Source of the DNA: a virus
Virus record (IMG/VR): IMGVR_UViG_3300037507_003668
Coordinates: 1-60,065 of that record
Reading direction: 5' to 3' (one strand)
DNA: 60,065 bases
Shown in pieces: positions 1-60,065 of this stretch (position 1 is the stretch's first letter; every line of letters begins with the position of its first letter). The notes below the pieces were generated by a model. The model made no database searches, had not been told where the DNA came from, and saw only the letters and a program-made list of their open reading frames with translations. Position numbers and translations under genes: made by a program.

Positions 1-1
1 T

Positions 2-508
2 ATGCTTGAAGAAAGTAAGAATCTTTTTGTGATGCAGAACAAGTTGCTTCGTAGATTGTCAAATGAAGTATGCGAACGTATAAAATGCGACGCCACATAC
101 AATACAAGAGGATATGAGCATTTTCTTTCTCAAAATTATGATAATATGACCGATGTTGAAAGAGATACTCACTCAGTCATACGTGGCACAACCACCAACT
201 CTATCAATATTGTAAATCAAGAGTTGGAGAAATGGATACAAGCGGACAGAGAGTTCAAGATAAATAGCGTAAAGGAATTACGCACTATTGATTTTGGCAG
301 TGAGTTTGCCAAACAACTAAATCAACTTGAACTACATCTAAACTTATGGCGAGACAAGTATAATGTATGGATGAACAACGAAAAACATTGTGTTGTATAT
401 CTTGATGATGAAATAGAACACGGTGTTGGTTTTCCAAAAGGCATAGAAGATATGGTAAATAAGGCATTATCTATACTAAGCAGTAAAGCCAAGTATAGTA
501 TCAAGTAA
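2..508 (+). CDS. Hypothetical protein, probably cut by the window edge
   Basis: An open frame of 168 codons runs from base 2 to a TAA at 508. The first ATG lies at the window edge, so the true start may be upstream. The product is charged and looks mostly helical, with no cysteine cluster, signal peptide or membrane segment. I recognise no family. It converges with the minus-strand phosphoesterase, and the two 3' ends overlap by 8 bases. It is one of few plus-strand genes in the window. Confidence 0.7.
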   Translation: MLEESKNLFVMQNKLLRRLSNEVCERIKCDATYNTRGYEHFLSQNYDNMTDVERDTHSVIRGTTTNSINIVNQELEKWIQADREFKINSVKELRTIDFGSEFAKQLNQLELHLNLWRDKYNVWMNNEKHCVVYLDDEIEHGVGFPKGIEDMVNKALSILSSKAKYSIK

Positions 509-1364
509 GATTATTCATCTCACTCTCGTTGATTGATATAGTACCAGCGTCTCTTAGATTTACGTGATGCATACTATCGTATATCTCAACGACGCCATTT
601 TCAATAACCATATAGTGATTACTGTCTGTATCTAAAGCATAATTTACGCTGAGTGGGTTCTTGAACTTGCGTTTATAGTATTCTGTGATTGGGCCTTGAT
701 ATATGCCGCCGCCTTTTTGCTGCACAAGTATATGCGGCACTCTATGTCTGCTATGTCCAACGATTTGATTTATATTCTTGATAGGAGAAAATGAATCCCA
801 ATCAACCCAGTTTATGCCACCGTATCTTTGCATACCACCTCTGTCCCATCCTGCACTAAACAGCATAGCATTTTCTCCATTTTTTGCTCGTTCTATGTCT
901 TCGGCTACTGCTTCTGACAGCACTTCATCTACAAACTCAAGTGAGTATTCTCTATCTGCATCCATAGCATCCGCCCACACTTGCCATATAGGCTTGGTCA
1001 ATCCCGCGTGGCTAAAAAGAAAGTTTTGCTCAATATGATATACTTTGAATCTGCTTTTATCTTCGTCAGTAAGTATCTTGTTTATTTGAATGTTTTTGCT
1101 GGTAGAATATCCACTACAGCGAAAGTTGATATTGTCTTTGTAGATGTATGAAGTATCGTGATTGCCAGTTAGAGCAATAATTTTGTCATTATACAACACT
1201 TTATCACGCAGCCAATTGGCAGTGTCAATGGCCTCGTAATCACTATCACCCCACGCATCAAAATAGTCACCCAGTAAAATACACTTGTCGTGTTTTACAT
1301 TTTCTATTAGGTGCTGTACCCTTCTGTATCTATGATGTATGTCACTAAGTACCAGTATTCTCAT
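501..1364 (-). CDS. Calcineurin-like metallophosphoesterase
   Basis: A 287-residue protein with the metal-binding motifs of the calcineurin-like phosphoesterase fold in order: SDIHH (residues 7-11), GDYFD (32-36), GNHD (67-70), SHAG (118-121) and GHS (203-205). These residues normally bind two metal ions and cleave phosphomonoesters or diesters. The layout resembles PrpE-like or diadenosine tetraphosphatase-like enzymes, but the substrate cannot be read from sequence. The ATG at 1364 is exactly 6 nt downstream of a TATATT -10 box with a TTGACA -35 box 16 nt further upstream, so the mRNA is predicted to be leaderless. It is one of three phosphoesterases of this fold in the window. Confidence 0.88.
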   Translation of the reverse strand: MRILVLSDIHHRYRRVQHLIENVKHDKCILLGDYFDAWGDSDYEAIDTANWLRDKVLYNDKIIALTGNHDTSYIYKDNINFRCSGYSTSKNIQINKILTDEDKSRFKVYHIEQNFLFSHAGLTKPIWQVWADAMDADREYSLEFVDEVLSEAVAEDIERAKNGENAMLFSAGWDRGGMQRYGGINWVDWDSFSPIKNINQIVGHSRHRVPHILVQQKGGGIYQGPITEYYKRKFKNPLSVNYALDTDSNHYMVIENGVVEIYDSMHHVNLRDAGTISINESEMNNLT

Positions 1365-1370
1365 AAAAAC

Positions 1371-1398
1371 AATATAGGGGGTACCTAAATTTTGTCAA
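1371..1398 (-). promoter_or_regulatory. Sigma70-type promoter, predicted leaderless transcript
   Basis: On the minus strand TTGACA (1393-1398) is followed after 16 nt by TATATT (1371-1376) and then, after 6 nt, by the ATG at 1364. Transcription starting about 7 nt after the -10 box would begin at the start codon. The spacer contains TTTAGGTACCCC, nearly the same as the spacer of the promoter at 13166, so the two may share a regulator. Confidence 0.7.
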
Positions 1399-1763
1399 GA
1401 ACGTTTCTTCTTTATATAATCGCTGTTTATGAAATCTTCTGGATTCATTGCTGCTTTCTTTTGATTGCAACTATGACAGCATACAGCAAAGTTAGATGGA
1501 CTAAATGGGTCACCTCCACCTGACTTGGGCATATAATGATCTACCGTGGCTTGTTCTCCACGTTTGGTAGATTTCATCTTTAGATTTGTTTTACCGCAAT
1601 AAGAACAAATCAAACAGCCCTTGATTTTTATTTCTTGTTTGAGAAAAGCGGCTCGGGCTCTATTCCATCGCTTACTCTCCATACTGGAATATACTTTGTT
1701 CAGTAATACCAGATGTGCATAACTTTTTATATGCACATCTTCCATATGGATAGTATGTTTCAT
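1395..1763 (-). CDS. HNH endonuclease
   Basis: A 122-residue protein with an HNH nuclease core: CSYC (residues 53-56), DHYMPKSGGG with the catalytic DH at 75-76, Asn 91 in PSNFAVCC, and CHSCNQKK (96-103). The two CxxC pairs should bind a structural zinc, while His76, Asn91 and a later residue form the metal-dependent nickase site. Such genes are often free-standing homing endonucleases in phages. The ATG at 1763 directly follows the stop codon of the gene upstream, suggesting translational coupling. The target is unknown. Confidence 0.88.
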   Translation of the reverse strand: MKHTIHMEDVHIKSYAHLVLLNKVYSSMESKRWNRARAAFLKQEIKIKGCLICSYCGKTNLKMKSTKRGEQATVDHYMPKSGGGDPFSPSNFAVCCHSCNQKKAAMNPEDFINSDYIKKKRS

Positions 1764-2078
1764 TTACCCAACCCGTGACGTTGGACCAGCCCAACCATAA
1801 CCTTCATCTCCTTTATCCATCTGGTCGCAAAGCAGTTGCTTCTTCTTAGGAGTGTTGTCAGGCTTGGTTGCTTCCCAAGTAATCTTGATGCTGTTCATAT
1901 GCTTTTCTGGCATATACGCCACACGAATACCATTTGTGGCAAACGTATGGGCAAAATCTTGCAGCGTCATTTTCTTCAGTTGTTCAATATCAAACTTGCC
2001 GCCAGATTCAACGATGGAATTTCCCATCATATGATAAAAATCATCTTTACAAAGTTGTTTTCTAATATCGTTATTCAT
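1764..2078 (-). CDS. Hypothetical protein, 104 aa
   Basis: I start this gene at the ATG at 2078, four bases after the upstream stop, because the longer frame to 2138 would overlap the upstream gene by 56 bases. The protein is small and soluble, with a helical N-terminal half and a GYGWAGPTSR tail. No known motif is seen. It lies in a tight minus-strand run between the HNH gene and an unknown 248-residue protein. Confidence 0.65.
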   Translation of the reverse strand: MNNDIRKQLCKDDFYHMMGNSIVESGGKFDIEQLKKMTLQDFAHTFATNGIRVAYMPEKHMNSIKITWEATKPDNTPKKKQLLCDQMDKGDEGYGWAGPTSRVG

Positions 2079-2082
2079 AAAA

Positions 2083-2829
2083 TTATGCCCAGAAGAAGTT
2101 TCTGTTTTCAACAATCCATACAAGCCACTTGGTGTCAAGTTCTTCTAGTTCTTTTTCAAGACGATTGACTTCACCATATGCTTCTTCATATGTAGCAGAT
2201 GCGTTGATAGACATTTCCGCACTTGGATATGATGCTTCTATCTTTTTTTCATATTCGCCGCGATCAAACTTGATATAATCATAACACTCTCTAAGTTCTT
2301 TCTCAAACTTGGCGTGAATCTCACTTGAGTTGATATAATCAACAGTCTCAAAGCAGTTTTCCTGCTCTACAAAATGTAGCACCATCGTAAAATTTACGTG
2401 TGGAATGAGCCATACTTTATCTGTCCAAGTATTTGGAATATCCTTGTTCAGCCAACGTTGTTTAGGAAACATAGTACATTCTATGTTTCTATAAAACCAA
2501 TCGTGCATTCGACGATACGTAAAGCGAACAAGTATCTTGTTTCGTATAAAATACTGAACTGGATACTTCTTTCGTAGATACTTGTTTACTTCGCTGTCGC
2601 TGCGAAAAAGTTCTCTAACATCGCTGGTATGCGGCTTTAGATACCAGAAATACCATAGATGTCTATCCTTATATGGCAACTTCTTGTAATCTTCCAATGT
2701 GTCGCAACATACATATTCGTATAGTATATCGTCCATACTCTCTAGAACATTTACAATCTTGTCCTTTAGCGTAGGCTTGTATTCGCCGTCTGGCATTTTG
2801 ATTGCCTGCATTCTTTGTTGAAAACTCAT
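2083..2829 (-). CDS. Hypothetical protein, 248 aa
   Basis: A soluble protein rich in aromatic residues (many Trp and Tyr in the middle part, for example HLWYFWYLKPH near residue 60) and ending in a probable coiled coil (about residues 205-240, with repeated E and L). The start ATG overlaps the stop of the upstream RNase Z-like gene by four bases (ATGA), so the two are probably co-translated. No family recognised. Confidence 0.72.
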   Translation of the reverse strand: MSFQQRMQAIKMPDGEYKPTLKDKIVNVLESMDDILYEYVCCDTLEDYKKLPYKDRHLWYFWYLKPHTSDVRELFRSDSEVNKYLRKKYPVQYFIRNKILVRFTYRRMHDWFYRNIECTMFPKQRWLNKDIPNTWTDKVWLIPHVNFTMVLHFVEQENCFETVDYINSSEIHAKFEKELRECYDYIKFDRGEYEKKIEASYPSAEMSINASATYEEAYGEVNRLEKELEELDTKWLVWIVENRNFFWA

Positions 2830-3674
2830 AAGTCATTTACTTTGTGCGGGTTGATAAACTTGACGCCGCTGTATTTGTTGTTCTCTACAAGATTGTTATA
2901 GTTGTAGCGACCAGACAAATGAGCAGCAATCATATTTTTAGCACGAATACCTTGGCAGAAATTATATGCTTCGTCAAGAGTAAAATGCGTAGGATCATCT
3001 CTATCTTTAGCATCAAGAAAAGTACAATCCATTATAATATCCTTCACATCCATCAATTCGGTAGTATCACCGATTTGATAAGCATCAAGGCAATAAGCAA
3101 ACAGATTAGCACGATAAGTTTCGTTGAGTTTATCGCTGGTAACTCCTCTGCGAATAAAAGAAGGAATGTCCAATCCTTGATACTCTTTCTTTAGTCGAGT
3201 ACGGTTCTCGTAAATGACATAACCAAGTGTGCTTTTGTTCTTTTGATGCTTCATATCAACCGCACGCAAAAACTGCTTGTTGCCAAGATCAAGTTCAAAT
3301 CCAGATGAAATAGGCACAAACTTCAGATCATAACGCAACCAGTTGCCAGCACGAAGTTTGCAAAACTGAATAAGGTCGTTCATCAAATAGTTGTCTTCTG
3401 GATAATATACCGTAAGAGGTTTGTTATTATCCATTGTATCAACATTGCGACTCATACCTCTGCCAGCATTTCGGCAACCAATAATACTTGGCAATCCAAG
3501 AGTATGATCACCGTGATCGTGGGAAATGAAAATCTTATCAATACCAGCAAGAAAGTTGCCAATGCTTGTAGCAGCACCCTCGCCGCAATCAAACATAAGA
3601 TTGCGAGTTTTGTCGTGACACCAGTTGCTATATAGTGCCTTGCTAAAAACAGAAATGTTGAGACCGTTATTCAC
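2826..3674 (-). CDS. RNase Z-like metallo-beta-lactamase fold hydrolase
   Basis: A 282-residue protein with the metallo-beta-lactamase signature HDHGDH (residues 52-57) after a FDCGEG strand-turn (28-33), a DCTFLD metal-binding segment, and AHLSGRY near the C terminus. The last motif resembles the H-x-S-x-R-Y motif of tRNase Z. In bacteria RNase Z trims tRNA 3' ends, or acts as a phosphodiesterase. All nine tRNAs in this window already encode CCA, so a processing role is possible but unproven. The frame begins with GTG at 3674. No ATG is available near this point that keeps the first beta strand. TTGACA (3705-3710) lies upstream, but no clear -10 is seen at normal spacing. A competence-type or phosphorylcholine esterase-type MBL protein is the alternative. 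Confidence 0.75.
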   Translation of the reverse strand: MNNGLNISVFSKALYSNWCHDKTRNLMFDCGEGAATSIGNFLAGIDKIFISHDHGDHTLGLPSIIGCRNAGRGMSRNVDTMDNNKPLTVYYPEDNYLMNDLIQFCKLRAGNWLRYDLKFVPISSGFELDLGNKQFLRAVDMKHQKNKSTLGYVIYENRTRLKKEYQGLDIPSFIRRGVTSDKLNETYRANLFAYCLDAYQIGDTTELMDVKDIIMDCTFLDAKDRDDPTHFTLDEAYNFCQGIRAKNMIAAHLSGRYNYNNLVENNKYSGVKFINPHKVNDL

Positions 3675-3706
3675 AGCCTATACATTGATCTAGTTTTTAT
3701 AGAATG

Positions 3707-4423
3707 TCAAGAGATTTTCGCAACTTCTACGCAAGATAATCTAACTCTATTATTATAAAACGGAAAATACACATAGAAATTATCAGGTAATGAAATTCCA
3801 CTTGCCCAAGGAACGGTTCCACTTCCAGATGGCAATGATGCCCAACCTGTATCATCTGTTACCAATTTTGAATGCAAGTCGTTCAAAGAGGTACCGGCTG
3901 AAGCAGTTAATTTTTTATATGAAATTGCCACGTTTTGGGAAGCAGACCCAGAATTTTGCAAAACAAGTTTTAACCCGTAAAATGCTGTATTTGTTGTTGC
4001 GTTATTGGTCTCTATGGAAGTTGTTGTTCCGGTGCCGGATGTTGGTGCGTATATGCCAGCGGAACCAGATGATGCACCGGCAAACATATGAGTTACACTT
4101 GATACGGTTTGACCGGCTCGCGCTGTGCTTGCCATACTAGACGTAGTCACGGTCATAGCACCTATAAAATTGGTACCGCTTGTTCCAGGAAAATCGCTTC
4201 CATCGGACTTAAGTCCAAAATAAATTCTATCAGAATTTGACAGCACGCTGACAGTTTCGAACGTAACGGATCCACTGTCTCCAGTCTCACTCGTGTAATT
4301 GAATAGCATACCTACTCTAACTTGATTCCACGTTCCTAAGTTTAAAGGACGAACGAAAGATTCTCTTACTCCCAACAAAAGTAAATTTTCGGTATTTGAA
4401 GATTGATATATTATTTTTGCCAT
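3707..4423 (-). CDS. Probable virion or tail-associated protein
   Basis: A 238-residue protein rich in Ser, Thr, Gly and Asn with many short beta strands and no cysteine cluster, signal peptide or membrane segment. This composition is typical of phage tail, fibre or decoration proteins, but no family is recognised. It follows another low-complexity virion-like gene (4442-5296) in the same direction and may be cotranscribed with it. Confidence 0.6.
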   Translation of the reverse strand: MAKIIYQSSNTENLLLLGVRESFVRPLNLGTWNQVRVGMLFNYTSETGDSGSVTFETVSVLSNSDRIYFGLKSDGSDFPGTSGTNFIGAMTVTTSSMASTARAGQTVSSVTHMFAGASSGSAGIYAPTSGTGTTTSIETNNATTNTAFYGLKLVLQNSGSASQNVAISYKKLTASAGTSLNDLHSKLVTDDTGWASLPSGSGTVPWASGISLPDNFYVYFPFYNNRVRLSCVEVAKIS

Positions 4424-4441
4424 ATATGTCCTTAATCGTTG

Positions 4442-5296
4442 TTAAAATATTGATCCGCTGTCTCTCCATATTCCACTACCGCTTGTCAGCGTTGTTATGG
4501 TTCCAACCGAATACGACTCAAAATTATCGCTTCCGGTTGGATAAAATGACGCAGTAATAACCCCATCGCCTCCCCATATTCCACTTCCGCTAGATAACAA
4601 CGTAATATCTCCCAGAGAATATTCTTCAAAATCGTCCGATGCTGTTGTATCAACGGTAGTGCTACTAGGTGTTACAGTGGATGTCAGTGTAGGAGTTGGA
4701 GAGGGTGTGGTGCTTATTGAGAGAGTCACAGATGGCGTCACCGTTGGCGTCGGCGTTGTTGTTGCCGTTACTGTTGGAGTTACGGTAGAGGTTAGTGTCG
4801 GAGTCACAGATGGCGTCACCGTTGGCGTCGGCGTTGTTGTTGCCGTTACTGTTGGCGTTACGGTAGAGGTTAGCGTCGGGGTTGGAGAAGGGGTAGTGCT
4901 TATTGAAGGAGTGATAGATGGTGTTATACTAGGGGTCGGTGTTACGGTGGGCGTTGGAGTTGGAGACCTACCTATCAATTCTTCCGTTTTCAACGATTTA
5001 TACGCCAAAAACTTCCAACCTACTGCGTTATTTCCCTCGCCCTGCTTTATCCATAGTTCATATGGTTCTGAAAATACGATATCGTTATTTTGTATAGTAG
5101 GAAACCAAGTTTCATTTTGATATGCCAAAGCAAAACTACGTTTTCTTACGTCTATTTTTTGCCTATCACTACCTCGTATAAGATAAAATCTATCATTACC
5201 TTCACGATAAAAGTATGTACCAGGAAAAGCAGAAATAACTTTTTCTGGATTGGCAAAATCTAACTCAACTTGTAACGTCAAAGGCAAAAATCTCAT
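4442..5296 (-). CDS. Pro/Thr-repeat protein, probable virion fibre or adhesin
   Basis: A 284-residue protein in three parts. Residues 1-108 look globular and rich in aromatics. Residues about 110-225 are an almost pure Pro-Thr-Ser-Val linker (units such as TPTPTVTPSVTP). The C terminus holds two copies of a DNFESYSVG...SGSGIW motif (about 228-250 and 258-280) and ends abruptly just after the second copy. The linker is encoded by near-identical DNA repeats, so its length probably varies between relatives. Pro-Thr linkers of this kind are found in phage tail and capsid surface proteins and may be O-glycosylated. No signal peptide is present. Function is inferred from composition only. Confidence 0.65.
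   Translation of the reverse strand: MRFLPLTLQVELDFANPEKVISAFPGTYFYREGNDRFYLIRGSDRQKIDVRKRSFALAYQNETWFPTIQNNDIVFSEPYELWIKQGEGNNAVGWKFLAYKSLKTEELIGRSPTPTPTVTPTPSITPSITPSISTTPSPTPTLTSTVTPTVTATTTPTPTVTPSVTPTLTSTVTPTVTATTTPTPTVTPSVTLSISTTPSPTPTLTSTVTPSSTTVDTTASDDFEEYSLGDITLLSSGSGIWGGDGVITASFYPTGSDNFESYSVGTITTLTSGSGIWRDSGSIF
4723..4878. repeat. Tandem 78-bp repeat encoding the Pro/Thr linker
   Basis: Two adjacent 78-bp units (4723-4800 and 4801-4878) are almost identical, differing at a few bases. Flanking stretches at about 4683-4722 and 4870-4925 resemble each other as well, so a larger nested duplication is visible. The unit is 26 codons, so a gain or loss keeps the reading frame. Confidence 0.8.
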
Positions 5297-5337
5297 ATAT
5301 AATAAATATTAGATTGTTACACCTTTGAGTTATTATA

Positions 5338-5643
5338 TTATTGCTGTGAAGGCGTGGTCAAGTTCTCTATTTCTTTTATGACCTCGTTGAGTACCTTTTT
5401 GCGACTATTGATGACAGCGTCGTATTTCTTCATCTTCTTCAACTTTACGCCAAGTATCTTATCAAACTTATCTTTTTGCTTTTTATAAACCTGAAAAATC
5501 TTGTCTTTTTCGGTATTATAATCAGATATTTCTTCTTCTACCTTCTTCTTCCACTCATTGAGCAAATACATCTTCTTTTCATCAGTTATTTGATCGTTTG
5601 GCGTCGCCTTGATTTCGTCTTGTATAACATTTTCTGTGCTCAT
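5338..5643 (-). CDS. Coiled-coil hypothetical protein, 101 aa
   Basis: A highly charged protein rich in Lys and Glu and predicted to be almost wholly helical, with heptad-like spacing between residues 25 and 95. Its ATG overlaps the stop of the upstream HTH/HNH-like gene (ATGA at 5640-5643). Scaffold, chaperone or inhibitor roles are all possible, and nothing in the sequence decides between them. Confidence 0.65.
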   Translation of the reverse strand: MSTENVIQDEIKATPNDQITDEKKMYLLNEWKKKVEEEISDYNTEKDKIFQVYKKQKDKFDKILGVKLKKMKKYDAVINSRKKVLNEVIKEIENLTTPSQQ

Positions 5644-6266
5644 GGTTGGTTTTCGTTTTGAACTTGTATCTTGATGTCGTTTAATTCTTCTTCAGATAGT
5701 TGTATGTTTTCTGGCGATATTTCATTTGGCTGCGGCGTTCCATCTTCTTCGCCATCTTCAACTGCTGTATCAAGTTCTTTTATCTTAAATGTCTTTTTAC
5801 AACCAAACGGATTATTTACATATAAAAAGTAGCAGTTATAGCACAATAGTTCAAGATTGTCTCGCAGTTTGTTTTTTCTGTTGCCGTCTATATAGTTCAG
5901 CAATAATGGCGTGGCATTATCTATTCTGCGTGTATCAAAATTACACTTATTACATTTTTCTTCTATGCGATTAGAACGTATTAATCTTACTTTGAGCCTG
6001 TTTGTGCTATAGTTTGGATGTTTGTTGGCTAATATTTGAGCAAGTGGATACTTTCCGCTGTCTTCATTTTTGATGGCTTTGCTTATTCCTTTACCAGCCA
6101 TATTGGCAACTCTGCCATATACTCCATACATTTTGGCATATTTTCTATATGTCATGAACGAAACGCCCAACTTGCGGGCACATTCGGCTTCTGTCTTGCT
6201 TATGCTTTGTGCCGCAAGAACTTCGCTTTCAAGCAGCATTTTTCTTGGTCTTCCTTTTATTAGCAT
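5640..6266 (-). CDS. HTH protein with a degenerate HNH/zinc domain
   Basis: A 208-residue protein. Residues 10-48 look like a helix-turn-helix (ESEVLAAQ...CARKLGVSFMTYRKY). Residues 100-150 follow the HNH plan: CNKC (105-108), LLLNYIDGNRKN (121-132), NLELLCYNCYF (137-147). In active HNH enzymes the central segment reads close to LHHIDGN and the end reads CxxCH. Here those histidines are Asn or Tyr, so cleavage is unlikely while both CxxC pairs remain. The tail is acidic. A DNA-binding or regulatory role derived from a homing endonuclease is my inference. Confidence 0.7.
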   Translation of the reverse strand: MLIKGRPRKMLLESEVLAAQSISKTEAECARKLGVSFMTYRKYAKMYGVYGRVANMAGKGISKAIKNEDSGKYPLAQILANKHPNYSTNRLKVRLIRSNRIEEKCNKCNFDTRRIDNATPLLLNYIDGNRKNKLRDNLELLCYNCYFLYVNNPFGCKKTFKIKELDTAVEDGEEDGTPQPNEISPENIQLSEEELNDIKIQVQNENQP

Positions 6267-6269
6267 ATA

Positions 6270-6539
6270 TTATACAACCTTTTTATTGTTTGCTTTTGAA
6301 ATGATAGTATCTGTTGGATTTACTACAGCGACAAAGTCGCCAAGGTGTTTTTTATTTACAAGAAAACTTTCATTCTTTGTCCATATGAAAATATAGTTGT
6401 CTTGTTCGTGATAGCAGCATTGCTTGAATACTTGTGTGCCTACATCCTTGATATGTAGATAAAGCGTTTCACTAAAGTCTTCTGGTGTTATATGACTTCC
6501 CCAATCTGATTGTAGTTGTAACGCTTGTTTTTTTGTCAT
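6270..6539 (-). CDS. Hypothetical protein, 89 aa
   Basis: I chose the ATG at 6539 because it overlaps the upstream stop as ATGA. A GTG three codons earlier is possible but less likely. The product is a small soluble alpha/beta protein without recognised motifs. It sits in the same minus-strand run as the helicase and the HTH/zinc protein. Confidence 0.65.
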   Translation of the reverse strand: MTKKQALQLQSDWGSHITPEDFSETLYLHIKDVGTQVFKQCCYHEQDNYIFIWTKNESFLVNKKHLGDFVAVVNPTDTIISKANNKKVV

Positions 6540-6895
6540 TTGTCCCACTCCGACATTCCCATATCATCAACAGCCAAATCGTTTCCGGTTTGTGCCTTGT
6601 AGTTTTTTCGCAAATCTTGTGCCAATGAGTATTGAGCCGCATTGTTTAGACACAGATAGGCATTCACAAACTTTTCCGTCTTTGCTTTCTTGCTTTTTCT
6701 AATTACAAGCATGGCACCAATATTGAAATTGTCTGTCTTCTCCATTTCTTGTTCAATGGCTCGTGTGCCCGCTTCGATGATTTGAACTTCTTCTGTATCA
6801 AATGCATTAGTATCCAATGATACTGTTTGTACCCAGTCCGGGCCTTCAACATAGTATGTTACATTCTTTGTTTTAGAACTCATTTCATTATTCAT
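6536..6895 (-). CDS. Hypothetical protein, 119 aa
   Basis: A small soluble protein with a beta-rich N-terminal half and a helical C-terminal part ending in an acidic tail. A TATTTATA motif lies one base before the ATG at 6895. An internal ATG four codons downstream (6883) is an alternative start. No family recognised. It lies directly downstream of the SF2 helicase gene. Confidence 0.65.
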   Translation of the reverse strand: MNNEMSSKTKNVTYYVEGPDWVQTVSLDTNAFDTEEVQIIEAGTRAIEQEMEKTDNFNIGAMLVIRKSKKAKTEKFVNAYLCLNNAAQYSLAQDLRKNYKAQTGNDLAVDDMGMSEWDK

Positions 6896-6904
6896 ATATA
6901 AATA

Positions 6905-8548
6905 TCAGTTAAAATCTGTTCCTATTGAAACATCGCCATCATTTATTGTGTCGAGTGCTTGTAGTTTTATTTTTACTTTTTCGCATACTTCTTCTTCGAC
7001 GGTGTTGGCAACAAACACTATTTTTTGTAGTGCCTTTGTCTTACCACCTTCACGCCATACTCTACCAAGTGCCTGGCGTAAGTCAACAGCAGAAGGTGTT
7101 GGAGACAATAAAGCTATTCTTGGATAGTTTCCATTTAGATCGTGCAGAGATAAGCCAGCACCGCCAGCCTTTACATTGATTATAATAACTCTTTTTTTAT
7201 CTGCTTGGAAGTCGGCAATGTTTCTATCACGCTCTTCGCCCTTGTTTTCTCCCCATACAACGCAGTTTGTATCCAATCTCTTGCTAAGTGCTCGCACAGT
7301 TTCGCTGAAGTTTACAAATATTGCCACACTCATGCCATCTTCTATCGCATCCTCTGCCATTTCAACAAACAACGGAACCTTGATAAGTTCTGCCTGCTGT
7401 CTGGCACGCAGCATTATTGTCATAGCATTTAGTTTATATTCTTTGGTATTCTTACATACAGCCTTTAGATATGCGAGTTCTTTGTCCATTTCCTCGTATA
7501 TCTTCTTTAGTTCTTTCTCTGATTGTTCATCTATGTTATATGCTTCAGCAAGCACATCGCAGTCGGGAAATCCTTTGATGTCTTCACGGCGTATTCTTAC
7601 GCCACGTTCCAAAAACAAATCAGCGTGTAGTTTTCTCAATACATCCTTGTCTCCATTGAACTCCCAACCAAATCTACCTTTTTCACAACCGTGTTCACGC
7701 AAAAATGTTGTCCATTTGCCGTTCTTGTATATTCCTGTAATAAGTCCTACAGTTTTTAGTTCTATAGGATTGATGGCATTAGTGGCACTACAACATAGTA
7801 TCTTATATCCTTGCTTGTATGCTGCAATAGCAATTTCGGAGTTGATAGTGCCGTGTCCTTTTAGACGATGACTTTCATCAAATATGATAAGAGTATTCTT
7901 GGCTATGTTCCATTGAAAATACTCTCGGTTGCTTGTGCGGCTGACTGGCTTCCAACAACCAATCTCCTTATATTTCCCCGTCTTTACCGACTCATAGTTG
8001 AGTATAAACTCTGGCTTCAATCCATAATGCTTGGTAATAACTTTTTGCCACGAAGATATAACTGCCTTGGGACATACCACTGCGATTTTCATACCAAGCT
8101 CTCTTGCCACAGCAACCGCAGCATATGTTTTTCCTGCACCAGTATCACTGCCATCAAGTGCTGCTCCGTGAACCTTGATCGCCGCACACAACTTGCCTAC
8201 GATGGGAACTTGAAACTCTCTTAGCCCCGTCGTCTGCTTAACCTGATAATCTTCAAGATTGCTCTGTGTAGGAATATCAACCTTCTTAGCAGGATTATCT
8301 TGCCCAAAATCTTGCCGAAAATCTGACTTATAAGTCTGCCATTCATATAATGCCCATTGATTGAGTTTGTTTTTTCCGATGCTATATCCCTGTGCCTTCA
8401 ACTTTACTTTATTATTGTTCCAAAATACAAAAAACCCCTCAAGATAATCTTGAGGTATAACCCACCAGCGAACCCACTTTTGACCATACTTAGTGTATGT
8501 CTTGTTGGGTTCTGACCAGTTGATGAATAGTTTTTTGTCAGTTCCCAT
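6905..8548 (-). CDS. SF2/SNF2-like DNA helicase (UvsW-like)
   Basis: A protein of about 547 residues with superfamily 2 motifs in order: DTGAGKT Walker A, AVVCPK (Ia), FDESHR (Walker B, DESH form), CCSATN (III), IFVNFSET (IV), VKAGGAGLSL (V) and QALGRVWREG (VI). These show an ATP-driven double-stranded DNA translocase or branch-migration enzyme of the SNF2/UvsW type, which in T4-like phages acts in recombination and fork regression. The longer frame starts at 8584 but would overlap the upstream gene by 47 bases, so I prefer the ATG at 8548, which overlaps by 11. The C-terminal about 20 residues are outside the helicase fold. Confidence 0.88.
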   Translation of the reverse strand: MGTDKKLFINWSEPNKTYTKYGQKWVRWWVIPQDYLEGFFVFWNNNKVKLKAQGYSIGKNKLNQWALYEWQTYKSDFRQDFGQDNPAKKVDIPTQSNLEDYQVKQTTGLREFQVPIVGKLCAAIKVHGAALDGSDTGAGKTYAAVAVARELGMKIAVVCPKAVISSWQKVITKHYGLKPEFILNYESVKTGKYKEIGCWKPVSRTSNREYFQWNIAKNTLIIFDESHRLKGHGTINSEIAIAAYKQGYKILCCSATNAINPIELKTVGLITGIYKNGKWTTFLREHGCEKGRFGWEFNGDKDVLRKLHADLFLERGVRIRREDIKGFPDCDVLAEAYNIDEQSEKELKKIYEEMDKELAYLKAVCKNTKEYKLNAMTIMLRARQQAELIKVPLFVEMAEDAIEDGMSVAIFVNFSETVRALSKRLDTNCVVWGENKGEERDRNIADFQADKKRVIIINVKAGGAGLSLHDLNGNYPRIALLSPTPSAVDLRQALGRVWREGGKTKALQKIVFVANTVEEEVCEKVKIKLQALDTINDGDVSIGTDFN

Positions 8549-8855
8549 GAACGTCTTTGCTGCGAATAAATCTGTCCGCTTCAAAGATATTGCATTTTAC
8601 AGGACTAGAGTCCTTACGAATAACGCCAATATTGAAATATTGTTCCATCATTTCGTAAAATGCTCTGCCAGTAGGTTCGTCGGCAGAATGACCAACACTT
8701 TCAGCATTGTTCATATATTGAGCACGAGTGTGCTTAAACTGACGCTGACACATTACTTCCAAATGCTTAATAACGCCAGGTATGCTTTCAAATAGCATTA
8801 CTGGATTTTTACCGTTTTGTTTGACGGTACTATCTACGATATAATATTTTGACAT
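8538..8855 (-). CDS. Hypothetical protein, 105 aa
   Basis: A small soluble protein preceded on the minus strand by AAAGG 5 nt before its ATG, one of the clearer Shine-Dalgarno sites in this region. It overlaps the start of the helicase gene, so the two are probably co-expressed. It has several Cys and His but no recognisable zinc motif. Confidence 0.68.
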   Translation of the reverse strand: MSKYYIVDSTVKQNGKNPVMLFESIPGVIKHLEVMCQRQFKHTRAQYMNNAESVGHSADEPTGRAFYEMMEQYFNIGVIRKDSSPVKCNIFEADRFIRSKDVHGN

Positions 8856-8877
8856 ATGACCTTTGTATAAGTTGTTT

Positions 8878-9033
8878 TTAGCCTAATCTCAAATCGCCTG
8901 TAATCTTGATAAGATGACTGGCATCATTCTTGAGCCAAATATCACCATTTGCGTCAACGTCTATTAGATTGAGATCAACAGCCTGCTGAACAGTGATAGG
9001 ATTGTTTTGATAATAGATTTGTCCGGTGTACAT
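8878..9033 (-). CDS. Small hypothetical protein, 51 aa
   Basis: The stretch between the 105-aa gene and the acetyltransferase holds a 52-codon frame from ATG (9033) to TAA (8878). It starts MYTGQIYYQNNP and contains a DVDANGDIWL segment. It has normal phage-like codon use, fills the gap neatly and is in the operon direction. Function unknown. Confidence 0.6.
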   Translation of the reverse strand: MYTGQIYYQNNPITVQQAVDLNLIDVDANGDIWLKNDASHLIKITGDLRLG

Positions 9034-9121
9034 AATGTGATATATATGGTTGTATATATAAGTATAAGCTTGAAACCATAATGAACGTTGATAATGTGTT
9101 TGTCAACATATATTTATATAC

Positions 9122-9523
9122 ATGGCTCTATTAAAGAAAATACTAGAACAGCAAGGTGCTGATATAGAAAATAAAGTGGCGGCGTTTGAACGCACGCTGC
9201 AATCGTTATATCCAGAGTTGGATAAAGTAGGTATGTATTATGATCGTAGTAATGGCAGTTTGTTTCTTAGCGACCTTTATGTAAAAGAAGAGCACAGAGG
9301 AACTGGAGTGGGCACAAAAGTAATGAATAGCATTATAAAGTTTGCTGATACTGAAAACTTGCCTATGGTGCTAATACCAGAGCCGGATGATGACAATATC
9401 TCACCAAAAAAGTTGATGGATTTTTATAAGAAGTTTGGATTTATAATAAACAAAGGCAAACGTATGGATTATACATTCAGTATGCCTTTCGCTACAACGA
9501 TGTATAGAATGCCAAGAAGTTGA
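9122..9523 (+). CDS. GNAT-family N-acetyltransferase
   Basis: A 133-residue protein with the GNAT acetyl-CoA motif: LFLSDLYVKEEHRGTGVGTKV (about residues 48-68), including the R-x-x-G-x-G loop at RGTGVG, and the later FYKKFGF segment typical of motif B. It should transfer an acetyl group from acetyl-CoA to an amine on a small molecule, a peptide or a tRNA-linked group. The substrate is not readable. It is an isolated plus-strand gene. TATTTATA lies 4 nt before the ATG. Confidence 0.82.
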   Translation: MALLKKILEQQGADIENKVAAFERTLQSLYPELDKVGMYYDRSNGSLFLSDLYVKEEHRGTGVGTKVMNSIIKFADTENLPMVLIPEPDDDNISPKKLMDFYKKFGFIINKGKRMDYTFSMPFATTMYRMPRS

Positions 9524-9524
9524 T

Positions 9525-10640
9525 TTACTTCTTTTTGGTTGTTAGTCTACCGTATTCCGCCAGTTTCTTGTCTATATACTTCTCGACGGTTTTGTCTGCT
9601 ACTTCAACAACTTCTCCACTCTTGTTGGTCTTGTATTTTGTGTTCCATTCTTGCAGGCTCTTTTTTACCTGACCATATGTTTCGCCAGAGTTTTCCTTGA
9701 GGTCTTGTATGGCGTTTACCATATTGTCATTACTTGTTTCAGCAATGTTATGTTTGTATAATACAAAACCAATAGCAGCAGCGGCTCCAACCAATCCAAC
9801 AGTCAATACCATCCAAGGCTGAATATACATTATTGCTACTGCTACAAATGCAAGCACAAATGATATAACTGCCAATCCACCCTTACCAACCGGAGAATAC
9901 ACCGCACCAGCCATTGCTATTGCTGCTCCTATGCCACACCATATCATTATTTCACGTTTGGTCTTTTCAAGTTTCTCAGCACTTTCGCGTCTTTCTTTTT
10001 CAGCAGTAATAGCAGCGGCGGATGAAGCAAGTGCTTCGCTGTTTGCTTGATTTACTTTTTCTTGTGCTACTGTTATTTGTTTGGCAGCAGTTTCTTTGAT
10101 TTCTTCTTTTTGTACTTGAAGTTGTTTTACTTCTTGCTTTGCTTCTTCTGTAGTTTTTACTAATACTCCCTTTTCCGCCAACAACTTTTTGTTTTCTTCC
10201 TGTAGACGCTTTATTTCATCCTTGTTATCTTTATCAAACGCATCAATATATTCTTGTAGTTTTTTTGGACCATTCAATATTTCGTCGATAGTTGGAGATT
10301 TACCAAGAGCCGCAAAACCAAGCCCAGTTTCGCGCTTTGAATACTCAAATGCACCAACCTTTGGAAAAAAAGCATATGCTTGATTTATGGAATATAACGA
10401 GTTTGCCGCACTCTGTATCTGCTTTTCTTGAGCGGTTATAACACTGTCTTTTGCGGCTGATATGCGTTCTTGAACTTCAATCAAATCCTTGTTGTATTTG
10501 TCTTTTAGTTCTTTTAATTGCGACTCTGCTTGTGCTTTTTTGACATACTTATCTTCCAAGTCTTTTTGTGTCATTGCCACATATGATTGGCAACCAGTAA
10601 GCATTACTAGCATCGTAAACAATAAAACCATTACTTTCAT
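9525..10640 (-). CDS. Lipoprotein with coiled coil and membrane segments
   Basis: A 371-residue protein. The N terminus has a lipoprotein signal with a lipobox LTGC (Cys17). A long charged coiled coil follows (about 18-75 and 140-225), then two or three hydrophobic segments (about 229-246, 252-270, 274-294) and a soluble C-terminal tail. A lipidated protein with later membrane spans is unusual. It may sit in the inner membrane of the infected cell, as in lysis or superinfection-exclusion proteins, but this is inference. Confidence 0.7.
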   Translation of the reverse strand: MKVMVLLFTMLVMLTGCQSYVAMTQKDLEDKYVKKAQAESQLKELKDKYNKDLIEVQERISAAKDSVITAQEKQIQSAANSLYSINQAYAFFPKVGAFEYSKRETGLGFAALGKSPTIDEILNGPKKLQEYIDAFDKDNKDEIKRLQEENKKLLAEKGVLVKTTEEAKQEVKQLQVQKEEIKETAAKQITVAQEKVNQANSEALASSAAAITAEKERRESAEKLEKTKREIMIWCGIGAAIAMAGAVYSPVGKGGLAVISFVLAFVAVAIMYIQPWMVLTVGLVGAAAAIGFVLYKHNIAETSNDNMVNAIQDLKENSGETYGQVKKSLQEWNTKYKTNKSGEVVEVADKTVEKYIDKKLAEYGRLTTKKK

Positions 10641-10641
10641 A

Positions 10642-11349
10642 TTATTGCAGTGTTAGGTCGCCTTGAAACTTTACACCCAAAACTTTTTCTACGAGTTTTA
10701 GTGCGGCATTTTGATTTCCAGCATTCACGAGATTGTCAAACTGCTGTTTTTCAGCGTCAGTTGCTTTCTCAAAAAACTTGAACACTTCCATTATACCGGC
10801 ATTATTGGCATAAATCGCTTCGGTTACTTTCGCATTTCGTATATTTGGAAATATTTTCGGAAGCATTCTTTCAAGTTCTGCGAAAGTATTATAATGATAC
10901 CAAACTTCAGCTTCTTCTTCTCTCCATCCACCTTCGTGATATGTTATAAACAATACTATTTTTTTATCTTTCGGATCAATGTATACCTCCGCCGTATGGC
11001 TATCTTCCCCACTACGATTGGTGCCTTTGTAATATTGTTCCCATCCTCCTCTAGATGGTCCCCAGCCAACATGGCTTCCCCACTCAAACCCAAACTTTCT
11101 CATAGCTTCTTGTTGTTCTTTAGTCCAATCATTGTCTGGATTCGAATCGGTTGATACTTTCTTTTTCGCTTCTTTCATCGCGGGCGTTTCCTTCTTATTA
11201 TGCTTGTCAGTATCAAATGCATTTATTGTCCAGCGACCAGACATATCGCTAGTAATTCCAGCGTGAGGTTCTTTTATCTTTGAACCTCCTTCGTTTATTG
11301 CTTCCTGTATCAGAAAGCAATAATGGTCGATTGGATCATAGTTTACCAT
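10642..11349 (-). CDS. Hypothetical protein, 235 aa
   Basis: A soluble protein with a hydrophilic N-terminal third, a Trp- and Gly-rich centre (GSHVGWGPSRGGWEQY around residue 95) and a helical C terminus. The ATG at 11349 overlaps the stop of the upstream DUF5661-like gene by seven bases. No family recognised. Confidence 0.68.
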   Translation of the reverse strand: MVNYDPIDHYCFLIQEAINEGGSKIKEPHAGITSDMSGRWTINAFDTDKHNKKETPAMKEAKKKVSTDSNPDNDWTKEQQEAMRKFGFEWGSHVGWGPSRGGWEQYYKGTNRSGEDSHTAEVYIDPKDKKIVLFITYHEGGWREEEAEVWYHYNTFAELERMLPKIFPNIRNAKVTEAIYANNAGIMEVFKFFEKATDAEKQQFDNLVNAGNQNAALKLVEKVLGVKFQGDLTLQ

Positions 11350-12365
11350 TTTTCACTTATAGCCGCCTGTATCTGGCTGGCAAAATGATTGAGTGGATCT
11401 GCTGTATGAGTGACTGGAGGAGTTTTGGTCACAGCAACAGTGTTTTTATTGTTGATTACCTTGGTTTCTGGGGCAGTCAGGTTGGTTGGCTTCAGATTGG
11501 TAGCAGCACCTTTGCCAAGACCAGAAGTTTTTAAAGTAGTTTGCGCTGGTTCTTGGGCTGGAGCAGCTAGCGTGATGCTAACTACACTTGGTTCTCCCAA
11601 ATCATCCATATCGCCCATATCACCACATTCTTCAAGACCAGCAGCCTTGAGTTTGCTATAGTACTTTGGATCTTCTGCCAAATGATCCATAGCAATCTTC
11701 TTTGCTAGTGCTTCATCTTGAGTATGTTCTTTTTCAACTGCCATACCCATTTCCAGTTCTTTAGGGTCAACGTTTTCCATAATTTTTCCTTGTTTGTCTG
11801 ATTTAAAATACATATCCAAGTCGCTATAATACTTGGGATTGGTTTGTAGATTTTTGATTACGATTGGGCGAGCAACATCCTTACTTGGATATTCCATATG
11901 TTTCATTTCCCAACGCAGCCCCGCCATAATTTCATCTGAATCAAATCTGTCATCTTTCAGGTCATCTTGAGTGATTGTATCATATAATGAACTACCAATC
12001 ACAGTATTGCCCTGCATGTATGTGTATCTACGGCTTGCTGGATAATCTTTTAGGCGGCGTGATGTTTGATTGCTTGAGAACGTGCCTGCCCAGTTTGTTG
12101 GTGCTACAGCACCTCCGGCCATTGCTCCGCCGCCATATCCAGCAGATTGACCAACGTAATATTCTATCAATGATATATCCGGTTCGGTCGGTTTCAAGTC
12201 TTGTATTCGTACCATCAAGCCGTCGTTTGTATCATCAAGTTTCACCAAGCAGTTTTCACCATTTATCTGTACTACCTTACCTGTTCTTTGGTGCCAATCC
12301 AAATCATCCGGCGTATTGATTTCAACGTAGTCGCCAACTTTTATTGTGTTTTCAGTATCATCCAT
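11343..12365 (-). CDS. DUF5661-like repeat protein with KOW-like N terminus
   Basis: About 340 residues from the ATG at 12365, which overlaps the upstream stop by eight bases. The N-terminal 60 residues look like a small beta barrel (VGDYVEINTPDD...GKVVQING). Two later segments are related to each other: VIKNLQTNPKYYSDL and AMDHLAEDPKYYSKL, the second preceded by GMAVEKEHT. That pattern matches my memory of DUF5661, a domain common in phage genomes. The C-terminal about 90 residues are low-complexity. Function unknown, possibly virion-associated. Confidence 0.65.
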   Translation of the reverse strand: MDDTENTIKVGDYVEINTPDDLDWHQRTGKVVQINGENCLVKLDDTNDGLMVRIQDLKPTEPDISLIEYYVGQSAGYGGGAMAGGAVAPTNWAGTFSSNQTSRRLKDYPASRRYTYMQGNTVIGSSLYDTITQDDLKDDRFDSDEIMAGLRWEMKHMEYPSKDVARPIVIKNLQTNPKYYSDLDMYFKSDKQGKIMENVDPKELEMGMAVEKEHTQDEALAKKIAMDHLAEDPKYYSKLKAAGLEECGDMGDMDDLGEPSVVSITLAAPAQEPAQTTLKTSGLGKGAATNLKPTNLTAPETKVINNKNTVAVTKTPPVTHTADPLNHFASQIQAAISEKW

Positions 12366-12651
12366 AAAGCATTCCTTTTTTGATTGTTGGCTCATTACGC
12401 ACTCCCATTTTTCCTTTTAGCATATTGAGTGCTGCTCTTGGATTCATCTTGCCAAAATTCACGCCAAGAATACCGTGTTCATTACAAAATTTTTCCAGTT
12501 CCTTTACATCTTCAGAATTATATTCCATAGTGGCTGGTTCAGATGAACGATTCTTCAGCATATTTGTAATATCTGATAAAGATACTTCGTCCTTTGCTTT
12601 ACCAGATGGTCTAAGCATAGATGTATTTAGCATTGGCCAAGATTCGTTCAT
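12358..12651 (-). CDS. Hypothetical protein, 97 aa
   Basis: I start at the ATG at 12651, which avoids overlap with the protease gene upstream. The frame is open to 12711. A TATTTATA motif lies 13 nt before this ATG. The product is small, soluble and probably helical. No motif recognised. Confidence 0.6.
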   Translation of the reverse strand: MNESWPMLNTSMLRPSGKAKDEVSLSDITNMLKNRSSEPATMEYNSEDVKELEKFCNEHGILGVNFGKMNPRAALNMLKGKMGVRNEPTIKKGMLYG

Positions 12652-12694
12652 ATATATGGTCTTATATAAATATAATCCAACAGCACTAATACGA

Positions 12695-13120
12695 TTATTT
12701 ATAACTGCCAAGACCCAACTTCTTCTTTTCGTCGTCTGTTAGTATATTTTTGATGAAATGTTTGGTGTATCTGCCAGAAAGTATGTTTGCCTCATCTTCT
12801 ATCTCGCCGCCGATCTCTTGTTGTGGACCAGATATTCTGCCATCAACATCCTGCTTCATATGAGCCAGTTCATGTGCAATTGTTCTACAATAATCTACAA
12901 GATGTCGCCCGCCCGCTATACTACTTACTGTTTTATCTTTTGGACTATATGCCCCAGTAGTAATAGGTTCATTTGGATTAGGTCCAAGCAATCTGATAGT
13001 AATAGGTGTATCATCCAATCCAAGTTGCTCAACGGCATATTTTACATACTTGGCAATAAGACGTTGACTATCTTCGTCTATTTTAGGGCATCCTTTGACT
13101 ATTACTAATTTGGCGTTCAT
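12695..13120 (-). CDS. Zinc metalloprotease-like protein (HELAH)
   Basis: A 141-residue protein with the zincin motif AHELAHMKQ (HExxH), in which the two His bind zinc and Glu is catalytic, followed by GGEIEDEAN, where the second Glu could be the third metal ligand. It is the size of the minimal metalloprotease domains found in phages and toxin-antitoxin neighbours. No signal peptide is present, so it would act in the cytoplasm. The substrate is unknown. Confidence 0.8.
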   Translation of the reverse strand: MNAKLVIVKGCPKIDEDSQRLIAKYVKYAVEQLGLDDTPITIRLLGPNPNEPITTGAYSPKDKTVSSIAGGRHLVDYCRTIAHELAHMKQDVDGRISGPQQEIGGEIEDEANILSGRYTKHFIKNILTDDEKKKLGLGSYK

Positions 13121-13165
13121 ATATACAATATAAGTATAATAAAGATAAATAAAGATTATTACATA

Positions 13166-13199
13166 TTGACATTTTTTTAGGTGCCCCTAAAATAGGTGA
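13166..13199 (+). promoter_or_regulatory. Promoter with operator-like repeats before GMP reductase
   Basis: TTGACA (13166-13171), 16 nt, then TAAAAT (13188-13193). The spacer ends TTTAGGTGCCCC and is followed by a second near copy, AGGTGACCTAAAAT, so AGGTG-CCTAAAAT occurs twice in tandem. An AGGTGA (13194-13199) could be a distant ribosome site, 13 nt from the ATG. The spacer shares TTTAGGTRCCCC with the promoter at 1371. Confidence 0.65.
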
Positions 13200-13212
13200 C
13201 CTAAAATAAATT

Positions 13213-14292
13213 ATGCAAAAAACACAATATCTATCATATCAGGACGTTTTTCTAAAGCCGCACTACTCAAAGTATCATTCTCGTTCAGACGCAGATGTTT
13301 CTGTAGAATTTGGACCAAAGAAGTTCAAGTTGCCTGTTACTCCCGCTAATATGAAATGCACCATTGATGCCAAGACGGCAAAATGGATGAGTGAAAATGA
13401 CTATTTTTATGTAATGCATCGCTTCAATATCAACCATCACGACACTCCTAATACTGATAATATCAACTTCATTGAAAAAGCCAACGAAGAGAACTGGAAG
13501 AATATCAGCATCAGTCTTGGCGTAAAGCAAGAAGATATGGATCTGGTTGAGCATTGTATCAAAAAGAATCTTCGTGTTGATTATATCACTATTGATATTG
13601 CTCACGCACACAGCGTGCGAATGAAGGAAATGCTTGCTTATATTATGCGAATGTATCGCAGTAGTATTTGCTCGGTTGAAAAGCCTTTTATTATTGCGGG
13701 AAATGTGGCAACGCCAGCAGCGGTCGTTGATCTTGAAAATTGGGGAGCAGACAGCGTGAAGGTTGGCATTGCTCAAGGCGATGCCTGCACTACATATGGT
13801 CAGACTGGATTTGGTATGCCAATGTTCACTTGCATGCTAGAATGTTCTGCTGCTGCCAGAAAGCCGTTGGTCGCTGATGGTGGAATTAGAATGAATGGAG
13901 ATATTGCCAAGGCGATTCGTTCTGGCGGTCAGATGGTTATGGTCGGTAGTGTGTTTGCTGCTTGCGTTGATTCGCCAGCCGAAACTATCCAAAAGGTTGT
14001 AAGAATGAACGAACTCAAAGAAACAATGAAGGTCAGTCCAAAAGGAGTTCTTGAACAAAGTCTAGATGAAATGCTTGCCAAGAAAAAGTATAAGCAGTAT
14101 TACGGCTCTGCTTCTGCCATTAACAAGGGATCAAATACTCACGTCGAGGGAAGATTGGTTACGCTCGAATGTAATGGAGTTACATACGAACAGAAACTCA
14201 AGGAAATGACCGAAAGCCTACAAAGCAGTATGTCATATGCCGGTGGAGACATTCGCCTCGCTGATTGGGGAGTTATCTACCACAAACACTAA
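13213..14292 (+). CDS. guaC: GMP reductase / IMP dehydrogenase family
   Basis: A 359-residue TIM-barrel enzyme without CBS domains. Signature segments: TPANMKCT (43-50), TIDIAHAHS (126-134), IAGNVATP (161-168), the catalytic-loop region GIAQGDACTTYGQTGFG (185-201) with Cys192 as the likely nucleophile, and VADGGIR. GMP reductase turns GMP into IMP using NADPH, and IMPDH does the NAD-linked forward step. Size and lack of CBS domains favour GMP reductase. The loop usually reads GPGSVCTTR, so the AQGDAC form is unusual and may shift the substrate. It is followed by a strong terminator. Confidence 0.85.
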   Translation: MQKTQYLSYQDVFLKPHYSKYHSRSDADVSVEFGPKKFKLPVTPANMKCTIDAKTAKWMSENDYFYVMHRFNINHHDTPNTDNINFIEKANEENWKNISISLGVKQEDMDLVEHCIKKNLRVDYITIDIAHAHSVRMKEMLAYIMRMYRSSICSVEKPFIIAGNVATPAAVVDLENWGADSVKVGIAQGDACTTYGQTGFGMPMFTCMLECSAAARKPLVADGGIRMNGDIAKAIRSGGQMVMVGSVFAACVDSPAETIQKVVRMNELKETMKVSPKGVLEQSLDEMLAKKKYKQYYGSASAINKGSNTHVEGRLVTLECNGVTYEQKLKEMTESLQSSMSYAGGDIRLADWGVIYHKH

Positions 14293-14462
14293 AGCAACTT
14301 ACGGAGAAAATCCAAGTGATTTACTCCCTCATACTTGCTCAAATAATAACAAAACGCCGCTACAACAGCGGCGTTTTCTTTTTTCAATAGTTCCGATAGT
14401 TCCAGATACTTGGCATCACGGAACAATTCAAGATAATCTACACACTTATCATCAACGCTCAT
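14289..14462 (-). CDS. Small hypothetical protein, 57 aa, antisense to the guaC terminator
   Basis: A 58-codon frame starts at ATG 14462, overlapping the stop of the charged 53-aa gene (ATGAGCGTTGA), and ends at TAG 14289, overlapping the guaC stop. It predicts two amphipathic helices (YLELFRDAKYLELSELL and an AAVVAAFCYYL segment). The terminator hairpin of guaC encodes part of the second helix. The tight overlaps suggest a real gene, but it could be fortuitous. Confidence 0.45.
   Translation of the reverse strand: MSVDDKCVDYLELFRDAKYLELSELLKKENAAVVAAFCYYLSKYEGVNHLDFLRKLL
14351..14384 (+). terminator. Rho-independent terminator after guaC
   Basis: An 11-bp perfect stem (14351-14361 with 14367-14377), a 5-nt loop ACAAC, and a T-rich tail TTTTCTTTTTT on the plus strand. 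It is placed to end guaC transcription. On the opposite strand it lies within a short open frame. Confidence 0.9.
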
Positions 14463-14613
14463 CTTCTTCTATATGAGTGTCTTTTTGTTTAGGCTTATTC
14501 TTTCCTTTTTTCTTGGGACGAAATTTTTCAAACTTTTCAGTTTCAATTTCGTCGAGTTCTTCTACGTCAATGTTTGAATAATCTTCTTTGTATCTATAAT
14601 TATTTTTGCTCAT
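14452..14613 (-). CDS. Small highly charged hypothetical protein, 53 aa
   Basis: A 54-codon frame from ATG 14613 to TGA 14452. The N-terminal half is acidic (NIDVEELDEIETEKFEKF) and the C-terminal half basic (RPKKKGKNKPKQK). No motif recognised. It is in the operon direction and fills an otherwise empty stretch upstream of the guaC terminator. Confidence 0.55.
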   Translation of the reverse strand: MSKNNYRYKEDYSNIDVEELDEIETEKFEKFRPKKKGKNKPKQKDTHIEEDER

Positions 14614-14677
14614 GTTATTCTGCAATAAACTTTACAAATATAAATATAAGGCAAAAAATAAAACAATTAACTATAAA

Positions 14678-15331
14678 TTATAGTTTTACAATTAGAGTTT
14701 TGGAATAAGGATGAACTGTACCAGAATCATCCACAACACAAAGTCCTTTCATTCCACTTTCTTCATACTCATATATTTCACCATGAAAATTTCCCATATA
14801 AACTTCAACTTTTTCCATGTTGAGTTCTCCGGTTTTATTTTCCGCAAAAAACTTTTTAACGGTTGTTGCTTTTTTTAGAGTGAATTTTTGAAATGTTGGT
14901 TTGGATGGTTTATCTGTTGAACCAAATCCGCCGTCACCCCGTTGAGTATTATCAAGCCCAGTCGTTTCAACAAAATCAACAGGATTATAAAACTCAAATA
15001 TAATCTGGGCAATCTTGTCTCCAATAACGACGTTGACATCTTCTTGACCAAGATTGATAAGAATAACTCCAATTTCTCCGCGATAATCTTCATCAATAAC
15101 ACCGGCCATAACATCTATTCCCTTTTTGTATGCGAGACCGCTTCTTGGTGCAATTCTACCATACATTCCAGACCAAATAGACATCGATAGTCCCGTCTTG
15201 AACAGTTTTCTCTCGTTGGGCTTTAAAGTATGAGATTCTGTGGTATACAGGTCATATCCCGCCGCTCCAGTACTTCCCCGTGTGGGAATTATTGCTTTGC
15301 TTTCTAGTTTTGTAATAGATACTTTTTTCAT
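14678..15331 (-). CDS. dut: dUTPase with C-terminal extension
   Basis: A 217-residue protein with the five dUTPase motifs: AAGYDLYT (23-30), APRSGLA (61-67), GVIDEDYRGEIG (77-88), GDKIAQ (104-109) and RGDGGFGSTD (131-140). The trimeric enzyme splits dUTP to dUMP and pyrophosphate, keeping uracil out of DNA and feeding dTMP synthesis. The usual length is about 140-150 residues. Here about 75 extra residues follow motif V, with a beta-rich segment (VEVYMGNFHGEIYEYEESG). The role of the extension is unknown. Confidence 0.95.
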   Translation of the reverse strand: MKKVSITKLESKAIIPTRGSTGAAGYDLYTTESHTLKPNERKLFKTGLSMSIWSGMYGRIAPRSGLAYKKGIDVMAGVIDEDYRGEIGVILINLGQEDVNVVIGDKIAQIIFEFYNPVDFVETTGLDNTQRGDGGFGSTDKPSKPTFQKFTLKKATTVKKFFAENKTGELNMEKVEVYMGNFHGEIYEYEESGMKGLCVVDDSGTVHPYSKTLIVKL

Positions 15332-15337
15332 AAAATT

Positions 15338-15646
15338 TTAATATACACTAACTACCAAATCTGTATGTGTCAATCCATAATCACCTTTCCAGCCTTCCTC
15401 ACTAACTCCAAATATTATATGTTCTTCGGTACCTTCTACTCTGTATATCACCATATTTGGATGTTCTTCTGATGTTACTTTCTTGTATTTCACAAACTTA
15501 GCTATTTCTGGGTCCAATAAAAAATCATCAAACAACTTAGTAATCTGGTCTAATGGAGTTTTTCTTACAATAATAACTCCGCGACCATTTCCACCAAGGT
15601 TTCGAACATATTCGACTGCAAATATAAAAAGATTTCTAGGGTTCAT
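15338..15646 (-). CDS. Hypothetical protein, 102 aa
   Basis: A small alpha/beta protein starting at ATG 15646, which overlaps the sulfotransferase stop by 11 bases. A start five codons earlier is also possible. The strand GRGVIIVRK and the C-terminal TDLVVSVY look like edges of a small sheet. No family recognised. Confidence 0.62.
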   Translation of the reverse strand: MNPRNLFIFAVEYVRNLGGNGRGVIIVRKTPLDQITKLFDDFLLDPEIAKFVKYKKVTSEEHPNMVIYRVEGTEEHIIFGVSEEGWKGDYGLTHTDLVVSVY

Positions 15647-16247
15647 AATTAAATTTATCAAACATATACTTTTCAGTTTTATATATTATTTCTTTTGATT
15701 TATCTGATATTGTGCGATTATATTCTTGCATGTTTTTACTTTTTAACAATTTTGGATCGGTGTTAATAATGCATAATAAATGCTGAAATCTTTTTTCTGC
15801 AAATTCTTCCTCTGCGAGTGTCAAAGCTTTATGCAAATCTCCGAAAAGATTTTCTGTTTTGCCAATAAAATTCATCTTTATATTTGAATTGTATAACGGG
15901 TCATCTCCAGTATATCTGGATACGAGTTTAGAATAATGCCCCATCCAAAAAGGACCATATTCTTGGACCCAAGTATCGAAATCCGGGCATGTTCTTTCCA
16001 TCAAACTCAATCTGTCTTGTTTGCTCCATTGCCAGAAAGATGGCCACCAAGTATACGGATGACGAACAAAGCAAAAATTGTATGTATTTTCGCTTTCAAT
16101 CATTTGATGAAGAAATAAATGACCATTTTGTGGAGAGTTGTACCTTTTTTTAGCCAATTTCAATCTAAACAAAAGATTTTGCACAACAGTGCCTCCACAC
16201 TTGGGTATATGAATAAAACTTGATTTATTTAACAAAAGATTGCTCAT
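15636..16247 (-). CDS. Sulfotransferase-like protein
   Basis: A 203-residue protein with the PAPS-binding loop HIPKCGGT (13-20), which holds the 5'-phosphosulfate, and the 3'-phosphate-binding segment VRHPYTWWPS (61-70) with Arg62 and Ser70. This is the pattern of carbohydrate sulfotransferases. It should move sulfate from PAPS to a sugar hydroxyl. It is the last gene of the glycan cassette and overlaps the upstream glycosyltransferase by four bases. An APS kinase-like gene at 51780 could make its donor. Confidence 0.85.
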   Translation of the reverse strand: MSNLLLNKSSFIHIPKCGGTVVQNLLFRLKLAKKRYNSPQNGHLFLHQMIESENTYNFCFVRHPYTWWPSFWQWSKQDRLSLMERTCPDFDTWVQEYGPFWMGHYSKLVSRYTGDDPLYNSNIKMNFIGKTENLFGDLHKALTLAEEEFAEKRFQHLLCIINTDPKLLKSKNMQEYNRTISDKSKEIIYKTEKYMFDKFNYEP

Positions 16248-17428
16248 AGTTTAATAAGCGAGGGTGTAATGTCTCTTAATTCTCCATTTGTTTTTAGTTT
16301 AAATATTCCAAGCATCATTTCGGAATCTGGCTCATACCCATCCGATATGATTGTGCCAAGATTTTGTATGATGCTCATATTTTCCATAGGACTATTGGCT
16401 ATAAAATCCTTCTGTGAAAAATACAATAGCATATTGTTTTTGTTTTGCTCAATATAATCGTGATTGAATATGCGAGTTCGTAAATCTACATTAGAATTTG
16501 GCTGTTCTCTGGCTATATATCGTTCTGCCAATATAGAGTTGTCGATATAGATGTGTGTGGCATATGGCTCTATATGATAAATAAAGTTTTCATCAGTAAC
16601 ATCTGTAACTACAAATCCAATATTCAGTTTCTTTGATATGATTGGATGTTGATATTGATTATTCTGAATCCAACTCTGCCACTTTCTCATATAATATCTG
16701 GCAGAACGATTTCGCATAGCGTGAAACTTTGGATCTTGTGTTTGCTTTTCGACGCCATCTTGAAACTGCCCACCTCTACAAGTAAAATGATATACAAGAG
16801 CATCCCACGATTGTATCATTTTACATCCACTCAATATCATTCTCTGGAATATATCAGAGTCTTCATAATATGAATGCAGCGTTTCATCGTGCATACCAAT
16901 ATCTGTCAATGTCTTTTTGTATGTCAGCCACGGTGCAAATATTCCGTTGGTAATAACATCCTTGTTTTTGACATTCAAGTTATCAACATAAGCATCAAAC
17001 TCACTCTTCTTGAAATCTTCAGGATACATTCCAAAATGCTCTACTATCTTTTCTTTTCCCGCTGGATGTAATGGCGGTTCTATTCTCGTCGCAGCCACAA
17101 CCGTATCCGCCTTTAGATGCTTTATTAGATTAATATCAAATCCCTTGCCCATATACATATCAGCGTGGAACATGCACACAACATCCGAAGTAGATTGTTC
17201 TATGCAGCGATTATATCCATAAGCAATACCTTTATACTCACCTGTAGTATTTTTTGTATATTTTACTTCGGGAGCATTATACTTCAGCCATTCTTCGGTT
17301 CCATCATTGTCGGCATCTATATACACAACTATTTCATACTGAAGTATAGAGTTTTCCTTAATAGATTGTACAGAACCCTTCAAATATCTAAGGTTGTTTT
17401 TTGTTGGCAGGCAGTATGATATTTTCAT
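16244..17428 (-). CDS. Family 2 glycosyltransferase
   Basis: A 394-residue protein with a GT-A fold: SYCLPTKN strand, YEIVVYIDADNDGTEEWL, and a FHADMYMG metal-binding segment in place of DxD. A C-terminal part of about 150 residues after the catalytic domain is not recognised. It should transfer a sugar from a nucleotide donor onto a growing glycan. It sits at the downstream end of the glycan cassette, overlapping its neighbours by four bases on both sides. Confidence 0.82.
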   Translation of the reverse strand: MKISYCLPTKNNLRYLKGSVQSIKENSILQYEIVVYIDADNDGTEEWLKYNAPEVKYTKNTTGEYKGIAYGYNRCIEQSTSDVVCMFHADMYMGKGFDINLIKHLKADTVVAATRIEPPLHPAGKEKIVEHFGMYPEDFKKSEFDAYVDNLNVKNKDVITNGIFAPWLTYKKTLTDIGMHDETLHSYYEDSDIFQRMILSGCKMIQSWDALVYHFTCRGGQFQDGVEKQTQDPKFHAMRNRSARYYMRKWQSWIQNNQYQHPIISKKLNIGFVVTDVTDENFIYHIEPYATHIYIDNSILAERYIAREQPNSNVDLRTRIFNHDYIEQNKNNMLLYFSQKDFIANSPMENMSIIQNLGTIISDGYEPDSEMMLGIFKLKTNGELRDITPSLIKL

Positions 17429-17610
17429 GTTTTTCCGTGTTCTATTCCGACTATGTCAAGTAGTTGTTGTTCTTTTTCAGTCATTTCGTTGTATACTCTA
17501 TACAACTCTTTTCGTGTCTTGTTGGCAAGTAATCCATCCTTCTCGCCTTCATCAATGCAGCGTTGTAGTTTATAATACAACTCAAAATATTTTTTAGCAG
17601 CCTCTGTCAT
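17425..17610 (-). CDS. Small hypothetical protein, 61 aa, MTEAAKKY family
   Basis: A charged helical protein starting MTEAAKKYFEL. Its first codons and upstream bases are identical to those of the next gene upstream over 25 nt. It overlaps both neighbours by four bases. The rest of the two proteins is not clearly similar. No function recognised. Confidence 0.65.
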   Translation of the reverse strand: MTEAAKKYFELYYKLQRCIDEGEKDGLLANKTRKELYRVYNEMTEKEQQLLDIVGIEHGKT

Positions 17611-17611
17611 A
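17587..17611. repeat. 25-bp duplicated gene start (second copy 17880-17904)
   Basis: The 25 bases at 17587-17611 recur exactly at 17880-17904. Each copy covers the start codon and first eight codons of a small gene (MTEAAKKY). The identity extends to the third codon positions, so it is either a recent duplication or a constrained translation start signal. Confidence 0.8.
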
Positions 17612-17903
17612 ATTTTTCATTTACTATAGTTGCTTCAAATTCTTCAATATAGCACCATTCACCATCCCACCGTTCTTCTCCAACGGCATAACCAATGTTC
17701 TGTTCGCCAACATTATCTTCACATACCCGAACTCCTCTAACAAATAGACCTGCCTCCTTTATTGCCGTTTGCCATTGCTCTAATGTAATGCGATACAAAT
17801 CATTCGGCGGATTGGAATAATAATCATATACTTCGGTTCCTGCTTTGAACCAAGTATCATGTTTGGCGATCAATTTTACATATTTTTTAGCAGCCTCTGT
17901 CAT
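17607..17903 (-). CDS. Hypothetical protein, 98 aa, MTEAAKKY family
   Basis: A soluble protein starting MTEAAKKYVKL, with a probable N-terminal helix and a Trp-containing beta-rich C terminus (ERWDGEWCYIEEFEATI). It shares its first eight residues with the 61-aa gene downstream. The ATG at 17903 lies within the end of the upstream glycosyltransferase (17-nt overlap). Confidence 0.66.
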   Translation of the reverse strand: MTEAAKKYVKLIAKHDTWFKAGTEVYDYYSNPPNDLYRITLEQWQTAIKEAGLFVRGVRVCEDNVGEQNIGYAVGEERWDGEWCYIEEFEATIVNEKL

Positions 17904-18777
17904 ATAATTCTGGATTGTTATTATAGCGAGTTCGCATTTGTTCTGACACTTTTATGAAACCAACTTCATCATATGATGGCGGTTCTCCCCATAATGTCAA
18001 CCAAGTTTTAAAGTTTTTCTGTTCGCTTAACTTTTGTCTATCGGATGTACCAACCAGTTTGTCGTGCTGTCCAAGAAAATGACTACTACGTGCTCCAAAA
18101 TGCCATACAAGTGCTTTTGAAGTAACCACAAAGTCGTATCCTTTTATCTGCATCAATACATTCTGCATCATATCCTCATACGATGTAGGAGCAAATCGAG
18201 CATCGTTATTTATGAAATACTTGGTTCGCATCATATATGATACGCCTTCTACTTTTCTAAAACCAGATGGGTTTGGCGATTGTACGAAATGATCGGCCCA
18301 ATATAGAAACTCCTCTTTTAGAAAATCGTGATGATATACACCAAAACCACCATTTACGGGGGCAAACATTGTTCCAACCCTATCTTCGTTGTTGAATATG
18401 TTGGGCTCAAGACGCCAAGCACAAGCAACTAACGGTTTTTCTGTGCTTGAAACAAGATCAAGTAATGGCTTATCGTAATGGCGGCTAATATAAAAATCAC
18501 TATGAATGAGGCTAAAGTATTCTGTTTTGACTTGCTTGATTGCTTCATTTACACCTCCTCCTATACCTTTTGGGACTTGGTTATATTCTACAATGGAAGT
18601 TATGTCACCCTGATGTTTCAACCATTCTGCGGTTTCTTCATCATTTTCAACATATACCAAAATTGGTTGTTTTTTATAAAAAGCATTTTCTCGTATGGAC
18701 TCCACCGCGAGCTTGAGATATGGAAGTGAGCGAAAAGTATTAATCAGCCAAGAGAACTTTATATCATTATTATTCAT
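17887..18777 (-). CDS. Family 2 glycosyltransferase
   Basis: A 296-residue GT-A type protein: WLINTFRS strand, ILVYVENDEETAEWL, GIGGGVNEAI, and LIHSDFYIS at the place of the DxD motif. The C-terminal part contains an FAPTSYEDMM segment similar to the acceptor-side ED motif of family 2 enzymes. The likely role is sugar transfer in a surface glycan. Overlaps upstream and downstream genes. Confidence 0.8.
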   Translation of the reverse strand: MNNNDIKFSWLINTFRSLPYLKLAVESIRENAFYKKQPILVYVENDEETAEWLKHQGDITSIVEYNQVPKGIGGGVNEAIKQVKTEYFSLIHSDFYISRHYDKPLLDLVSSTEKPLVACAWRLEPNIFNNEDRVGTMFAPVNGGFGVYHHDFLKEEFLYWADHFVQSPNPSGFRKVEGVSYMMRTKYFINNDARFAPTSYEDMMQNVLMQIKGYDFVVTSKALVWHFGARSSHFLGQHDKLVGTSDRQKLSEQKNFKTWLTLWGEPPSYDEVGFIKVSEQMRTRYNNNPELYDRGC

Positions 18778-19540
18778 ATTTTTCAGCTTCTGCTCTAAGA
18801 GCCATATAATCGTTGTACATATTTGTTTTTACAAAGAAATTCTTCATTCCAGTTTCAGCAAGGCGGCAATATGTTGGAATATCCAGTCCAGCTACACCTC
18901 TTTTTACTGTAAGAGAATTGTGATGTAGAATACAGGCTCTATCAACTACACCAATCTTATATCCAAGTTTTTTAGCAGTCAGAGCAAACAGCCAATCTGG
19001 TCCCCATCCGTACATAAGGTCCGAATCTATATTTCCAACCGCTTCAATCAATCTACGAGAAATAAGAGGGCACTGAAAATCGGAATATACAACTTGTCTT
19101 ATTTCCTTAGAACATCTGCTATGCATTCCTTTCCAATGACATTGTTGATTTGGTTCTATGTTATAGAAAGATGGAGCAACAATATCATACTTTATTTCTA
19201 GACTTCCCCACTTTCCGGCGAATATCTCATCGAACATTTCTTCTCTTAGCGTTCTTACAAACTCATATGGATGAATTGTAAGGTCATTGCTAAGAAACAA
19301 TAAAGAATCATATTGCGGATTTTCTTTTACAAACTCCATCGAGGCATTCAATCCGCCTCCAAAATATACATTTGTTTCCAACTGAAATGAAGTATATTTG
19401 CTTCTACCTTCAGGTTTAGATGCGTTATCTAATACAAACAACTCATAATCGTCTCTTTCATACGGCTTTAGAGACTCATACAGCATATCTGTATAGTCTG
19501 GTAAGTTGTGATTTAGAATGATTGCGGCGGTTTTACCCAT
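18770..19540 (-). CDS. Family 2 glycosyltransferase (rhamnosyltransferase-like)
   Basis: About 256 residues. AAIILNHNLPD, LFVLDNASKPEG, ETNVYFGGGLNASM and LFLSNDLTIHP are in the order seen in family 2 rhamnosyl- and galactofuranosyl-transferases (NxG and a D-x-D-like SNDL). I use the ATG at 19540 because GGAGGA lies 7 nt upstream, the best ribosome site in the cassette. The frame extends to 19555. It overlaps the upstream membrane protein by eight bases. Confidence 0.82.
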   Translation of the reverse strand: MGKTAAIILNHNLPDYTDMLYESLKPYERDDYELFVLDNASKPEGRSKYTSFQLETNVYFGGGLNASMEFVKENPQYDSLLFLSNDLTIHPYEFVRTLREEMFDEIFAGKWGSLEIKYDIVAPSFYNIEPNQQCHWKGMHSRCSKEIRQVVYSDFQCPLISRRLIEAVGNIDSDLMYGWGPDWLFALTAKKLGYKIGVVDRACILHHNSLTVKRGVAGLDIPTYCRLAETGMKNFFVKTNMYNDYMALRAEAEKYE

Positions 19541-19958
19541 AACTGGTTCCTCCATTGAATATTTTCATTTTGATACTTTTGCCAGACATCTCGGCGGGTT
19601 CTATAAAGAACTTCTTGTCTGGTTGCGTAATGCTAAAAAACAGCTCAAGTTCTTCTTCGTCATCCGCAAACATCATAAACGATTCTTCTGTTCCACTTTC
19701 TCTGCATTTGAACAGGTTGTATTTCGTAGTTGCTACAGTAGTATATCCTTCTCTATGCTTCATTGCCTCGGATATAATCATAAATTCGGCTGCAATGATT
19801 GCTGCTACTTGTATAGTTGTTACAATATTAGTGCGCCAAGTGTCATTCAGTATAGCGTCCTTTATATAGAATAAAGACATACCCATTAGCGGCAGACCAA
19901 TGATGGAAAATATAACCATCAAATAAAAATACAAACTTTTCTTTGGTTTAGAAGTCAT
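19533..19958 (-). CDS. Small membrane protein, two transmembrane helices
   Basis: A 141-residue protein with hydrophobic segments at about residues 9-30 (SLYFYLMVIFSIIGLPLMG) and 43-62 (TNIVTTIQVAAIIAAEFMII), then a soluble acidic C-terminal domain. It may anchor glycan enzymes at the inner membrane, but this is inference. A promoter lies just upstream. Confidence 0.7.
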   Translation of the reverse strand: MTSKPKKSLYFYLMVIFSIIGLPLMGMSLFYIKDAILNDTWRTNIVTTIQVAAIIAAEFMIISEAMKHREGYTTVATTKYNLFKCRESGTEESFMMFADDEEELELFFSITQPDKKFFIEPAEMSGKSIKMKIFNGGTSYG

Positions 19959-19969
19959 ACGATATTTAA

Positions 19970-19997
19970 ATCATAGCTAATTATGCCATATTGTCAA
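19970..19997 (-). promoter_or_regulatory. Sigma70-type promoter inside the glycan cassette
   Basis: On the minus strand TTGACA (19992-19997), 16 nt, TATGAT (19970-19975), then 11 nt to the ATG at 19958. The predicted 5' leader is about 4-5 nt, too short for a ribosome site. It would drive the downstream half of the glycan cassette. Confidence 0.65.
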
Positions 19998-20006
19998 TCT
20001 ATAGTA

Positions 20007-20885
20007 TTATATGGATTTTATTATATCTATGATTTGTTGAGCACGAGTTTCTGCACGATGATGTACATTTACTTTGCTGTATATTCTTTCTGCCATAGTT
20101 TCACGAACATATTCGTTATTTAACAAATACTCTATTTTTTCAACAGCTTCTTTTGGAGTAGAATAATACATTATATCTTTACCATCTACAAATAGGTCAT
20201 ATATCCCCGTGGATGTAGATATTCTATTTGTAACTACGGCAAGTTTGCAGCCGCCCGCCTCAAATAATCTACGAGTTACTTCGTCGTATCTGGCATACTG
20301 AAACGCAACTGTGCCAGAATTATAAAATGATGTATTTTCTTGAGCAGGTATTTTTTTGTTTATGAACTTATCACCAAGCGCAGATTGAACATAATCCACA
20401 CCGGGTCTATCTCCACAAGTTGTGATACATACGTTCTTTCTGGGAATTTCTTCTTTATATTTAAATAAAAACTCATCTCCCCAGTGGTTGAGCCAATGAA
20501 CGTGTTTAAATCCCATCTCCTTATATCTTGCACAACATCTCGCGTCCGGTGTATATATCGCATCCGCTATTTTTGCTCGCTCAAATCCCTGACCAAATGT
20601 CTGTGGCTCGTCTCCCATATCAAGTATCAGTTTTGTTTTACTAATAGTCTTTAGTTTATTTAGAGAACTATCGAGAGAAGGCGATGTCCAAGGCCAAAAA
20701 ACGCTTACGAAGTCATATTTTTCTATATTTGGATACAATCTATCCAAATTACAGTTAGCGGCATCAAACTTATATACATCTACGTTATGTCCCAATCGCT
20801 TGAAGGCAAATGAAAGTCCGAGAGGACAGTTCCAATACTCCTCTGGTTGATTTTCATCTCCGTGCCACAACATTGCTATGTTCAT
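20007..20885 (-). CDS. CgeB-like glycosyltransferase
   Basis: A 292-residue protein with a GT-B-like plan: MNIAMLWHGDE at the start, DFVSVFWPW, LILDMGDEPQTF, and a C-terminal donor-domain segment FEAGGCKLAVVTNR...YSTPKEAVEKI followed by a helical RAETRAQQIIDII end. This matches the spore-maturation/CgeB-type glycosyltransferases common in surface-glycan clusters. The stop is separated from the next gene by the promoter at 19970. Confidence 0.72.
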   Translation of the reverse strand: MNIAMLWHGDENQPEEYWNCPLGLSFAFKRLGHNVDVYKFDAANCNLDRLYPNIEKYDFVSVFWPWTSPSLDSSLNKLKTISKTKLILDMGDEPQTFGQGFERAKIADAIYTPDARCCARYKEMGFKHVHWLNHWGDEFLFKYKEEIPRKNVCITTCGDRPGVDYVQSALGDKFINKKIPAQENTSFYNSGTVAFQYARYDEVTRRLFEAGGCKLAVVTNRISTSTGIYDLFVDGKDIMYYSTPKEAVEKIEYLLNNEYVRETMAERIYSKVNVHHRAETRAQQIIDIIKSI

Positions 20886-21706
20886 AGTTTTTCAAGTATC
20901 TTATCCACCGCCTGAAATATAGTGTATTTTTGACGAAATCCAAGATTTCTTATCTTTTCGCAATCCATAAAGAAGTTCGGTGCTTGAACTATTTGATGAA
21001 ACTCTGGTACATCAACGTATGTTATTTTACTTGTAGATCCGGTTTTTTTGATTGCATAATCAATGATTTCGACAAGTTTAATGCTTTCTTCTGTACCTAT
21101 GTTATATATTTCATTCAATTTTCCACTGTAAGTCACCAAGTTTATCGCAGCGCATACATCTTCAACGTGCATGAAGTTTCTGTAATTGTCACCTTTGTAT
21201 ATGCTTACTGGCTCGTTTCTGACAATGTTTCCGATAAGATATTCCAATGCGTTTTTCTTTTTTCCTGCACCAACATCTCCGCCAATTACATTACACAAAC
21301 GTAATATTCTATAATTTCTGTGGAATGTGCGGCAAAACGACTCTGTTAAGTCTTCTGCTGTTTTTTTGGTGATTGAATAAAATCCTTTGGGATTACACGG
21401 GTCTCCTTCCTTGGCTGGGCGATATTTGGTGTATCCCTCGCCATATACAAACCAGCTACTTACAAAGTTGAACGTGCCTTGAACGTTTGGCAATACATCC
21501 ATTAGCTTATTGAGATTGGTATTGATATCCTTATGAAGATCATCAAAGACATGATAATTGTGAGTTGTGCTAATAAGATACAGCACATCTTTCAAATTCT
21601 CGGACCAATTTTCGTCGCGAGGCATTATTATGCTTTTTTGCGGATATAGTTTGGCAAAATTGCTGCCAACAAATCCAGAGCCGCCGAATATTGTTAGTTC
21701 GTCCAT
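20882..21706 (-). CDS. NAD-dependent sugar epimerase/dehydratase
   Basis: A 274-residue extended SDR enzyme: cofactor loop FGGSGFVGS (GxxGxxG, residues 7-15), FNFVSSWFVYG carrying the catalytic Ser, and YSITKK with the Tyr-x-x-x-Lys pair. It should epimerise, dehydrate or reduce a nucleotide sugar. It overlaps the 3-dehydrase gene upstream by 13 bases, so the two probably act on the same sugar. The exact reaction cannot be read. Confidence 0.85.
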   Translation of the reverse strand: MDELTIFGGSGFVGSNFAKLYPQKSIIMPRDENWSENLKDVLYLISTTHNYHVFDDLHKDINTNLNKLMDVLPNVQGTFNFVSSWFVYGEGYTKYRPAKEGDPCNPKGFYSITKKTAEDLTESFCRTFHRNYRILRLCNVIGGDVGAGKKKNALEYLIGNIVRNEPVSIYKGDNYRNFMHVEDVCAAINLVTYSGKLNEIYNIGTEESIKLVEIIDYAIKKTGSTSKITYVDVPEFHQIVQAPNFFMDCEKIRNLGFRQKYTIFQAVDKILEKL

Positions 21707-23004
21707 GTTGATAATACGGTTTCAATATGATTTAGATTATCCGAAGATATTGTTGGAGCACAGCCTAAAAAGAATACAAGATCAAGAACTTTGTTTGATT
21801 CTGGATATTTCTTATAATCGTCGAGATGCTTGTATCCATTATGCACAAGCAAGTTTCCAGCAAAATAGTTTCTTGTCTGAACACCGTTCTTTTCCAAGAA
21901 CGTAACGAGCGTTTCTTTTTGCTTTTTATCTCTGCAAATAATAGGCACGCCAAAAGGAACCCAATCTGTTTCAGCAAATGTGTTTGGAAAATTCAAACCA
22001 TCGACATACTTCTTCAATGCAGATTGTATTGCGTCTTTATTAGATTGTCTTGTCTTACAGATATAATCAAGTTTCTTTAACTGCTCTAGTCCTATAGCGC
22101 CTTGGAGGTCCAGCGGTTTCAAGTTCCAGCCGATTCTATTAAACACATATTTATGATCAATGATAAGCTCTGGGAACTCTGGTAACCAGTTTGAAAATCT
22201 CTTATTACACGAACCGTTACACAACAAGTTGGCTGCTCCCACGCAATAGCAATCTCTACCCCAAGTAGCAAAACTTCTGGCCAAATCAACAATTTCCTGT
22301 ATATCCGAGGATACCATTCCACCTTCAAGTGTTGTTATTTCGTGTGCTGGATAAAAAGAACAACTGGATACTACGGCATATTCGTTCAAATATTTCCCTC
22401 GCCACTTAGAACCAAGAGAATCGCAATTATCCAACAAAAGTTTAAGGTTATGCTTTTTGGTAATAGCGAGCATTTCATCCATGTCAGGAGGATTCCCCAA
22501 TACTGGACTCAAAAATACTGCTCTGGTTTTTTCATTTATCTTTTCTTCGATCTTTACCAAATCAAAGTTCAATGTAGACCATTCAATGTCTATAAACACA
22601 GGCTTTAGATTATTGTGTACAATTGCAGATACAGTAGTTGGAAATCCTACCGCAGAAACAATGATTTCATCGCCATCTTTCCATCCAAAATACTCTTTGC
22701 ACGCAGCAATCAATAGTAAGTTGGCACTTGATCCGCTATTGCAAAAGAACGAAAACTTATTATTGATATGTCTTCCAAACTCTCGCTCAAATCTTGCACA
22801 AGTTTCTCCGGACGAAGACCATTTGCCAAAAAGCAAAGTTTCTATCGCAGCAACAAGTTCTGTTTCATCAAAGTATGGGCCAGAATAATACACTCTCTTT
22901 TTGTCTTTCGCCACAAGATTGTGGGCAAATTTGGGAACAACCCCGTGTTTTTGTTGCATGCTAGCAACAAATTCTTGTATGTCTTTAGTATAGTCTGAAT
23001 TCAT
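21694..23004 (-). CDS. E1/RfbH-type nucleotide-sugar 3-dehydrase
   Basis: A 436-residue protein of the DegT/DnrJ/EryC1 aminotransferase fold, but with the marks of the E1 (RfbH/DdhC) branch. The residue that binds PLP as Lys in aminotransferases is His221 (FYPAHEITTLEGG, 217-229). A cysteine set follows: GRDCYC (249-254) and LCNGSC (261-266), as expected for the [2Fe-2S] cluster of CDP-4-keto-6-deoxyglucose-3-dehydrase. Asp192 would pair with the PLP ring nitrogen. It would remove the C3 hydroxyl of a 4-keto-6-deoxy sugar, giving a 3,6-dideoxyhexose precursor. The partner reductase E3 is not seen in the window. GDP-linked ColD has the His but lacks the Cys set, so E1 fits better. Confidence 0.85.
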   Translation of the reverse strand: MNSDYTKDIQEFVASMQQKHGVVPKFAHNLVAKDKKRVYYSGPYFDETELVAAIETLLFGKWSSSGETCARFEREFGRHINNKFSFFCNSGSSANLLLIAACKEYFGWKDGDEIIVSAVGFPTTVSAIVHNNLKPVFIDIEWSTLNFDLVKIEEKINEKTRAVFLSPVLGNPPDMDEMLAITKKHNLKLLLDNCDSLGSKWRGKYLNEYAVVSSCSFYPAHEITTLEGGMVSSDIQEIVDLARSFATWGRDCYCVGAANLLCNGSCNKRFSNWLPEFPELIIDHKYVFNRIGWNLKPLDLQGAIGLEQLKKLDYICKTRQSNKDAIQSALKKYVDGLNFPNTFAETDWVPFGVPIICRDKKQKETLVTFLEKNGVQTRNYFAGNLLVHNGYKHLDDYKKYPESNKVLDLVFFLGCAPTISSDNLNHIETVLSTWTN

Positions 23005-23009
23005 AACTT

Positions 23010-23726
23010 TTATGGTAAAGATTTATTGTTTTCAAAGTCCGCCGGGGCGTCGCTCATATATATATGCGAAGGATACAAATCACTGTGGTGACTTTTTGGA
23101 TGAGAACTGTGGAAAGAGAATGGATTAAATTCCGGCGATTCTCCTATCCAAAATTCATAATAAAATCTGTCAAATATTTGAGGAGGTGTTCTCAACGTTC
23201 TTGCGTATTGGGATGTCGTCCACCACATATTACCAGAAAAATGAGGAGATACACGTTTGCTGCAATTTATTCCCGCACAATTATATTTACCAGAGCGGAG
23301 AATAGTAGCACAATCTTTGTATCTGGTTATATAAAAATAGTTTAGAAGATTTCTCCAATCCGTTTCTTGTGGCCGAGACTGCGTCGTTCCTTTGGTATGC
23401 ACATAAAGAATTAAAGAATCATTTGTTTTTGAAAAATCCGACGCTCCTTTTATTCCATTATATACCGTATTATATTTCTCTAGATTACCATTCGGGTTTA
23501 AAAACTCTCCAACGTTGCTGGGGGTTGTAATTTTTACAACCACCTTCGGTTTGTTTAAAATAATCTGCCGATACTCTTCTATTTCGGCGTCTCCGCCGAT
23601 TAAATACGCATAAATTTGTTCACATTCATCATACAACCCAGACTTATGCATTAATTCAAACTGTTCTGTTACAACTTCTCTCCAATTATTAATCAAATAG
23701 CAATGATAGAATACGTTAATTTTCAT
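23010..23726 (-). CDS. Glycan-cassette protein with YVHTKGT motif
   Basis: A 238-residue protein. LILYVHTKGTTQSRPQETDWR (about 105-125) resembles the H-x-K-G segment of a group of putative glycosyltransferases found in polysaccharide clusters. MWWTTSQYART also fits that group. I cannot assign a reaction. It overlaps its upstream neighbour by 11 bases and lies within the glycan cassette. Confidence 0.65.
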   Translation of the reverse strand: MKINVFYHCYLINNWREVVTEQFELMHKSGLYDECEQIYAYLIGGDAEIEEYRQIILNKPKVVVKITTPSNVGEFLNPNGNLEKYNTVYNGIKGASDFSKTNDSLILYVHTKGTTQSRPQETDWRNLLNYFYITRYKDCATILRSGKYNCAGINCSKRVSPHFSGNMWWTTSQYARTLRTPPQIFDRFYYEFWIGESPEFNPFSFHSSHPKSHHSDLYPSHIYMSDAPADFENNKSLP

Positions 23727-24447
23727 AGTTTTGTAATTTTTTAAATATATTTTCCCAATTTACGACGGGGCTCATGAAATCCGGTTCACAGTGTGTTGAA
23801 TAACCCGGTATTGGATTGATCAGAGTTTTTCCCGTTGATGTAAGTTCATAAAACTTATCAAAGTCTCTCGTTAGACCGCCCGCAACATCGCAGTACTTTA
23901 CGTGAATAGCAAAGTCCCGTTTGAATGTTTTACCCAAACAAGCATATGTGTTTGTTGTATTAGGAATCGTTTTCCAGTGAACACTTGGCGTAAGTCCTAC
24001 TTTTGACATAAGGTCTTCGTACATCTCAAAAAAATATTTATCGTTATGATCGTATAATGTTATATAGTCTACGTCAATATATTTAAATCCCTCTCTCAAT
24101 ATTTTTGGCCAACCTATATTATGTAGATAATCATCTTCAACAAAATATAAAATATCATAGTCCGAGAAGTCGGATGCTTTGACTGTATCTAATAAGTTCA
24201 AAAAGCTTTTGGCATCATTTCCACCTTGCTTTTCATATAACTTGAACTTTCCTTTATACTTGTCGTTCTCCAAGAAATGCCCACTCCCCGTCAAAGTACC
24301 GTCAAAGCATATGTTTAGTTCACAGTCTGTATCAAGCGTATTGATAAAACTGTTGAAACAACCTTCTCTAGTAAACCAGCTTGGTCTGGCCTTATTGGCT
24401 GAGTTACTGGAGAACTTACAATGTCTGGCAAATATCCTTATTTTCAT
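23716..24447 (-). CDS. Putative glycosyltransferase (GT-A-like)
   Basis: A 243-residue protein with ELNICFDGTLTG and ILYFVEDDYLHNIGW (about 100-115), where EDD is placed like the metal-binding DxD motif of GT-A enzymes. The length and position in the cassette agree. Family not identified with certainty. Overlaps both neighbours by 4-11 bases. Confidence 0.65.
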   Translation of the reverse strand: MKIRIFARHCKFSSNSANKARPSWFTREGCFNSFINTLDTDCELNICFDGTLTGSGHFLENDKYKGKFKLYEKQGGNDAKSFLNLLDTVKASDFSDYDILYFVEDDYLHNIGWPKILREGFKYIDVDYITLYDHNDKYFFEMYEDLMSKVGLTPSVHWKTIPNTTNTYACLGKTFKRDFAIHVKYCDVAGGLTRDFDKFYELTSTGKTLINPIPGYSTHCEPDFMSPVVNWENIFKKLQNYEN

Positions 24448-25802
24448 ACTCGCTCAAATATTACAAAATTATTTTTGATCCACGAGACTGTTGACGCCAT
24501 TCTGGCTTTTATAGACTCTTCCTTTAACACAGCAAAACCTTTTTTCTCAAATATGGAAACGACTTCATTTATATTCTTTTCATTGAAATGCCCCCACCCT
24601 CCTTGACCACGGTATGCCCAGCTTATGAAGAGATATTTATCGCAGTGTCTAACGATATTATCTATTGCGGCGTCTTCAAATTCGGCAGGTATATGCTCCA
24701 GTACTTCTATACACATCACAGTTCCTTTTTTGTTGAGGTCAAAAGGAGCCCCCAAATTATAGTCGAGAATATTTTTATATTCCAGATTTGAATGACTTGA
24801 CGCATGCGGTTCAACTCCAATTAGTTCTAGTCCTTGTGTTCTTTCCGATATATATTTCAGAAAATAGCCAGTAGCGCAACCAAAATCCATTATTATTTTT
24901 TGATTTTTGTCTTTTAAGAATGTTAACAAATAGTCCATTAACCCAGTATCCAAGTTTTCTGAATGATTTTCTGAACTATCGTTCCAGTTCCATGAACCTT
25001 TATCTAATATTTTTATACCCATAGCACCATCGTCGGTGACGGAAAATTGCTTTAAATAAGGCTCAACGACCTCATACTCTCGGTTATCACCGAATATGAC
25101 ATCCTTTCCTCTAAAAGGTTTTTCAAATTCTTCATGTACCAAAGCAATCCAGTTTTTATCTCTATTGTGACTCCATGCGGTAACTTTTTTTAACATCGCT
25201 TGCTTACTTCTTACCCACGAATAGTGATGAATAAATGGCTTGCCGTCCAGCATACAATTTCTGGCTCTTTTCGGGCAGGCGTCGAATATACCAGATCGTT
25301 CGTGTTCATGAAATATTAAAGAATCATCTCGTACCAAAGGTCCGTTTTTGACTAGAACAATTGAATCCTCCGTGTGCTTGGTTCTATACTTGAAATCTCT
25401 AAAATAAAAATAGTTGGCTATTTTATAACCATCCAACATATTCCCACCTGCTTTTTGTTGAGAAAACCATTCAACGAATTTATCCGACTCAATTATTTCG
25501 TCAGTGTCCAACAACAAAAAATAATCAACATCCGATGATGCCAGCTCAAATCCAAGTTTTCTGGAAGCATTACAATGCCATCTAGAAGTCATTGATGGTT
25601 CATATGAAAATTCGACGAACTGAACTCCCGTATTTTCTCGAATGGATCGGCTTAATAGGTCTTTATTTTCTGGTGTTCCGTCGTGAAACCGATCACAGTA
25701 TGGCACAATTATCTCCGATGAAAATGATCTTACACCGTCTATACACGGTTTAAGATACATGTAGTCATTTGTACAGTAATTTATTATAGTTGCTATTTTC
25801 AT
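24444..25802 (-). CDS. Glycosyltransferase-methyltransferase fusion
   Basis: A 452-residue two-domain protein. Residues 1-240 look like a family 2-type glycosyltransferase (MKIATIINYCTNDYMYLKPC, YFLLLDTDEII with a DxD). Residues about 290-450 are a class I SAM methyltransferase: DFGCATGYFL (SAM loop), IGVEPHASS, CIEVLEHIP and FISWAYRGQGGWGHFN. It would join sugar transfer and methylation in one protein, for example to cap a chain with a methylated sugar. Confidence 0.82.
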   Translation of the reverse strand: MKIATIINYCTNDYMYLKPCIDGVRSFSSEIIVPYCDRFHDGTPENKDLLSRSIRENTGVQFVEFSYEPSMTSRWHCNASRKLGFELASSDVDYFLLLDTDEIIESDKFVEWFSQQKAGGNMLDGYKIANYFYFRDFKYRTKHTEDSIVLVKNGPLVRDDSLIFHEHERSGIFDACPKRARNCMLDGKPFIHHYSWVRSKQAMLKKVTAWSHNRDKNWIALVHEEFEKPFRGKDVIFGDNREYEVVEPYLKQFSVTDDGAMGIKILDKGSWNWNDSSENHSENLDTGLMDYLLTFLKDKNQKIIMDFGCATGYFLKYISERTQGLELIGVEPHASSHSNLEYKNILDYNLGAPFDLNKKGTVMCIEVLEHIPAEFEDAAIDNIVRHCDKYLFISWAYRGQGGWGHFNEKNINEVVSIFEKKGFAVLKEESIKARMASTVSWIKNNFVIFERV

Positions 25803-25806
25803 TATA

Positions 25807-26241
25807 TTATATGTTTATGTCGTCTACACATACACCATGTATTTTGTGTGTATATCTATATGTTCTCATAAAAGTTTTATCAGGTAATACCAATATTCCA
25901 CTGGAGGTATAATAATTTGGATATGCCCAAATAATTCCTTTGGACGTTAACGTGTATTTATCTTGGTCGTGCCAAAAACAATGCATTCCTATATCTCTTA
26001 ATTTTTCCAATGCTTCTATGTTTTTGGCGTGGCACCATAAGTGCGATTCGTTCTGTTTTAAAAAAGACTCTTCAATTTTATATTGAGGAAAATCGTGCCC
26101 CAAAAACCAAACTCCATCAACTAATCTTACATCTATTTCTACATCAATACCCTTTGATATAACCAATTCAATTTGATCAGGTGTATTTTCCACACTGTGG
26201 TCTGGACCGTACAAATTTCCTCGGTGACTTACTATAATCAT
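25807..26241 (-). CDS. Glycerophosphodiester phosphodiesterase-like protein
   Basis: A 144-residue protein with SHRGN (catalytic first His and Arg), SVENTPDQIELVISKGIDVEIDVR (metal ligands Glu and the E-x-D pair) and FLGHDF with the second His, the core of the GDPD fold. It is about 100 residues shorter than ordinary GDPD enzymes, so the barrel is incomplete or minimal. In a glycan cassette it might cut a phosphodiester-linked decoration or act on phospholipid head groups. The role is inference. Confidence 0.75.
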   Translation of the reverse strand: MIIVSHRGNLYGPDHSVENTPDQIELVISKGIDVEIDVRLVDGVWFLGHDFPQYKIEESFLKQNESHLWCHAKNIEALEKLRDIGMHCFWHDQDKYTLTSKGIIWAYPNYYTSSGILVLPDKTFMRTYRYTHKIHGVCVDDINI

Positions 26242-26242
26242 A

Positions 26243-27610
26243 TTACTTTTTCAGATACAAGTCCAGGTCTTCTGGCGTACCCAGACCCCACATTTTGTCA
26301 ACAGTGTATGTTTTAAAAATTTTTCCATCAGCAATTGCTTCGTTATATACCGGACAAATATAAAACTCGTTGTTCACTCTTAGGTTTTTGGATATCATAT
26401 TTTCGGCATACTTTACATAGTCTTGACCCTTAGACCAGTAGTATATTCCCACCGAAGCCTTGTCCGATATTGGATTTTTTTCAGCAACCTCCGTTATGAC
26501 TCCCATTTCATCTGTTTTACAAAAAGACCATTTTGGGTGTGTGGAAGTGAATGTCAGAATACCACCGTCGATACCGTCGGCTTCCATACTATACATAAAT
26601 TTGGAAGACTCCCATTCAACATATTGATCCGAATTCGCAATCAAAAGTGGCTGTTCATTATCTATATACTCCTTTGCCAGCAAAGTTGTACAGGCGGCAC
26701 CCTCAGTAACAGAGTCTATTTGTATTATTTTACAACCCGGTGCAACATTGTTTAATACCGTTTCCAGACTATATCTGGAATAGTGTTCTTTCAATACCAA
26801 AAATATATAATTGGCTTCTATGTTTATGTTTTCAACCACCAACTGTATCATCGGCTTTCCTTCAACGTCAATAAGTGGTTTTGGGAATGTATATCCAGCC
26901 TTCTCAAATCTGCTCCCTCTACCGGCCATAGGAACTAAAATATTCAGTTTATTATTTTTCCATTTCATAGAATTTTCTTTTTTGTTTAAAAAGTTATACG
27001 CGAACGAAATTATAGAATTGTCGTTTAAATCTTTTGGGCTACTAACTGGAAATAGCCTTGCTCCAGATGCTTCGGCGGCGGATCTTCCCACATAAGAGTC
27101 TTCAACTATTATAGTATTTTTTGGAGATACGTTTGCTATTATCATCGCACGCAAAAAAATTTCAGGGCTTGGTTTTGAGTGAGAAACATCCTCGTTTGAT
27201 AGAAAAAAATCCACGTATGGGATAAGTCCAAGTTTCAATAACGAAATGTTTACTGTCTGTCTGATAGAGTTGGAGCAGACGGCAATAGTATAACCAAGTT
27301 CTTTCAACTGTTTGAACTTATCTACAAGACTATCATTTTTTTCTACTGCACTCAACATTTCATACGTGAACAGTTGTTTATTTTTCCATACCTGCTCGTG
27401 AACATGCTCAGGTAATTGCTTATCTTTTTTCAGAAAATCCAATTTTGTCTTGGTACTCAATCCATCATATTTGAAGAGATGTTCTTTTCTGGATATGATA
27501 TATCTATAATCTATTTGAGCCAACGCCTTATTCAAAGCATTATAATGAATTTCCTTGGCGTCTAACAACACGCCATCCAAATCAAATATAATTAAACGAG
27601 ATGGTATCAT
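26243..27610 (-). CDS. HAD phosphatase fused to sugar nucleotidyltransferase
   Basis: A 455-residue fusion. Residues 1-210 are a HAD phosphatase of the beta-phosphoglucomutase type: FDLDGVLLDA (8-17), CSNS (motif II), SKPSPE and IVEDSYVG (motifs III-IV). Residues about 220-455 are a nucleotidyltransferase: LVPMAGRGSRF (the GxGxRF loop), FPKPLIDVEGKPMI and ANSDQYVEW. It resembles the capsule enzymes that dephosphorylate and activate sugars. The natural product would be a nucleotide sugar for the cassette. Both active sites look intact. Confidence 0.85.
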   Translation of the reverse strand: MIPSRLIIFDLDGVLLDAKEIHYNALNKALAQIDYRYIISRKEHLFKYDGLSTKTKLDFLKKDKQLPEHVHEQVWKNKQLFTYEMLSAVEKNDSLVDKFKQLKELGYTIAVCSNSIRQTVNISLLKLGLIPYVDFFLSNEDVSHSKPSPEIFLRAMIIANVSPKNTIIVEDSYVGRSAAEASGARLFPVSSPKDLNDNSIISFAYNFLNKKENSMKWKNNKLNILVPMAGRGSRFEKAGYTFPKPLIDVEGKPMIQLVVENINIEANYIFLVLKEHYSRYSLETVLNNVAPGCKIIQIDSVTEGAACTTLLAKEYIDNEQPLLIANSDQYVEWESSKFMYSMEADGIDGGILTFTSTHPKWSFCKTDEMGVITEVAEKNPISDKASVGIYYWSKGQDYVKYAENMISKNLRVNNEFYICPVYNEAIADGKIFKTYTVDKMWGLGTPEDLDLYLKK

Positions 27611-28428
27611 TAATATACTTCAAATCCCCCGTAATTTATTTCTTTTTGCCAATCAGTTCTATCAAAATTCAACTTTACAGATTTTCCGTCTACGATTTGT
27701 ATTGGATACCCAACGTCCTTCATTATAATATCAAGTAAATCTTTTTTCTCTCTTGGAATAGCTACGTGATCACACGGATATTCATTGTTTATTCGGACCA
27801 GTATATAATCCAACGACAAAATTTTATTGAGCAATGTTTCTGAACTCTGCCCAAAACAATTCAACCACTGGTTTTCGACTTCAATAAACATAATAGGTCT
27901 AGAATTTTGAATAAGTTTTTCGGCACCTTCCAATAAAAATATCTCAGATCCTTGTACATCTATTTTCAAGAATGATACACCCGAACTTATAACTTCGTCA
28001 ATTTTTATCATTTGTACTACATCCCCGCCACCACCAATTTTAGTTGCTCCTATATTAATTCCTTGAGGTCTATCTACGTCAACATAGTCCATTTGAATCA
28101 TTTTGTTCTCATTCCCTAACGCCACATTGAAACAAAATACATTTCGTAGGTCGTTGATGAATACATTACCACATAGCTGTTGATATATTACTCTCAATGG
28201 TTCAAATGCCAAAACTTTTCCGGCGGGTCCAACCATTTTTGCCATCGTTACTGCATGATATCCCAAGTTTGCTCCGCAATCCAAACAAATATCTCCGGGT
28301 TTTATTACGTTTTTGGCTACATTATAAAAATGTGGCTCAAAATCTCCATTGTTCATCAATGCCTGCCCCAGTGCGTCGTTTGGCAATATCAAAAACTTAC
28401 CGTGTCTGGCTTCTATTATGTTTGGCAT
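27610..28428 (-). CDS. FkbM-family methyltransferase
   Basis: A 272-residue SAM-dependent O-methyltransferase: CLDCGANLGYHAVTMAK (SAM loop), VLAFEPLRVIYQQL (acidic residue for ribose), and FLKIDVQGSEIFLLEGAE followed by MFIEVE, the FkbM signature. It would methylate a hydroxyl of a sugar or lipid. Its start overlaps the upstream stop region, and its stop shares a base with the next gene. Confidence 0.86.
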   Translation of the reverse strand: MPNIIEARHGKFLILPNDALGQALMNNGDFEPHFYNVAKNVIKPGDICLDCGANLGYHAVTMAKMVGPAGKVLAFEPLRVIYQQLCGNVFINDLRNVFCFNVALGNENKMIQMDYVDVDRPQGINIGATKIGGGGDVVQMIKIDEVISSGVSFLKIDVQGSEIFLLEGAEKLIQNSRPIMFIEVENQWLNCFGQSSETLLNKILSLDYILVRINNEYPCDHVAIPREKKDLLDIIMKDVGYPIQIVDGKSVKLNFDRTDWQKEINYGGFEVY

Positions 28429-28429
28429 A

Positions 28430-29374
28430 TTATTTTATGAATACTTCTTCAAATTGCTTCATCACGTTGGATGGAGAAAATTTTAATGAATAACAATCCC
28501 AGTCTATATCTTTAACATACTCTTTGTCAATTTGTAATAAGTATGAAGTTAGTTCTTGTTCGTTTTTATATTTCAACGCCTTTTCACCAAGCATATGCAA
28601 GTGCGCTTTCATATACCACCCATATCCACCGTCATATGTAAGTACTGGTTTGTTGAAAGAAGAAAATTCCGCGACCGCCAACCCGAACGTTTCGCCGTCA
28701 CTTCGAGCGTGTATCATGGCATCGCACGTATTTATAAACTCACTTTTATACATCAAATTTGGATTGAATGGTAAAAATTTTACTTTTGGGTGAGAAACAA
28801 ATGGTTTAGTATTCAAAAATACGGCATATAAATCGTTTCTTTTTTCAATCGCAGTTATCAATGCTCGGTGCGCGATTTGTAAATCAAATTGATTGTATCC
28901 ACCCAATCTTCCCAATACGAAAGCATTTTTTGGTATTCCAAGTTCGTCGTGCAGACTTTCGTTTGTTTTTGGTAGATTTATTATATGCGGAACCCATAAT
29001 GGCTGATTAAACATTTTTGCTAACCATTCGCTTACGCCAGCGTATACATTGCCATGTGGTTCTGTCATACTGAATATACAGTGGATTGCGGTTTTACAAT
29101 TTGATGGGGTAGTTCCTTCATTTTTTCCGCCCGCCTTTATCATATAAAACAGATCTATTTTTTCACGTTCTACCAGAATTGGAATCTCACTTTCATTTTC
29201 ATATAGATGATAGTTCAACCCATCAAACTTTTCCATTGGGCAAGTTGATTTTGATCTAGAACTCATTATGATTGGGTTATGACCAAGGCAGTCTCTTATT
29301 CCCATATAATAGTCGTATGGCACTGTACCACAGCCTCGGTGATCAAGTTGTTCTACATGTATTGCTATTTTCAT
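28430..29374 (-). CDS. GT-B glycosyltransferase (family 4-like)
   Basis: About 314 residues from the ATG at 29374, which overlaps the upstream TAA (TAATG). A start further upstream would lie in the SDR gene. FVLGRLGGYNQFDLQIAHRAL and the C-terminal ARSDGETFGLAVAEFSSFNKPV show the GT-B donor-binding domain with the E-x7-E-like motif. It probably extends a surface glycan. Confidence 0.8.
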   Translation of the reverse strand: MKIAIHVEQLDHRGCGTVPYDYYMGIRDCLGHNPIIMSSRSKSTCPMEKFDGLNYHLYENESEIPILVEREKIDLFYMIKAGGKNEGTTPSNCKTAIHCIFSMTEPHGNVYAGVSEWLAKMFNQPLWVPHIINLPKTNESLHDELGIPKNAFVLGRLGGYNQFDLQIAHRALITAIEKRNDLYAVFLNTKPFVSHPKVKFLPFNPNLMYKSEFINTCDAMIHARSDGETFGLAVAEFSSFNKPVLTYDGGYGWYMKAHLHMLGEKALKYKNEQELTSYLLQIDKEYVKDIDWDCYSLKFSPSNVMKQFEEVFIK

Positions 29375-30108
29375 TAGGTCATTCTTCGTAGAGTATAAAT
29401 CTCCTTGGATAAATCCTTGAAGTTTCTCCAACAATCCCACTTTGCACTTATAAATTTACCAGAAACACCGTCACTTTCATCGGAAATTAACCATTCGACC
29501 AACTGCATAGCCGGTTCGGGGTCATCTCCGCTTTCGCTTTGACGCTTGGCTTTTTCGTATTCCTGAATACCAATTATTTCTTGCCCAGCATTTATTGGAC
29601 CATCAACGATTCCGGTCTTTATAGCGCCGGGAGCTATTGCGTTAATATCCAAGGTTGGCTCTTCCAAAGCCATCGTTTCCACCAATCTAACTACGGCAGT
29701 TTTTGCTACTGCGTATGCAGAAAAATATGCTCTGCCATTTCCAGCACCACCTCCAGCCATGCATACTATCTTTTGACGTTTGTTGGTACACATCAATGGA
29801 TAAAATTCTTTCAAAACATTATATGTTCCATCCAAGTTTATTCTTATTGTTTGTGACCAATTTTCTGGATTTGTCTTTGACACCTTTCCCAATTCACCCT
29901 GCGTCCCCGCACACGTAATGATTGCATCAAAATAAACATCGCAATCAAGAAAGTAGTTAGACCATCCACGTACTTCTTCTATATTTGACACATCGCAAGG
30001 ATATTTTGAAGAACGAGAAAGACCATAGACATTGTGTCCATTTTTCTCAAATCTATCGGACAGCATCTTTCCAATACCAAAAGTATTACCTGTTATTAGA
30101 ATGTTCAT
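29374..30108 (-). CDS. Short-chain dehydrogenase/reductase
   Basis: About 244 residues from ATG 30108. LITGNTFGIGK is the NAD(P)-binding TGxxxGxG loop, followed by TCAGTQGE, the Ser of the MAGGGAGNG region and YAVAK (Tyr-x-x-x-Lys) with NAIAPGAIKT. These are the classical SDR marks. It would reduce or oxidise a keto sugar. The frame is open to 30219, but the extra part overlaps the upstream gene by 134 bases and lacks the fold. Confidence 0.84.
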   Translation of the reverse strand: MNILITGNTFGIGKMLSDRFEKNGHNVYGLSRSSKYPCDVSNIEEVRGWSNYFLDCDVYFDAIITCAGTQGELGKVSKTNPENWSQTIRINLDGTYNVLKEFYPLMCTNKRQKIVCMAGGGAGNGRAYFSAYAVAKTAVVRLVETMALEEPTLDINAIAPGAIKTGIVDGPINAGQEIIGIQEYEKAKRQSESGDDPEPAMQLVEWLISDESDGVSGKFISAKWDCWRNFKDLSKEIYTLRRMT

Positions 30109-30829
30109 CGTTCGATTTCTTGATTGATGGGATGAGAGACAGTCCAAGATTGTATTTTTGATCCAATTGAATGAGGTTATGTATTTCTCTTCCAAGTGTG
30201 TCGTTGGTATATGGACCACCGGCTTTTAGATAAGACAACTTACCTATGCGTTTGTCTGTTTGCAATCCTGCGGTTATATCTGACGAATTTGCTCCCACCG
30301 CCTTTGCAACTTTATCTATTTCATTTATAAATGCAATAGACATTGCCAAATATGAATTCAATGCGTGTTTTACCATTTCAGCAGATTCCAAACTCATCCA
30401 AATTATATTAGAAGACAATGGACGAAACAATTCGGTAAGTACATCTTTTGAGAATCTATCACATCCAACAACAATTCGTTCTGGGTTCAGAAAATCATTT
30501 ATTGCTCTACCTCGCCTTAGATTTTCTGGAGAACAGGCAATTCTGATATCTGTATATACGTTCTCTAGCATTCTGCACGTTCCAACTGGAACTTGGGTAG
30601 ATATCAAAGCAATAGCATTATTTTTGGCAAATGGAAGTACTCTTCCCAACCATTCAAATATGATTCTTGAATCTGGCTTTCCGTCCTTATCGACCGGTGT
30701 ATCATAGCAAACCCAAATAACGTCACTATCTCCAACCTTAGAATCATCAACATTTACTTGATGAAATTGTTCCATACAAGCGGCAGTTATATATGCCAAA
30801 TGTCCGTGTCCTATTACTGATATTTTCAT
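30086..30829 (-). CDS. UDP-sugar dehydrogenase homologue, short, lacking the catalytic Cys
   Basis: A 247-residue relative of UDP-glucose/GDP-mannose dehydrogenase: ISVIGHGHLAYITA (NAD loop), VCYDTPVDKDGKPD, ACSPENLRRGRAINDFLNPERIVVG, and EMVKHALNSYLAMSIAFINE. The family norm is about 420-450 residues, with the catalytic Cys in GGSCFPKD. Here that place reads GGPYTNDTL, so Cys is missing, and the protein ends shortly after, without the C-terminal domain. Two-step oxidation to a uronic acid seems unlikely. It may be a binding or regulatory relic or have another activity. Confidence 0.82.
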   Translation of the reverse strand: MKISVIGHGHLAYITAACMEQFHQVNVDDSKVGDSDVIWVCYDTPVDKDGKPDSRIIFEWLGRVLPFAKNNAIALISTQVPVGTCRMLENVYTDIRIACSPENLRRGRAINDFLNPERIVVGCDRFSKDVLTELFRPLSSNIIWMSLESAEMVKHALNSYLAMSIAFINEIDKVAKAVGANSSDITAGLQTDKRIGKLSYLKAGGPYTNDTLGREIHNLIQLDQKYNLGLSLIPSIKKSNDEHSNNR

Positions 30830-30832
30830 AAT

Positions 30833-31516
30833 TTATCCTTGTCCCATGTTAGCTTGTTTGGACCAGTTTTGGTTATAAAACAGGTTTTGCGCACGTTGCC
30901 TGTCTATTGTTTTGTCATGAATAATAGACCATTCAACTTCTTTAGGAAGCATAGTTACATACTCAGCACCAATCACAGTCTCGTGTAGCGGTTTTTGCCA
31001 TTGTACCTTTAGGCTATTTTTATATATACGAGATTGATAATCACCGTGATTCCAGTTTACTATTGGCTCATTACCAAAATATTCTGGTAGTGTACTAAGA
31101 TGCCATCCCCACATAGCTGCATCTTGTGAAGTAGCTCCTCTTACAATATTTACTCTTGGAACTCTGTACAATTCAACTTTTGGATTAGACATTATCAATT
31201 CTTGCATATTATACAACAGTTCAGGCCACAGATATTCATCCGCGTCCAACTGGACTATATAATCTCCTACACAACGTTTACTTCCATAGTTTTTATGTTC
31301 GGAAAAGTTTTTATTTAGTGCATGTTGAATTATACTAAAGCCATAGTTTTTAGCTTTTTCCAGTATCTTTTTAGTACCTTCGTTATCAGAAAAATCATCA
31401 AGAATGACAACTTCGTCGTTCGGAGCATTAAAATCGATGTGAGTCTTGAGCTTCTCGATTAGTTCAAGAAGCTCAAGTGTCTCATTTTTACACGTAACCA
31501 AATAACTTATTTTCAC
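30833..31516 (-). CDS. Family 2 glycosyltransferase
   Basis: A 227-residue GT-A enzyme: ISYLVTCKNE, EVVILDDFSDNEGT, and IVQLDADEYLWPEL with a DADE metal-binding motif. This is the form seen in LPS-core family 2 transferases such as WaaE-like enzymes. It overlaps the upstream family 4 glycosyltransferase by four bases. Confidence 0.84.
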   Translation of the reverse strand: MKISYLVTCKNETLELLELIEKLKTHIDFNAPNDEVVILDDFSDNEGTKKILEKAKNYGFSIIQHALNKNFSEHKNYGSKRCVGDYIVQLDADEYLWPELLYNMQELIMSNPKVELYRVPRVNIVRGATSQDAAMWGWHLSTLPEYFGNEPIVNWNHGDYQSRIYKNSLKVQWQKPLHETVIGAEYVTMLPKEVEWSIIHDKTIDRQRAQNLFYNQNWSKQANMGQG

Positions 31517-32811
31517 GACGTTGTCGGAGTTATTTTTTTGAATTTTGGAAGCGTAATTCCTACCTTCTTCTCAAACACGGGGAGATGTTTGTCTAAGACA
31601 TCTACCAATACTTTTCCAGCAGCTTCAAGACTAAACTTTTCTGCATTTTGAACACGCAGTTTTTCGGCGTTTGGAATATAATTGATATAGTTTGTGTATA
31701 TATCTTCCAATTTCTGTGCAGCAACGCTGTAGTTTGCATTAAACCACTGACCTTCTTTTACCAGCCATTCGTTGCACGCACTCGGAGGTACGTTGACCAT
31801 TGTACCGGGTAACAAGTTTGCAAGATTATCTGGAAGAAAATCTACGTGACCGCTCCAATTAGTAGTAAGTAGTGGTTTTCCGCTTAGAGTTGCCTCTAGC
31901 AACGGTCTTCCGAAACCTTCTCCGTGAGTAAGACTGACGTGAGCTTTTACCTTTGGATGGTTATACAAACGATTCAATTCAGTCGGAGCCAGTTCGCCGT
32001 GTATAATATATATATTTGGAAGAGTTCCAGACAGTGGGGCACGAATGTCATTTATTTTCTTAAGTATTTCGGTTTTATCTATTTTGGAGAATGTTGCTCC
32101 GCTAGTCTTGAGAATTAACGCGGGTGCATTTTTCTTGTTTTTAAATACTTCGCTGAAGATCTTGATCAACATTCCGACATCTTTTCTATCTGCACCTAGG
32201 TCGCCTTGGATCCAATGTCCTACGAATAGATAGCAGAATGTTTCTGGGATCGCATTTAGCGCAGAATCTATTTCTTCGGACGGTTCATTAGTTTTTTTGT
32301 AAATACTTGTATCTACTCCTTCAAATACAACTTCAATAGGTTTATTGAGTTGAATCTTGTCCGTCATTCCCGTTCTTTCATCTCTACGGTCGTATGCAGT
32401 TTTTACAAATACTTCCTTAGAAAAGTTTGAAGGAACAATATTCAAGTTCATTCTATTCAGACCTTCAACCCATTCTGGCTTTGGTACAGTACTTTCAATA
32501 CCTGCCGTAACGCCAATATTATATTTTCCGCGTGGCTGGAACTCGTTGGGAATAGATACTTGAACAAATAATTCAGGCTGTGCGGTTAAGTTGGTAGTTA
32601 GTATTCTGCTCTTTATTTCTTTGACCATAGGACGACTTTCGTCATCCAACATCGTATTGGGACACACTCCCCATCGCATTGGTACGATCTTAACGTCAAA
32701 CTTATCATACTTTATGATGTCTGCCGCAATTGCAAATGTATGGTCGCCATATCCAGAGCGAGATGCTATTGGACCTTGTATGACACATACTGGTTTAATT
32801 TCGTTGCTCAT
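31513..32811 (-). CDS. Family 4 glycosyltransferase
   Basis: A 432-residue GT-B enzyme. VIQGPIASRSGYGDHTFAIA at the start is the acceptor-domain glycine loop, and GEGFGRPLLEATLSGKPLLT near residue 300 is the E-x7-E donor motif of GT4 retaining enzymes. It is likely to act on the same glycan as its neighbours. It begins shortly after the small coiled-coil gene. Confidence 0.84.
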   Translation of the reverse strand: MSNEIKPVCVIQGPIASRSGYGDHTFAIAADIIKYDKFDVKIVPMRWGVCPNTMLDDESRPMVKEIKSRILTTNLTAQPELFVQVSIPNEFQPRGKYNIGVTAGIESTVPKPEWVEGLNRMNLNIVPSNFSKEVFVKTAYDRRDERTGMTDKIQLNKPIEVVFEGVDTSIYKKTNEPSEEIDSALNAIPETFCYLFVGHWIQGDLGADRKDVGMLIKIFSEVFKNKKNAPALILKTSGATFSKIDKTEILKKINDIRAPLSGTLPNIYIIHGELAPTELNRLYNHPKVKAHVSLTHGEGFGRPLLEATLSGKPLLTTNWSGHVDFLPDNLANLLPGTMVNVPPSACNEWLVKEGQWFNANYSVAAQKLEDIYTNYINYIPNAEKLRVQNAEKFSLEAAGKVLVDVLDKHLPVFEKKVGITLPKFKKITPTTS

Positions 32812-32830
32812 TTATATAACCTTTTTTTTA

Positions 32831-33022
32831 TTATGGTGCTGTACCGGGTGTGTTTTGACCTTCTTGTTCTTGAATAATCGCTTCCATCTCGGACTTAACA
32901 TCGTTGATGCGATCCTTGAAGTCAGTCATAACAACTCGCTTTTCCATTTCGATTTCACGAAGTTGCTTGGCAAGTTCGTAGATTTTTGTCTTTGCTTCTT
33001 CTTTAGTCAATGCTTTAGCCAT
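32831..33022 (-). CDS. Small coiled-coil protein, 63 aa
   Basis: A charged, almost wholly helical protein (KTKIYELAKQLREIEMEK with heptad spacing) that ends in a short flexible tail. It lies between two family 4 glycosyltransferases. No function recognised; it could help oligomerise a neighbour. Confidence 0.66.
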   Translation of the reverse strand: MAKALTKEEAKTKIYELAKQLREIEMEKRVVMTDFKDRINDVKSEMEAIIQEQEGQNTPGTAP

Positions 33023-33030
33023 AATATTAT

Positions 33031-34509
33031 TTATTTGTTATATTTTTTTAGTACTTCATCTTTGTTAATCTTTGGAATCGGAAATCCAAGACTGTTGTTT
33101 GGCATATTGTGCCCAACATATTCGTCGTGACGATGAAGATTAAATCTTTCGCGACCTTTCCAGTTTGCCATCATATTTTCTAAGCCAGATGCCATTTTTT
33201 CACACATGCTTTCTGCACTTAGTCCACCAACTCCGCACATCCATTCTCTACCTTCCAGTGCATACTCAAGGCGCTTTTCCTTGCTGGTCAAATACCAATA
33301 CATAAATGCTTCAGCACAATCTTCCCACTTGGCATAATCGGCAAGAATATATGGAGTAGGAATACTACCTTGCATCATTCTTGCACCCGGAAAGATTGGT
33401 GTAACCCATCTACCGTGTTTCTTATATCTACCATCGGCATTAGTTCCCCATCCATTTTCAAATTGGACAGGATTTCCGGCATCGTCTGTAAATCCGCACT
33501 GGTCCTGAAGTCCTCCCGTAACCGTGACGATGATTGGAGTACCCGCCATTACACTCTCCGCAGTGGCAATACCAAATCCCTCGTTGTCGGAAAGATTTAC
33601 CGTCACATCTGCCATGTTGTAAAGTTGATTCATTCTTTCTGGCAGAACCTTTTCAACACTGAACACTACATCATAATTCGGGCAAAATGCCTGCTTACAC
33701 GCGGGCAAATCAGTGCCTGCTTCATCTACTGGGTGTGTATGTAGAAACAATACGCACTTTGCTGCTTCTTCTTTTGGTAGATTGTCGCAGAATGCTCTGT
33801 AGGCAAGCATTATTGTACTGGTTTGCTTACGACGAATATTTCTATTGTTATAGAATATTACAAACTTATAGTCCTTCTTGAAATACTGTCTACGTATTAG
33901 TTGCAGTTCACTTAGTTCAGCATCTGTGGTCAACGGTCTAAACATCTTGCGATTGATGCCGTGCGGTACATACGATACAGTTGTAGGATTATTTAGTGTA
34001 GTTCCAAGAATATTCTTTACGATATTTTCTGTCTGCTTGCTGATACAACCAATCCAATCGCACGATTCATAATATGGACGATTATACATAGGATATGGAA
34101 GATCGTCCCAGATGCTATAGAACCCGATTGGAATCTTCTGACGCAATTCACGCTCGATTTGATATAACCAGATCCAAAAACGCGGATCAGTAAAATGAAG
34201 CAGCGCATCAGGCTTTTCCATCTTAATAACTTCGTTTAGAAGATTGGCGTCGCCATAACCATCAACCGGATATAGGCGAACGTATGCGTCGTCTATGCCA
34301 GCAACTTGGTTGGTGGCTTGGTCAAGATTCATTATCTTGCCTTTTTCAGGATGCGTAACGCTACCTGCCATTTGTACCCAGTTGTATTTGCCTGCCAAGC
34401 CTGTAACAAACTCTCTTGCCATTGTAGCAATACCAGAATGCATTCTCAGGTCATCGCAAAGCAGTATAATCTTCTTTCTGTCCTTCTGAGGAATATAACT
34501 ATTTACCAT
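33031..34509 (-). CDS. Family 4 glycosyltransferase, 492 aa
   Basis: A long GT-B enzyme. The N-terminal domain starts KKIILLCDDLRMHSGIATMA, and the C-terminal domain has NDEGFGIATAESVMAGTPII with the E-x7-E motif. A C-terminal tail of about 80 residues contains GLENMMANWKGRERF. It is the first gene of the glycan cassette in transcription order from the right. Confidence 0.84.
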   Translation of the reverse strand: MVNSYIPQKDRKKIILLCDDLRMHSGIATMAREFVTGLAGKYNWVQMAGSVTHPEKGKIMNLDQATNQVAGIDDAYVRLYPVDGYGDANLLNEVIKMEKPDALLHFTDPRFWIWLYQIERELRQKIPIGFYSIWDDLPYPMYNRPYYESCDWIGCISKQTENIVKNILGTTLNNPTTVSYVPHGINRKMFRPLTTDAELSELQLIRRQYFKKDYKFVIFYNNRNIRRKQTSTIMLAYRAFCDNLPKEEAAKCVLFLHTHPVDEAGTDLPACKQAFCPNYDVVFSVEKVLPERMNQLYNMADVTVNLSDNEGFGIATAESVMAGTPIIVTVTGGLQDQCGFTDDAGNPVQFENGWGTNADGRYKKHGRWVTPIFPGARMMQGSIPTPYILADYAKWEDCAEAFMYWYLTSKEKRLEYALEGREWMCGVGGLSAESMCEKMASGLENMMANWKGRERFNLHRHDEYVGHNMPNNSLGFPIPKINKDEVLKKYNK

Positions 34510-34554
34510 ATATAACCTTGTATTATGTTTTAAATCTGCGTTATGTCAAATTAT

Positions 34555-34764
34555 TTAAAATGCAGAACCGCTGATTTGTAAAGAATTTTCTTCGTTGAGC
34601 TTCTTTCTGAACTCTGGATCGTTGATATAAAGATATACACAACGATTTACGAGTTTTTGCAGCGTCATTCCACTTGATACACCTGCTTCCTTGAACGCAG
34701 TATATTTGTCCTTGAACAGGTGTACAGAAGTGAATGATGTTTCGTGGCTAGTTTTTAGTTTCAT
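34555..34764 (-). CDS. Ribbon-helix-helix-like DNA-binding protein
   Basis: A 69-residue protein with a short beta strand (ETSFTSVHLF) then two helices (KDKYTAFKEAG and MTLQKLVNRCVYLYIND), the size and pattern of RHH (Arc/MetJ-like) proteins found in T4-like phages. RHH dimers bind palindromic DNA and often repress their own gene. A perfect 16-bp inverted repeat straddles this start codon, which would suit self-control by operator or by mRNA hairpin. Confidence 0.72.
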   Translation of the reverse strand: MKLKTSHETSFTSVHLFKDKYTAFKEAGVSSGMTLQKLVNRCVYLYINDPEFRKKLNEENSLQISGSAF

Positions 34765-34808
34765 ATATATGATTGTTAGATTTCTCTATATACATATATA
34801 TGAAACTA
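34756..34808. repeat. Perfect 16-bp inverted repeat over the RHH start codon
   Basis: The arms 34756-34771 and 34793-34808 are exact inverse complements, separated by 21 nt. The left arm contains the start codon of the RHH-like gene (34762-34764). In RNA the arms would form a hairpin hiding the start; in DNA they could be an operator. Confidence 0.75.
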
Positions 34809-34833
34809 GGTTTTCCGTATATATAAAAAACTA

Positions 34834-35844
34834 TTAGCCTTCTTTTCCGTTACAATATAGTTCGCCTTTATCGTTCTTGAGTGTCTTGAAGATGCAATAT
34901 TTACAGTTTTTGCGGCCTTTGCCAGGATTCTTTAGAAACACAGCGTCTTTATTATATTCGCCGTTGTCATCAAAACCATTTTTTATAAAGTCAAGAAAAG
35001 CAGATTCTACTTCTTTCATGTTCATCTTTCCATCTGGCGGCGATATACGTTGAATACGCTGCTGCGGAAACTCAGCATCTTCAAGCAACTTACGCTTGAC
35101 TACAAAGAACTCAACTTCTATATCAGACATAGGCACCTTGAATACCTGATGATAAAATCTCTTATATAGCAGTAGTTGGTCTATCTTTGTTCTATCTGCC
35201 TTTTGATATTTGTTCCAGCCCAGACGACTTGTCTTGAAATCTAAAATAAGTATCTTGTTGGTCGTTTTATCCTTGAACACAATATCCAGAAAGCCTTTGT
35301 ATGTTATAGTATTGTTCTTTAGCGGTATTTCAAGCGGCAGTTCTATTCCCACTACCTCATACTTCTTTGACGGAAAATGTTTGCTGCGTATGGCATAACT
35401 GGTTACGTGGTCAAGAATAGTTCTGCCATCTGACTTGAACTCTGCTACTTGAGATGGTGTGGTCAAGCCAAGTTCTTCTATATCTTCGGCAGACAATGTA
35501 GATACTTGCTCGTCTGTTGCCAGTTTGAGTTGTTTTAGTTCTTCATCAAACGCTGATATGAACTTGGCATAACAATCAAACTCATCGGCAGCAGAAGAGC
35601 CTACATTATATAACAATCTAAGATATTCTTGTAATGCTTCGTGAATGCCCGTTCCAAACGCAGTATTGATATTGGCTTCATACGGAGCAAGTTTGTCTAT
35701 ATACGACAACTTCCATTGCTGCGGGCACTTTAGCCACATAGCATATTGAGAAAAACTTACGGTCTTGTTCTTCTTTTTTTCTTCAGTTGGAGTTACAGTA
35801 GGCACTTCTGCTACTGGTTCGGCGTAAAAATCATTTATAGACAT
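34834..35844 (-). CDS. PD-(D/E)XK nuclease (RecB/Cas4-like)
   Basis: About 336 residues starting at ATG 35844, which is 6 nt after a TATACT -10 box, so the mRNA is predicted leaderless. A TTG six codons earlier lies within the promoter and is rejected. Motifs: FGTGIHEAL (motif I His), GFLDIVF (Asp), ILDFKTS (D-x-K) and QLLLYKRF (motif QxxxY), with a later CKYCIF cysteine pair and a distant Cys that may bind an iron-sulfur cluster. This is the RecB/Cas4-type exonuclease fold, often used by phages for DNA processing. Confidence 0.88.
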   Translation of the reverse strand: MSINDFYAEPVAEVPTVTPTEEKKKNKTVSFSQYAMWLKCPQQWKLSYIDKLAPYEANINTAFGTGIHEALQEYLRLLYNVGSSAADEFDCYAKFISAFDEELKQLKLATDEQVSTLSAEDIEELGLTTPSQVAEFKSDGRTILDHVTSYAIRSKHFPSKKYEVVGIELPLEIPLKNNTITYKGFLDIVFKDKTTNKILILDFKTSRLGWNKYQKADRTKIDQLLLYKRFYHQVFKVPMSDIEVEFFVVKRKLLEDAEFPQQRIQRISPPDGKMNMKEVESAFLDFIKNGFDDNGEYNKDAVFLKNPGKGRKNCKYCIFKTLKNDKGELYCNGKEG

Positions 35845-35850
35845 AAAATC

Positions 35851-35878
35851 AGTATATATCAAGTATTGTTGATGTCAA
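35851..35878 (-). promoter_or_regulatory. Sigma70-type promoter, predicted leaderless transcript
   Basis: On the minus strand TTGACA (35873-35878), 16 nt, TATACT (35851-35856), 6 nt, ATG at 35844. The geometry is the same as at 1364 and 40674. Confidence 0.75.
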
Positions 35879-35925
35879 TTGTAAAGAGTTTATATTTATT
35901 TAGATAAACAAAAAATATATCATAT

Positions 35926-36384
35926 ATGGATAACAAAACATTCACACACGTTCTACAGAAAAAGGGAGTATTACGTACTTTTTCAGTGGCAAAGGTTGTA
36001 AAGAAAAAAGACATAGATGAGTTGAAAAGTTTAATTAAAAGTATTGCGGCAAATGATGCAGAGTATAATCAGATGCTAAAGGAAGAAATGGCTAAACTAT
36101 CCGACATGCATAGCGATAAAAATCCAATACCTGGCATCATATACAACAATGATGAGTTGTCGGCACGCAGAAACTTGATATATACCATCGCAAACAAGTT
36201 CTCAAAAAATATCAAGAGCATGAACTTTGATAAGGGAGAACTTGCTTTCTTGATTTCTTCTATCGTAGCCAAACTTGAGTTAGAGCACGAAGATTTTATC
36301 AAACTAAGTGAAGAACTTGATAATGAACTTGGTGAAGATGACGATGAAGATCAAGAAGAAGATGGTGATGAATACAAATACTAA
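35926..36384 (+). CDS. Hypothetical protein with acidic tail, 152 aa
   Basis: A helical soluble protein with a very acidic C terminus (GEDDDEDQEEDGDE). Divergent from the nuclease gene and convergent with the dNMP kinase, with a four-base overlap of the stops. Acidic tails can mimic DNA, but no family is recognised. Confidence 0.66.
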   Translation: MDNKTFTHVLQKKGVLRTFSVAKVVKKKDIDELKSLIKSIAANDAEYNQMLKEEMAKLSDMHSDKNPIPGIIYNNDELSARRNLIYTIANKFSKNIKSMNFDKGELAFLISSIVAKLELEHEDFIKLSEELDNELGEDDDEDQEEDGDEYKY

Positions 36385-36998
36385 AACTTTTGTATCCAGA
36401 TCTTCATAAACTTTTCTACGTGTTCATTCAGTTTTGGATTCAGTAATAGTTCCTCGGTTGTCATCTTGCCTTCATCTTCCCATTCTATGCGATGCTGTGC
36501 GGCGCTTCTGATTCTTGGATTGTTGGCTTCTTCGTGTTCGTTGGCGGGCAATACAAACTTCTTTACGCCATCAACAATGCTATACTTGCTGATATGACAC
36601 AGCACTCCTTTGGTTTCTTTCTTCAAGAAGTATAGTTCATCTTTTTCATATACATCATATCGCACATCCGTAACGATATAAAAGTCATAGTCTGATTCAT
36701 CAATCGTTTTCTTGGCAAGATCAATCCAGTATCTACCATCTGTGCGTCTGCGTTGAGCATCGCCATACCATACAAGCATAGGACGAATAAGAATCTTTTC
36801 TTCAGGATCTTGTGTAAAAGCAGATATGCCAAGATTTTCCAATAAAAACTTATCGCAATGCTGCTTTAGCGGGTCGGCAAATGCGACCTTCTTGACGCTA
36901 TAACCAGCCTGCTGTAATTTCATTTCTACAATAGAAGCAAATGTATCTTTACCGCTGCGGGCTGCGCCTCCAACTCCTATAACATTTTTAGTAGACAT
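36381..36998 (-). CDS. Deoxynucleoside monophosphate kinase (T4 gp1-like)
   Basis: About 205 residues from ATG 36998, four bases after the upstream stop. VIGVGGAARSGKDTFAS carries the Walker A loop, followed by KKVAFADPLKQ and FYIVTDVRY with the Walker B Asp, and a HEEANNPR segment. The pattern fits the T4 gp1 type dNMP kinase, which phosphorylates dTMP, dGMP and modified dCMP with ATP. It complements dUTPase in the nucleotide supply. Confidence 0.85.
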   Translation of the reverse strand: MSTKNVIGVGGAARSGKDTFASIVEMKLQQAGYSVKKVAFADPLKQHCDKFLLENLGISAFTQDPEEKILIRPMLVWYGDAQRRRTDGRYWIDLAKKTIDESDYDFYIVTDVRYDVYEKDELYFLKKETKGVLCHISKYSIVDGVKKFVLPANEHEEANNPRIRSAAQHRIEWEDEGKMTTEELLLNPKLNEHVEKFMKIWIQKF

Positions 36999-37002
36999 AT
37001 GT

Positions 37003-37437
37003 TTATTCCCATTTACGGTGATCTTCTGCCACCCACTCCCAACCATCATATTCAGCAATATGCCATTTTACATCGTCGGGCACTTCAACGATTTTTATTT
37101 TACAACTGCTTCCGCTTGCTGCCTCTGACCCAAGTTCTTCAATCGCCTCAATCAAAAACTTATTGGTTCTGTCATCTGTAAACCCGTCGCCTATGCGATA
37201 ATCATGTGGATTTTTTTGCTCTTGAGGATTTGGTATAGAAAACGCAAGATTGTCGCGGCTATATTTTCCATGGTCAGTCAGATCATATGCAGGAACAAGT
37301 TTGCTCCTGAGCGTGGGTTCAGTAGTATATTCATACTTGAAGAAATAACAACTTATGCCTGCTTTTTCGCAGTATAGTTTTAGTGCTTCAGGTGATAGAC
37401 CAAACCCTCCATAAGATGCGTTGATGGCTACTTTCAT
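37003..37437 (-). CDS. Conserved phage hypothetical protein (KVAINASYGGFGLS)
   Basis: A 144-residue protein beginning KVAINASYGGFGLSPEAL, a start I recall from many phage proteins of unknown function. The middle region includes an acidic HDYRIGDGFTDDR segment and the end is Trp-rich. It lies between the clamp-loader and dNMP kinase genes, so a link to replication is possible. Confidence 0.74.
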   Translation of the reverse strand: MKVAINASYGGFGLSPEALKLYCEKAGISCYFFKYEYTTEPTLRSKLVPAYDLTDHGKYSRDNLAFSIPNPQEQKNPHDYRIGDGFTDDRTNKFLIEAIEELGSEAASGSSCKIKIVEVPDDVKWHIAEYDGWEWVAEDHRKWE

Positions 37438-37440
37438 ATG

Positions 37441-37911
37441 TTATGCCTCCATTAGTTCTTTGATTTGCTTTTCGTTATATCCGTATTTGCCAACAATGCC
37501 AACAATATCGGCCTTTGTCAAGATGGATATATACTCAAGCACATTTCTTTCGCTGTCTTGAAAATGGTTGGAGAGCAAACTAAGCAAGGCAGGATTATAC
37601 TTCTCACTCTTGCTCTTGATATATGGATAAAATGCCTTACGCTTTGGCACAAAAGCAATCAGCACCTTATAAAACTCTTTGGGAGATAATACGCCGCTAT
37701 ATTTCTGTACGTGATTCAATGTATCAATAAGTTCGGGTTGCATGCTTAGAAAACGGCACACCATAAAGTTGGACCAACTCTTTTTGTCGGCGTCGGTAAG
37801 TTTGTCAAAATAATCAATGTCCTGCTTTTCGCGGACATGATTGATATGATCAAACAATCCCTTGGGCTTTGTTATAGCAGCACCAGTTTCTGTTGCTTTT
37901 TTTCTTGGCAT
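37441..37911 (-). CDS. Clamp-loader small subunit (T4 gp62-like)
   Basis: About 156 residues from ATG 37911, directly after the upstream stop. FDHINHVREKQDIDYFDKLT, FMVCRFLSMQPELIDTLNHV, YKVLIAFVPKRKAFYPYIK and a later ISILTKADI match the layout of T4 gp62-like proteins (FMVxxxLSxxPE..., VPRGKRYxKW). The small subunit works with the gp44 ATPase to load the sliding clamp. Its presence points to a T4-like replication system. The assignment is from memory of the family, not from a search. Confidence 0.78.
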   Translation of the reverse strand: MPRKKATETGAAITKPKGLFDHINHVREKQDIDYFDKLTDADKKSWSNFMVCRFLSMQPELIDTLNHVQKYSGVLSPKEFYKVLIAFVPKRKAFYPYIKSKSEKYNPALLSLLSNHFQDSERNVLEYISILTKADIVGIVGKYGYNEKQIKELMEA

Positions 37912-37912
37912 T

Positions 37913-38122
37913 TTACGATTTAGTCCAGACACGCTTATCGTATTGTACAAAGGTTGTCAATCCAAAGCCATTCTTGGCATTGGACCATACACCAGCATCA
38001 TTTTTTGACGATGTAATCTTTGTGAATACAGCAGAAGTTGATTCTACAGGCTTAGTCAAGTAAAACTTGCTGCCAATAGCCAACTTGCCAAACTCAATCT
38101 GCTTTGTTGTTTCGTCGCTCAT
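37913..38122 (-). CDS. Small hypothetical protein, 69 aa
   Basis: Starts at ATG 38122 within the end of the upstream TM protein gene. The product looks like a small beta-rich domain (KLAIGSKFYLTKPVES). No family recognised. It lies immediately before the clamp-loader gene. Confidence 0.6.
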   Translation of the reverse strand: MSDETTKQIEFGKLAIGSKFYLTKPVESTSAVFTKITSSKNDAGVWSNAKNGFGLTTFVQYDKRVWTKS

Positions 38123-38438
38123 TTTTGTTTTCCTCTTTTGGTAGTTCAACAGATTCTTTGTCTTTGGATAAAAGACGCTGAACGTGCTGTTCTAATCTAT
38201 GAAATCGTGATTGATATTCTGTATGTTTGCCTGATAGTTTATCCACCTTACTGGTTTGACGCTTTAGATTGTCAAATATTATTCTTAGTGTTTCTGTGAT
38301 GGCGTTGCCATTTTCAACTATAGTAGTTTTATTTGTCTTATCCATCTTCTTTATCATAAGATAAAACTTATAACAAGAATACGCCAGACACAACTCAATT
38401 ATGAATATCGCAGCCAGAAGTATATAAAAAAAGGTCAT
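38094..38438 (-). CDS. Membrane-anchored coiled-coil protein, 114 aa
   Basis: An N-terminal membrane helix (FYILLAAIFIIELCLAYSC, about residues 4-22) followed by a charged coiled coil (about 50-95). Such proteins often form membrane-linked bundles, for example spanin-like or i-spanin roles, but no lysis motif is visible. A promoter lies just upstream. Confidence 0.68.
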   Translation of the reverse strand: MTFFYILLAAIFIIELCLAYSCYKFYLMIKKMDKTNKTTIVENGNAITETLRIIFDNLKRQTSKVDKLSGKHTEYQSRFHRLEQHVQRLLSKDKESVELPKEENKNERRNNKAD

Positions 38439-38454
38439 AAATAAATACCCCGAT

Positions 38455-38483
38455 AATATAGATCAGGGTATAGTTGTTGTCAA
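38455..38483 (-). promoter_or_regulatory. Sigma70-type promoter
   Basis: On the minus strand TTGACA (38478-38483), 17 nt, TATATT (38455-38460). The ATG at 38438 follows 16 nt after the -10 box. It lies across the end of the HNH gene. Confidence 0.6.
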
Positions 38484-39139
38484 GATGCTATTTCTTGTCT
38501 TACTTCGGTGACATTATCCAAGAAATGTATCCAACTTGGATGATGTGCGATTTGTATGGTTGAACTTACTGGCACAGCCCTTGGTGCCTTTGGCTTGCGA
38601 ATAAGTTTTAGCCCAGCCTGTTCTGGCGTTTTATCACCTTTCTTGCTGTTGATTTCTTTATGACACCATACCATATTCTCAAACGTATTCTTGCCGCCCT
38701 TGGTACGAGGAATAACGTGGTCAATGTTGCCATCTTTCCAAGAAATCTGACGACCTGTATATTGACATACTCCACCATCACGTTTACGAATGCTTTCTTT
38801 GGTCGGACGAGGAGTAACTACAGGCATCTTGCTATAGTTTGGCTGAATAATGACACGCGGAGCCCGAATAGTCATATTAGAGGTATGTATAGCAAGATCA
38901 TAATCTCTTATAGGCAGATTCTTCCAAGTTTCCCAATCAACTGGCTGTACATATTCTGGATTATCCCAATCTACGCTGCCATTTTCATCCACACGAAAGT
39001 TCATATCTATGGCAAGAGCAGGCGGATTATTACCATCAACTCCACCCAGCATAGAAATAAGAGCCTCCTTGACAGTCTTTGTATTCAAAGCCTGCCATAA
39101 GTTATTTAGGCACAATACTGGTTGGGAGATAACATTCAT
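38480..39139 (-). CDS. HNH endonuclease
   Basis: A 219-residue protein with RKRDGGVCQYTGRQISW, then DHVIPRTKGGKNTFENMVWCH (DH as the catalytic pair, N as the central Asn) and INSKKGDKTPEQAGL, the pattern of RECQ-type or phage HNH domains. The first zinc pair is incomplete (CQYTG instead of CxxC). It is likely to cleave DNA as a homing or processing nuclease. AAAGGA lies 8 nt before the ATG. Confidence 0.84.
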   Translation of the reverse strand: MNVISQPVLCLNNLWQALNTKTVKEALISMLGGVDGNNPPALAIDMNFRVDENGSVDWDNPEYVQPVDWETWKNLPIRDYDLAIHTSNMTIRAPRVIIQPNYSKMPVVTPRPTKESIRKRDGGVCQYTGRQISWKDGNIDHVIPRTKGGKNTFENMVWCHKEINSKKGDKTPEQAGLKLIRKPKAPRAVPVSSTIQIAHHPSWIHFLDNVTEVRQEIAS

Positions 39140-39191
39140 AATATATCCTTTCAGATATAACTATGACTACAATAATATAAAAAGTCAAGCC

Positions 39192-39395
39192 TTATTTCTT
39201 GATAGGTATAACTTTTTCAATCCTGAAGTATGGGTCAAAGTCAATCTCCATATCATCATCAAATAATACAACAGTTCTATTAACCTTTTGTATTACGGCG
39301 GTTACTTTCATTTTTTTACCTGTTGAAGATATTACAACATCTCCAACTTCAAGACGCTTGGCGATTTTGTCTGTATGTGCTGTTTTTGTCATCAT
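39192..39395 (-). CDS. Small hypothetical protein, 67 aa
   Basis: A beta-rich small protein (LEVGDVVISSTGKKMKVTAVI) that looks like a small barrel. The frame offers two starts in a row (MM at 39395 and 39392). No family recognised. Confidence 0.6.
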   Translation of the reverse strand: MMTKTAHTDKIAKRLEVGDVVISSTGKKMKVTAVIQKVNRTVVLFDDDMEIDFDPYFRIEKVIPIKK

Positions 39396-39404
39396 AAATA
39401 AATA

Positions 39405-39596
39405 TTAGTATTTTGTAGCAAGATGCCAATATCCGCAATAACTACATTTGTATGGTATTCTATCACTACGATACTCTGTCAGTATTCTTTTAGCATCACG
39501 AATAGCATCGTTGCGAGATTCATAGTTTGTTTTAGTTTCGCAGGAAAGTTTGTGATGATCATTTAAGAACTTGGTATAAGATTTTCTTGTAGTCAT
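39405..39596 (-). CDS. Small zinc-ribbon-like protein, 63 aa
   Basis: A basic protein ending in YKCSYCGYWHLATKY, in which CxxC plus His may bind zinc. It overlaps the end of the RNA ligase gene by 38 bases, so it is probably co-translated. It may bind nucleic acid, but this is inference. Confidence 0.65.
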   Translation of the reverse strand: MTTRKSYTKFLNDHHKLSCETKTNYESRNDAIRDAKRILTEYRSDRIPYKCSYCGYWHLATKY

Positions 39597-40674
39597 CTGC
39601 TGTTATTGGCTTACCGTCAAGCACTTTGAATACAATCGCAGATCTGCCTGTGCTGCCATGTGCTTGTAATATTTCTGCGGCAGCAAACTTGCGTGGCATT
39701 TTAGAACGAGCGGCGGCAAAAGCAAACAGTGCGTTCATTATGGTATGAACTTCTTTCATCGCATCGCATATGCGTGAAATATGCCCGATTGCCATATTTG
39801 CTATTTCGTAGTCAAACTTATGCGTAAGATAATCAAAGAACTCAGTATAGCCAGTAGGTTCGTGAGATAGTGTATGACGGTCCATAAACCAATCAATATA
39901 TACATCAATTACCTTTTCTATGCTTGAGATTTCACTCTTGGCGCGATGCAGATACAAGTATTGAGCACTCTTGATCTTTAGAATATCCTGTTCGTCGTTG
40001 TAATACAGGCATATGCCCTCAAAGTCCCGCATATCAACCACTGCCTTCTGTAATTCGTCGATGGAGTTATAATTATAAAACTTTGGGCGGCGAAAGTTAT
40101 AGTTTCTGGCAATATGGTTTAGTGAGTGCTGGTCTACAAGCGAATAGTCATCGTGTACAATTGCGGCAATAAGAACCATATCGGGCTCTTTGCCATAATC
40201 TAATACAATACGATTGGTAGGAGATAGCCACTCAAAGATATAAGAATGCTGAGTGGTGTCTTGCTTTTCAAGATATGATATAAACTTGGCATACTTATTT
40301 AGCAATACATCTATTTCGTGTGCGTTTTCTTGCCTACGAGCATCTGTCGTTCCTCTTGTACGAATAACAGTATGCCCCTTATATCTTGAGAATATAAGCG
40401 TAGAACCGTCCAACTTCTCAATCATTCTTGAACCAACGAGAGAAGACGGTGTGGGTGATATGTCAGGCTTTTCACCAAGGTTAAAAAACTTCTTGAAACT
40501 CAGTGAAACGGGATTTCCTTCCTTATCCCACAGTGAAGATCTAAAGATAAGATTCTGCTTGTTCCAAGTCGCTCCGATATGAATAGGTTGAATCAAATAG
40601 CACTCGTGCTCACCAACGAGATGCTGGTGAACCATAAAAGAGTTTCTATCTATAGACTGTATGTCTATTTTCAT
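39559..40674 (-). CDS. T4 Rnl1-like RNA ligase
   Basis: A 371-residue covalent nucleotidyltransferase. Motif I is EKLDGSTL with Lys87 as the likely AMP-accepting residue. Then come RTRGT, the FEW-containing YIFEWLSPTNRIVL (motifs IIIa/III), FEGICLYY (motif IV, with Glu and Gly) and LKIKSAQY (motif V). T4 Rnl1 seals broken tRNA anticodon loops with ATP after host nuclease damage. The C-terminal about 130 residues are helical, as in Rnl1. The promoter upstream places the ATG 6 nt after the -10 box. Confidence 0.88.
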   Translation of the reverse strand: MKIDIQSIDRNSFMVHQHLVGEHECYLIQPIHIGATWNKQNLIFRSSLWDKEGNPVSLSFKKFFNLGEKPDISPTPSSLVGSRMIEKLDGSTLIFSRYKGHTVIRTRGTTDARRQENAHEIDVLLNKYAKFISYLEKQDTTQHSYIFEWLSPTNRIVLDYGKEPDMVLIAAIVHDDYSLVDQHSLNHIARNYNFRRPKFYNYNSIDELQKAVVDMRDFEGICLYYNDEQDILKIKSAQYLYLHRAKSEISSIEKVIDVYIDWFMDRHTLSHEPTGYTEFFDYLTHKFDYEIANMAIGHISRICDAMKEVHTIMNALFAFAAARSKMPRKFAAAEILQAHGSTGRSAIVFKVLDGKPITADDYKKILYQVLK

Positions 40675-40680
40675 AGAACA

Positions 40681-40708
40681 AGCATACTATGGATATACTA
40701 AGTGTCAA
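40681..40708 (-). promoter_or_regulatory. Sigma70-type promoter, predicted leaderless transcript
   Basis: On the minus strand TTGACA (40703-40708), 16 nt, TATGCT (40681-40686), 6 nt, ATG at 40674. The -35 box directly follows the terminator of the upstream gene, so termination and re-initiation are almost back to back. Confidence 0.7.
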
Positions 40709-40712
40709 TAAA

Positions 40713-40740
40713 AAATCCCCCAAAATAACTTGGGGGATTT
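40713..40740 (-). terminator. Rho-independent terminator
   Basis: An 11-bp perfect stem (40713-40723 with 40730-40740) with a six-base loop and a T tail on the minus strand. It follows the small basic gene at 40764-40979. Confidence 0.88.
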
Positions 40741-40763
40741 TGATATATCAATATTCTACAATA

Positions 40764-40979
40764 TTACTTGGTAAGAATACGGCGCAAAGCAGCAACTGCT
40801 CTACCATCAAGGCGAACCTTGTTCATCTTCTTGGTGACGGGATTGATACCAGTCACACTAAGATGCATAATCTCATCCTTTACACCCTTTACAGGGCGAG
40901 TAAAAGAAAGAGAATACTTTCCGTTCTTGACGAATGTATTGATTTTGCGGCCATTCTTTGTCTTGGTTGTCTTAGTCAT
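40764..40979 (-). CDS. Small basic protein, 71 aa
   Basis: A Lys- and Arg-rich protein (MTKTTKTKNGRKINTF at the start, GRAVAALRRILTK at the end). The size and charge suggest nucleic-acid binding. No family recognised. Its own terminator follows directly. Confidence 0.66.
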   Translation of the reverse strand: MTKTTKTKNGRKINTFVKNGKYSLSFTRPVKGVKDEIMHLSVTGINPVTKKMNKVRLDGRAVAALRRILTK

Positions 40980-41040
40980 ATGCGTATATTTTTTGTTTTT
41001 TATTATTCTTATGTTGAATAAGATAAATACAGTATGTAGA

Positions 41041-41991
41041 TTACTCGCAGATTGTCAATAAACTTTCGCGTGAAATCTTATTTATAGCAAGTTCTTTCAT
41101 CTTGAACTCAAAGTCGAGATGTAGATTGCCTTTGTAGTTGGCATAAATAGACGGCATCATAGTAGGAAAGTCGGCGTGAGCACGCGGATTTTTGCCGGGC
41201 AATGATTCGCTGAAATGAAACAACGGAATAACTCCAGTTGGCCAAGTTGATAGTGCTGTATCAAACGCAAACTCTTCGCTGGTTGAGTCTGGATTACACA
41301 TATGGTGCAGATTATCAAATGTAATTGGAATACCCAGTCGCTTGTATGTGTTTTCATATAATGCCATTACACTCCAACTCTTTAGTTTGTCTTCGTTCTC
41401 CAACACTAAACGACTACGCACACCGTCGCTCATATTATGATATACTTTCTGGAATCTATCTGTTGTTTCGGCATAGTTACCATTGTTATAACAGTTCATA
41501 TGAATATTAATCGGTGCTTCGTATGAACGAGGTAAATTAAGCATATCCATAATCATGGCGTGTTGATCCAAGTCTCGTATAGAGTTTTCAACAACTTTTG
41601 GATTTGGACTGGCAGGTACAACAAACTGGTCAGGATGCATGCTACAACGAATGTTATTGTCCTGTATGATCTTAGCGGCTGCTCTGAATTCCGAGTATAT
41701 TTCTTCGGCGTTATAAAAATCATCCACAGTAAACTCCAGATCTGGGTGCGTCATCAATGGAAAAACATTACTACCAATGCGGTAATTCCAGTTATTAACC
41801 GCACACTCTCCAAGAACAGCACGAATAGTCTTAATATTATTCAATGAACGATCAGCAAGCACTTTCATAGCAACCTTGCTACCCAACTTCTTATATTGGG
41901 CATATGTCATTACATTGAACTTGATTTTATGCTCTTGTAGTCCTGTATGGATACAGCATAGCGATGGAGTAATATTAGATGGTAAAATCAT
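41041..41991 (-). CDS. uvsE: UV damage endonuclease (UvdE)
   Basis: A 317-residue protein with the UvdE TIM-barrel pattern: SLCCIHTG near the start, RIGSNVFPLMTHPD, CSMHPDQFVVPAS, INIHMNCYNNGN, LVLENED, FDNLHHMCNP and FHFSES, whose His, Asp and Glu residues bind the metal cluster. UvdE nicks DNA on the 5' side of UV photoproducts and other lesions. TATAAT touches the ATG at 42000, so that start could not be in the mRNA; the ATG at 41991, 9 nt on, is more likely. Confidence 0.9.
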   Translation of the reverse strand: MILPSNITPSLCCIHTGLQEHKIKFNVMTYAQYKKLGSKVAMKVLADRSLNNIKTIRAVLGECAVNNWNYRIGSNVFPLMTHPDLEFTVDDFYNAEEIYSEFRAAAKIIQDNNIRCSMHPDQFVVPASPNPKVVENSIRDLDQHAMIMDMLNLPRSYEAPINIHMNCYNNGNYAETTDRFQKVYHNMSDGVRSRLVLENEDKLKSWSVMALYENTYKRLGIPITFDNLHHMCNPDSTSEEFAFDTALSTWPTGVIPLFHFSESLPGKNPRAHADFPTMMPSIYANYKGNLHLDFEFKMKELAINKISRESLLTICE

Positions 41992-42000
41992 AGCATACAT

Positions 42001-42026
42001 ATTATACGGTAAAATGCTGTTGTCAA
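42001..42026 (-). promoter_or_regulatory. Possible promoter of uvsE, short spacer
   Basis: On the minus strand TATAAT (42001-42006) is a perfect -10 box, with TTGACA at 42021-42026 only 14 nt away. The spacing is short, so the -35 call is weak. A leaderless start at 41991 would follow. Confidence 0.45.
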
Positions 42027-42036
42027 ATCAATAAAA

Positions 42037-42058
42037 AAGAGCCTCGTGTGAGGCTCTT
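42037..42058 (-). terminator. Rho-independent terminator
   Basis: A 9-bp stem (42037-42045 with 42050-42058) with a four-base loop and a T tail on the minus strand, placed after the outer-membrane protein gene at 42085. Confidence 0.85.
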
Positions 42059-42084
42059 GATTATAACCAGTTTATGATATGTTA

Positions 42085-42801
42085 TTAAAACTTGACGGTA
42101 ACAAATCCACCAAGCCAACTATTGTTGGTTGTGACAGAGTTGTTGAGGTAGTTATGGCGATAGCCAGCACCAACAACAACATTCTTGGCTTCATACACCA
42201 AGTCCAGTTTACCAGTTAGGTAATAATACGAATCCTTGACTGGGCCACCACGGCGCTCTGGTAGAGCATCCTTGGCACCAACCCATCCAAGAGTAGCAGC
42301 AGGAACCAGCTTGAATCCCTTGGCGAGCAGGAAGAGGTTGATTGGCTGGCTGAGAGAGCCTTCAGCAAACACCTGACGCAGATTCAGGTCATATCCTGCT
42401 GCTACGGTTGGGCTCAAAAAAGCATCGTAAGCCAGAGATCCGAACACTTCAACACTATAATTTGTTTCGCCCTTTGCTGGTGCAGCCTTGGGGTAAAAAT
42501 ATCCCACGCCACCAACCTTGAGTGTAGTTGCCTTGTCAATAGTATATCCTTGAGTCAAGGCCACATCAAGTTCACGAACGGTTGTATTTAGATTATCAAA
42601 ATCCCATAGACCGACGACACTCAAGCTGGTCTTAGATGGTAGATTGACGGTGACTTCGGAAGTACCTACATTGGTTCCTCCAGCTACACCACGAAATACA
42701 TAGTCACTCTCAAATCCAGCAGTAGCCGATACTGTCTGGGAGAAAGAAACTGATGTGATCGCAATCAATCCTACGATTAGTTTAGTAATATATTTCTTCA
42801 T
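42085..42801 (-). CDS. Exported outer-membrane beta-barrel-like protein
   Basis: A 238-residue protein with a clear signal peptide (MKKYITKLIVGLIAITSVSF, cleaved near SFSQT or SVSA) and alternating amphipathic beta strands that end in a C-terminal Phe (GGFVTVKF), the signal for outer-membrane insertion by BAM. ATAGFESDYVFRGVAGG resembles the start of a family of bacterial barrels of unknown function. A phage gene for a host outer-membrane protein is unusual and could block superinfection or alter permeability. A promoter and a strong terminator show single-gene expression. Confidence 0.8.
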   Translation of the reverse strand: MKKYITKLIVGLIAITSVSFSQTVSATAGFESDYVFRGVAGGTNVGTSEVTVNLPSKTSLSVVGLWDFDNLNTTVRELDVALTQGYTIDKATTLKVGGVGYFYPKAAPAKGETNYSVEVFGSLAYDAFLSPTVAAGYDLNLRQVFAEGSLSQPINLFLLAKGFKLVPAATLGWVGAKDALPERRGGPVKDSYYYLTGKLDLVYEAKNVVVGAGYRHNYLNNSVTTNNSWLGGFVTVKF

Positions 42802-42853
42802 ATTTATTTTATATTTAGTTATTATTCTTCACGGTTTTCGCAAAGTACCGATA

Positions 42854-42882
42854 ACTATATGATATAAAATCTTTTATGTCAA
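42854..42882 (-). promoter_or_regulatory. Sigma70-type promoter of the outer-membrane protein gene
   Basis: On the minus strand TTGACA (42877-42882), 17 nt, TATAGT (42854-42859). The leader to the ATG at 42801 is about 45 nt. It starts just downstream of the tmRNA 3' end. Confidence 0.55.
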
Positions 42883-42891
42883 TATATAAAA

Positions 42892-43272
42892 TGGTGGACG
42901 TGAGGGGAGTTGAACCCCTGTGCTGTATAATATAACTACAACCATATACATGCTTATCTCTTATAATCCGACTAAGTTTGGTAGAGCACCACTTAGAAGT
43001 TGAGGACTCGTGTTTCTCGCTGTTGTTACGACCCTCGTCCTTACAACAGCAAGCAGATGGTCGAGCGTTTTATTCTATATATCTGCGTCAATAGATAAAA
43101 CGGGTAGCAACTTAGGCTACAGCAACTTCGCTCTTACGGCTTACGCTTAGGAACGATGTCTTAGCAAGATTTCTCTTAGCATTTATTTTTTCCAACGGGT
43201 ATTATACAGAGACATTAGACTCTGTGCATGCGGACTGCATCTACACTATATAGTAGAATCCAGAACACGCCC
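42892..43272 (-). ncRNA. ssrA: tmRNA (transfer-messenger RNA), 381 nt
   Basis: The 3' end reads GGTTCAACTCCCCTCACG then TCCACCA, a T arm and CCA, and the 5' end GGGCGTGTTCTGGATTC. The two ends pair as a 7-bp acceptor stem with one G-U pair. The conserved AAGCATGTA element lies before the T arm. The mRNA-like part most likely resumes at GCT (43178-43180) and ends at TAA (43112-43114), giving a 22-residue tag starting AKRNLAKTSFL and ending KSEVAVA. An alternative start at the second GCT gives 17 residues. The tag is long and ends in AVA rather than ALAA. tmRNA rescues stalled ribosomes with SmpB. Confidence 0.9.
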
Positions 43273-43290
43273 ATAATAAAAAATAGAAAA

Positions 43291-43461
43291 CGTGTAGGGG
43301 CTAGGTGTTTGGGCACCGGCACCGGAAATACATTCGGGTATTTCATCCTATCCCAACAACTTCGGCTATTTAGACAAGAATAAAACTTGATGCCTACTAT
43401 GATGTTATGTGAGAATAGTCGCAAGTTTTACAAACAACGACTCTTTTAACTACCCTACACG
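43291..43461 (-). ncRNA. Candidate structured RNA upstream of the tmRNA
   Basis: The 327 bases between the tmRNA and the next gene hold no good coding frame. On the minus strand the ends CGTGTAGGG and CCCTACACG (43453-43461 and 43291-43299) pair perfectly and extend by TAG/CTA after a two-base bulge. Inside are hairpins at 43417-43442 (AGTCG/CGACT) and 43325-43344 (GAAATA/TATTTC). A U-rich stretch follows the closing stem before the tmRNA starts. A promoter lies upstream. Family not recognised. Confidence 0.5.
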
Positions 43462-43492
43462 CTTCTAAAAGTGATTCAAAGAACGACAACTA

Positions 43493-43520
43493 TAATTATC
43501 TAGATATATGGTCTTGTCAA
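43493..43520 (-). promoter_or_regulatory. Probable promoter of the structured RNA and tmRNA
   Basis: On the minus strand TTGACA (43515-43520), 16 nt, TAATTA (43493-43498). The -10 box is imperfect. Transcription would start near 43486, just before the candidate structured RNA. Confidence 0.5.
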
Positions 43521-43562
43521 TACTTTTTATTTCAGGAAATTTTTATAAAAATTATATTCTGG

Positions 43563-43590
43563 TTGACATATACAATACTTAGAATAATAT
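43563..43590 (+). promoter_or_regulatory. Sigma70-type promoter of the RNA-repair operon
   Basis: TTGACA (43563-43568), 16 nt, TAATAT (43585-43590), then nine bases to the ATG at 43600, which predicts a leader of about two bases. It is the only plus-strand promoter of this class in the region and drives three genes. Confidence 0.7.
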
Positions 43591-43599
43591 TTTATTTTT

Positions 43600-43953
43600 A
43601 TGTATAAACTATTTCTTGATGATGTAAGAGAACCAGAACAAGTGACTTGGGTAAAACTACCAGATGGTCCTTGGGAAATTGTGCGTAATTATGATCAATT
43701 CGTTGAGCATATCTCAAAGAATGGCATTCCATCGTTTGTTGCCTTTGATCACGACCTTGCAGAAGAGCATTATGGTGCCAATCCAAGAAGTGAATTCAAA
43801 GAGAAAACGGGATATCATTGTGCCAAGTGGCTGATTGAAAAGTGTATGAATGAAGACACAAACTTTCCACACTATGTTGTTCATAGCATGAACCCAGTAG
43901 GAAAGATGAATATTACCAGTTTGGTTGAAAACTTCAAGAACACCATCAAGTGA
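43600..43953 (+). CDS. Cyclic-phosphate processing receiver-domain protein
   Basis: A 117-residue protein with LFLDDVREP (residues 4-12), FVAFDHDLAEEHYG (about 46-59) and a later HSMNPVGKMNI. The DDxRxP start and the DHDL turn match the receiver-like domain predicted to process cyclic phosphates in RNA repair systems. The usual phosphorylation Asp site is replaced by that pattern. It overlaps the phosphoesterase gene by four bases (GTGA). Confidence 0.78.
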   Translation: MYKLFLDDVREPEQVTWVKLPDGPWEIVRNYDQFVEHISKNGIPSFVAFDHDLAEEHYGANPRSEFKEKTGYHCAKWLIEKCMNEDTNFPHYVVHSMNPVGKMNITSLVENFKNTIK

Positions 43954-44600
43954 AAAAGATCAGCCTTAAAAGTGCAGACCAAAAGATGTGGTTTGTTTCC
44001 GATCTGCACCTTGGTCATAACAAGCCATTCATTCTTGGCCCAAGAAACTATTCCAATATAAATGAAGCATACGAACATACGCACAAAATGTTGGACGAAC
44101 ATATCGGACCAAATGACATTGTGTTTAATCTCGGTGATGTTGTGATTGGTGCATTTGATAATTCTCTAGCGTATGCCAAAAGAATTGTGCATATTCCGTG
44201 CAAACATCAGTATTTTATTTGGGGAAATCATAATGCCGGAATTCAACAGATATACGACGATTATAGAAAAGAACTAGGTTTATTGGCGGATGATATTGAA
44301 ATGTATCCTCTCACAATTCCAAACACAAACTTTACTTTTCTAGGACATTATGCAGAAATAAGTATAGACACCAAAAAAGTTGTTCTTACCCATTATCCAA
44401 TTGCTTCGTGGCACGGCATAAGTAAAGGTGCTTATAATATCCACGGTCATTGTCATAGAAATTTAAAGGAAGATCTTTCTCTTGCTAGACTTGATGTTGG
44501 TTGGGAATGGAAGAGACGCCCCGTGGAATGGAGCGAAATTGTAGAAGAATTAAGTCCAAGAAAAACGATTCCTCCAGATCATCATGGTAAAGATGAATAA
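43950..44600 (+). CDS. Calcineurin-like metallophosphoesterase
   Basis: A 216-residue protein starting at GTG 43950, which overlaps the upstream stop. Motifs: FVSDLHLGH (D-x-H), FNLGDVVIG (GDxx), FIWGNHN (GNH), VVLTHYPI and IHGHCHRN (GHxH). The form resembles phage and RNA-repair phosphoesterases such as 2',3'-cyclic phosphodiesterases. A role in trimming RNA ends before ligation is inferred from its neighbours. Confidence 0.86.
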   Translation: MKKISLKSADQKMWFVSDLHLGHNKPFILGPRNYSNINEAYEHTHKMLDEHIGPNDIVFNLGDVVIGAFDNSLAYAKRIVHIPCKHQYFIWGNHNAGIQQIYDDYRKELGLLADDIEMYPLTIPNTNFTFLGHYAEISIDTKKVVLTHYPIASWHGISKGAYNIHGHCHRNLKEDLSLARLDVGWEWKRRPVEWSEIVEELSPRKTIPPDHHGKDE

Positions 44601-44605
44601 AATTT

Positions 44606-45088
44606 ATGAAAAAACTAATACACAAGGATGGCAATCTACTTACTGCAACAGACGTTGAAGTAATTGCTCATCAAGCCAACTGCCAAAACATATTTGGCGC
44701 AGGTATTGCTAAGAGTATAAAAGAAATGTATCCCAAGGCATATCACGCAGATAGTATGGCATACAAGGATGGCAAAGCAGTGCTTGGAAGTTATAGTTTT
44801 TGTCATATGAATGGCAATCCTTTCAAGAAGATATTCAACCTATATGGGCAAAACTTGTATGGCTCAAAAACCAGAATGACAAACTACAATGCGTTGTATG
44901 ATTCTCTTGAAGGAATGAAAAACTATCTAGTAGAGAATGATGAAGATTTACCAGTTCCAAATATTGGATTTCCATATCTTATGGGATGTGGCCTTGGAGG
45001 CGGCGATTGGAGAATAGTAGAAAGATTGATTGAAGTTGCCTTTCACAATTATGAAGGTGATATAATAATCTATAAATTCAAAGGATAA
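44606..45088 (+). CDS. Macro-domain protein (ADP-ribose-1''-phosphatase-like)
   Basis: A 160-residue macro domain. AHQANCQNIFGAGIAKSI (about 26-43) is the ADP-ribose phosphate-binding loop, and PYLMGCGLGGGDWRIVE holds the second GxGGG loop. The N-C-x-x-x-x-G-A-G-I form is close to Poa1p-type enzymes that remove the phosphate from ADP-ribose-1''-phosphate, a by-product of tRNA 2'-phosphate removal. It could instead reverse ADP-ribosylation by host defences. It closes the operon before a strong terminator. Confidence 0.86.
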   Translation: MKKLIHKDGNLLTATDVEVIAHQANCQNIFGAGIAKSIKEMYPKAYHADSMAYKDGKAVLGSYSFCHMNGNPFKKIFNLYGQNLYGSKTRMTNYNALYDSLEGMKNYLVENDEDLPVPNIGFPYLMGCGLGGGDWRIVERLIEVAFHNYEGDIIIYKFKG

Positions 45089-45091
45089 TAA

Positions 45092-45117
45092 AAAAGCCCC
45101 GAGAAATCGGGGCTTTT
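45092..45117. terminator. Bidirectional rho-independent terminator
   Basis: An 11-bp stem (45092-45102 with 45107-45117) with a GAAA loop, and T-rich tails on both strands. It ends the plus-strand operon and the convergent minus-strand gene at 45139. Confidence 0.9.
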
Positions 45118-45138
45118 GTTTTTAGTAAATTTACTTAT

Positions 45139-45825
45139 TTACCAAGTAACAGTTACCATTCCTGCACCACCGGTTCCCTCGGTTTTGACAGGAGTACTGC
45201 TTTCTCCGGAGTATCCGCCGCCACCACCGCCGCCCGGCAAATCACCATCGGTTGCGGTGATGAGTCTTGAACATGGACCTGCATCGTAATATGCAGCATT
45301 TCCACCGTTTCCGCCGCCCGCTGCTGCTCCAGATGCACCAAGAGATCCGGTTGGAGAGTGACCAAATTGGGAGAAAGATGCACCCGTGTCCAATCCATCT
45401 CCTGCGGCGATTCCATTTCCTAGCCCGCCAGCCGCTGATCCGCCGCCAGCAGCGCCATAATTTCCATATGCGCCCAAGAATGTTCCTCCTGTTCCTCCTG
45501 TGTATTTTGTACTTCCGGTGTTAAATGCCGTTTGACCGGTAATTGTTCCGTCGGATCTTCCTCCAGCAGCCTGAAGACGAATTACGCTGGCAGATATAAA
45601 ATTGGATACTCCACCATTTCCAAGACCATCGGAGTTTGGTACACCGACATTTATTGTGTACGATCCAGATGGAACCGTAAACGCTATTGTTGCATAAGAA
45701 GCACCGGATCCCCCAGTACCGTTAGTATTTCCGTTTCCACCGGCTCCCCAGCACGAAGCAGTAACGTTTCTCAGAGATTCTGTGACGGCTAATGTTCCGG
45801 ATGTATAGTATGTTGTTGTAGGCAT
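45139..45825 (-). CDS. Glycine-rich tail-adhesin-like protein
   Basis: A 228-residue protein made of Gly-rich runs (GGNGNTNGTGGSGAS, GAAGGGSAAGGLG, GGGGGGYSG) between short beta strands. This matches the polyglycine sandwich of phage receptor-binding adhesins, in which Gly runs form the core and the loops bind the host. No signal peptide is present. It would be at the tail fibre tip. The assignment rests on composition. Confidence 0.66.
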   Translation of the reverse strand: MPTTTYYTSGTLAVTESLRNVTASCWGAGGNGNTNGTGGSGASYATIAFTVPSGSYTINVGVPNSDGLGNGGVSNFISASVIRLQAAGGRSDGTITGQTAFNTGSTKYTGGTGGTFLGAYGNYGAAGGGSAAGGLGNGIAAGDGLDTGASFSQFGHSPTGSLGASGAAAGGGNGGNAAYYDAGPCSRLITATDGDLPGGGGGGGYSGESSTPVKTEGTGGAGMVTVTW

Positions 45826-45912
45826 AATTTATGATATGATTATTGTTCAGTTATAATTATAATATAGTTTCAATAAAACTTAACTTTTGTCGTATATACG
45901 AAATATTCTACT

Positions 45913-46320
45913 TTATGGTAAGTTTTTGTCTGAAATATCTAACGGAGTTGGCGTGACTTCTGGGGATGGAGGTGGGTTTGCCCACGGAGGAGGTAAATAC
46001 GCAATTGGAGGATTTATCATGTTTTCTATTTGCTGATTAATATCCGCTTGCATCTGACTTAACTTATCTGGCCCTATAGATTCTTCGACCCACTCTTGAA
46101 CCATAGCTTCTGTGAGTTGTTCGTATGGTATAAATGGACGACTGCCGGAAACGAATGGAGCAATTGTTTGTGCACCGAATGTTTGGTGGCTATAGCTACT
46201 AGATACAACCTCTCGTGTTCCAGTATAGTACCAATGTACTACATATACAACGTTTTCTAATCCATTTTGTTGTGTATATGTTTGCAGTGTAGGAAATGTC
46301 CAAGCGTATGTGGTTGCCAT
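45913..46320 (-). CDS. Probable virion protein with Pro-rich tail, 135 aa
   Basis: A beta-rich N-terminal part (YVVHWYYTGTREVVSSSY) followed by a helical region and a Pro-rich C terminus (PPPWANPPPSPEVTPTPL). The first part recalls conserved phage proteins found near tail genes. No confident family. It shares the Pro-Thr tail style with genes at 4442 and 58334. Confidence 0.6.
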   Translation of the reverse strand: MATTYAWTFPTLQTYTQQNGLENVVYVVHWYYTGTREVVSSSYSHQTFGAQTIAPFVSGSRPFIPYEQLTEAMVQEWVEESIGPDKLSQMQADINQQIENMINPPIAYLPPPWANPPPSPEVTPTPLDISDKNLP

Positions 46321-46350
46321 AAGTTTAATTTTTTAAGTTTTATATAATAA

Positions 46351-47205
46351 CTAAAACTTCTTATTTCTAAAGCGTTTTGCTGCTTGTCCCTGAAACTTTC
46401 TTATGTCTGTTCCTGCGTTCGTTTTTAGGAACTCTATGATCTTTTTCAATACTTGCATAAGCATTTTGACATCTTCTTTGGCATCGTGCCATCCATCAAT
46501 CTTTACTCCAAGTGCTTGACCTAACTTACCAAGGCTTGAGCTATAGCTTTTGTATTTTGTTTTAGCGAGCAGTCCATCAAGCACTTGTTTGGCTTCTGGA
46601 TTTGTTTCTAATGCTTGTAATGCTGGGATGAAGAAGAATCTGGATATATTCACTGTATCCAACACAGGATATCTCTTCATTGGCGGCAAGCCGTGTAGTT
46701 TTCTTCTCGCCGCAATAACTTTCATATCAAATGTAGCGTTGTGTGCTAGTATCACAACATTCTGATATCTATCTAAAAACTTCTCAAACTCAATTAGTGC
46801 TTCTTTTTCATCAAGCTTTTCTGCGTTTGGTACATCATAGCCAGTCATCTTTAGTGCGTCTCGTGGATGTAGATCTGGCTTACCATACTTCTTTTCTCTG
46901 CGTGCCATTTCTTTACCAAGATGTTTTGCTTCAGCACTATTTGGATCATTCAATGCGTTGTTCAATGCAGGTCCAATGTTTATCTTTTTGCTAAACTCGC
47001 CGATTTCATTAAATGTTGAACCATCATATACCATAGCAGCAATATGTGTTACTTGAATATATGATGTGTTTGGTTCTAAGCCAACGGTTTCTGTGTCAAA
47101 CAATACTATTGTTTTACCGTCAAACTGCAAAAACTTTTCTAATACTTCACGTATATTGAAGGAATATAGCTTGGCTTCTTTTAGTATGTCTTTGAGTTTG
47201 ATCAT
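46351..47205 (-). CDS. DEDDh 3'-5' exonuclease (DnaQ-like)
   Basis: About 284 residues from ATG 47205, three bases after TATTTATA. The frame is open to 47250. Catalytic residues: FDTETVG (Exo I, D and E), ILAHNATFDMK (Exo II) and WHDAKEDV (Exo III, the h-type His and Asp). It removes nucleotides from 3' ends of DNA or RNA, as in proofreading or RNase T-type trimming. The N terminus (MIKLKDILKEA) is a helix before the domain. Confidence 0.86.
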   Translation of the reverse strand: MIKLKDILKEAKLYSFNIREVLEKFLQFDGKTIVLFDTETVGLEPNTSYIQVTHIAAMVYDGSTFNEIGEFSKKINIGPALNNALNDPNSAEAKHLGKEMARREKKYGKPDLHPRDALKMTGYDVPNAEKLDEKEALIEFEKFLDRYQNVVILAHNATFDMKVIAARRKLHGLPPMKRYPVLDTVNISRFFFIPALQALETNPEAKQVLDGLLAKTKYKSYSSSLGKLGQALGVKIDGWHDAKEDVKMLMQVLKKIIEFLKTNAGTDIRKFQGQAAKRFRNKKF

Positions 47206-47231
47206 ATCTATAAATATAAAGATATAAAAAA

Positions 47232-47255
47232 AGAGGGTGGAGAAATCCACCCTCT
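47232..47255 (-). terminator. Rho-independent terminator
   Basis: A 10-bp perfect stem (47232-47241 with 47246-47255), GAAA loop and a seven-base T run on the minus strand. It follows the 23-aa gene at 47278. Confidence 0.9.
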
Positions 47256-47277
47256 ACTGGTTTTCTTTTTTATTGGC

Positions 47278-47349
47278 TTATTTTGAGTAATCTTGGTCGA
47301 AAATAATGACCAAGCCCAAAACTGCCCAACATACAACGGCTGCTACCAT
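47278..47349 (-). CDS. Very small membrane protein, 23 aa
   Basis: A 24-codon frame starting MVAAVVCWAVLGLVIIFDQD, essentially one membrane helix with a charged end. A strong AGGAG lies 8 nt before the ATG and a strong terminator follows 23 nt after the stop, so it looks like a complete transcription unit. No family can be recognised at this length. Confidence 0.5.
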   Translation of the reverse strand: MVAAVVCWAVLGLVIIFDQDYSK

Positions 47350-47476
47350 GATATGTTTCTCCTATCTTAGAGCCACAGACCCATAGGTTTGGTGGCTGTT
47401 ATAACTGAGCATATAACTATATACCCGATATTATAATAAATCGCTAAAATAGCAAGTATATTTTACTTTTTATAAA

Positions 47477-48976
47477 CTAACCTATGACTGAAAGCTTGAG
47501 GTTTCGTATCAACACATCATTCTTGAAGTTTACAAGTTTGAGTTGAAGTTCGAACTTATCGCCGTTTGGTATAACTTCTTTCATCTTTCCAAGATGTCCA
47601 ACAGTCATAGTAAATGAGTGTGTAATGGTTTTGTTTGTTGTACTCGGATCTCCATCCATTATCTTTACTCGACCAATATACTTTCCATTTACATATGCTT
47701 TGATGGCACATTTTCCAACGTGAAATACTGGTCCTGTTTCTATTTCCAATAATGATGTTCCGCCGTCTATTGCCTTACTAATCAAATCTTTTAACGTATT
47801 TTGCGGGCGAACATACAAAGATAACCCTTCACGTACTGTAGCATATTGATTTATTGGAGCAGATACACTGGCGTAGTTTGTTGATACGCTTGTGGGAACA
47901 GTCAAATTATTATCGGATGGTACAGCATATGATACTGTGTTCATCTTTGTCATAATATCTTTGATTGTTACAGTAACAGGAGAACCATCAATGTCTGGGA
48001 ATGTATATACTTGTTGACCCCACGGACCATCAAGATCTGGCATTGGATTTCTGTATAGTGAGAATATGCGATCTATATTTCCGTGATGCATAAAGAATAT
48101 AGGATCATTTGCCGCATATCTTAGAGTTCCCATATTACGATTCTTACCATAACGAGTACCTACCCAATCGTGGCCATCATTGTGTGGTCCAGATTCCACC
48201 AACCCTTGGCCAGTTGCTCTATCTGTAACAGGCTTCCCGCCAAATTGTTCCCAAGGGGTTGTAAGAACAAGATTGATATATTCTGGACTCATATAGTTTT
48301 TGCACTCTTGAACGTGAGCTTTTGAATCTTGTGAAACTTCGTTGTTTGGATCCATTTTGCTCTTTTGTATTGTTGGTCCACGATTTCCGTCAAACAATGC
48401 AATGTTGTCAAATCCAAGATTATCGGCGTTTACCATATTCTCTTGAGTAAGATCATATCCAAACAGCGGACTCGCCAAACCTCTTGCTTCACGTTCTTTT
48501 GTGTTTGGTATTTCTTGATGTGCACACCAATCCCAGAATGGATATGCAAAGGGTACACCGTTGTATCCCAACTTATCCAAACAGTTTGCGAGTATTCTTT
48601 CTAAGAAGAAAATATAGCCACGATGCCAAGGTAGAAAATGCCAACCCCAATGTACTTGAGGGTTTGCTGCATCCGAAGCTGTGCAGTGTTTCATATGAAT
48701 ATTTGCATATGATTCCCATTGGGTAGGTGTTCCCATAGGAAGAGTATTTCGCATATAGTCAACTGCTTTACACAGCGTTCTTACTTCTTCGTCGGTAAGA
48801 TCATAAAAGCTTTTGCGAACTCTGTTTGGTTCTTTTCCAAATACAAAAGGTTTTGCGTTTGGATCACACAGTTCAACGGGCTTATTTATTCCACCCGGTT
48901 GAGCCGAATTCAATGTAGCTACACTGGTCAACCCGATGGCACCAGTACCAATAAATTTTCTTCTTGATATTTTCAT
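47477..48976 (-). CDS. Tyrosinase/polyphenol oxidase with Tat signal
   Basis: A 499-residue protein. Residues 1-25 are a twin-arginine signal (SRRKFIGTGAIG). The type-3 copper site is visible: CuA with HMKHC (94-98), His109 and His118 in VHWGWHFLPWHRG, and CuB with HNDGHDWVG (His-x3-His) and PIFFMHHGNIDR. Such enzymes oxidise phenols and catechols to quinones using oxygen. The C-terminal about 150 residues form a beta-rich lid-like domain. It would be exported folded with copper to the periplasm. A phage-encoded one is very unusual. Confidence 0.9.
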   Translation of the reverse strand: MKISRRKFIGTGAIGLTSVATLNSAQPGGINKPVELCDPNAKPFVFGKEPNRVRKSFYDLTDEEVRTLCKAVDYMRNTLPMGTPTQWESYANIHMKHCTASDAANPQVHWGWHFLPWHRGYIFFLERILANCLDKLGYNGVPFAYPFWDWCAHQEIPNTKEREARGLASPLFGYDLTQENMVNADNLGFDNIALFDGNRGPTIQKSKMDPNNEVSQDSKAHVQECKNYMSPEYINLVLTTPWEQFGGKPVTDRATGQGLVESGPHNDGHDWVGTRYGKNRNMGTLRYAANDPIFFMHHGNIDRIFSLYRNPMPDLDGPWGQQVYTFPDIDGSPVTVTIKDIMTKMNTVSYAVPSDNNLTVPTSVSTNYASVSAPINQYATVREGLSLYVRPQNTLKDLISKAIDGGTSLLEIETGPVFHVGKCAIKAYVNGKYIGRVKIMDGDPSTTNKTITHSFTMTVGHLGKMKEVIPNGDKFELQLKLVNFKNDVLIRNLKLSVIG

Positions 48977-49013
48977 AACCTATATAACTATAACTATAAA
49001 AAATAACAAAATA

Positions 49014-49622
49014 TCATCTAACTACTAAACTTGTAGTTTCACTTTTTACAAGTCCAGCAGTATTGCGTGCTTCTACTTTATAGTTTCCTGAATCAGCAGT
49101 TGTAATATTGGCTAGTTTTAGGCTTGCATTTGTTTTTCCCGCTAAAACTACATTATTTTTATACCAAGTAAATCTCAACGGTCCAGTTGCAGCAGCATCA
49201 ACATTTGCTTTTATAGTAATATCATCGCCAACATATGCATCTGCTTGCAAACTATATAAATCACCTTCAAGCAACCAAAAGTTTCTGCTTATTCTGGTTA
49301 GTTTCCATTGCGAACCCATTTTTCGCGTTCTAAAAGCATCATCCGATTGTAGTATAATAACACCGTTTTCTCCAACAATATTTATTGTACCATCCGATAA
49401 TGCTGTGCCATATATTTCTGTGCCTGTGCCAAATACATTAGTTCTTTCAAATGGCACAACAAATCTAACCGTTGAGTTATTTGGCGTCTGCATCGCAATC
49501 AAATAACCAGAATCTCTGTTTGTTATTTTATATTCGGTGCTTGTGCTTATGGTTTTTACATCCAAAGCATATGATGTAAGAGCAACTGTCAAGAATGTCA
49601 GTAATAGAAATATCTTTTTCAT
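49014..49622 (-). CDS. Exported Ig-like domain protein, 202 aa
   Basis: Signal peptide MKKIFLLLTFLTVALTSYA, then a beta-rich middle part and a C-terminal I-set-like Ig domain (about 125-200: TIKANVDAAATGPLRFTWYK, LANITTADSGNYKVEARN). The D-x-G-x-Y-x-V motif is the Ig signature. Exported Ig-like proteins bind surfaces or other proteins. TATTTATA lies 6 nt before the ATG. Confidence 0.8.
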   Translation of the reverse strand: MKKIFLLLTFLTVALTSYALDVKTISTSTEYKITNRDSGYLIAMQTPNNSTVRFVVPFERTNVFGTGTEIYGTALSDGTINIVGENGVIILQSDDAFRTRKMGSQWKLTRISRNFWLLEGDLYSLQADAYVGDDITIKANVDAAATGPLRFTWYKNNVVLAGKTNASLKLANITTADSGNYKVEARNTAGLVKSETTSLVVR

Positions 49623-49694
49623 ATACCGTATAAATATAATATATACGGTATGAAAATATTATAAACCGTTGATTAGTTTCTAATCATACTGATT

Positions 49695-49720
49695 TTCACG
49701 CCACTAATATATGGCGTGAA
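49695..49720 (-). terminator. Hairpin after the 111-aa Ig-like gene
   Basis: A 9-bp stem (49695-49703 with 49712-49720) and eight-base loop. The T tail on the minus strand is weak, so it may be an attenuator or processing site. Confidence 0.45.
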
Positions 49721-49739
49721 TAATCAAACCTCAATAATT

Positions 49740-50075
49740 TTATCCGCGAATAATTTGGATTCTAACCTGATTAGGAGCAACTGGCGTAACAACAACAATA
49801 GCAAGAGGATCGCTATCAGCAGTGCCCCAGTTATTGGTTGCACGAAGCTTGTATGTGCCAGCATCTGTTAGAGCAATGGCATTGAATACAAGATTTGCAC
49901 CAGTAGCAACTTGAACATCATTCTTGAACCACGCAAATGTGATTGGAGTTGTGCCCTGTGCTTCACCAGCAAGTGTGATTTTTGTGCCAGTATATTCTGT
50001 TGATTGTGTTTGAGCAAACAAACTCGTAGCTGAAACTAACAACGCTAAAATGCCTGAGACTAGTAGTTTTTTCAT
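49740..50075 (-). CDS. Exported Ig-like domain protein, 111 aa
   Basis: Signal peptide MKKLLVSGILALLVSATSLF with a cleavage site near AQT, then a single Ig domain (ITLAGEAQGTTPITFAWFKN, ALTDAGTYKLRATN). The D-x-G-x-Y motif is intact. It resembles the Ig domain of the neighbouring 202-aa protein and may be a partial duplicate of it. Confidence 0.78.
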   Translation of the reverse strand: MKKLLVSGILALLVSATSLFAQTQSTEYTGTKITLAGEAQGTTPITFAWFKNDVQVATGANLVFNAIALTDAGTYKLRATNNWGTADSDPLAIVVVTPVAPNQVRIQIIRG

Positions 50076-50154
50076 AATTTATGGATTTTATCTTTCAACC
50101 ATAAATATCTTCGTATATATGAAAAACGTATATATAAAAACTCATTGGAAAAAT

Positions 50155-50316
50155 TCACCAGCGATGTATTACACCAGCAATAATAAACATATTGGTGACG
50201 ATGTAAAAAAGTACAATGAGCGTGCGAACAAATGCAACTTTATCTGCTTCACAATTATCTTCACTTGCTTTTTCACCAAGTGATTTTGCCCATATTCTCC
50301 AAAATGATTTTAGCAT
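50155..50316 (-). CDS. Small membrane protein, 53 aa
   Basis: A 54-codon frame (ATG 50316 to TGA 50155) starting MLKSFWRIWAKSLGEK, with a charged middle and one membrane helix near the C terminus (TLIVLFYIVTNMFIIAGVI). It is placed between the Ig-like gene and the first tRNA, in the operon direction. No family recognised. Confidence 0.58.
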   Translation of the reverse strand: MLKSFWRIWAKSLGEKASEDNCEADKVAFVRTLIVLFYIVTNMFIIAGVIHRW

Positions 50317-50323
50317 AAATTAT

Positions 50324-50410
50324 TGGTGGGCATACTCGGACTTGAACCGAGACTCGCGTTACGCGAAACTCATTTTAAGTGAGTTGTGGCTACCATTACA
50401 CCATATGCCC
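50324..50410 (-). tRNA. tRNA-Leu (UAA)
   Basis: Acceptor GGGCATA/TATGCCC with encoded CCA. Anticodon stem ACTCA/TGAGT around loop CTTAAAA, anticodon UAA. A long variable arm fits class II leucine tRNA. T arm CTCGG TTCAAGT CCGAG. Confidence 0.93.
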
Positions 50411-50420
50411 GTATATTAAA

Positions 50421-50996
50421 TTAAACTCTTCCCTTAGTAAAACCTTTTGGTATTGGGTCGCTTTTGGGAACTAACTTACTTATTTTTCCATCAGTAATCC
50501 AATGCTTTCCATAAGATGGATTATTTTTTCCATCCACTTTTCCTTTTCTCGACTCGCTAATTTTTTTCTTGGTTTCTTCTTTGTGCTTTCTTCCTTTCCA
50601 ACCGTTACCACCGATACTCATTTTATATAAGTGAAGTCTTGCTCTGTTTTTTTCTGCAAACTCTTCTCTCCACACAGGATCATTTTCTCTTAACCATTTT
50701 ATTTTTTTTCTCGCGAAATCTATATCTCCGACTCCCCCCAAACTAACATTATACGTATCGTCTCTTGCTATAAATTCTTGATCTACAATGTCCGCTTCTT
50801 TTTGCCACATTTCTTTTTCGGAAGAACATTCTGTTATTATTTCTTTCTTAAAGAAATCTCTTCCATATTTTTTAATGGCACGCATAATTAGCACTCCGGA
50901 ACCAAGATAAGAATCTTCTTTGTTTAGAGTTTTGTGTGCTCCTATATAAATTTTATTATTAATCGTGTTGGTAATTTTGTATATGATGTAATGCAT
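50421..50996 (-). CDS. GIY-YIG homing-type endonuclease
   Basis: About 191 residues from ATG 50996. MHYIIYKITNTINNKIYIGAH is the GIY-YIG start, with YLGSG and a later active-site Glu in EKEADIVDQEF. The C-terminal part has NUMOD-like segments (GNGWKGRKHKEETKKKISES, HWITDGK). It is located between tRNA genes, a common place for phage homing nucleases. Confidence 0.88.
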   Translation of the reverse strand: MHYIIYKITNTINNKIYIGAHKTLNKEDSYLGSGVLIMRAIKKYGRDFFKKEIITECSSEKEMWQKEADIVDQEFIARDDTYNVSLGGVGDIDFARKKIKWLRENDPVWREEFAEKNRARLHLYKMSIGGNGWKGRKHKEETKKKISESRKGKVDGKNNPSYGKHWITDGKISKLVPKSDPIPKGFTKGRV

Positions 50997-51072
50997 ATAC
51001 AAATAAATATAGTCCAAGTCGGAAAAAACAATGAACTCGGACTTATTATATGATGTTAAAGAACAAAGTTAT

Positions 51073-51156
51073 TGGTAGCCAGAGCGGGGATCGAACCCGC
51101 AACCCTTTCGGGAGCAGTTTTTGAGACTGCCGTGTATACCATTCCACCATCTGGCC
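51073..51156 (-). tRNA. tRNA-Leu (CAA)
   Basis: Anticodon loop CTCAAAA within stem GCAGT/ACTGC, anticodon CAA. Long variable arm with stem CCC/GGG. CCA encoded. Acceptor pair 1 is G-U. Confidence 0.92.
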
Positions 51157-51162
51157 AAAAAA

Positions 51163-51239
51163 TGGTAGTCGCGAAGGGACTCGAACCCCTGACCCTCTCG
51201 GTGTAAACGAGATGCTCTAACCAACTGAGCTACACGACC
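51163..51239 (-). tRNA. tRNA-Val (UAC)
   Basis: Anticodon stem TCTCG/CGAGA with loop TTTACAC, anticodon UAC. D arm GCTC/GAGC, T arm GGGGTTCGAGTCCCT. CCA encoded. It is 6 bp from tRNA-Leu (CAA). Confidence 0.93.
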
Positions 51240-51245
51240 ATAATT

Positions 51246-51334
51246 TGGTGGGCGAGACAGGACTCGAACCTGCACAGAATTTAATCTAATGGCTTCTAAG
51301 ACCATCGCGTATTAGCCAATTCCGCCACTCGCCC
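51246..51334 (-). tRNA. tRNA-Leu (UAG)
   Basis: Acceptor GGGCGAG/CTCGCCC with encoded CCA. Anticodon stem ATGGT/GCCAT with loop CTTAGAA, anticodon UAG. Long variable arm. It is the first tRNA after the promoter at 51353. Confidence 0.93.
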
Positions 51335-51352
51335 AATTCAAAGAACACCTAT

Positions 51353-51380
51353 ACTCTACACACTTTATTTATTTCGTCAA
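51353..51380 (-). promoter_or_regulatory. Promoter of the tRNA operon
   Basis: On the minus strand TTGACG (51375-51380), 16 nt, TAGAGT (51353-51358). The start would be about 20 nt upstream of tRNA-Leu (UAG). It overlaps the end of the PEP-CTERM gene. Confidence 0.6.
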
Positions 51381-51713
51381 GAACTTTCTGCGATAAACTG
51401 CATATCCCAATCCAATCATTCCTGCAAACAATGCATATGTAGACGGTTCAGGTACAGCAGGACCGCAATAATCTTTATCATAACCACCTCCACCGCCATA
51501 ATATGGACGCTTGTATTTATCGTCATCATCGTCATCATCTTCATCGTCATCATCCCAATCATAACTGCTGCTCATACTAATCATCTGCACAGGGTCTGTA
51601 TATGACGGCTGAAATGTGCTCATAATATCATAATTACCAAAATCTACAACAGAGTCATTGGCAAAAATGCCGCTAACAAACATAGTAAAGATAAACAATA
51701 GTTTCTTATTCAT
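51369..51713 (-). CDS. PEP-CTERM sorting-signal protein with Asp-rich tract
   Basis: A 114-residue protein. Signal peptide MNKKLLFIFTMFVSGIFA, an acidic run of about 15 Asp/Glu (54-65), a Gly-Tyr stretch, then VPEPSTYALF (87-96), a hydrophobic segment and the basic end YRRKF. This is a complete PEP-CTERM signal, recognised by exosortase in Gram-negative bacteria that make extracellular polysaccharide. The phage does not show an exosortase gene here, so it would depend on the host. The Asp run could bind calcium. Confidence 0.9.
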   Translation of the reverse strand: MNKKLLFIFTMFVSGIFANDSVVDFGNYDIMSTFQPSYTDPVQMISMSSSYDWDDDDEDDDDDDDKYKRPYYGGGGGYDKDYCGPAVPEPSTYALFAGMIGLGYAVYRRKFLTK

Positions 51714-51779
51714 ATGCTATAACTATACAGGTTTTTATGCTATACTCAAGCATAAAATCTATAATAAGTAATAATACGG

Positions 51780-52226
51780 TTATATCTTATAATCTTCGTG
51801 CTGTATGCTTTTTAGATTATTGTATATGTAATGTACCCAATAATCAAGTTCGTGTGATTCATCTACTTTCAGATGATAATCAGTTGGTTGTGTAAATAAC
51901 TTTGTTGTATCAGTAAAATCTCTAACTGGTTTTCTTGCCATTAATATTACATAAGCATCTTTGGCGCCAAATGCCTCTCGTGCTGCTGCCGTAGGGCATA
52001 CAAAATCTGCTATGGCATATACACCTGTTCTATTTACTATATCACATAATACTCCCATTCTTCTGGCGTGTTCTATTCTATCAGCTACATCAAACGTAAG
52101 GTCTTTATTTATTTTAGTTCTTATTTCGTCGGCGTTGAAATGAACAGCGTTCAATATTTTTGATAACGCAGTAGATAATGTTGTTTTACCCGAACCAGGC
52201 AAACCCATAACAAGTATCTTTTTCAT
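51780..52226 (-). CDS. APS kinase-like P-loop kinase
   Basis: A 148-residue protein with GLPGSGKTT (8-16), FNADEIRTKINKDLTF, DRIEHARRMGVLCDIVNRTG and DFVCPTAAAREAFG, close in order to adenylylsulfate kinase (CysC) motifs. APS kinase makes PAPS, the sulfate donor of sulfotransferases. A related phage RNA kinase or zeta-toxin-like fold is the alternative, since the first Asp motif reads NAD rather than DGD. A sulfotransferase is encoded at 15636. Confidence 0.78.
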   Translation of the reverse strand: MKKILVMGLPGSGKTTLSTALSKILNAVHFNADEIRTKINKDLTFDVADRIEHARRMGVLCDIVNRTGVYAIADFVCPTAAAREAFGAKDAYVILMARKPVRDFTDTTKLFTQPTDYHLKVDESHELDYWVHYIYNNLKSIQHEDYKI

Positions 52227-52282
52227 AACTACGGTTAGTGTTAATATTTATGTAAATTTTTACAGATTAAAAAACCAGTTCA

Positions 52283-52795
52283 TCAAACTTTACAATTTGT
52301 AAACAATTTTTTTTCTTTTACGTGCTCAACTGGGCATTCGTAAAAATATCTTATTCTGTTTTTAAATCTATCTCTTTTTGAAACTTTTTTCCAATATTCG
52401 GAAGAGCTTGTAGTTACTATAAGAGCCGTAGTCATAGTGTCATTTAATATAACATATGCATACGGTTTTGGATCAGCATTATCGAATGTATGACATACGT
52501 CAACTATGATTGTTTTATAAGGAAAATCTTTTAGACCAGAAAATTTTAAAGATTTTCTATGTTTTACTTCTATTCTTTTACTTCCATTCAATTCATCAAC
52601 AATTTCGAGATCTCCGTCGTCTGCATATTCTGCCATTTTCTCTACGCTTGGCCTTTCCTTGACTTCGAATATATTTACTTTTTTTCCTAATGAACGAAGC
52701 CAATCGGCGACGACTTCTACGGATTTTTTGCTTTCTCTCAAATCGGAGATAAAATTGGGATCTTCCTTTTCATACTTGGAAAAACTATATTTCAT
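52283..52795 (-). CDS. PD-(D/E)XK-like nuclease, 170 aa
   Basis: Start at ATG 52795, just downstream of the tRNA-Met gene. Longer starts would lie inside the tRNA. AEYADDGDLEIVDELNGSKRIEVKHR contains the D and E-x-K pair of a PD-(D/E)XK site, followed by YKTIIVDV and a basic helix (KKVSKRDRFKNR). A restriction- or homing-type nuclease is likely. It is inserted in the tRNA island. Confidence 0.7.
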   Translation of the reverse strand: MKYSFSKYEKEDPNFISDLRESKKSVEVVADWLRSLGKKVNIFEVKERPSVEKMAEYADDGDLEIVDELNGSKRIEVKHRKSLKFSGLKDFPYKTIIVDVCHTFDNADPKPYAYVILNDTMTTALIVTTSSSEYWKKVSKRDRFKNRIRYFYECPVEHVKEKKLFTNCKV

Positions 52796-52799
52796 ATAA

Positions 52800-52874
52800 T
52801 GGTAGTGGGTGCGGCGTTTGAATCCGCTATCTTGGCTTATGAGACCAGCATTATACCACATTAATTAACCCACC
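52800..52874 (-). tRNA. tRNA-Met (CAU), weak anticodon and T stems
   Basis: Acceptor GGTGGGT/ACCCACT with encoded CCA. D stem ATTA/TAAT. Anticodon loop CTCATAA, anticodon CAU. The anticodon stem CTGGT/GCCAA has one mismatch and a G-U pair, and the T stem GCGGA/GCCGC ends in an A-G mismatch. It could read AUG, or AUA if lysidine-modified. Confidence 0.75.
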
Positions 52875-52883
52875 CTAACAATT

Positions 52884-52977
52884 TGGTAGTCCCAGAGGGA
52901 ATCGAACCCCCGCTCGGCACTAATCAGGTGCGCACAGTTTATAAGGCTGTCGGTGCTTCCAGTTACACTATGGGACC
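52884..52977 (-). tRNA. Unusual tRNA, anticodon UAU, long variable arm
   Basis: Acceptor GGTCCCA/TGGGACT with CCA, D stem GTGT/GCAC, T arm GGGGG TTCGATT CCCTC. The anticodon region ACAG-CCTTATAAA-CTGT pairs four bases around a nine-base loop, or five with a C-A mismatch around CTTATAA, which gives anticodon UAU (Ile, AUA). A long variable arm (GCAC/GTGC stem) is not normal for Ile tRNA. Confidence 0.8.
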
Positions 52978-53027
52978 AAATCAACTAACAATGGCTAGTA
53001 TGGATATTTTCTATCAGAAGTCAATAA

Positions 53028-54020
53028 CTATTTTTCAATTAAGTTTTGTTTGAATATTTTCCAGCAATTTTCCCAAGTCCAATATGAACCATTCATCGCG
53101 ACTATATCACGGTTTAGTTTTAGCGATTTGTTGATACAATCTTCAAGATTATCTCCCATATATCCAGTCAACCCATCTTGAACAATATCTATTGGACCAG
53201 AAACGGGATATGCGGCTATTGGCGTGCCTAAACTCATTGCTTCTATCAAAACTATACCAAATGTGTCTGTTTTGCTGGGAAAACAAAATACATCTGCGTT
53301 TATATATTCATTTGCTAAATCTTTTCCGGTTTTGTATCCAAGGAACTTTACATTTTTATATTTTTTCTCTAAATGTTTTCTATATGGACCATCACCAACC
53401 AAGCGAACTTCATATTTGTCTTGTAGAACACACAAGTCATCCAGATTTTTTTCAAGGGATATTCTGCCAACATATAACACAACAGGAACTTCATTATTTT
53501 TTCTTTGAGTTGTTGGCGTCAGCAGATTCTTATCAACTCCTCTTGTCCATATAACCATCTCAACGTCAAAATTGTTTTTACTCAGTTCATTCATCATTGA
53601 CTTGGTAGTAACCAATACTCTACCAGAATGTTTATGAAACCATCTTACATAAGAATATGTGATACACTTTGGTATTTTATACATTTCATTCACATACTCT
53701 GGAAACTTTGTATGATATGAAGTGTTGTATTTGTATTTCTTACTATCACAATATAGTTTGGCAAAAAGTCCAAGCGGGCCTTCTGTAGAAATATGAATAT
53801 AATCTGGATTGTATTCTTCTATCTTTTTTCCTAATCCAAATGGCAGGCTCATTTTTACTTCCGGATATCTTGGCATACTAAAATGCTTATACATTTCCGG
53901 TGAAATAAAGCATACCGTATGTCCATCATTTTCCGCCTGTATCTTTATATTCTTGTATGTAGTTACAACGCCATTTATTTGCGTGAAAAGATTATCCGTT
54001 ACTATTAGTATCTTTTTCAT
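53028..54020 (-). CDS. Family 4 glycosyltransferase (mannosyl-/SqdX-like)
   Basis: A 330-residue GT-B enzyme: KKILIVTDNLFTQINGVVTTYK (acceptor-domain glycine loop), EGPLGLFAKLYC, YNTSYHTKFPEY, VVLYVGRISLEKNLD and DTFGIVLIEAMSLGTPIAAY (E-x7-E). The HTKFPEY segment resembles GDP-mannose-dependent alpha-mannosyltransferases and SqdX. It overlaps the LpxH-like gene by 29 bases, a pairing I know from bacterial chromosomes, so the pair was probably taken from a host. Confidence 0.84.
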   Translation of the reverse strand: MKKILIVTDNLFTQINGVVTTYKNIKIQAENDGHTVCFISPEMYKHFSMPRYPEVKMSLPFGLGKKIEEYNPDYIHISTEGPLGLFAKLYCDSKKYKYNTSYHTKFPEYVNEMYKIPKCITYSYVRWFHKHSGRVLVTTKSMMNELSKNNFDVEMVIWTRGVDKNLLTPTTQRKNNEVPVVLYVGRISLEKNLDDLCVLQDKYEVRLVGDGPYRKHLEKKYKNVKFLGYKTGKDLANEYINADVFCFPSKTDTFGIVLIEAMSLGTPIAAYPVSGPIDIVQDGLTGYMGDNLEDCINKSLKLNRDIVAMNGSYWTWENCWKIFKQNLIEK

Positions 54021-54759
54021 TGTAGTGTATCAACTCAAATGTTCCATTGTGATGCTCTACTATGGCGGTCAATGATTCTACCCAATCGCCGCAGTTCATA
54101 TAATGAACATCATTTATATGTTTCATTTCTGGATGATGTATATGACCGCATATTACGCCAACATATCCTTTTCTTTTACAATGATTAGATATATTAGTCT
54201 CAAACTTGAATATAAAATCAACGGCCTTTTTGACGCGATGCTTCAAAAACTTGCTGAAACTCCAATAACCAAATCCAAGTTTATGTCTTATCCAGTTATA
54301 TTTTGTATTTAGGGCAAGAATAAAATCATAACTTTTGTCTCCAAGAAAACTAAGCCACGGAGCCAATCTTGTTATACCATCAAATAAATCTCCGTGAACA
54401 ACAAGATATTTTTCACCATATACACTAATATGTTCTATTTCATTACATAACTTGATGTTTCCTACTTCAAGTTCATATGGCAGCATCAATCTGAAAAACT
54501 CATCGTGATTGCCAATAACATATACTATTTTGGTATCATTACGATGTAGTTTCAACAATCTTCTGATTACTTCAGAATGGCTGTTTTTCCATTTTGACCT
54601 GTTTTGTTGAAACTTCCAACCATCTATGACATCACCGACGAGATAAAGAGTCTCGCAACTGTTACATTTTAGAAAATTTTCTACCTCTTTCGCCTTGCTA
54701 TTTTTAGAACCGAGATGTAGGTCGGATATAAAAATAGAGCGATATTTAGGTAGTTTCAT
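53992..54759 (-). CDS. LpxH-like metallophosphoesterase
   Basis: A 255-residue protein with IFISDLHLGSK, LYLVGDVIDGW, YVIGNHDE, VVHGDLFDG and VICGHIHHPEM, the metal-binding motifs of UDP-2,3-diacylglucosamine hydrolase (LpxH and its paralogues). The FDG and GHIHHPE forms match the LpxH2 branch. It would remove UMP from a lipid A precursor or hydrolyse a related substrate. It precedes the family 4 glycosyltransferase in the operon. Confidence 0.84.
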   Translation of the reverse strand: MKLPKYRSIFISDLHLGSKNSKAKEVENFLKCNSCETLYLVGDVIDGWKFQQNRSKWKNSHSEVIRRLLKLHRNDTKIVYVIGNHDEFFRLMLPYELEVGNIKLCNEIEHISVYGEKYLVVHGDLFDGITRLAPWLSFLGDKSYDFILALNTKYNWIRHKLGFGYWSFSKFLKHRVKKAVDFIFKFETNISNHCKRKGYVGVICGHIHHPEMKHINDVHYMNCGDWVESLTAIVEHHNGTFELIHYNEKDTNSNG

Positions 54760-55011
54760 TTAGTCCGCTTTATCTCCAAACATGAACTTGTTGGCAATAA
54801 CATCTATGTTATGAAATGCTATGCTAACCTTATCTATAATCCAAGGATCTAACTTTACAGTTTCACTTGCCATAATCTCTTTTATACGCTTACACTTTTC
54901 TTCTATGGCAGTTAGTTGATATTCAATCATATCCTGCTGGCGTTCTGGATTTAATGTTACCATTTCATCCATTACTTCTTTGATAAGGTCTTTGAGTTCT
55001 GATTTTTTCAT
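54760..55011 (-). CDS. Small helical protein, 83 aa
   Basis: From ATG 55011 (MKKSELKDLIKEVMDEM), a helical charged protein whose stop directly adjoins the LpxH-like start. The frame is open to 55050. No family recognised. Confidence 0.65.
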   Translation of the reverse strand: MKKSELKDLIKEVMDEMVTLNPERQQDMIEYQLTAIEEKCKRIKEIMASETVKLDPWIIDKVSIAFHNIDVIANKFMFGDKAD

Positions 55012-55038
55012 ATAATAATAAATATATACACATAAACA

Positions 55039-55064
55039 AAAACCCAGCATTTACGCTGGGTTTT
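55039..55064 (-). terminator. Rho-independent terminator
   Basis: A 10-bp stem (55039-55048 with 55055-55064) with a six-base loop and a T run on the minus strand, right after the TPS protein gene. Confidence 0.88.
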
Positions 55065-55089
55065 CGTGAGTTGATATATATTAACTATA

Positions 55090-57054
55090 TCAAGGCTTTG
55101 GAGGCAGGAATGTGCCTGTACCAGCATTGACTGGATATACTCCACTCAAGTTGGTAGCAAAACTCAATGCACTCAAATCTGTTACTCCCTTGGCATTGAA
55201 CGTAAGTGCCGAGGTCTTTAGCAGATTGGATAGTGTAATATTTCCGCCAGCAGTTAGTGTTAGAGCACCAACCAACGAGTTTGTAGAAGCGGCAGAAGTA
55301 TTGAAAATATCTCCACCACTTACAACGCTGGTAGTTCCACCGTTCAATGAACCAATGTTTGTACTATTGAGTTCATTTAGGTTGATTGCTCCAGTGCCAG
55401 CAGCGACTGACACCAATCCAAAGTTGTTGTTTGGTTGAGTCAGGCTAACTTCAGCATTATTGGTATTGACGACCAAGTTTCCACGAACATCCATAGAAGT
55501 TGTAGGAACTTGAGTAACTGCTGCTCCAGCAATACCTGTGGTAGAAACGGTAAGGTTTCCGCCAACATTAGTCGTACCAAGCGAAGTAGCACGAGCCTGT
55601 GTCAGTACCGCATCAGTTGTAGCAGTTAGTGTAACATTTCCGAGGTTGTTTAGACCGGCGGGATCGTTAAGATTTACATTTGTCGCAGTAAGATTGCTTG
55701 CGCCAGCAGTAACGCGGCTAGTAGCGAGCAATTGCACAATGTCATTCTTACTTGTGGCAACCAGATTGCCAGTTACAGCAACACGGTTTAGGTTGAGTGT
55801 AGCGTCCTCAACGATAGTAGCATTACCACGAACATCAAGGCTTACTGGACCAAAACTATGCTTTGCACGAGCAATATTGACATCACCAGTTGTAACAAAT
55901 GATGTCGGACCGTACACGAACTGCTTTTCTGCTGTATCAACTACAGTAGGAGCGGTAAATGTAGTATTACCAGAACTTCCCAAGGCAACGCCAGTCAAGG
56001 CGATGCGGGACAGTGCCGTTACAGTTGTATCACCAGTTCCGCTGTTAGTAACATTGGCAAGAGTAACCGCACCACCACCAAGAGTGATGTTGCCAGCCGC
56101 CATTACATTATAGTTTGTAGAAGCGGCGGTACTTGCAGCAACAATGTTATTGCCACTAACCGTAACATTTGTGCTGGTCAAGCGTGGAAGCGAAACATCC
56201 TTACCAGAGACAGTCAGGTTTGTTACGTTGAGCGTACCAGTACCTTGTGTGACAGCACCAGCGGTCAAAGCGCCAGTAGCATTGATGGTGATATTTCCAG
56301 TAGAAGTAATAAAGCCGTTAGGAGCAATGATTACATTTCCGCCGGAAGTATTGATGTCGGTCTTGCCATTTAGCACAGCAGGAGCAGCAAAACTGGAACC
56401 CAGAACGGCATTACCGCCGTATGTATTGACTACAAGATTTCCAGTAACAATGGCACCTCCAATGTTTGTGTTACGAGAAGCAATGGTAATGTTCTCCGAA
56501 ACTGCCTGCAACACCGCGCCATCAGTAACGGTTACTCCATTTGTGAGAACGCTCGTGGGCAGGTTGTCTTGGCTGGGCAACTTTGCGTTGGTATTCCAGT
56601 ATCCAAGAGAAACAGTAGGATCGTCAACGGTGCTGACGTATAATCCAGCAACATTGATGGTGCTAGTACCACCGATAAGTACGCCGTTTGGATTTAGAAT
56701 GAACACTCGTCCATTCGACTCGATGGCACCGTTGATGGTGCTGGCTGCTCCACCGGAGACGATATTCAGCACAGACGAGTTGGTTGCAGGCAATGTGTAT
56801 TCAATGCGCTGACCGGCGTCAATCGTGTTCGTTCCACTGCCAAAAGCCTGCCAGTTAAGCACAGCCTTGTTTGGTGCAGAAATGCTCAGTGTGTTTGCAG
56901 TTCCATTTACTAAAACACCCGCTGTCGTTTGTAGATTGGTGGCGTCGATGCTCGGAAGAGCAAAGACATGCGCCACGGCGAATACAAACACCATCAACGA
57001 AGACAATGTCTTCGTCCACAGCGAGTTATTATGTGTATTTTTATTGTATTTCAT
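55090..57054 (-). CDS. Filamentous haemagglutinin-type protein with TPS domain
   Basis: A 654-residue protein with an N-terminal signal region (about 14-32, LSSLMVFVFAVAHVFALP), then the two-partner secretion domain: VLNWQAFGSG, AASTINGAIESNGRVFILNPNGVLIGG with the NPNGVLIG motif at 121-128. The remainder is a repetitive beta-helix (units such as GNLVV, GNITI and VTLANVTNSG). In bacteria such proteins cross the outer membrane through a TpsB partner and act as adhesins. No TpsB is in the window. It has its own promoter and terminator. Confidence 0.88.
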   Translation of the reverse strand: MKYNKNTHNNSLWTKTLSSLMVFVFAVAHVFALPSIDATNLQTTAGVLVNGTANTLSISAPNKAVLNWQAFGSGTNTIDAGQRIEYTLPATNSSVLNIVSGGAASTINGAIESNGRVFILNPNGVLIGGTSTINVAGLYVSTVDDPTVSLGYWNTNAKLPSQDNLPTSVLTNGVTVTDGAVLQAVSENITIASRNTNIGGAIVTGNLVVNTYGGNAVLGSSFAAPAVLNGKTDINTSGGNVIIAPNGFITSTGNITINATGALTAGAVTQGTGTLNVTNLTVSGKDVSLPRLTSTNVTVSGNNIVAASTAASTNYNVMAAGNITLGGGAVTLANVTNSGTGDTTVTALSRIALTGVALGSSGNTTFTAPTVVDTAEKQFVYGPTSFVTTGDVNIARAKHSFGPVSLDVRGNATIVEDATLNLNRVAVTGNLVATSKNDIVQLLATSRVTAGASNLTATNVNLNDPAGLNNLGNVTLTATTDAVLTQARATSLGTTNVGGNLTVSTTGIAGAAVTQVPTTSMDVRGNLVVNTNNAEVSLTQPNNNFGLVSVAAGTGAINLNELNSTNIGSLNGGTTSVVSGGDIFNTSAASTNSLVGALTLTAGGNITLSNLLKTSALTFNAKGVTDLSALSFATNLSGVYPVNAGTGTFLPPKP

Positions 57055-57106
57055 ATGTATTTTGTTTTTTATTATGCAGTTGTTTAACTGATAGTAAGAG
57101 CCAATA

Positions 57107-57134
57107 AATATACACGTATATACGACCGCGTCAA
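57107..57134 (-). promoter_or_regulatory. Promoter of the TPS protein gene
   Basis: On the minus strand TTGACG (57129-57134), 16 nt, TATATT (57107-57112). The leader to the ATG at 57054 is about 45 nt. Confidence 0.65.
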
Positions 57135-57189
57135 GTAAAAACTTCTTATATATATTTTTATATATACGATTTGATATATATTATCACTT

Positions 57190-57615
57190 ATGTACACATA
57201 TAAATGCCGCATCAACAAAGTTTTAGACGGTGACACCGTTGAAATAGATTTGGACTTGGGTTTCAATACAACCCTAGCTAACCAAAAAGTAAGATTGCTT
57301 GGTATAGACGCACCAGAATCTCGTACAACAAACAAAGAAGAAAAAGTGCGTGGTGCTCTTTCTAAAAAGAAACTACAAGAAAAACTACCTGTAGGTTGTT
57401 CTGTAAAGATTATTACTCACAAGAATGATAATAACGACGACAAGTTTGGCCGCATACTTGGCGAGTTTATTCTTGATGATGGCACCAATCTAAACAAGTG
57501 GATGATAGAGAATAACTATGCTGTACCTTATCTTGGTGAAAATAAGGAACTGGTGCAAGAAGCACATCAAATCAATAAGAAGAAACTTATTGAGCGTGGC
57601 GAGTTGACTGCTTAA
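57190..57615 (+). CDS. Staphylococcal-nuclease-like endonuclease
   Basis: A 141-residue protein with VLDGDTVEIDLDLG, VRLLGIDAPESRT and DKFGRILGEFIL, the catalytic Arg, Asp and Glu set of the SNase (thermonuclease) fold. It cleaves DNA and RNA with calcium. There is no signal peptide, so it would act in the cell or be released at lysis. It is convergent with the beta-helix gene, with four overlapping bases. Confidence 0.9.
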   Translation: MYTYKCRINKVLDGDTVEIDLDLGFNTTLANQKVRLLGIDAPESRTTNKEEKVRGALSKKKLQEKLPVGCSVKIITHKNDNNDDKFGRILGEFILDDGTNLNKWMIENNYAVPYLGENKELVQEAHQINKKKLIERGELTA

Positions 57616-58292
57616 TTGTCCAACTCTCTTGGGTCAAATACATTCCAGCCATCTGGCTTTCTTGTATCGCCAAACTTACGATTATACATCCAATATAGTT
57701 TGGTGATTATTTCTGGCCATACAAACACTTTTGCGTTTGTGCCAATCAAATTTAGTGTATTCTTATCAAAATATCTGCCACGAATAATGATTGGACCGCC
57801 ATCTTTGTTTTTACAGTTGATAAAAGTAAATCTGCGTGTCTTTGGACGATCTTGCTGGTCATAGATGCTATAATCACCAAGTAGTATGTCATTGAATACA
57901 CAACTACTAAAAGTAACATCGTGTACGCCGCCTTTTATACCAATATCACACACTTCATTTAGAGCATATGGCGATTTGATTGTTTGACGCACGCCATCAT
58001 TTATAAATGTGCAATCTGTAAAAGCAACATTGCCGCCACGAACCATATCAAATGCTCGTGCAGTTCCATTTTTGAATATACAGTACTTATATTCAAGACC
58101 AAAAGTTAGTGATGCTTTACCACCCCATCTAGTGTCTTGACCATCTATAGTACAGTTATTTACAGCACTATCATCATTTTGACTAAAGCAGAAAACAGAT
58201 AGTCCATCGGTTCTGTTGTCTGGTGTGTTTGGGTTGAACGTGTTTGATTTATCAAACGTTTGATTTTCTATTACGATATTTGTTGTAGCCAT
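57612..58292 (-). CDS. Beta-helix protein, probable tail spike or fibre part
   Basis: A 226-residue protein with short repeating strands (VIENQTF, VNNCTIDG, YKYCIFKNG, VAFTDCTFIND, VTFSSCVFND, FTFINCKNK), the rung pattern of a right-handed parallel beta helix. Such folds are common in tail spikes that bind or cut polysaccharide, but no catalytic residues can be named. TATTTATA lies 6 nt before its ATG. Confidence 0.72.
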   Translation of the reverse strand: MATTNIVIENQTFDKSNTFNPNTPDNRTDGLSVFCFSQNDDSAVNNCTIDGQDTRWGGKASLTFGLEYKYCIFKNGTARAFDMVRGGNVAFTDCTFINDGVRQTIKSPYALNEVCDIGIKGGVHDVTFSSCVFNDILLGDYSIYDQQDRPKTRRFTFINCKNKDGGPIIIRGRYFDKNTLNLIGTNAKVFVWPEIITKLYWMYNRKFGDTRKPDGWNVFDPRELDN

Positions 58293-58333
58293 AATGGCTA
58301 TAAATATCGTTTTTGAGGAAAAATTTACACGGC

Positions 58334-58585
58334 TTAGTTTGTAGGCGTGCTACTCGGTGTTACGGTAGGGGTAACCGTTGGAATTAATGTGTCACGCTCT
58401 GCTTTTCTTACGTTTACTATAAATAAATCTCTGACTTGAGTCATTATTAATCCAGCCGCAGTTGCTAATGGATATACATAAGTTGATCTATTTTCTTGGG
58501 TATTTTCATAACCTCCAAGCTTATCCAACAAGTGACTCATATTCCATGAAGATGATACTGCTGATATAAATTCTTGTGGTGTCAT
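58334..58585 (-). CDS. Small protein with Pro-Thr tail, 83 aa
   Basis: A helical domain (about 1-65) followed by TLIPTVTPTVTPSSTPTN. The tail repeats the linker style of the protein at 4442-5296. TATTTATA lies 6 nt before the ATG at 58585. A virion role is inferred from the tail. Confidence 0.62.
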   Translation of the reverse strand: MTPQEFISAVSSSWNMSHLLDKLGGYENTQENRSTYVYPLATAAGLIMTQVRDLFIVNVRKAERDTLIPTVTPTVTPSSTPTN

Positions 58586-58638
58586 AATGTATATAAATAT
58601 AATGAATATTATATAAATACGTTTTTATTATATAAAAT

Positions 58639-58728
58639 TGGCGGAAGAGGTGAGATTCGAACTCACGGTGACATTACTGCCACGACGGTTTTCAAGACCG
58701 TTGCCTTAAACCACTCAGCCACTCTTCC
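58639..58728 (-). tRNA. tRNA-Ser (UGA)
   Basis: Acceptor GGAAGAG/CTCTTCC with encoded CCA and discriminator G. Anticodon stem ACGGT/ACCGT with loop CTTGAAA, anticodon UGA. Long variable arm typical of serine tRNA. Confidence 0.94.
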
Positions 58729-58739
58729 ATAAAATATTT

Positions 58740-58831
58740 TGGCGGTGAGTATAGGATTTGAACCTATGGTAGAATTTTACTCCTACAACGCTTTAGCAAA
58801 GCGCCGCTATAGACCACTCAGCCAACTCACC
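58740..58831 (-). tRNA. tRNA-Ser (GCU)
   Basis: Acceptor GGTGAGT/ACTCACC, discriminator G and encoded CCA. Anticodon stem GCGCT/AGCGT with loop TTGCTAA, anticodon GCU. Long variable arm. Confidence 0.93.
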
Positions 58832-58841
58832 ATATAACAAA

Positions 58842-58868
58842 AGAACCCTACGATATAAGTAGGGTTCT
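58842..58868 (-). terminator. Rho-independent terminator
   Basis: A 9-10 bp stem (58842-58851 with 58859-58868) and a short T run on the minus strand, after the membrane protein gene at 58894. TTGACA lies directly beside it (58870-58875) and may belong to a promoter for the serine tRNAs. Confidence 0.82.
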
Positions 58869-58893
58869 GTCAAGATTATAAATTTATTATATC

Positions 58894-59280
58894 TTATTTA
58901 GAAATGCTTACTTCTGGAGCATCTAATGGTGTAGGTGCGGTTGTATAGCCAGGCTTTTTTGTTTCTCTTGCTCTACAACAATCGGCACATTTACAGGTAG
59001 TTGAACTGCCGCCGCCAACAAAAAATCCATATTCATGTTTTTCTGTGTTGGCAAATATACCAAACTCTTTTCTGCCACCAAGCAACAACAATCCGCATAG
59101 CAAAATAACAAGCAGTAGTATTACCACAGGAGTAATCTTTGTTTTGCATTTGCCTGTGCAGCAATCTGGTTCGGATACAAACAATGATACAATAAATGCC
59201 CATATTGCCAAAATAGCATTACGAACTGCACGAACAACACTACCAATCAATCCTAGTATATAGTTTATTATAGTTTTCAT
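58894..59280 (-). CDS. Cysteine-rich membrane protein, 128 aa
   Basis: Two hydrophobic segments (about 5-35, IINYILGLIGSVV...AIWAFIVSLFV, and 50-67, VVILLLVILLCGLLLLGG) separated by a Cys cluster (DCCTGKC), with a second cluster near the C terminus (TCKCADCCRARE). The Cys groups could bind metal or form disulfides. No family recognised. Confidence 0.66.
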   Translation of the reverse strand: MKTIINYILGLIGSVVRAVRNAILAIWAFIVSLFVSEPDCCTGKCKTKITPVVILLLVILLCGLLLLGGRKEFGIFANTEKHEYGFFVGGGSSTTCKCADCCRARETKKPGYTTAPTPLDAPEVSISK

Positions 59281-59322
59281 ATGTGTAAAAAGTTATATAA
59301 TATATAAATATGGATATAAAAA

Positions 59323-59490
59323 CTATTTATCTAGCCTTGTGTATCTAGAATATACAGACTCTAGTACAGAGTTCTGTTTCAAGAACTTATCTGCCATCTT
59401 GGAAATTTTTTTATGACATACTCCGTCATAAAATGCGTCAGATATTTCTTTCGCAGTTATTGGCTTTATAGACTTTTTCTTTTTTGGCAT
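59323..59490 (-). CDS. Small basic protein, 55 aa
   Basis: A 56-codon frame from ATG 59490 to TAG 59323, starting MPKKKKSIKPITAKEISDAF. It is helical and basic, with normal codon use, and fills the gap between the membrane protein and the proline tRNA. No family recognised. Confidence 0.58.
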   Translation of the reverse strand: MPKKKKSIKPITAKEISDAFYDGVCHKKISKMADKFLKQNSVLESVYSRYTRLDK

Positions 59491-59541
59491 ATGTTTATTT
59501 GTATATATTACATATTGCAGATATTATGCCAATTATAAAAA

Positions 59542-59619
59542 TGGTACAGGTGGTGAGATTTGAACTCACAATCTTTCCGCCCCAAACGGAACGCGATAAC
59601 CAGATTACGCTACACCTGT
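59542..59619 (-). tRNA. tRNA-Pro (UGG)
   Basis: Acceptor ACAGGTG/CACCTGT, discriminator A and encoded CCA. Anticodon stem TTCCG/CGGAA with loop TTTGGGG, anticodon UGG. T arm GTGAG TTCAAAT CTCAC. Confidence 0.92.
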
Positions 59620-59623
59620 ATAA

Positions 59624-59663
59624 GTGGTGTAATCAAATACACTAGTTATATCTATTACACCAC
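59624..59663. repeat. 10-bp inverted repeat beside tRNA-Pro
   Basis: Arms GTGGTGTAAT (59624-59633) and ATTACACCAC (59654-59663) are exact inverse complements with a 20-base loop. There is no T run on either strand, so it may be a processing signal, not a terminator. Confidence 0.6.
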
Positions 59664-59673
59664 GATATAACTA

Positions 59674-59898
59674 TTACTTACCTTCCACAAATCGATAGAG
59701 TTTTGTAGCAATTTCCATTGCTTCCTCTACGCGATTATCTTTTGGCAATTCCCATGTTCCTTTATCACCAGCAACATGGCGACGGCGTTCGAGTTCGTTG
59801 AAATAAGCAGAATCTGCTTGACCTATTGCTAGACCAAGAATTTCCAATCTAATTTCATAACCATTCTTACCCGTCTTTTGTGTATTTGTGTCTTTCAT
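59674..59898 (-). CDS. Small hypothetical protein, 74 aa
   Basis: A soluble helical protein (YEIRLEILGLAIGQADSAYF and RVEEAMEIATKLYRFVE). TTGACA (59969-59974) with a weak -10 lies upstream. Its short helical form recalls small conserved phage proteins, but no family is certain. Confidence 0.65.
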   Translation of the reverse strand: MKDTNTQKTGKNGYEIRLEILGLAIGQADSAYFNELERRRHVAGDKGTWELPKDNRVEEAMEIATKLYRFVEGK

Positions 59899-60048
59899 TG
59901 TGTGTGTATGAAATGATTTGCGTTATTGCATCTCATTTCGCACATCATAATGAAGTAAAAATCTATTTTGTCAAGTATATAAAAAAGACTTGTCGTTAGT
60001 ATCGTATGCGACGCCACGAAGGGACTGCCCTAGTTATGTGTGAAAATA

Positions 60049-60065
60049 TTGGGAGGAATAATGAT
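60049..60065 (+). promoter_or_regulatory. Strong ribosome site and start of a plus-strand gene cut by the window
   Basis: GGGAGG lies 6 nt before an ATG at 60061, with only two codons visible. The 120 bases before it contain AGGGACTGCCCT and GTCG/CGAC hairpins and no coding frame, so this is probably a structured 5' leader. Confidence 0.5.

Follow-up and report, generated by a model that had tools for sequence, protein, structure and literature searches.

The systems closest to the locus analyzed here are known mostly from comparative genomics. Iyer et al. (2021, PMC7824862) named the cREC domain, predicted that it acts on 2',3'-cyclic ends, and linked it to RNA ligases. That paper and a later one (PMC9503650) predict both this activity of cREC and a role for RlaP alongside RNA ligases. 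As of 2022, cREC was experimentally uncharacterized (PMC9503650), and our literature search returned no paper that we recognized as a test of its activity. Section 3.7.3 of Iyer et al. 2022 (PMC9503650) describes neighborhoods with sirtuin, cREC, and RNA ligase, and these are likewise predicted to clean up RNA ends. cREC, macro, and SLOG domains have also been placed among counter-nucleotide systems (PMC7824862). As for macro domains, Lu et al. (2025, PMC11833690) showed that those of the TARG1 type act on RNA phosphate ends that carry ADP-ribose. In the same paper, the gene for D. radiodurans PARG, a macro-type ADP-ribosylhydrolase, belongs to a putative operon of three genes that also includes repair genes.

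We analyzed a 60,065-base virus record (IMG/VR IMGVR_UViG_3300037507_003668), which is a phage fragment; we refer to the whole of it as the window. Its features of interest are as follows.

39559-40674, minus strand: Rnl1-like RNA ligase, 371 amino acids (PF09511, RNA_lig_T4_1; phrog_562)
42892-43272, minus strand: tmRNA gene with a 22-residue tag (ARAGORN; Rfam RF00023, 90.7 bits)
43563-43591, plus strand: promoter-like site (TTGACA, 16-17 nt, TAATAT/AATATT; 10 of 12 consensus bases)
43600-43953, plus strand: cREC, cyclic-phosphate-processing receiver-like domain protein, 117 amino acids (PF20274, phrog_1479)
43950-44600, plus strand: PE, calcineurin-like metallophosphoesterase, 216 amino acids, GTG start (phrog_547)
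44606-45088, plus strand: macro domain protein, 160 amino acids (PF01661, phrog_335)
45092-45117, both strands: intrinsic terminator, 11-bp stem and 4-nt loop (-19.1 kcal/mol, z -5.3)
51780-52226, minus strand: small P-loop kinase (APS_kinase is its best match in Pfam, at 56.4 bits, and AAA_33 its second, at 32.5 bits)

That cREC occurs with ligases and calcineurin-like enzymes is already published. What is new is cREC-PE with macro or RlaP and without an ADP-ribosyltransferase. Those portions of the text of PMC7824862 and PMC9503650, the top literature matches, that deal with cREC do not describe cREC-PE-macro-RlaP; the comparison extends to the text of these two papers. Compared with the neighborhoods in section 3.7.3 of Iyer et al. 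2022 (PMC9503650), the window's lineage has RlaP in 12 of 29 contigs, and no sirtuin was found in 8 records. The operon of D. radiodurans PARG, as described in PMC11833690, is similar in that the gene for a macro-type ADP-ribosylhydrolase is grouped with repair genes, but it is bacterial, its macrodomain is of the PARG type, and it is described as DNA repair.

The initial annotation of this region reported three overlapping or adjacent genes on the rarely used strand, and we found all three of them where it had placed them: the start of PE overlaps cREC by 4 nt, and PE and macro are separated by 5 nt. The window has 10 open reading frames on the plus strand and 65 on the minus strand (a greedy set of frames of at least 90 amino acids, some of which are probably spurious). 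The initial annotation had also given the operon one promoter and one strong terminator. The terminator held up, but the promoter did not: the TTGACA site at 43563 may be a plausible promoter, but it is a weak match that barely exceeds the regional background (19 promoter-like matches, versus 12.9 expected after shuffling, sd 3.4). We therefore set aside a dedicated promoter as unproved. Chance open reading frames can be ruled out, because the order of the three genes is kept in relatives, because they overlap, and because 15 comparisons gave pN/pS values of 0.15-0.43, although pS was close to saturated.

To describe the lineage, we used the 29 IMG/VR contigs from a scan with PE whose PE is at least 57% identical to the window's; these encode 17 distinct PE proteins. 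L030, at 25% identity, was dropped from this tally, and several of the contigs are near-duplicates. cREC overlaps PE in 28 of the 29 contigs (by 4 nt in 24 of them and by 14 nt in the other 4); L007 is without cREC. Macro is downstream of PE in all 26 contigs that are long enough, not counting L015, L022, and L028, which end before its position. The spacing between PE and macro is -4 to 5 nt in 10 of these 26 contigs and 304-1219 nt in the other 16, and where open reading frames are listed for the locus, the wide gap holds one on the minus strand. Thus, macro is not always cotranscribed with the other two genes. Rnl1 is nearby in 27 of the 29 contigs, 3.3-4.8 kb before PE; L026 has no Rnl1 in the 10 kb upstream, and L025 lacks the stretch where Rnl1 is expected. 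The idea that cREC, PE, and macro travel together in phage genomes and beside RNA ligases is therefore borne out within the lineage. The operon is real and conserved in its own lineage; we infer its RNA-repair chemistry.

The ligase of the window scores 50.1 bits against RNA_lig_T4_1 (PF09511; cutoff 28.3), and it matches the structure of T4 RNA ligase 1 (5tt6) at 7.7e-07. It is well below the cutoff for the equivalog family TIGR02308 (60.6 versus 242.25 bits). These matches agree with its earlier description as Rnl1-like, and it is the probable sealing enzyme.

Rnl1 and the operon are separated by a gene for a UvdE-type UV endonuclease (PF03851, 151.8 bits; 41041-42000 on the minus strand of the window), which is conserved in the lineage, and by tmRNA wherever that was found. 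The tmRNA gene adjoins the operon on the opposite strand and is conserved in relatives: ARAGORN identified it in 18 of the 29 lineage loci, and Rfam identified it in all 7 that were tested of the 11 other loci (L009 and L019-L021 were left out). tmRNA and SmpB have already been reported from huge phages (PMC7162821). SmpB was not found in 8 lineage records, so we do not claim a set for trans-translation. Among other genes of the window, a Gcw_chp gene is matched in the nearest relatives only, and a protein with the metallo-beta-lactamase fold (2826-3674, minus strand) has a weak similarity, below the cutoff, to anti-Pycsar Apyc1 (17.8 bits). Four minus-strand genes (47477-48976, 49014-49622, 51369-51713, and 55090-57054) encode what we take to be tyrosinase-, Ig-, PEP-CTERM-, and haemagglutinin-like secreted proteins. 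These labels hint at a Verrucomicrobia-like host.

Another neighbor is RlaP, which is the RNA repair pathway polymerase beta of Pfam. RlaP (PF10127) is above the cutoff in 4 of 8 lineage records. The 12 contigs that have it all place it after macro and in the same orientation, adjacent to macro in 5 and 766-2382 nt away in 7. In L011, cREC overlaps PE by 4 nt, PE overlaps macro by 4 nt, and the ATG of RlaP is 39 nt past macro. L012 has just a remnant of RlaP (approximately the last 54 residues). We found no RlaP in the window, nor in L001, L023, L025, or L026, four contigs that have at least 9.4 kb after macro. From this pattern, we infer an ancestral cREC-PE-macro-RlaP operon that was probably trimmed in the window's branch. 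HAD_SAK_2 was not found in 8 lineage records, where the positive controls were silent as well.

A Pnkp-like kinase was not identified in the window. The small P-loop kinase, which sits among tRNA genes, was considered as the 5'-kinase and left unassigned, as APS_kinase outranks AAA_33 among its Pfam matches. A 297-kb relative (G001) does encode an AAA_33 kinase. Among solved structures, its best match is 4gp6, an entry listed as Metallophosphoesterase that we take to represent the Pnkp kinase domain of C. thermocellum. The same relative also carries a second RNA ligase and a 2H match, and the 2H protein could instead perform the cyclic-phosphate step. In Pnkp of the C. thermocellum type, a kinase, a calcineurin-type phosphatase, and a ligase are joined in one protein. 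The phages have the same predicted activities (the relative's kinase, PE, and an ATP-dependent RNA ligase), but these are split over separate genes, and cREC and macro are added. We liken PE to the phosphatase of Pnkp by its calcineurin-like class and not by a comparison of sequences.

Associations with ligases also recur in phages outside the lineage. In L048, an RNA ligase of TIGR02306 (171.9 bits, cutoff 151.15) overlaps PE, and cREC follows directly. A 95.7-kb contig (L132/L183) has genes for RNA ligase, PE, RlaP, macro, HAD_SAK_2, cREC, and NADAR, all on one strand. (The RNA ligase gene of this contig, at L132:1607-4108, is interrupted by an intein, and there is a further open reading frame between the halves.) In L134 and L135, an RNA ligase is about 2 kb before PE. 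L189 has PE, macro, and Rnl1 together, but as this locus was reached through the scan with macro, the linkage was partly selected for. In the scan with PE, all four of the relatives at 46-57% identity (L131/L048, L132, L134, and L135) have a ligase in their flanks, but only 3 of the 22 relatives at 22-36% identity do. Against the RNA-repair reading, too, among 48 distant cREC loci (L053 and L055-L101, with flanks of up to 10 kb per side), PE, RlaP, or a ligase is nearby in only 5, and SLOG is nearby in one more. Both 3 of 22 and 5 of 48 are lower bounds, because our profiles were narrow and some of the loci are short.

These neighborhoods also bear on another role for the operon, which is that it degrades the alarm nucleotides of host defenses, such as the cyclic ADP-ribose types, ADP-ribose phosphates, or cyclic oligonucleotides. 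cREC and PE would open cyclic phosphodiesters, macro would take the ADP-ribose derivatives, and the RNA ligase would be a mere neighbor. The grouping of cREC, macro, and SLOG as counter-nucleotide systems (PMC7824862) fits this idea, as does the occurrence of macro, cREC, and NADAR together in L183. Furthermore, a gene that matches the SLOG profile lies just upstream of cREC in 6 of the 29 lineage contigs (L006, L013, L014, L015, L027, and L029); the copy in L014 belongs to YAcAr (PF10686, 43.6 bits, cutoff 28.2). However, the partners that recur most often are RlaP and RNA ligases, which are RNA-specific enzymes, and PADLOC has no match for cREC or PE. We consider a role in degrading alarm nucleotides to be unlikely, and we prefer RNA-end repair.

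cREC is well above the cutoff for cREC_REC (PF20274; 81.3 versus 27 bits). D7, D8, D50, H51, D52, H95, and N98 are invariant in all 28 aligned sequences, and these include the acidic residues of the receiver pocket (D7, D8, D50, and D52). A single-sequence search of solved structures with cREC gave chance-level matches only. In the best named match to cREC, Stenotrophomonas phage DLP_6, our own narrow profiles did not identify PE, macro, RlaP, or a ligase within 12.4 kb.

PE matches phrog_547, 'phosphoesterase', at 2.5e-34 and is below the cutoff for Metallophos_2 of Pfam (18.4 versus 27 bits). In 24 of 24 aligned PE sequences, D18, H20, D63, N93, H94, H148, H167, and H169 are invariant, and so the calcineurin-like metal motifs (D-x-H, GD, GNH, H, and GHxH) are intact. 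For the AF2 model (pLDDT 91.7), the nearest solved fold is 1xm7 (Z 16.1, rmsd 3.0, 165 aligned), whose protein has no known function; LpxH, Mre11, and YfcE appear further down among the fold matches. A single-sequence search with PE found no solved relative, and a genome scan found only two weak bacterial loci. Two more calcineurin-like phosphoesterases (PF00149) are encoded in the window, at 501-1364 and at 53992-54759 on the minus strand, far from the operon. PE of L029 has just 171 amino acids and is missing part of the domain, which is perhaps an assembly error.

PE may have a different history from its neighbors in some genomes. When the DNA of the window is compared with that of L023 and L026, the upstream flank is 97-100% identical, the bins in cREC are 93-98% identical, and those in macro are 90-94% identical, while those in PE are just 58-72% identical; beyond macro, the similarity persists in L026 only. 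At the protein level, PE from L022, L023, and L026 is 83-85% identical to PE of L027 versus 66% identical to PE of the window, although cREC of L027 is only 59-60% like cREC of the window, L023, and L026. The breakpoints, which we measured in L023 and L026, are near the gene borders. This suggests that PE alleles may have been exchanged within the operon, perhaps driven by selection on the substrate range of PE.

The macro protein is above the cutoff for Macro (PF01661; 26.2 versus 22 bits) and matches phrog_335, 'phosphatase', at 2.6e-42. Its AF2 model (pLDDT 86.4) has BT1257, TARG1, DarG, and Poa1p as its nearest folds (Foldseek, VIA). H22, N25, and Q82 are invariant in 17 of 17 phage macro proteins; in 6 of 12 sequences, the D of the GGGDW motif is replaced (by N, S, or I). 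The phage macro protein shares the fold neighborhood of TARG1, DarG, and Poa1p, but its site residues differ, as set out below for Poa1p and DarG.

The initial annotation had proposed a step like that of Poa1p. If KptA, which would then probably be the host's, removed a 2'-phosphate, the phage's macro could act on ADP-ribose-1''-phosphate. Poa1p is structurally close (6lfq, Z 15.9, rmsd 2.7, 151 aligned), and its H23 corresponds to H22 of the window's macro, which is kept in all 17 phage sequences. H23 is the only one of three Poa1p residues probed by mutant structures that is kept. S30 aligns to I29, where most relatives have T. F152 aligns to a glycine, in a weak stretch of the alignment. 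Also, KptA/Tpt1 was not found in 13 phage records (the window, 7 lineage records including the 297-kb one, and 5 others), and sirtuin was not found in 8 records. These records, like those used for DarT below, are all classed as linear and are often fragments, so absence is not proved, but G001 is long. The proposed Poa1p step is weakened, and a KptA-dependent role for macro seems quite improbable.

DarG is the other label that the matches bring up. As the fold titles name them, DarG macrodomains (5m3i, which is the best, and 5m31) are among the nearest solved sequences, and PADLOC's DarG model gives 56 bits. Macro might then mimic the antitoxin, by freeing phage DNA of ADP-ribose or by blocking the host's DarT, and it would share only its timing with the rest of the operon. 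However, macro is far below NCBIfam's cutoff for DarG (48.9 versus 250 bits), and it has Q82 (in all 17 sequences) and N83 where DarG has the lysines of its 'TKK' stretch. A lysine in this stretch is presumably catalytic. Furthermore, macro stays near RNA-repair genes, and DarT (PF14487) was not found in the 13 phage records, a count that covers phages and not their hosts; as a control, the profile did identify DarT in 1 of 14 genomes. There is a precedent for a phage-encoded antitoxin against DarT in AdfB of ICP1, which the account in PMC11481870 does not call a macro domain. We think that mimicry of DarG is very doubtful. Because S30 and F152 of Poa1p and the lysines of DarG are not kept, neither label is safe for macro. 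The substrate of macro is the least certain step in the RNA-repair reading.

We favor RNA-end repair as the best reading given the gene context and the relevant sections of PMC7824862, PMC9503650, and PMC11833690, and we think it somewhat probable that the operon serves a large phage as a module for RNA-end repair. In the scheme that we propose, a host ribonuclease would cut tRNA or another RNA. cREC and PE would remove the 2',3'-cyclic phosphate or the 2'- or 3'-phosphate, and a Pnkp-like kinase, which is so far identified only in relatives, would phosphorylate the 5' end. RlaP, where a relative has it, would restore lost nucleotides, and Rnl1 would seal the RNA. The same damage would leave an ADP-ribose product, which macro would clear. 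As we found no phage enzyme that makes ADP-ribose-1''-phosphate, the target of macro is more probably ADP-ribose that caps the phosphate end of an RNA. What we observed is gene content, gene order, conservation, predicted folds, active-site residues, and the neighborhood of ligase and RlaP (and of HAD_SAK in one contig); every reaction in the scheme, and the order of the reactions, is our proposal. The route of RNA repair with Rnl1 that was initially suggested stands insofar as the linked set recurs, with RlaP in 12 of the 29 contigs and with ligase, PE, and cREC together elsewhere, but few of the distant cREC loci share it. A more specific pathway seems unlikely in its entirety: macro strips ADP-ribose from RNA ends, cREC and PE heal them, the kinase, RlaP, and Rnl1 follow, and the phage makes no ADP-ribosylated product itself.

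If it is correct, such a pathway would answer hosts that cut RNA and then cap the ends with ADP-ribose against ligases. More broadly, if macro acts on RNA ends, then hosts may block RNA repair by ADP-ribosylating the broken ends. In any case, overlapping genes tie cREC to one phosphoesterase, and across phages it is also tied to differing RNA ligases, to RlaP, and to macro, so three small proteins could settle the roles of cREC and PE.
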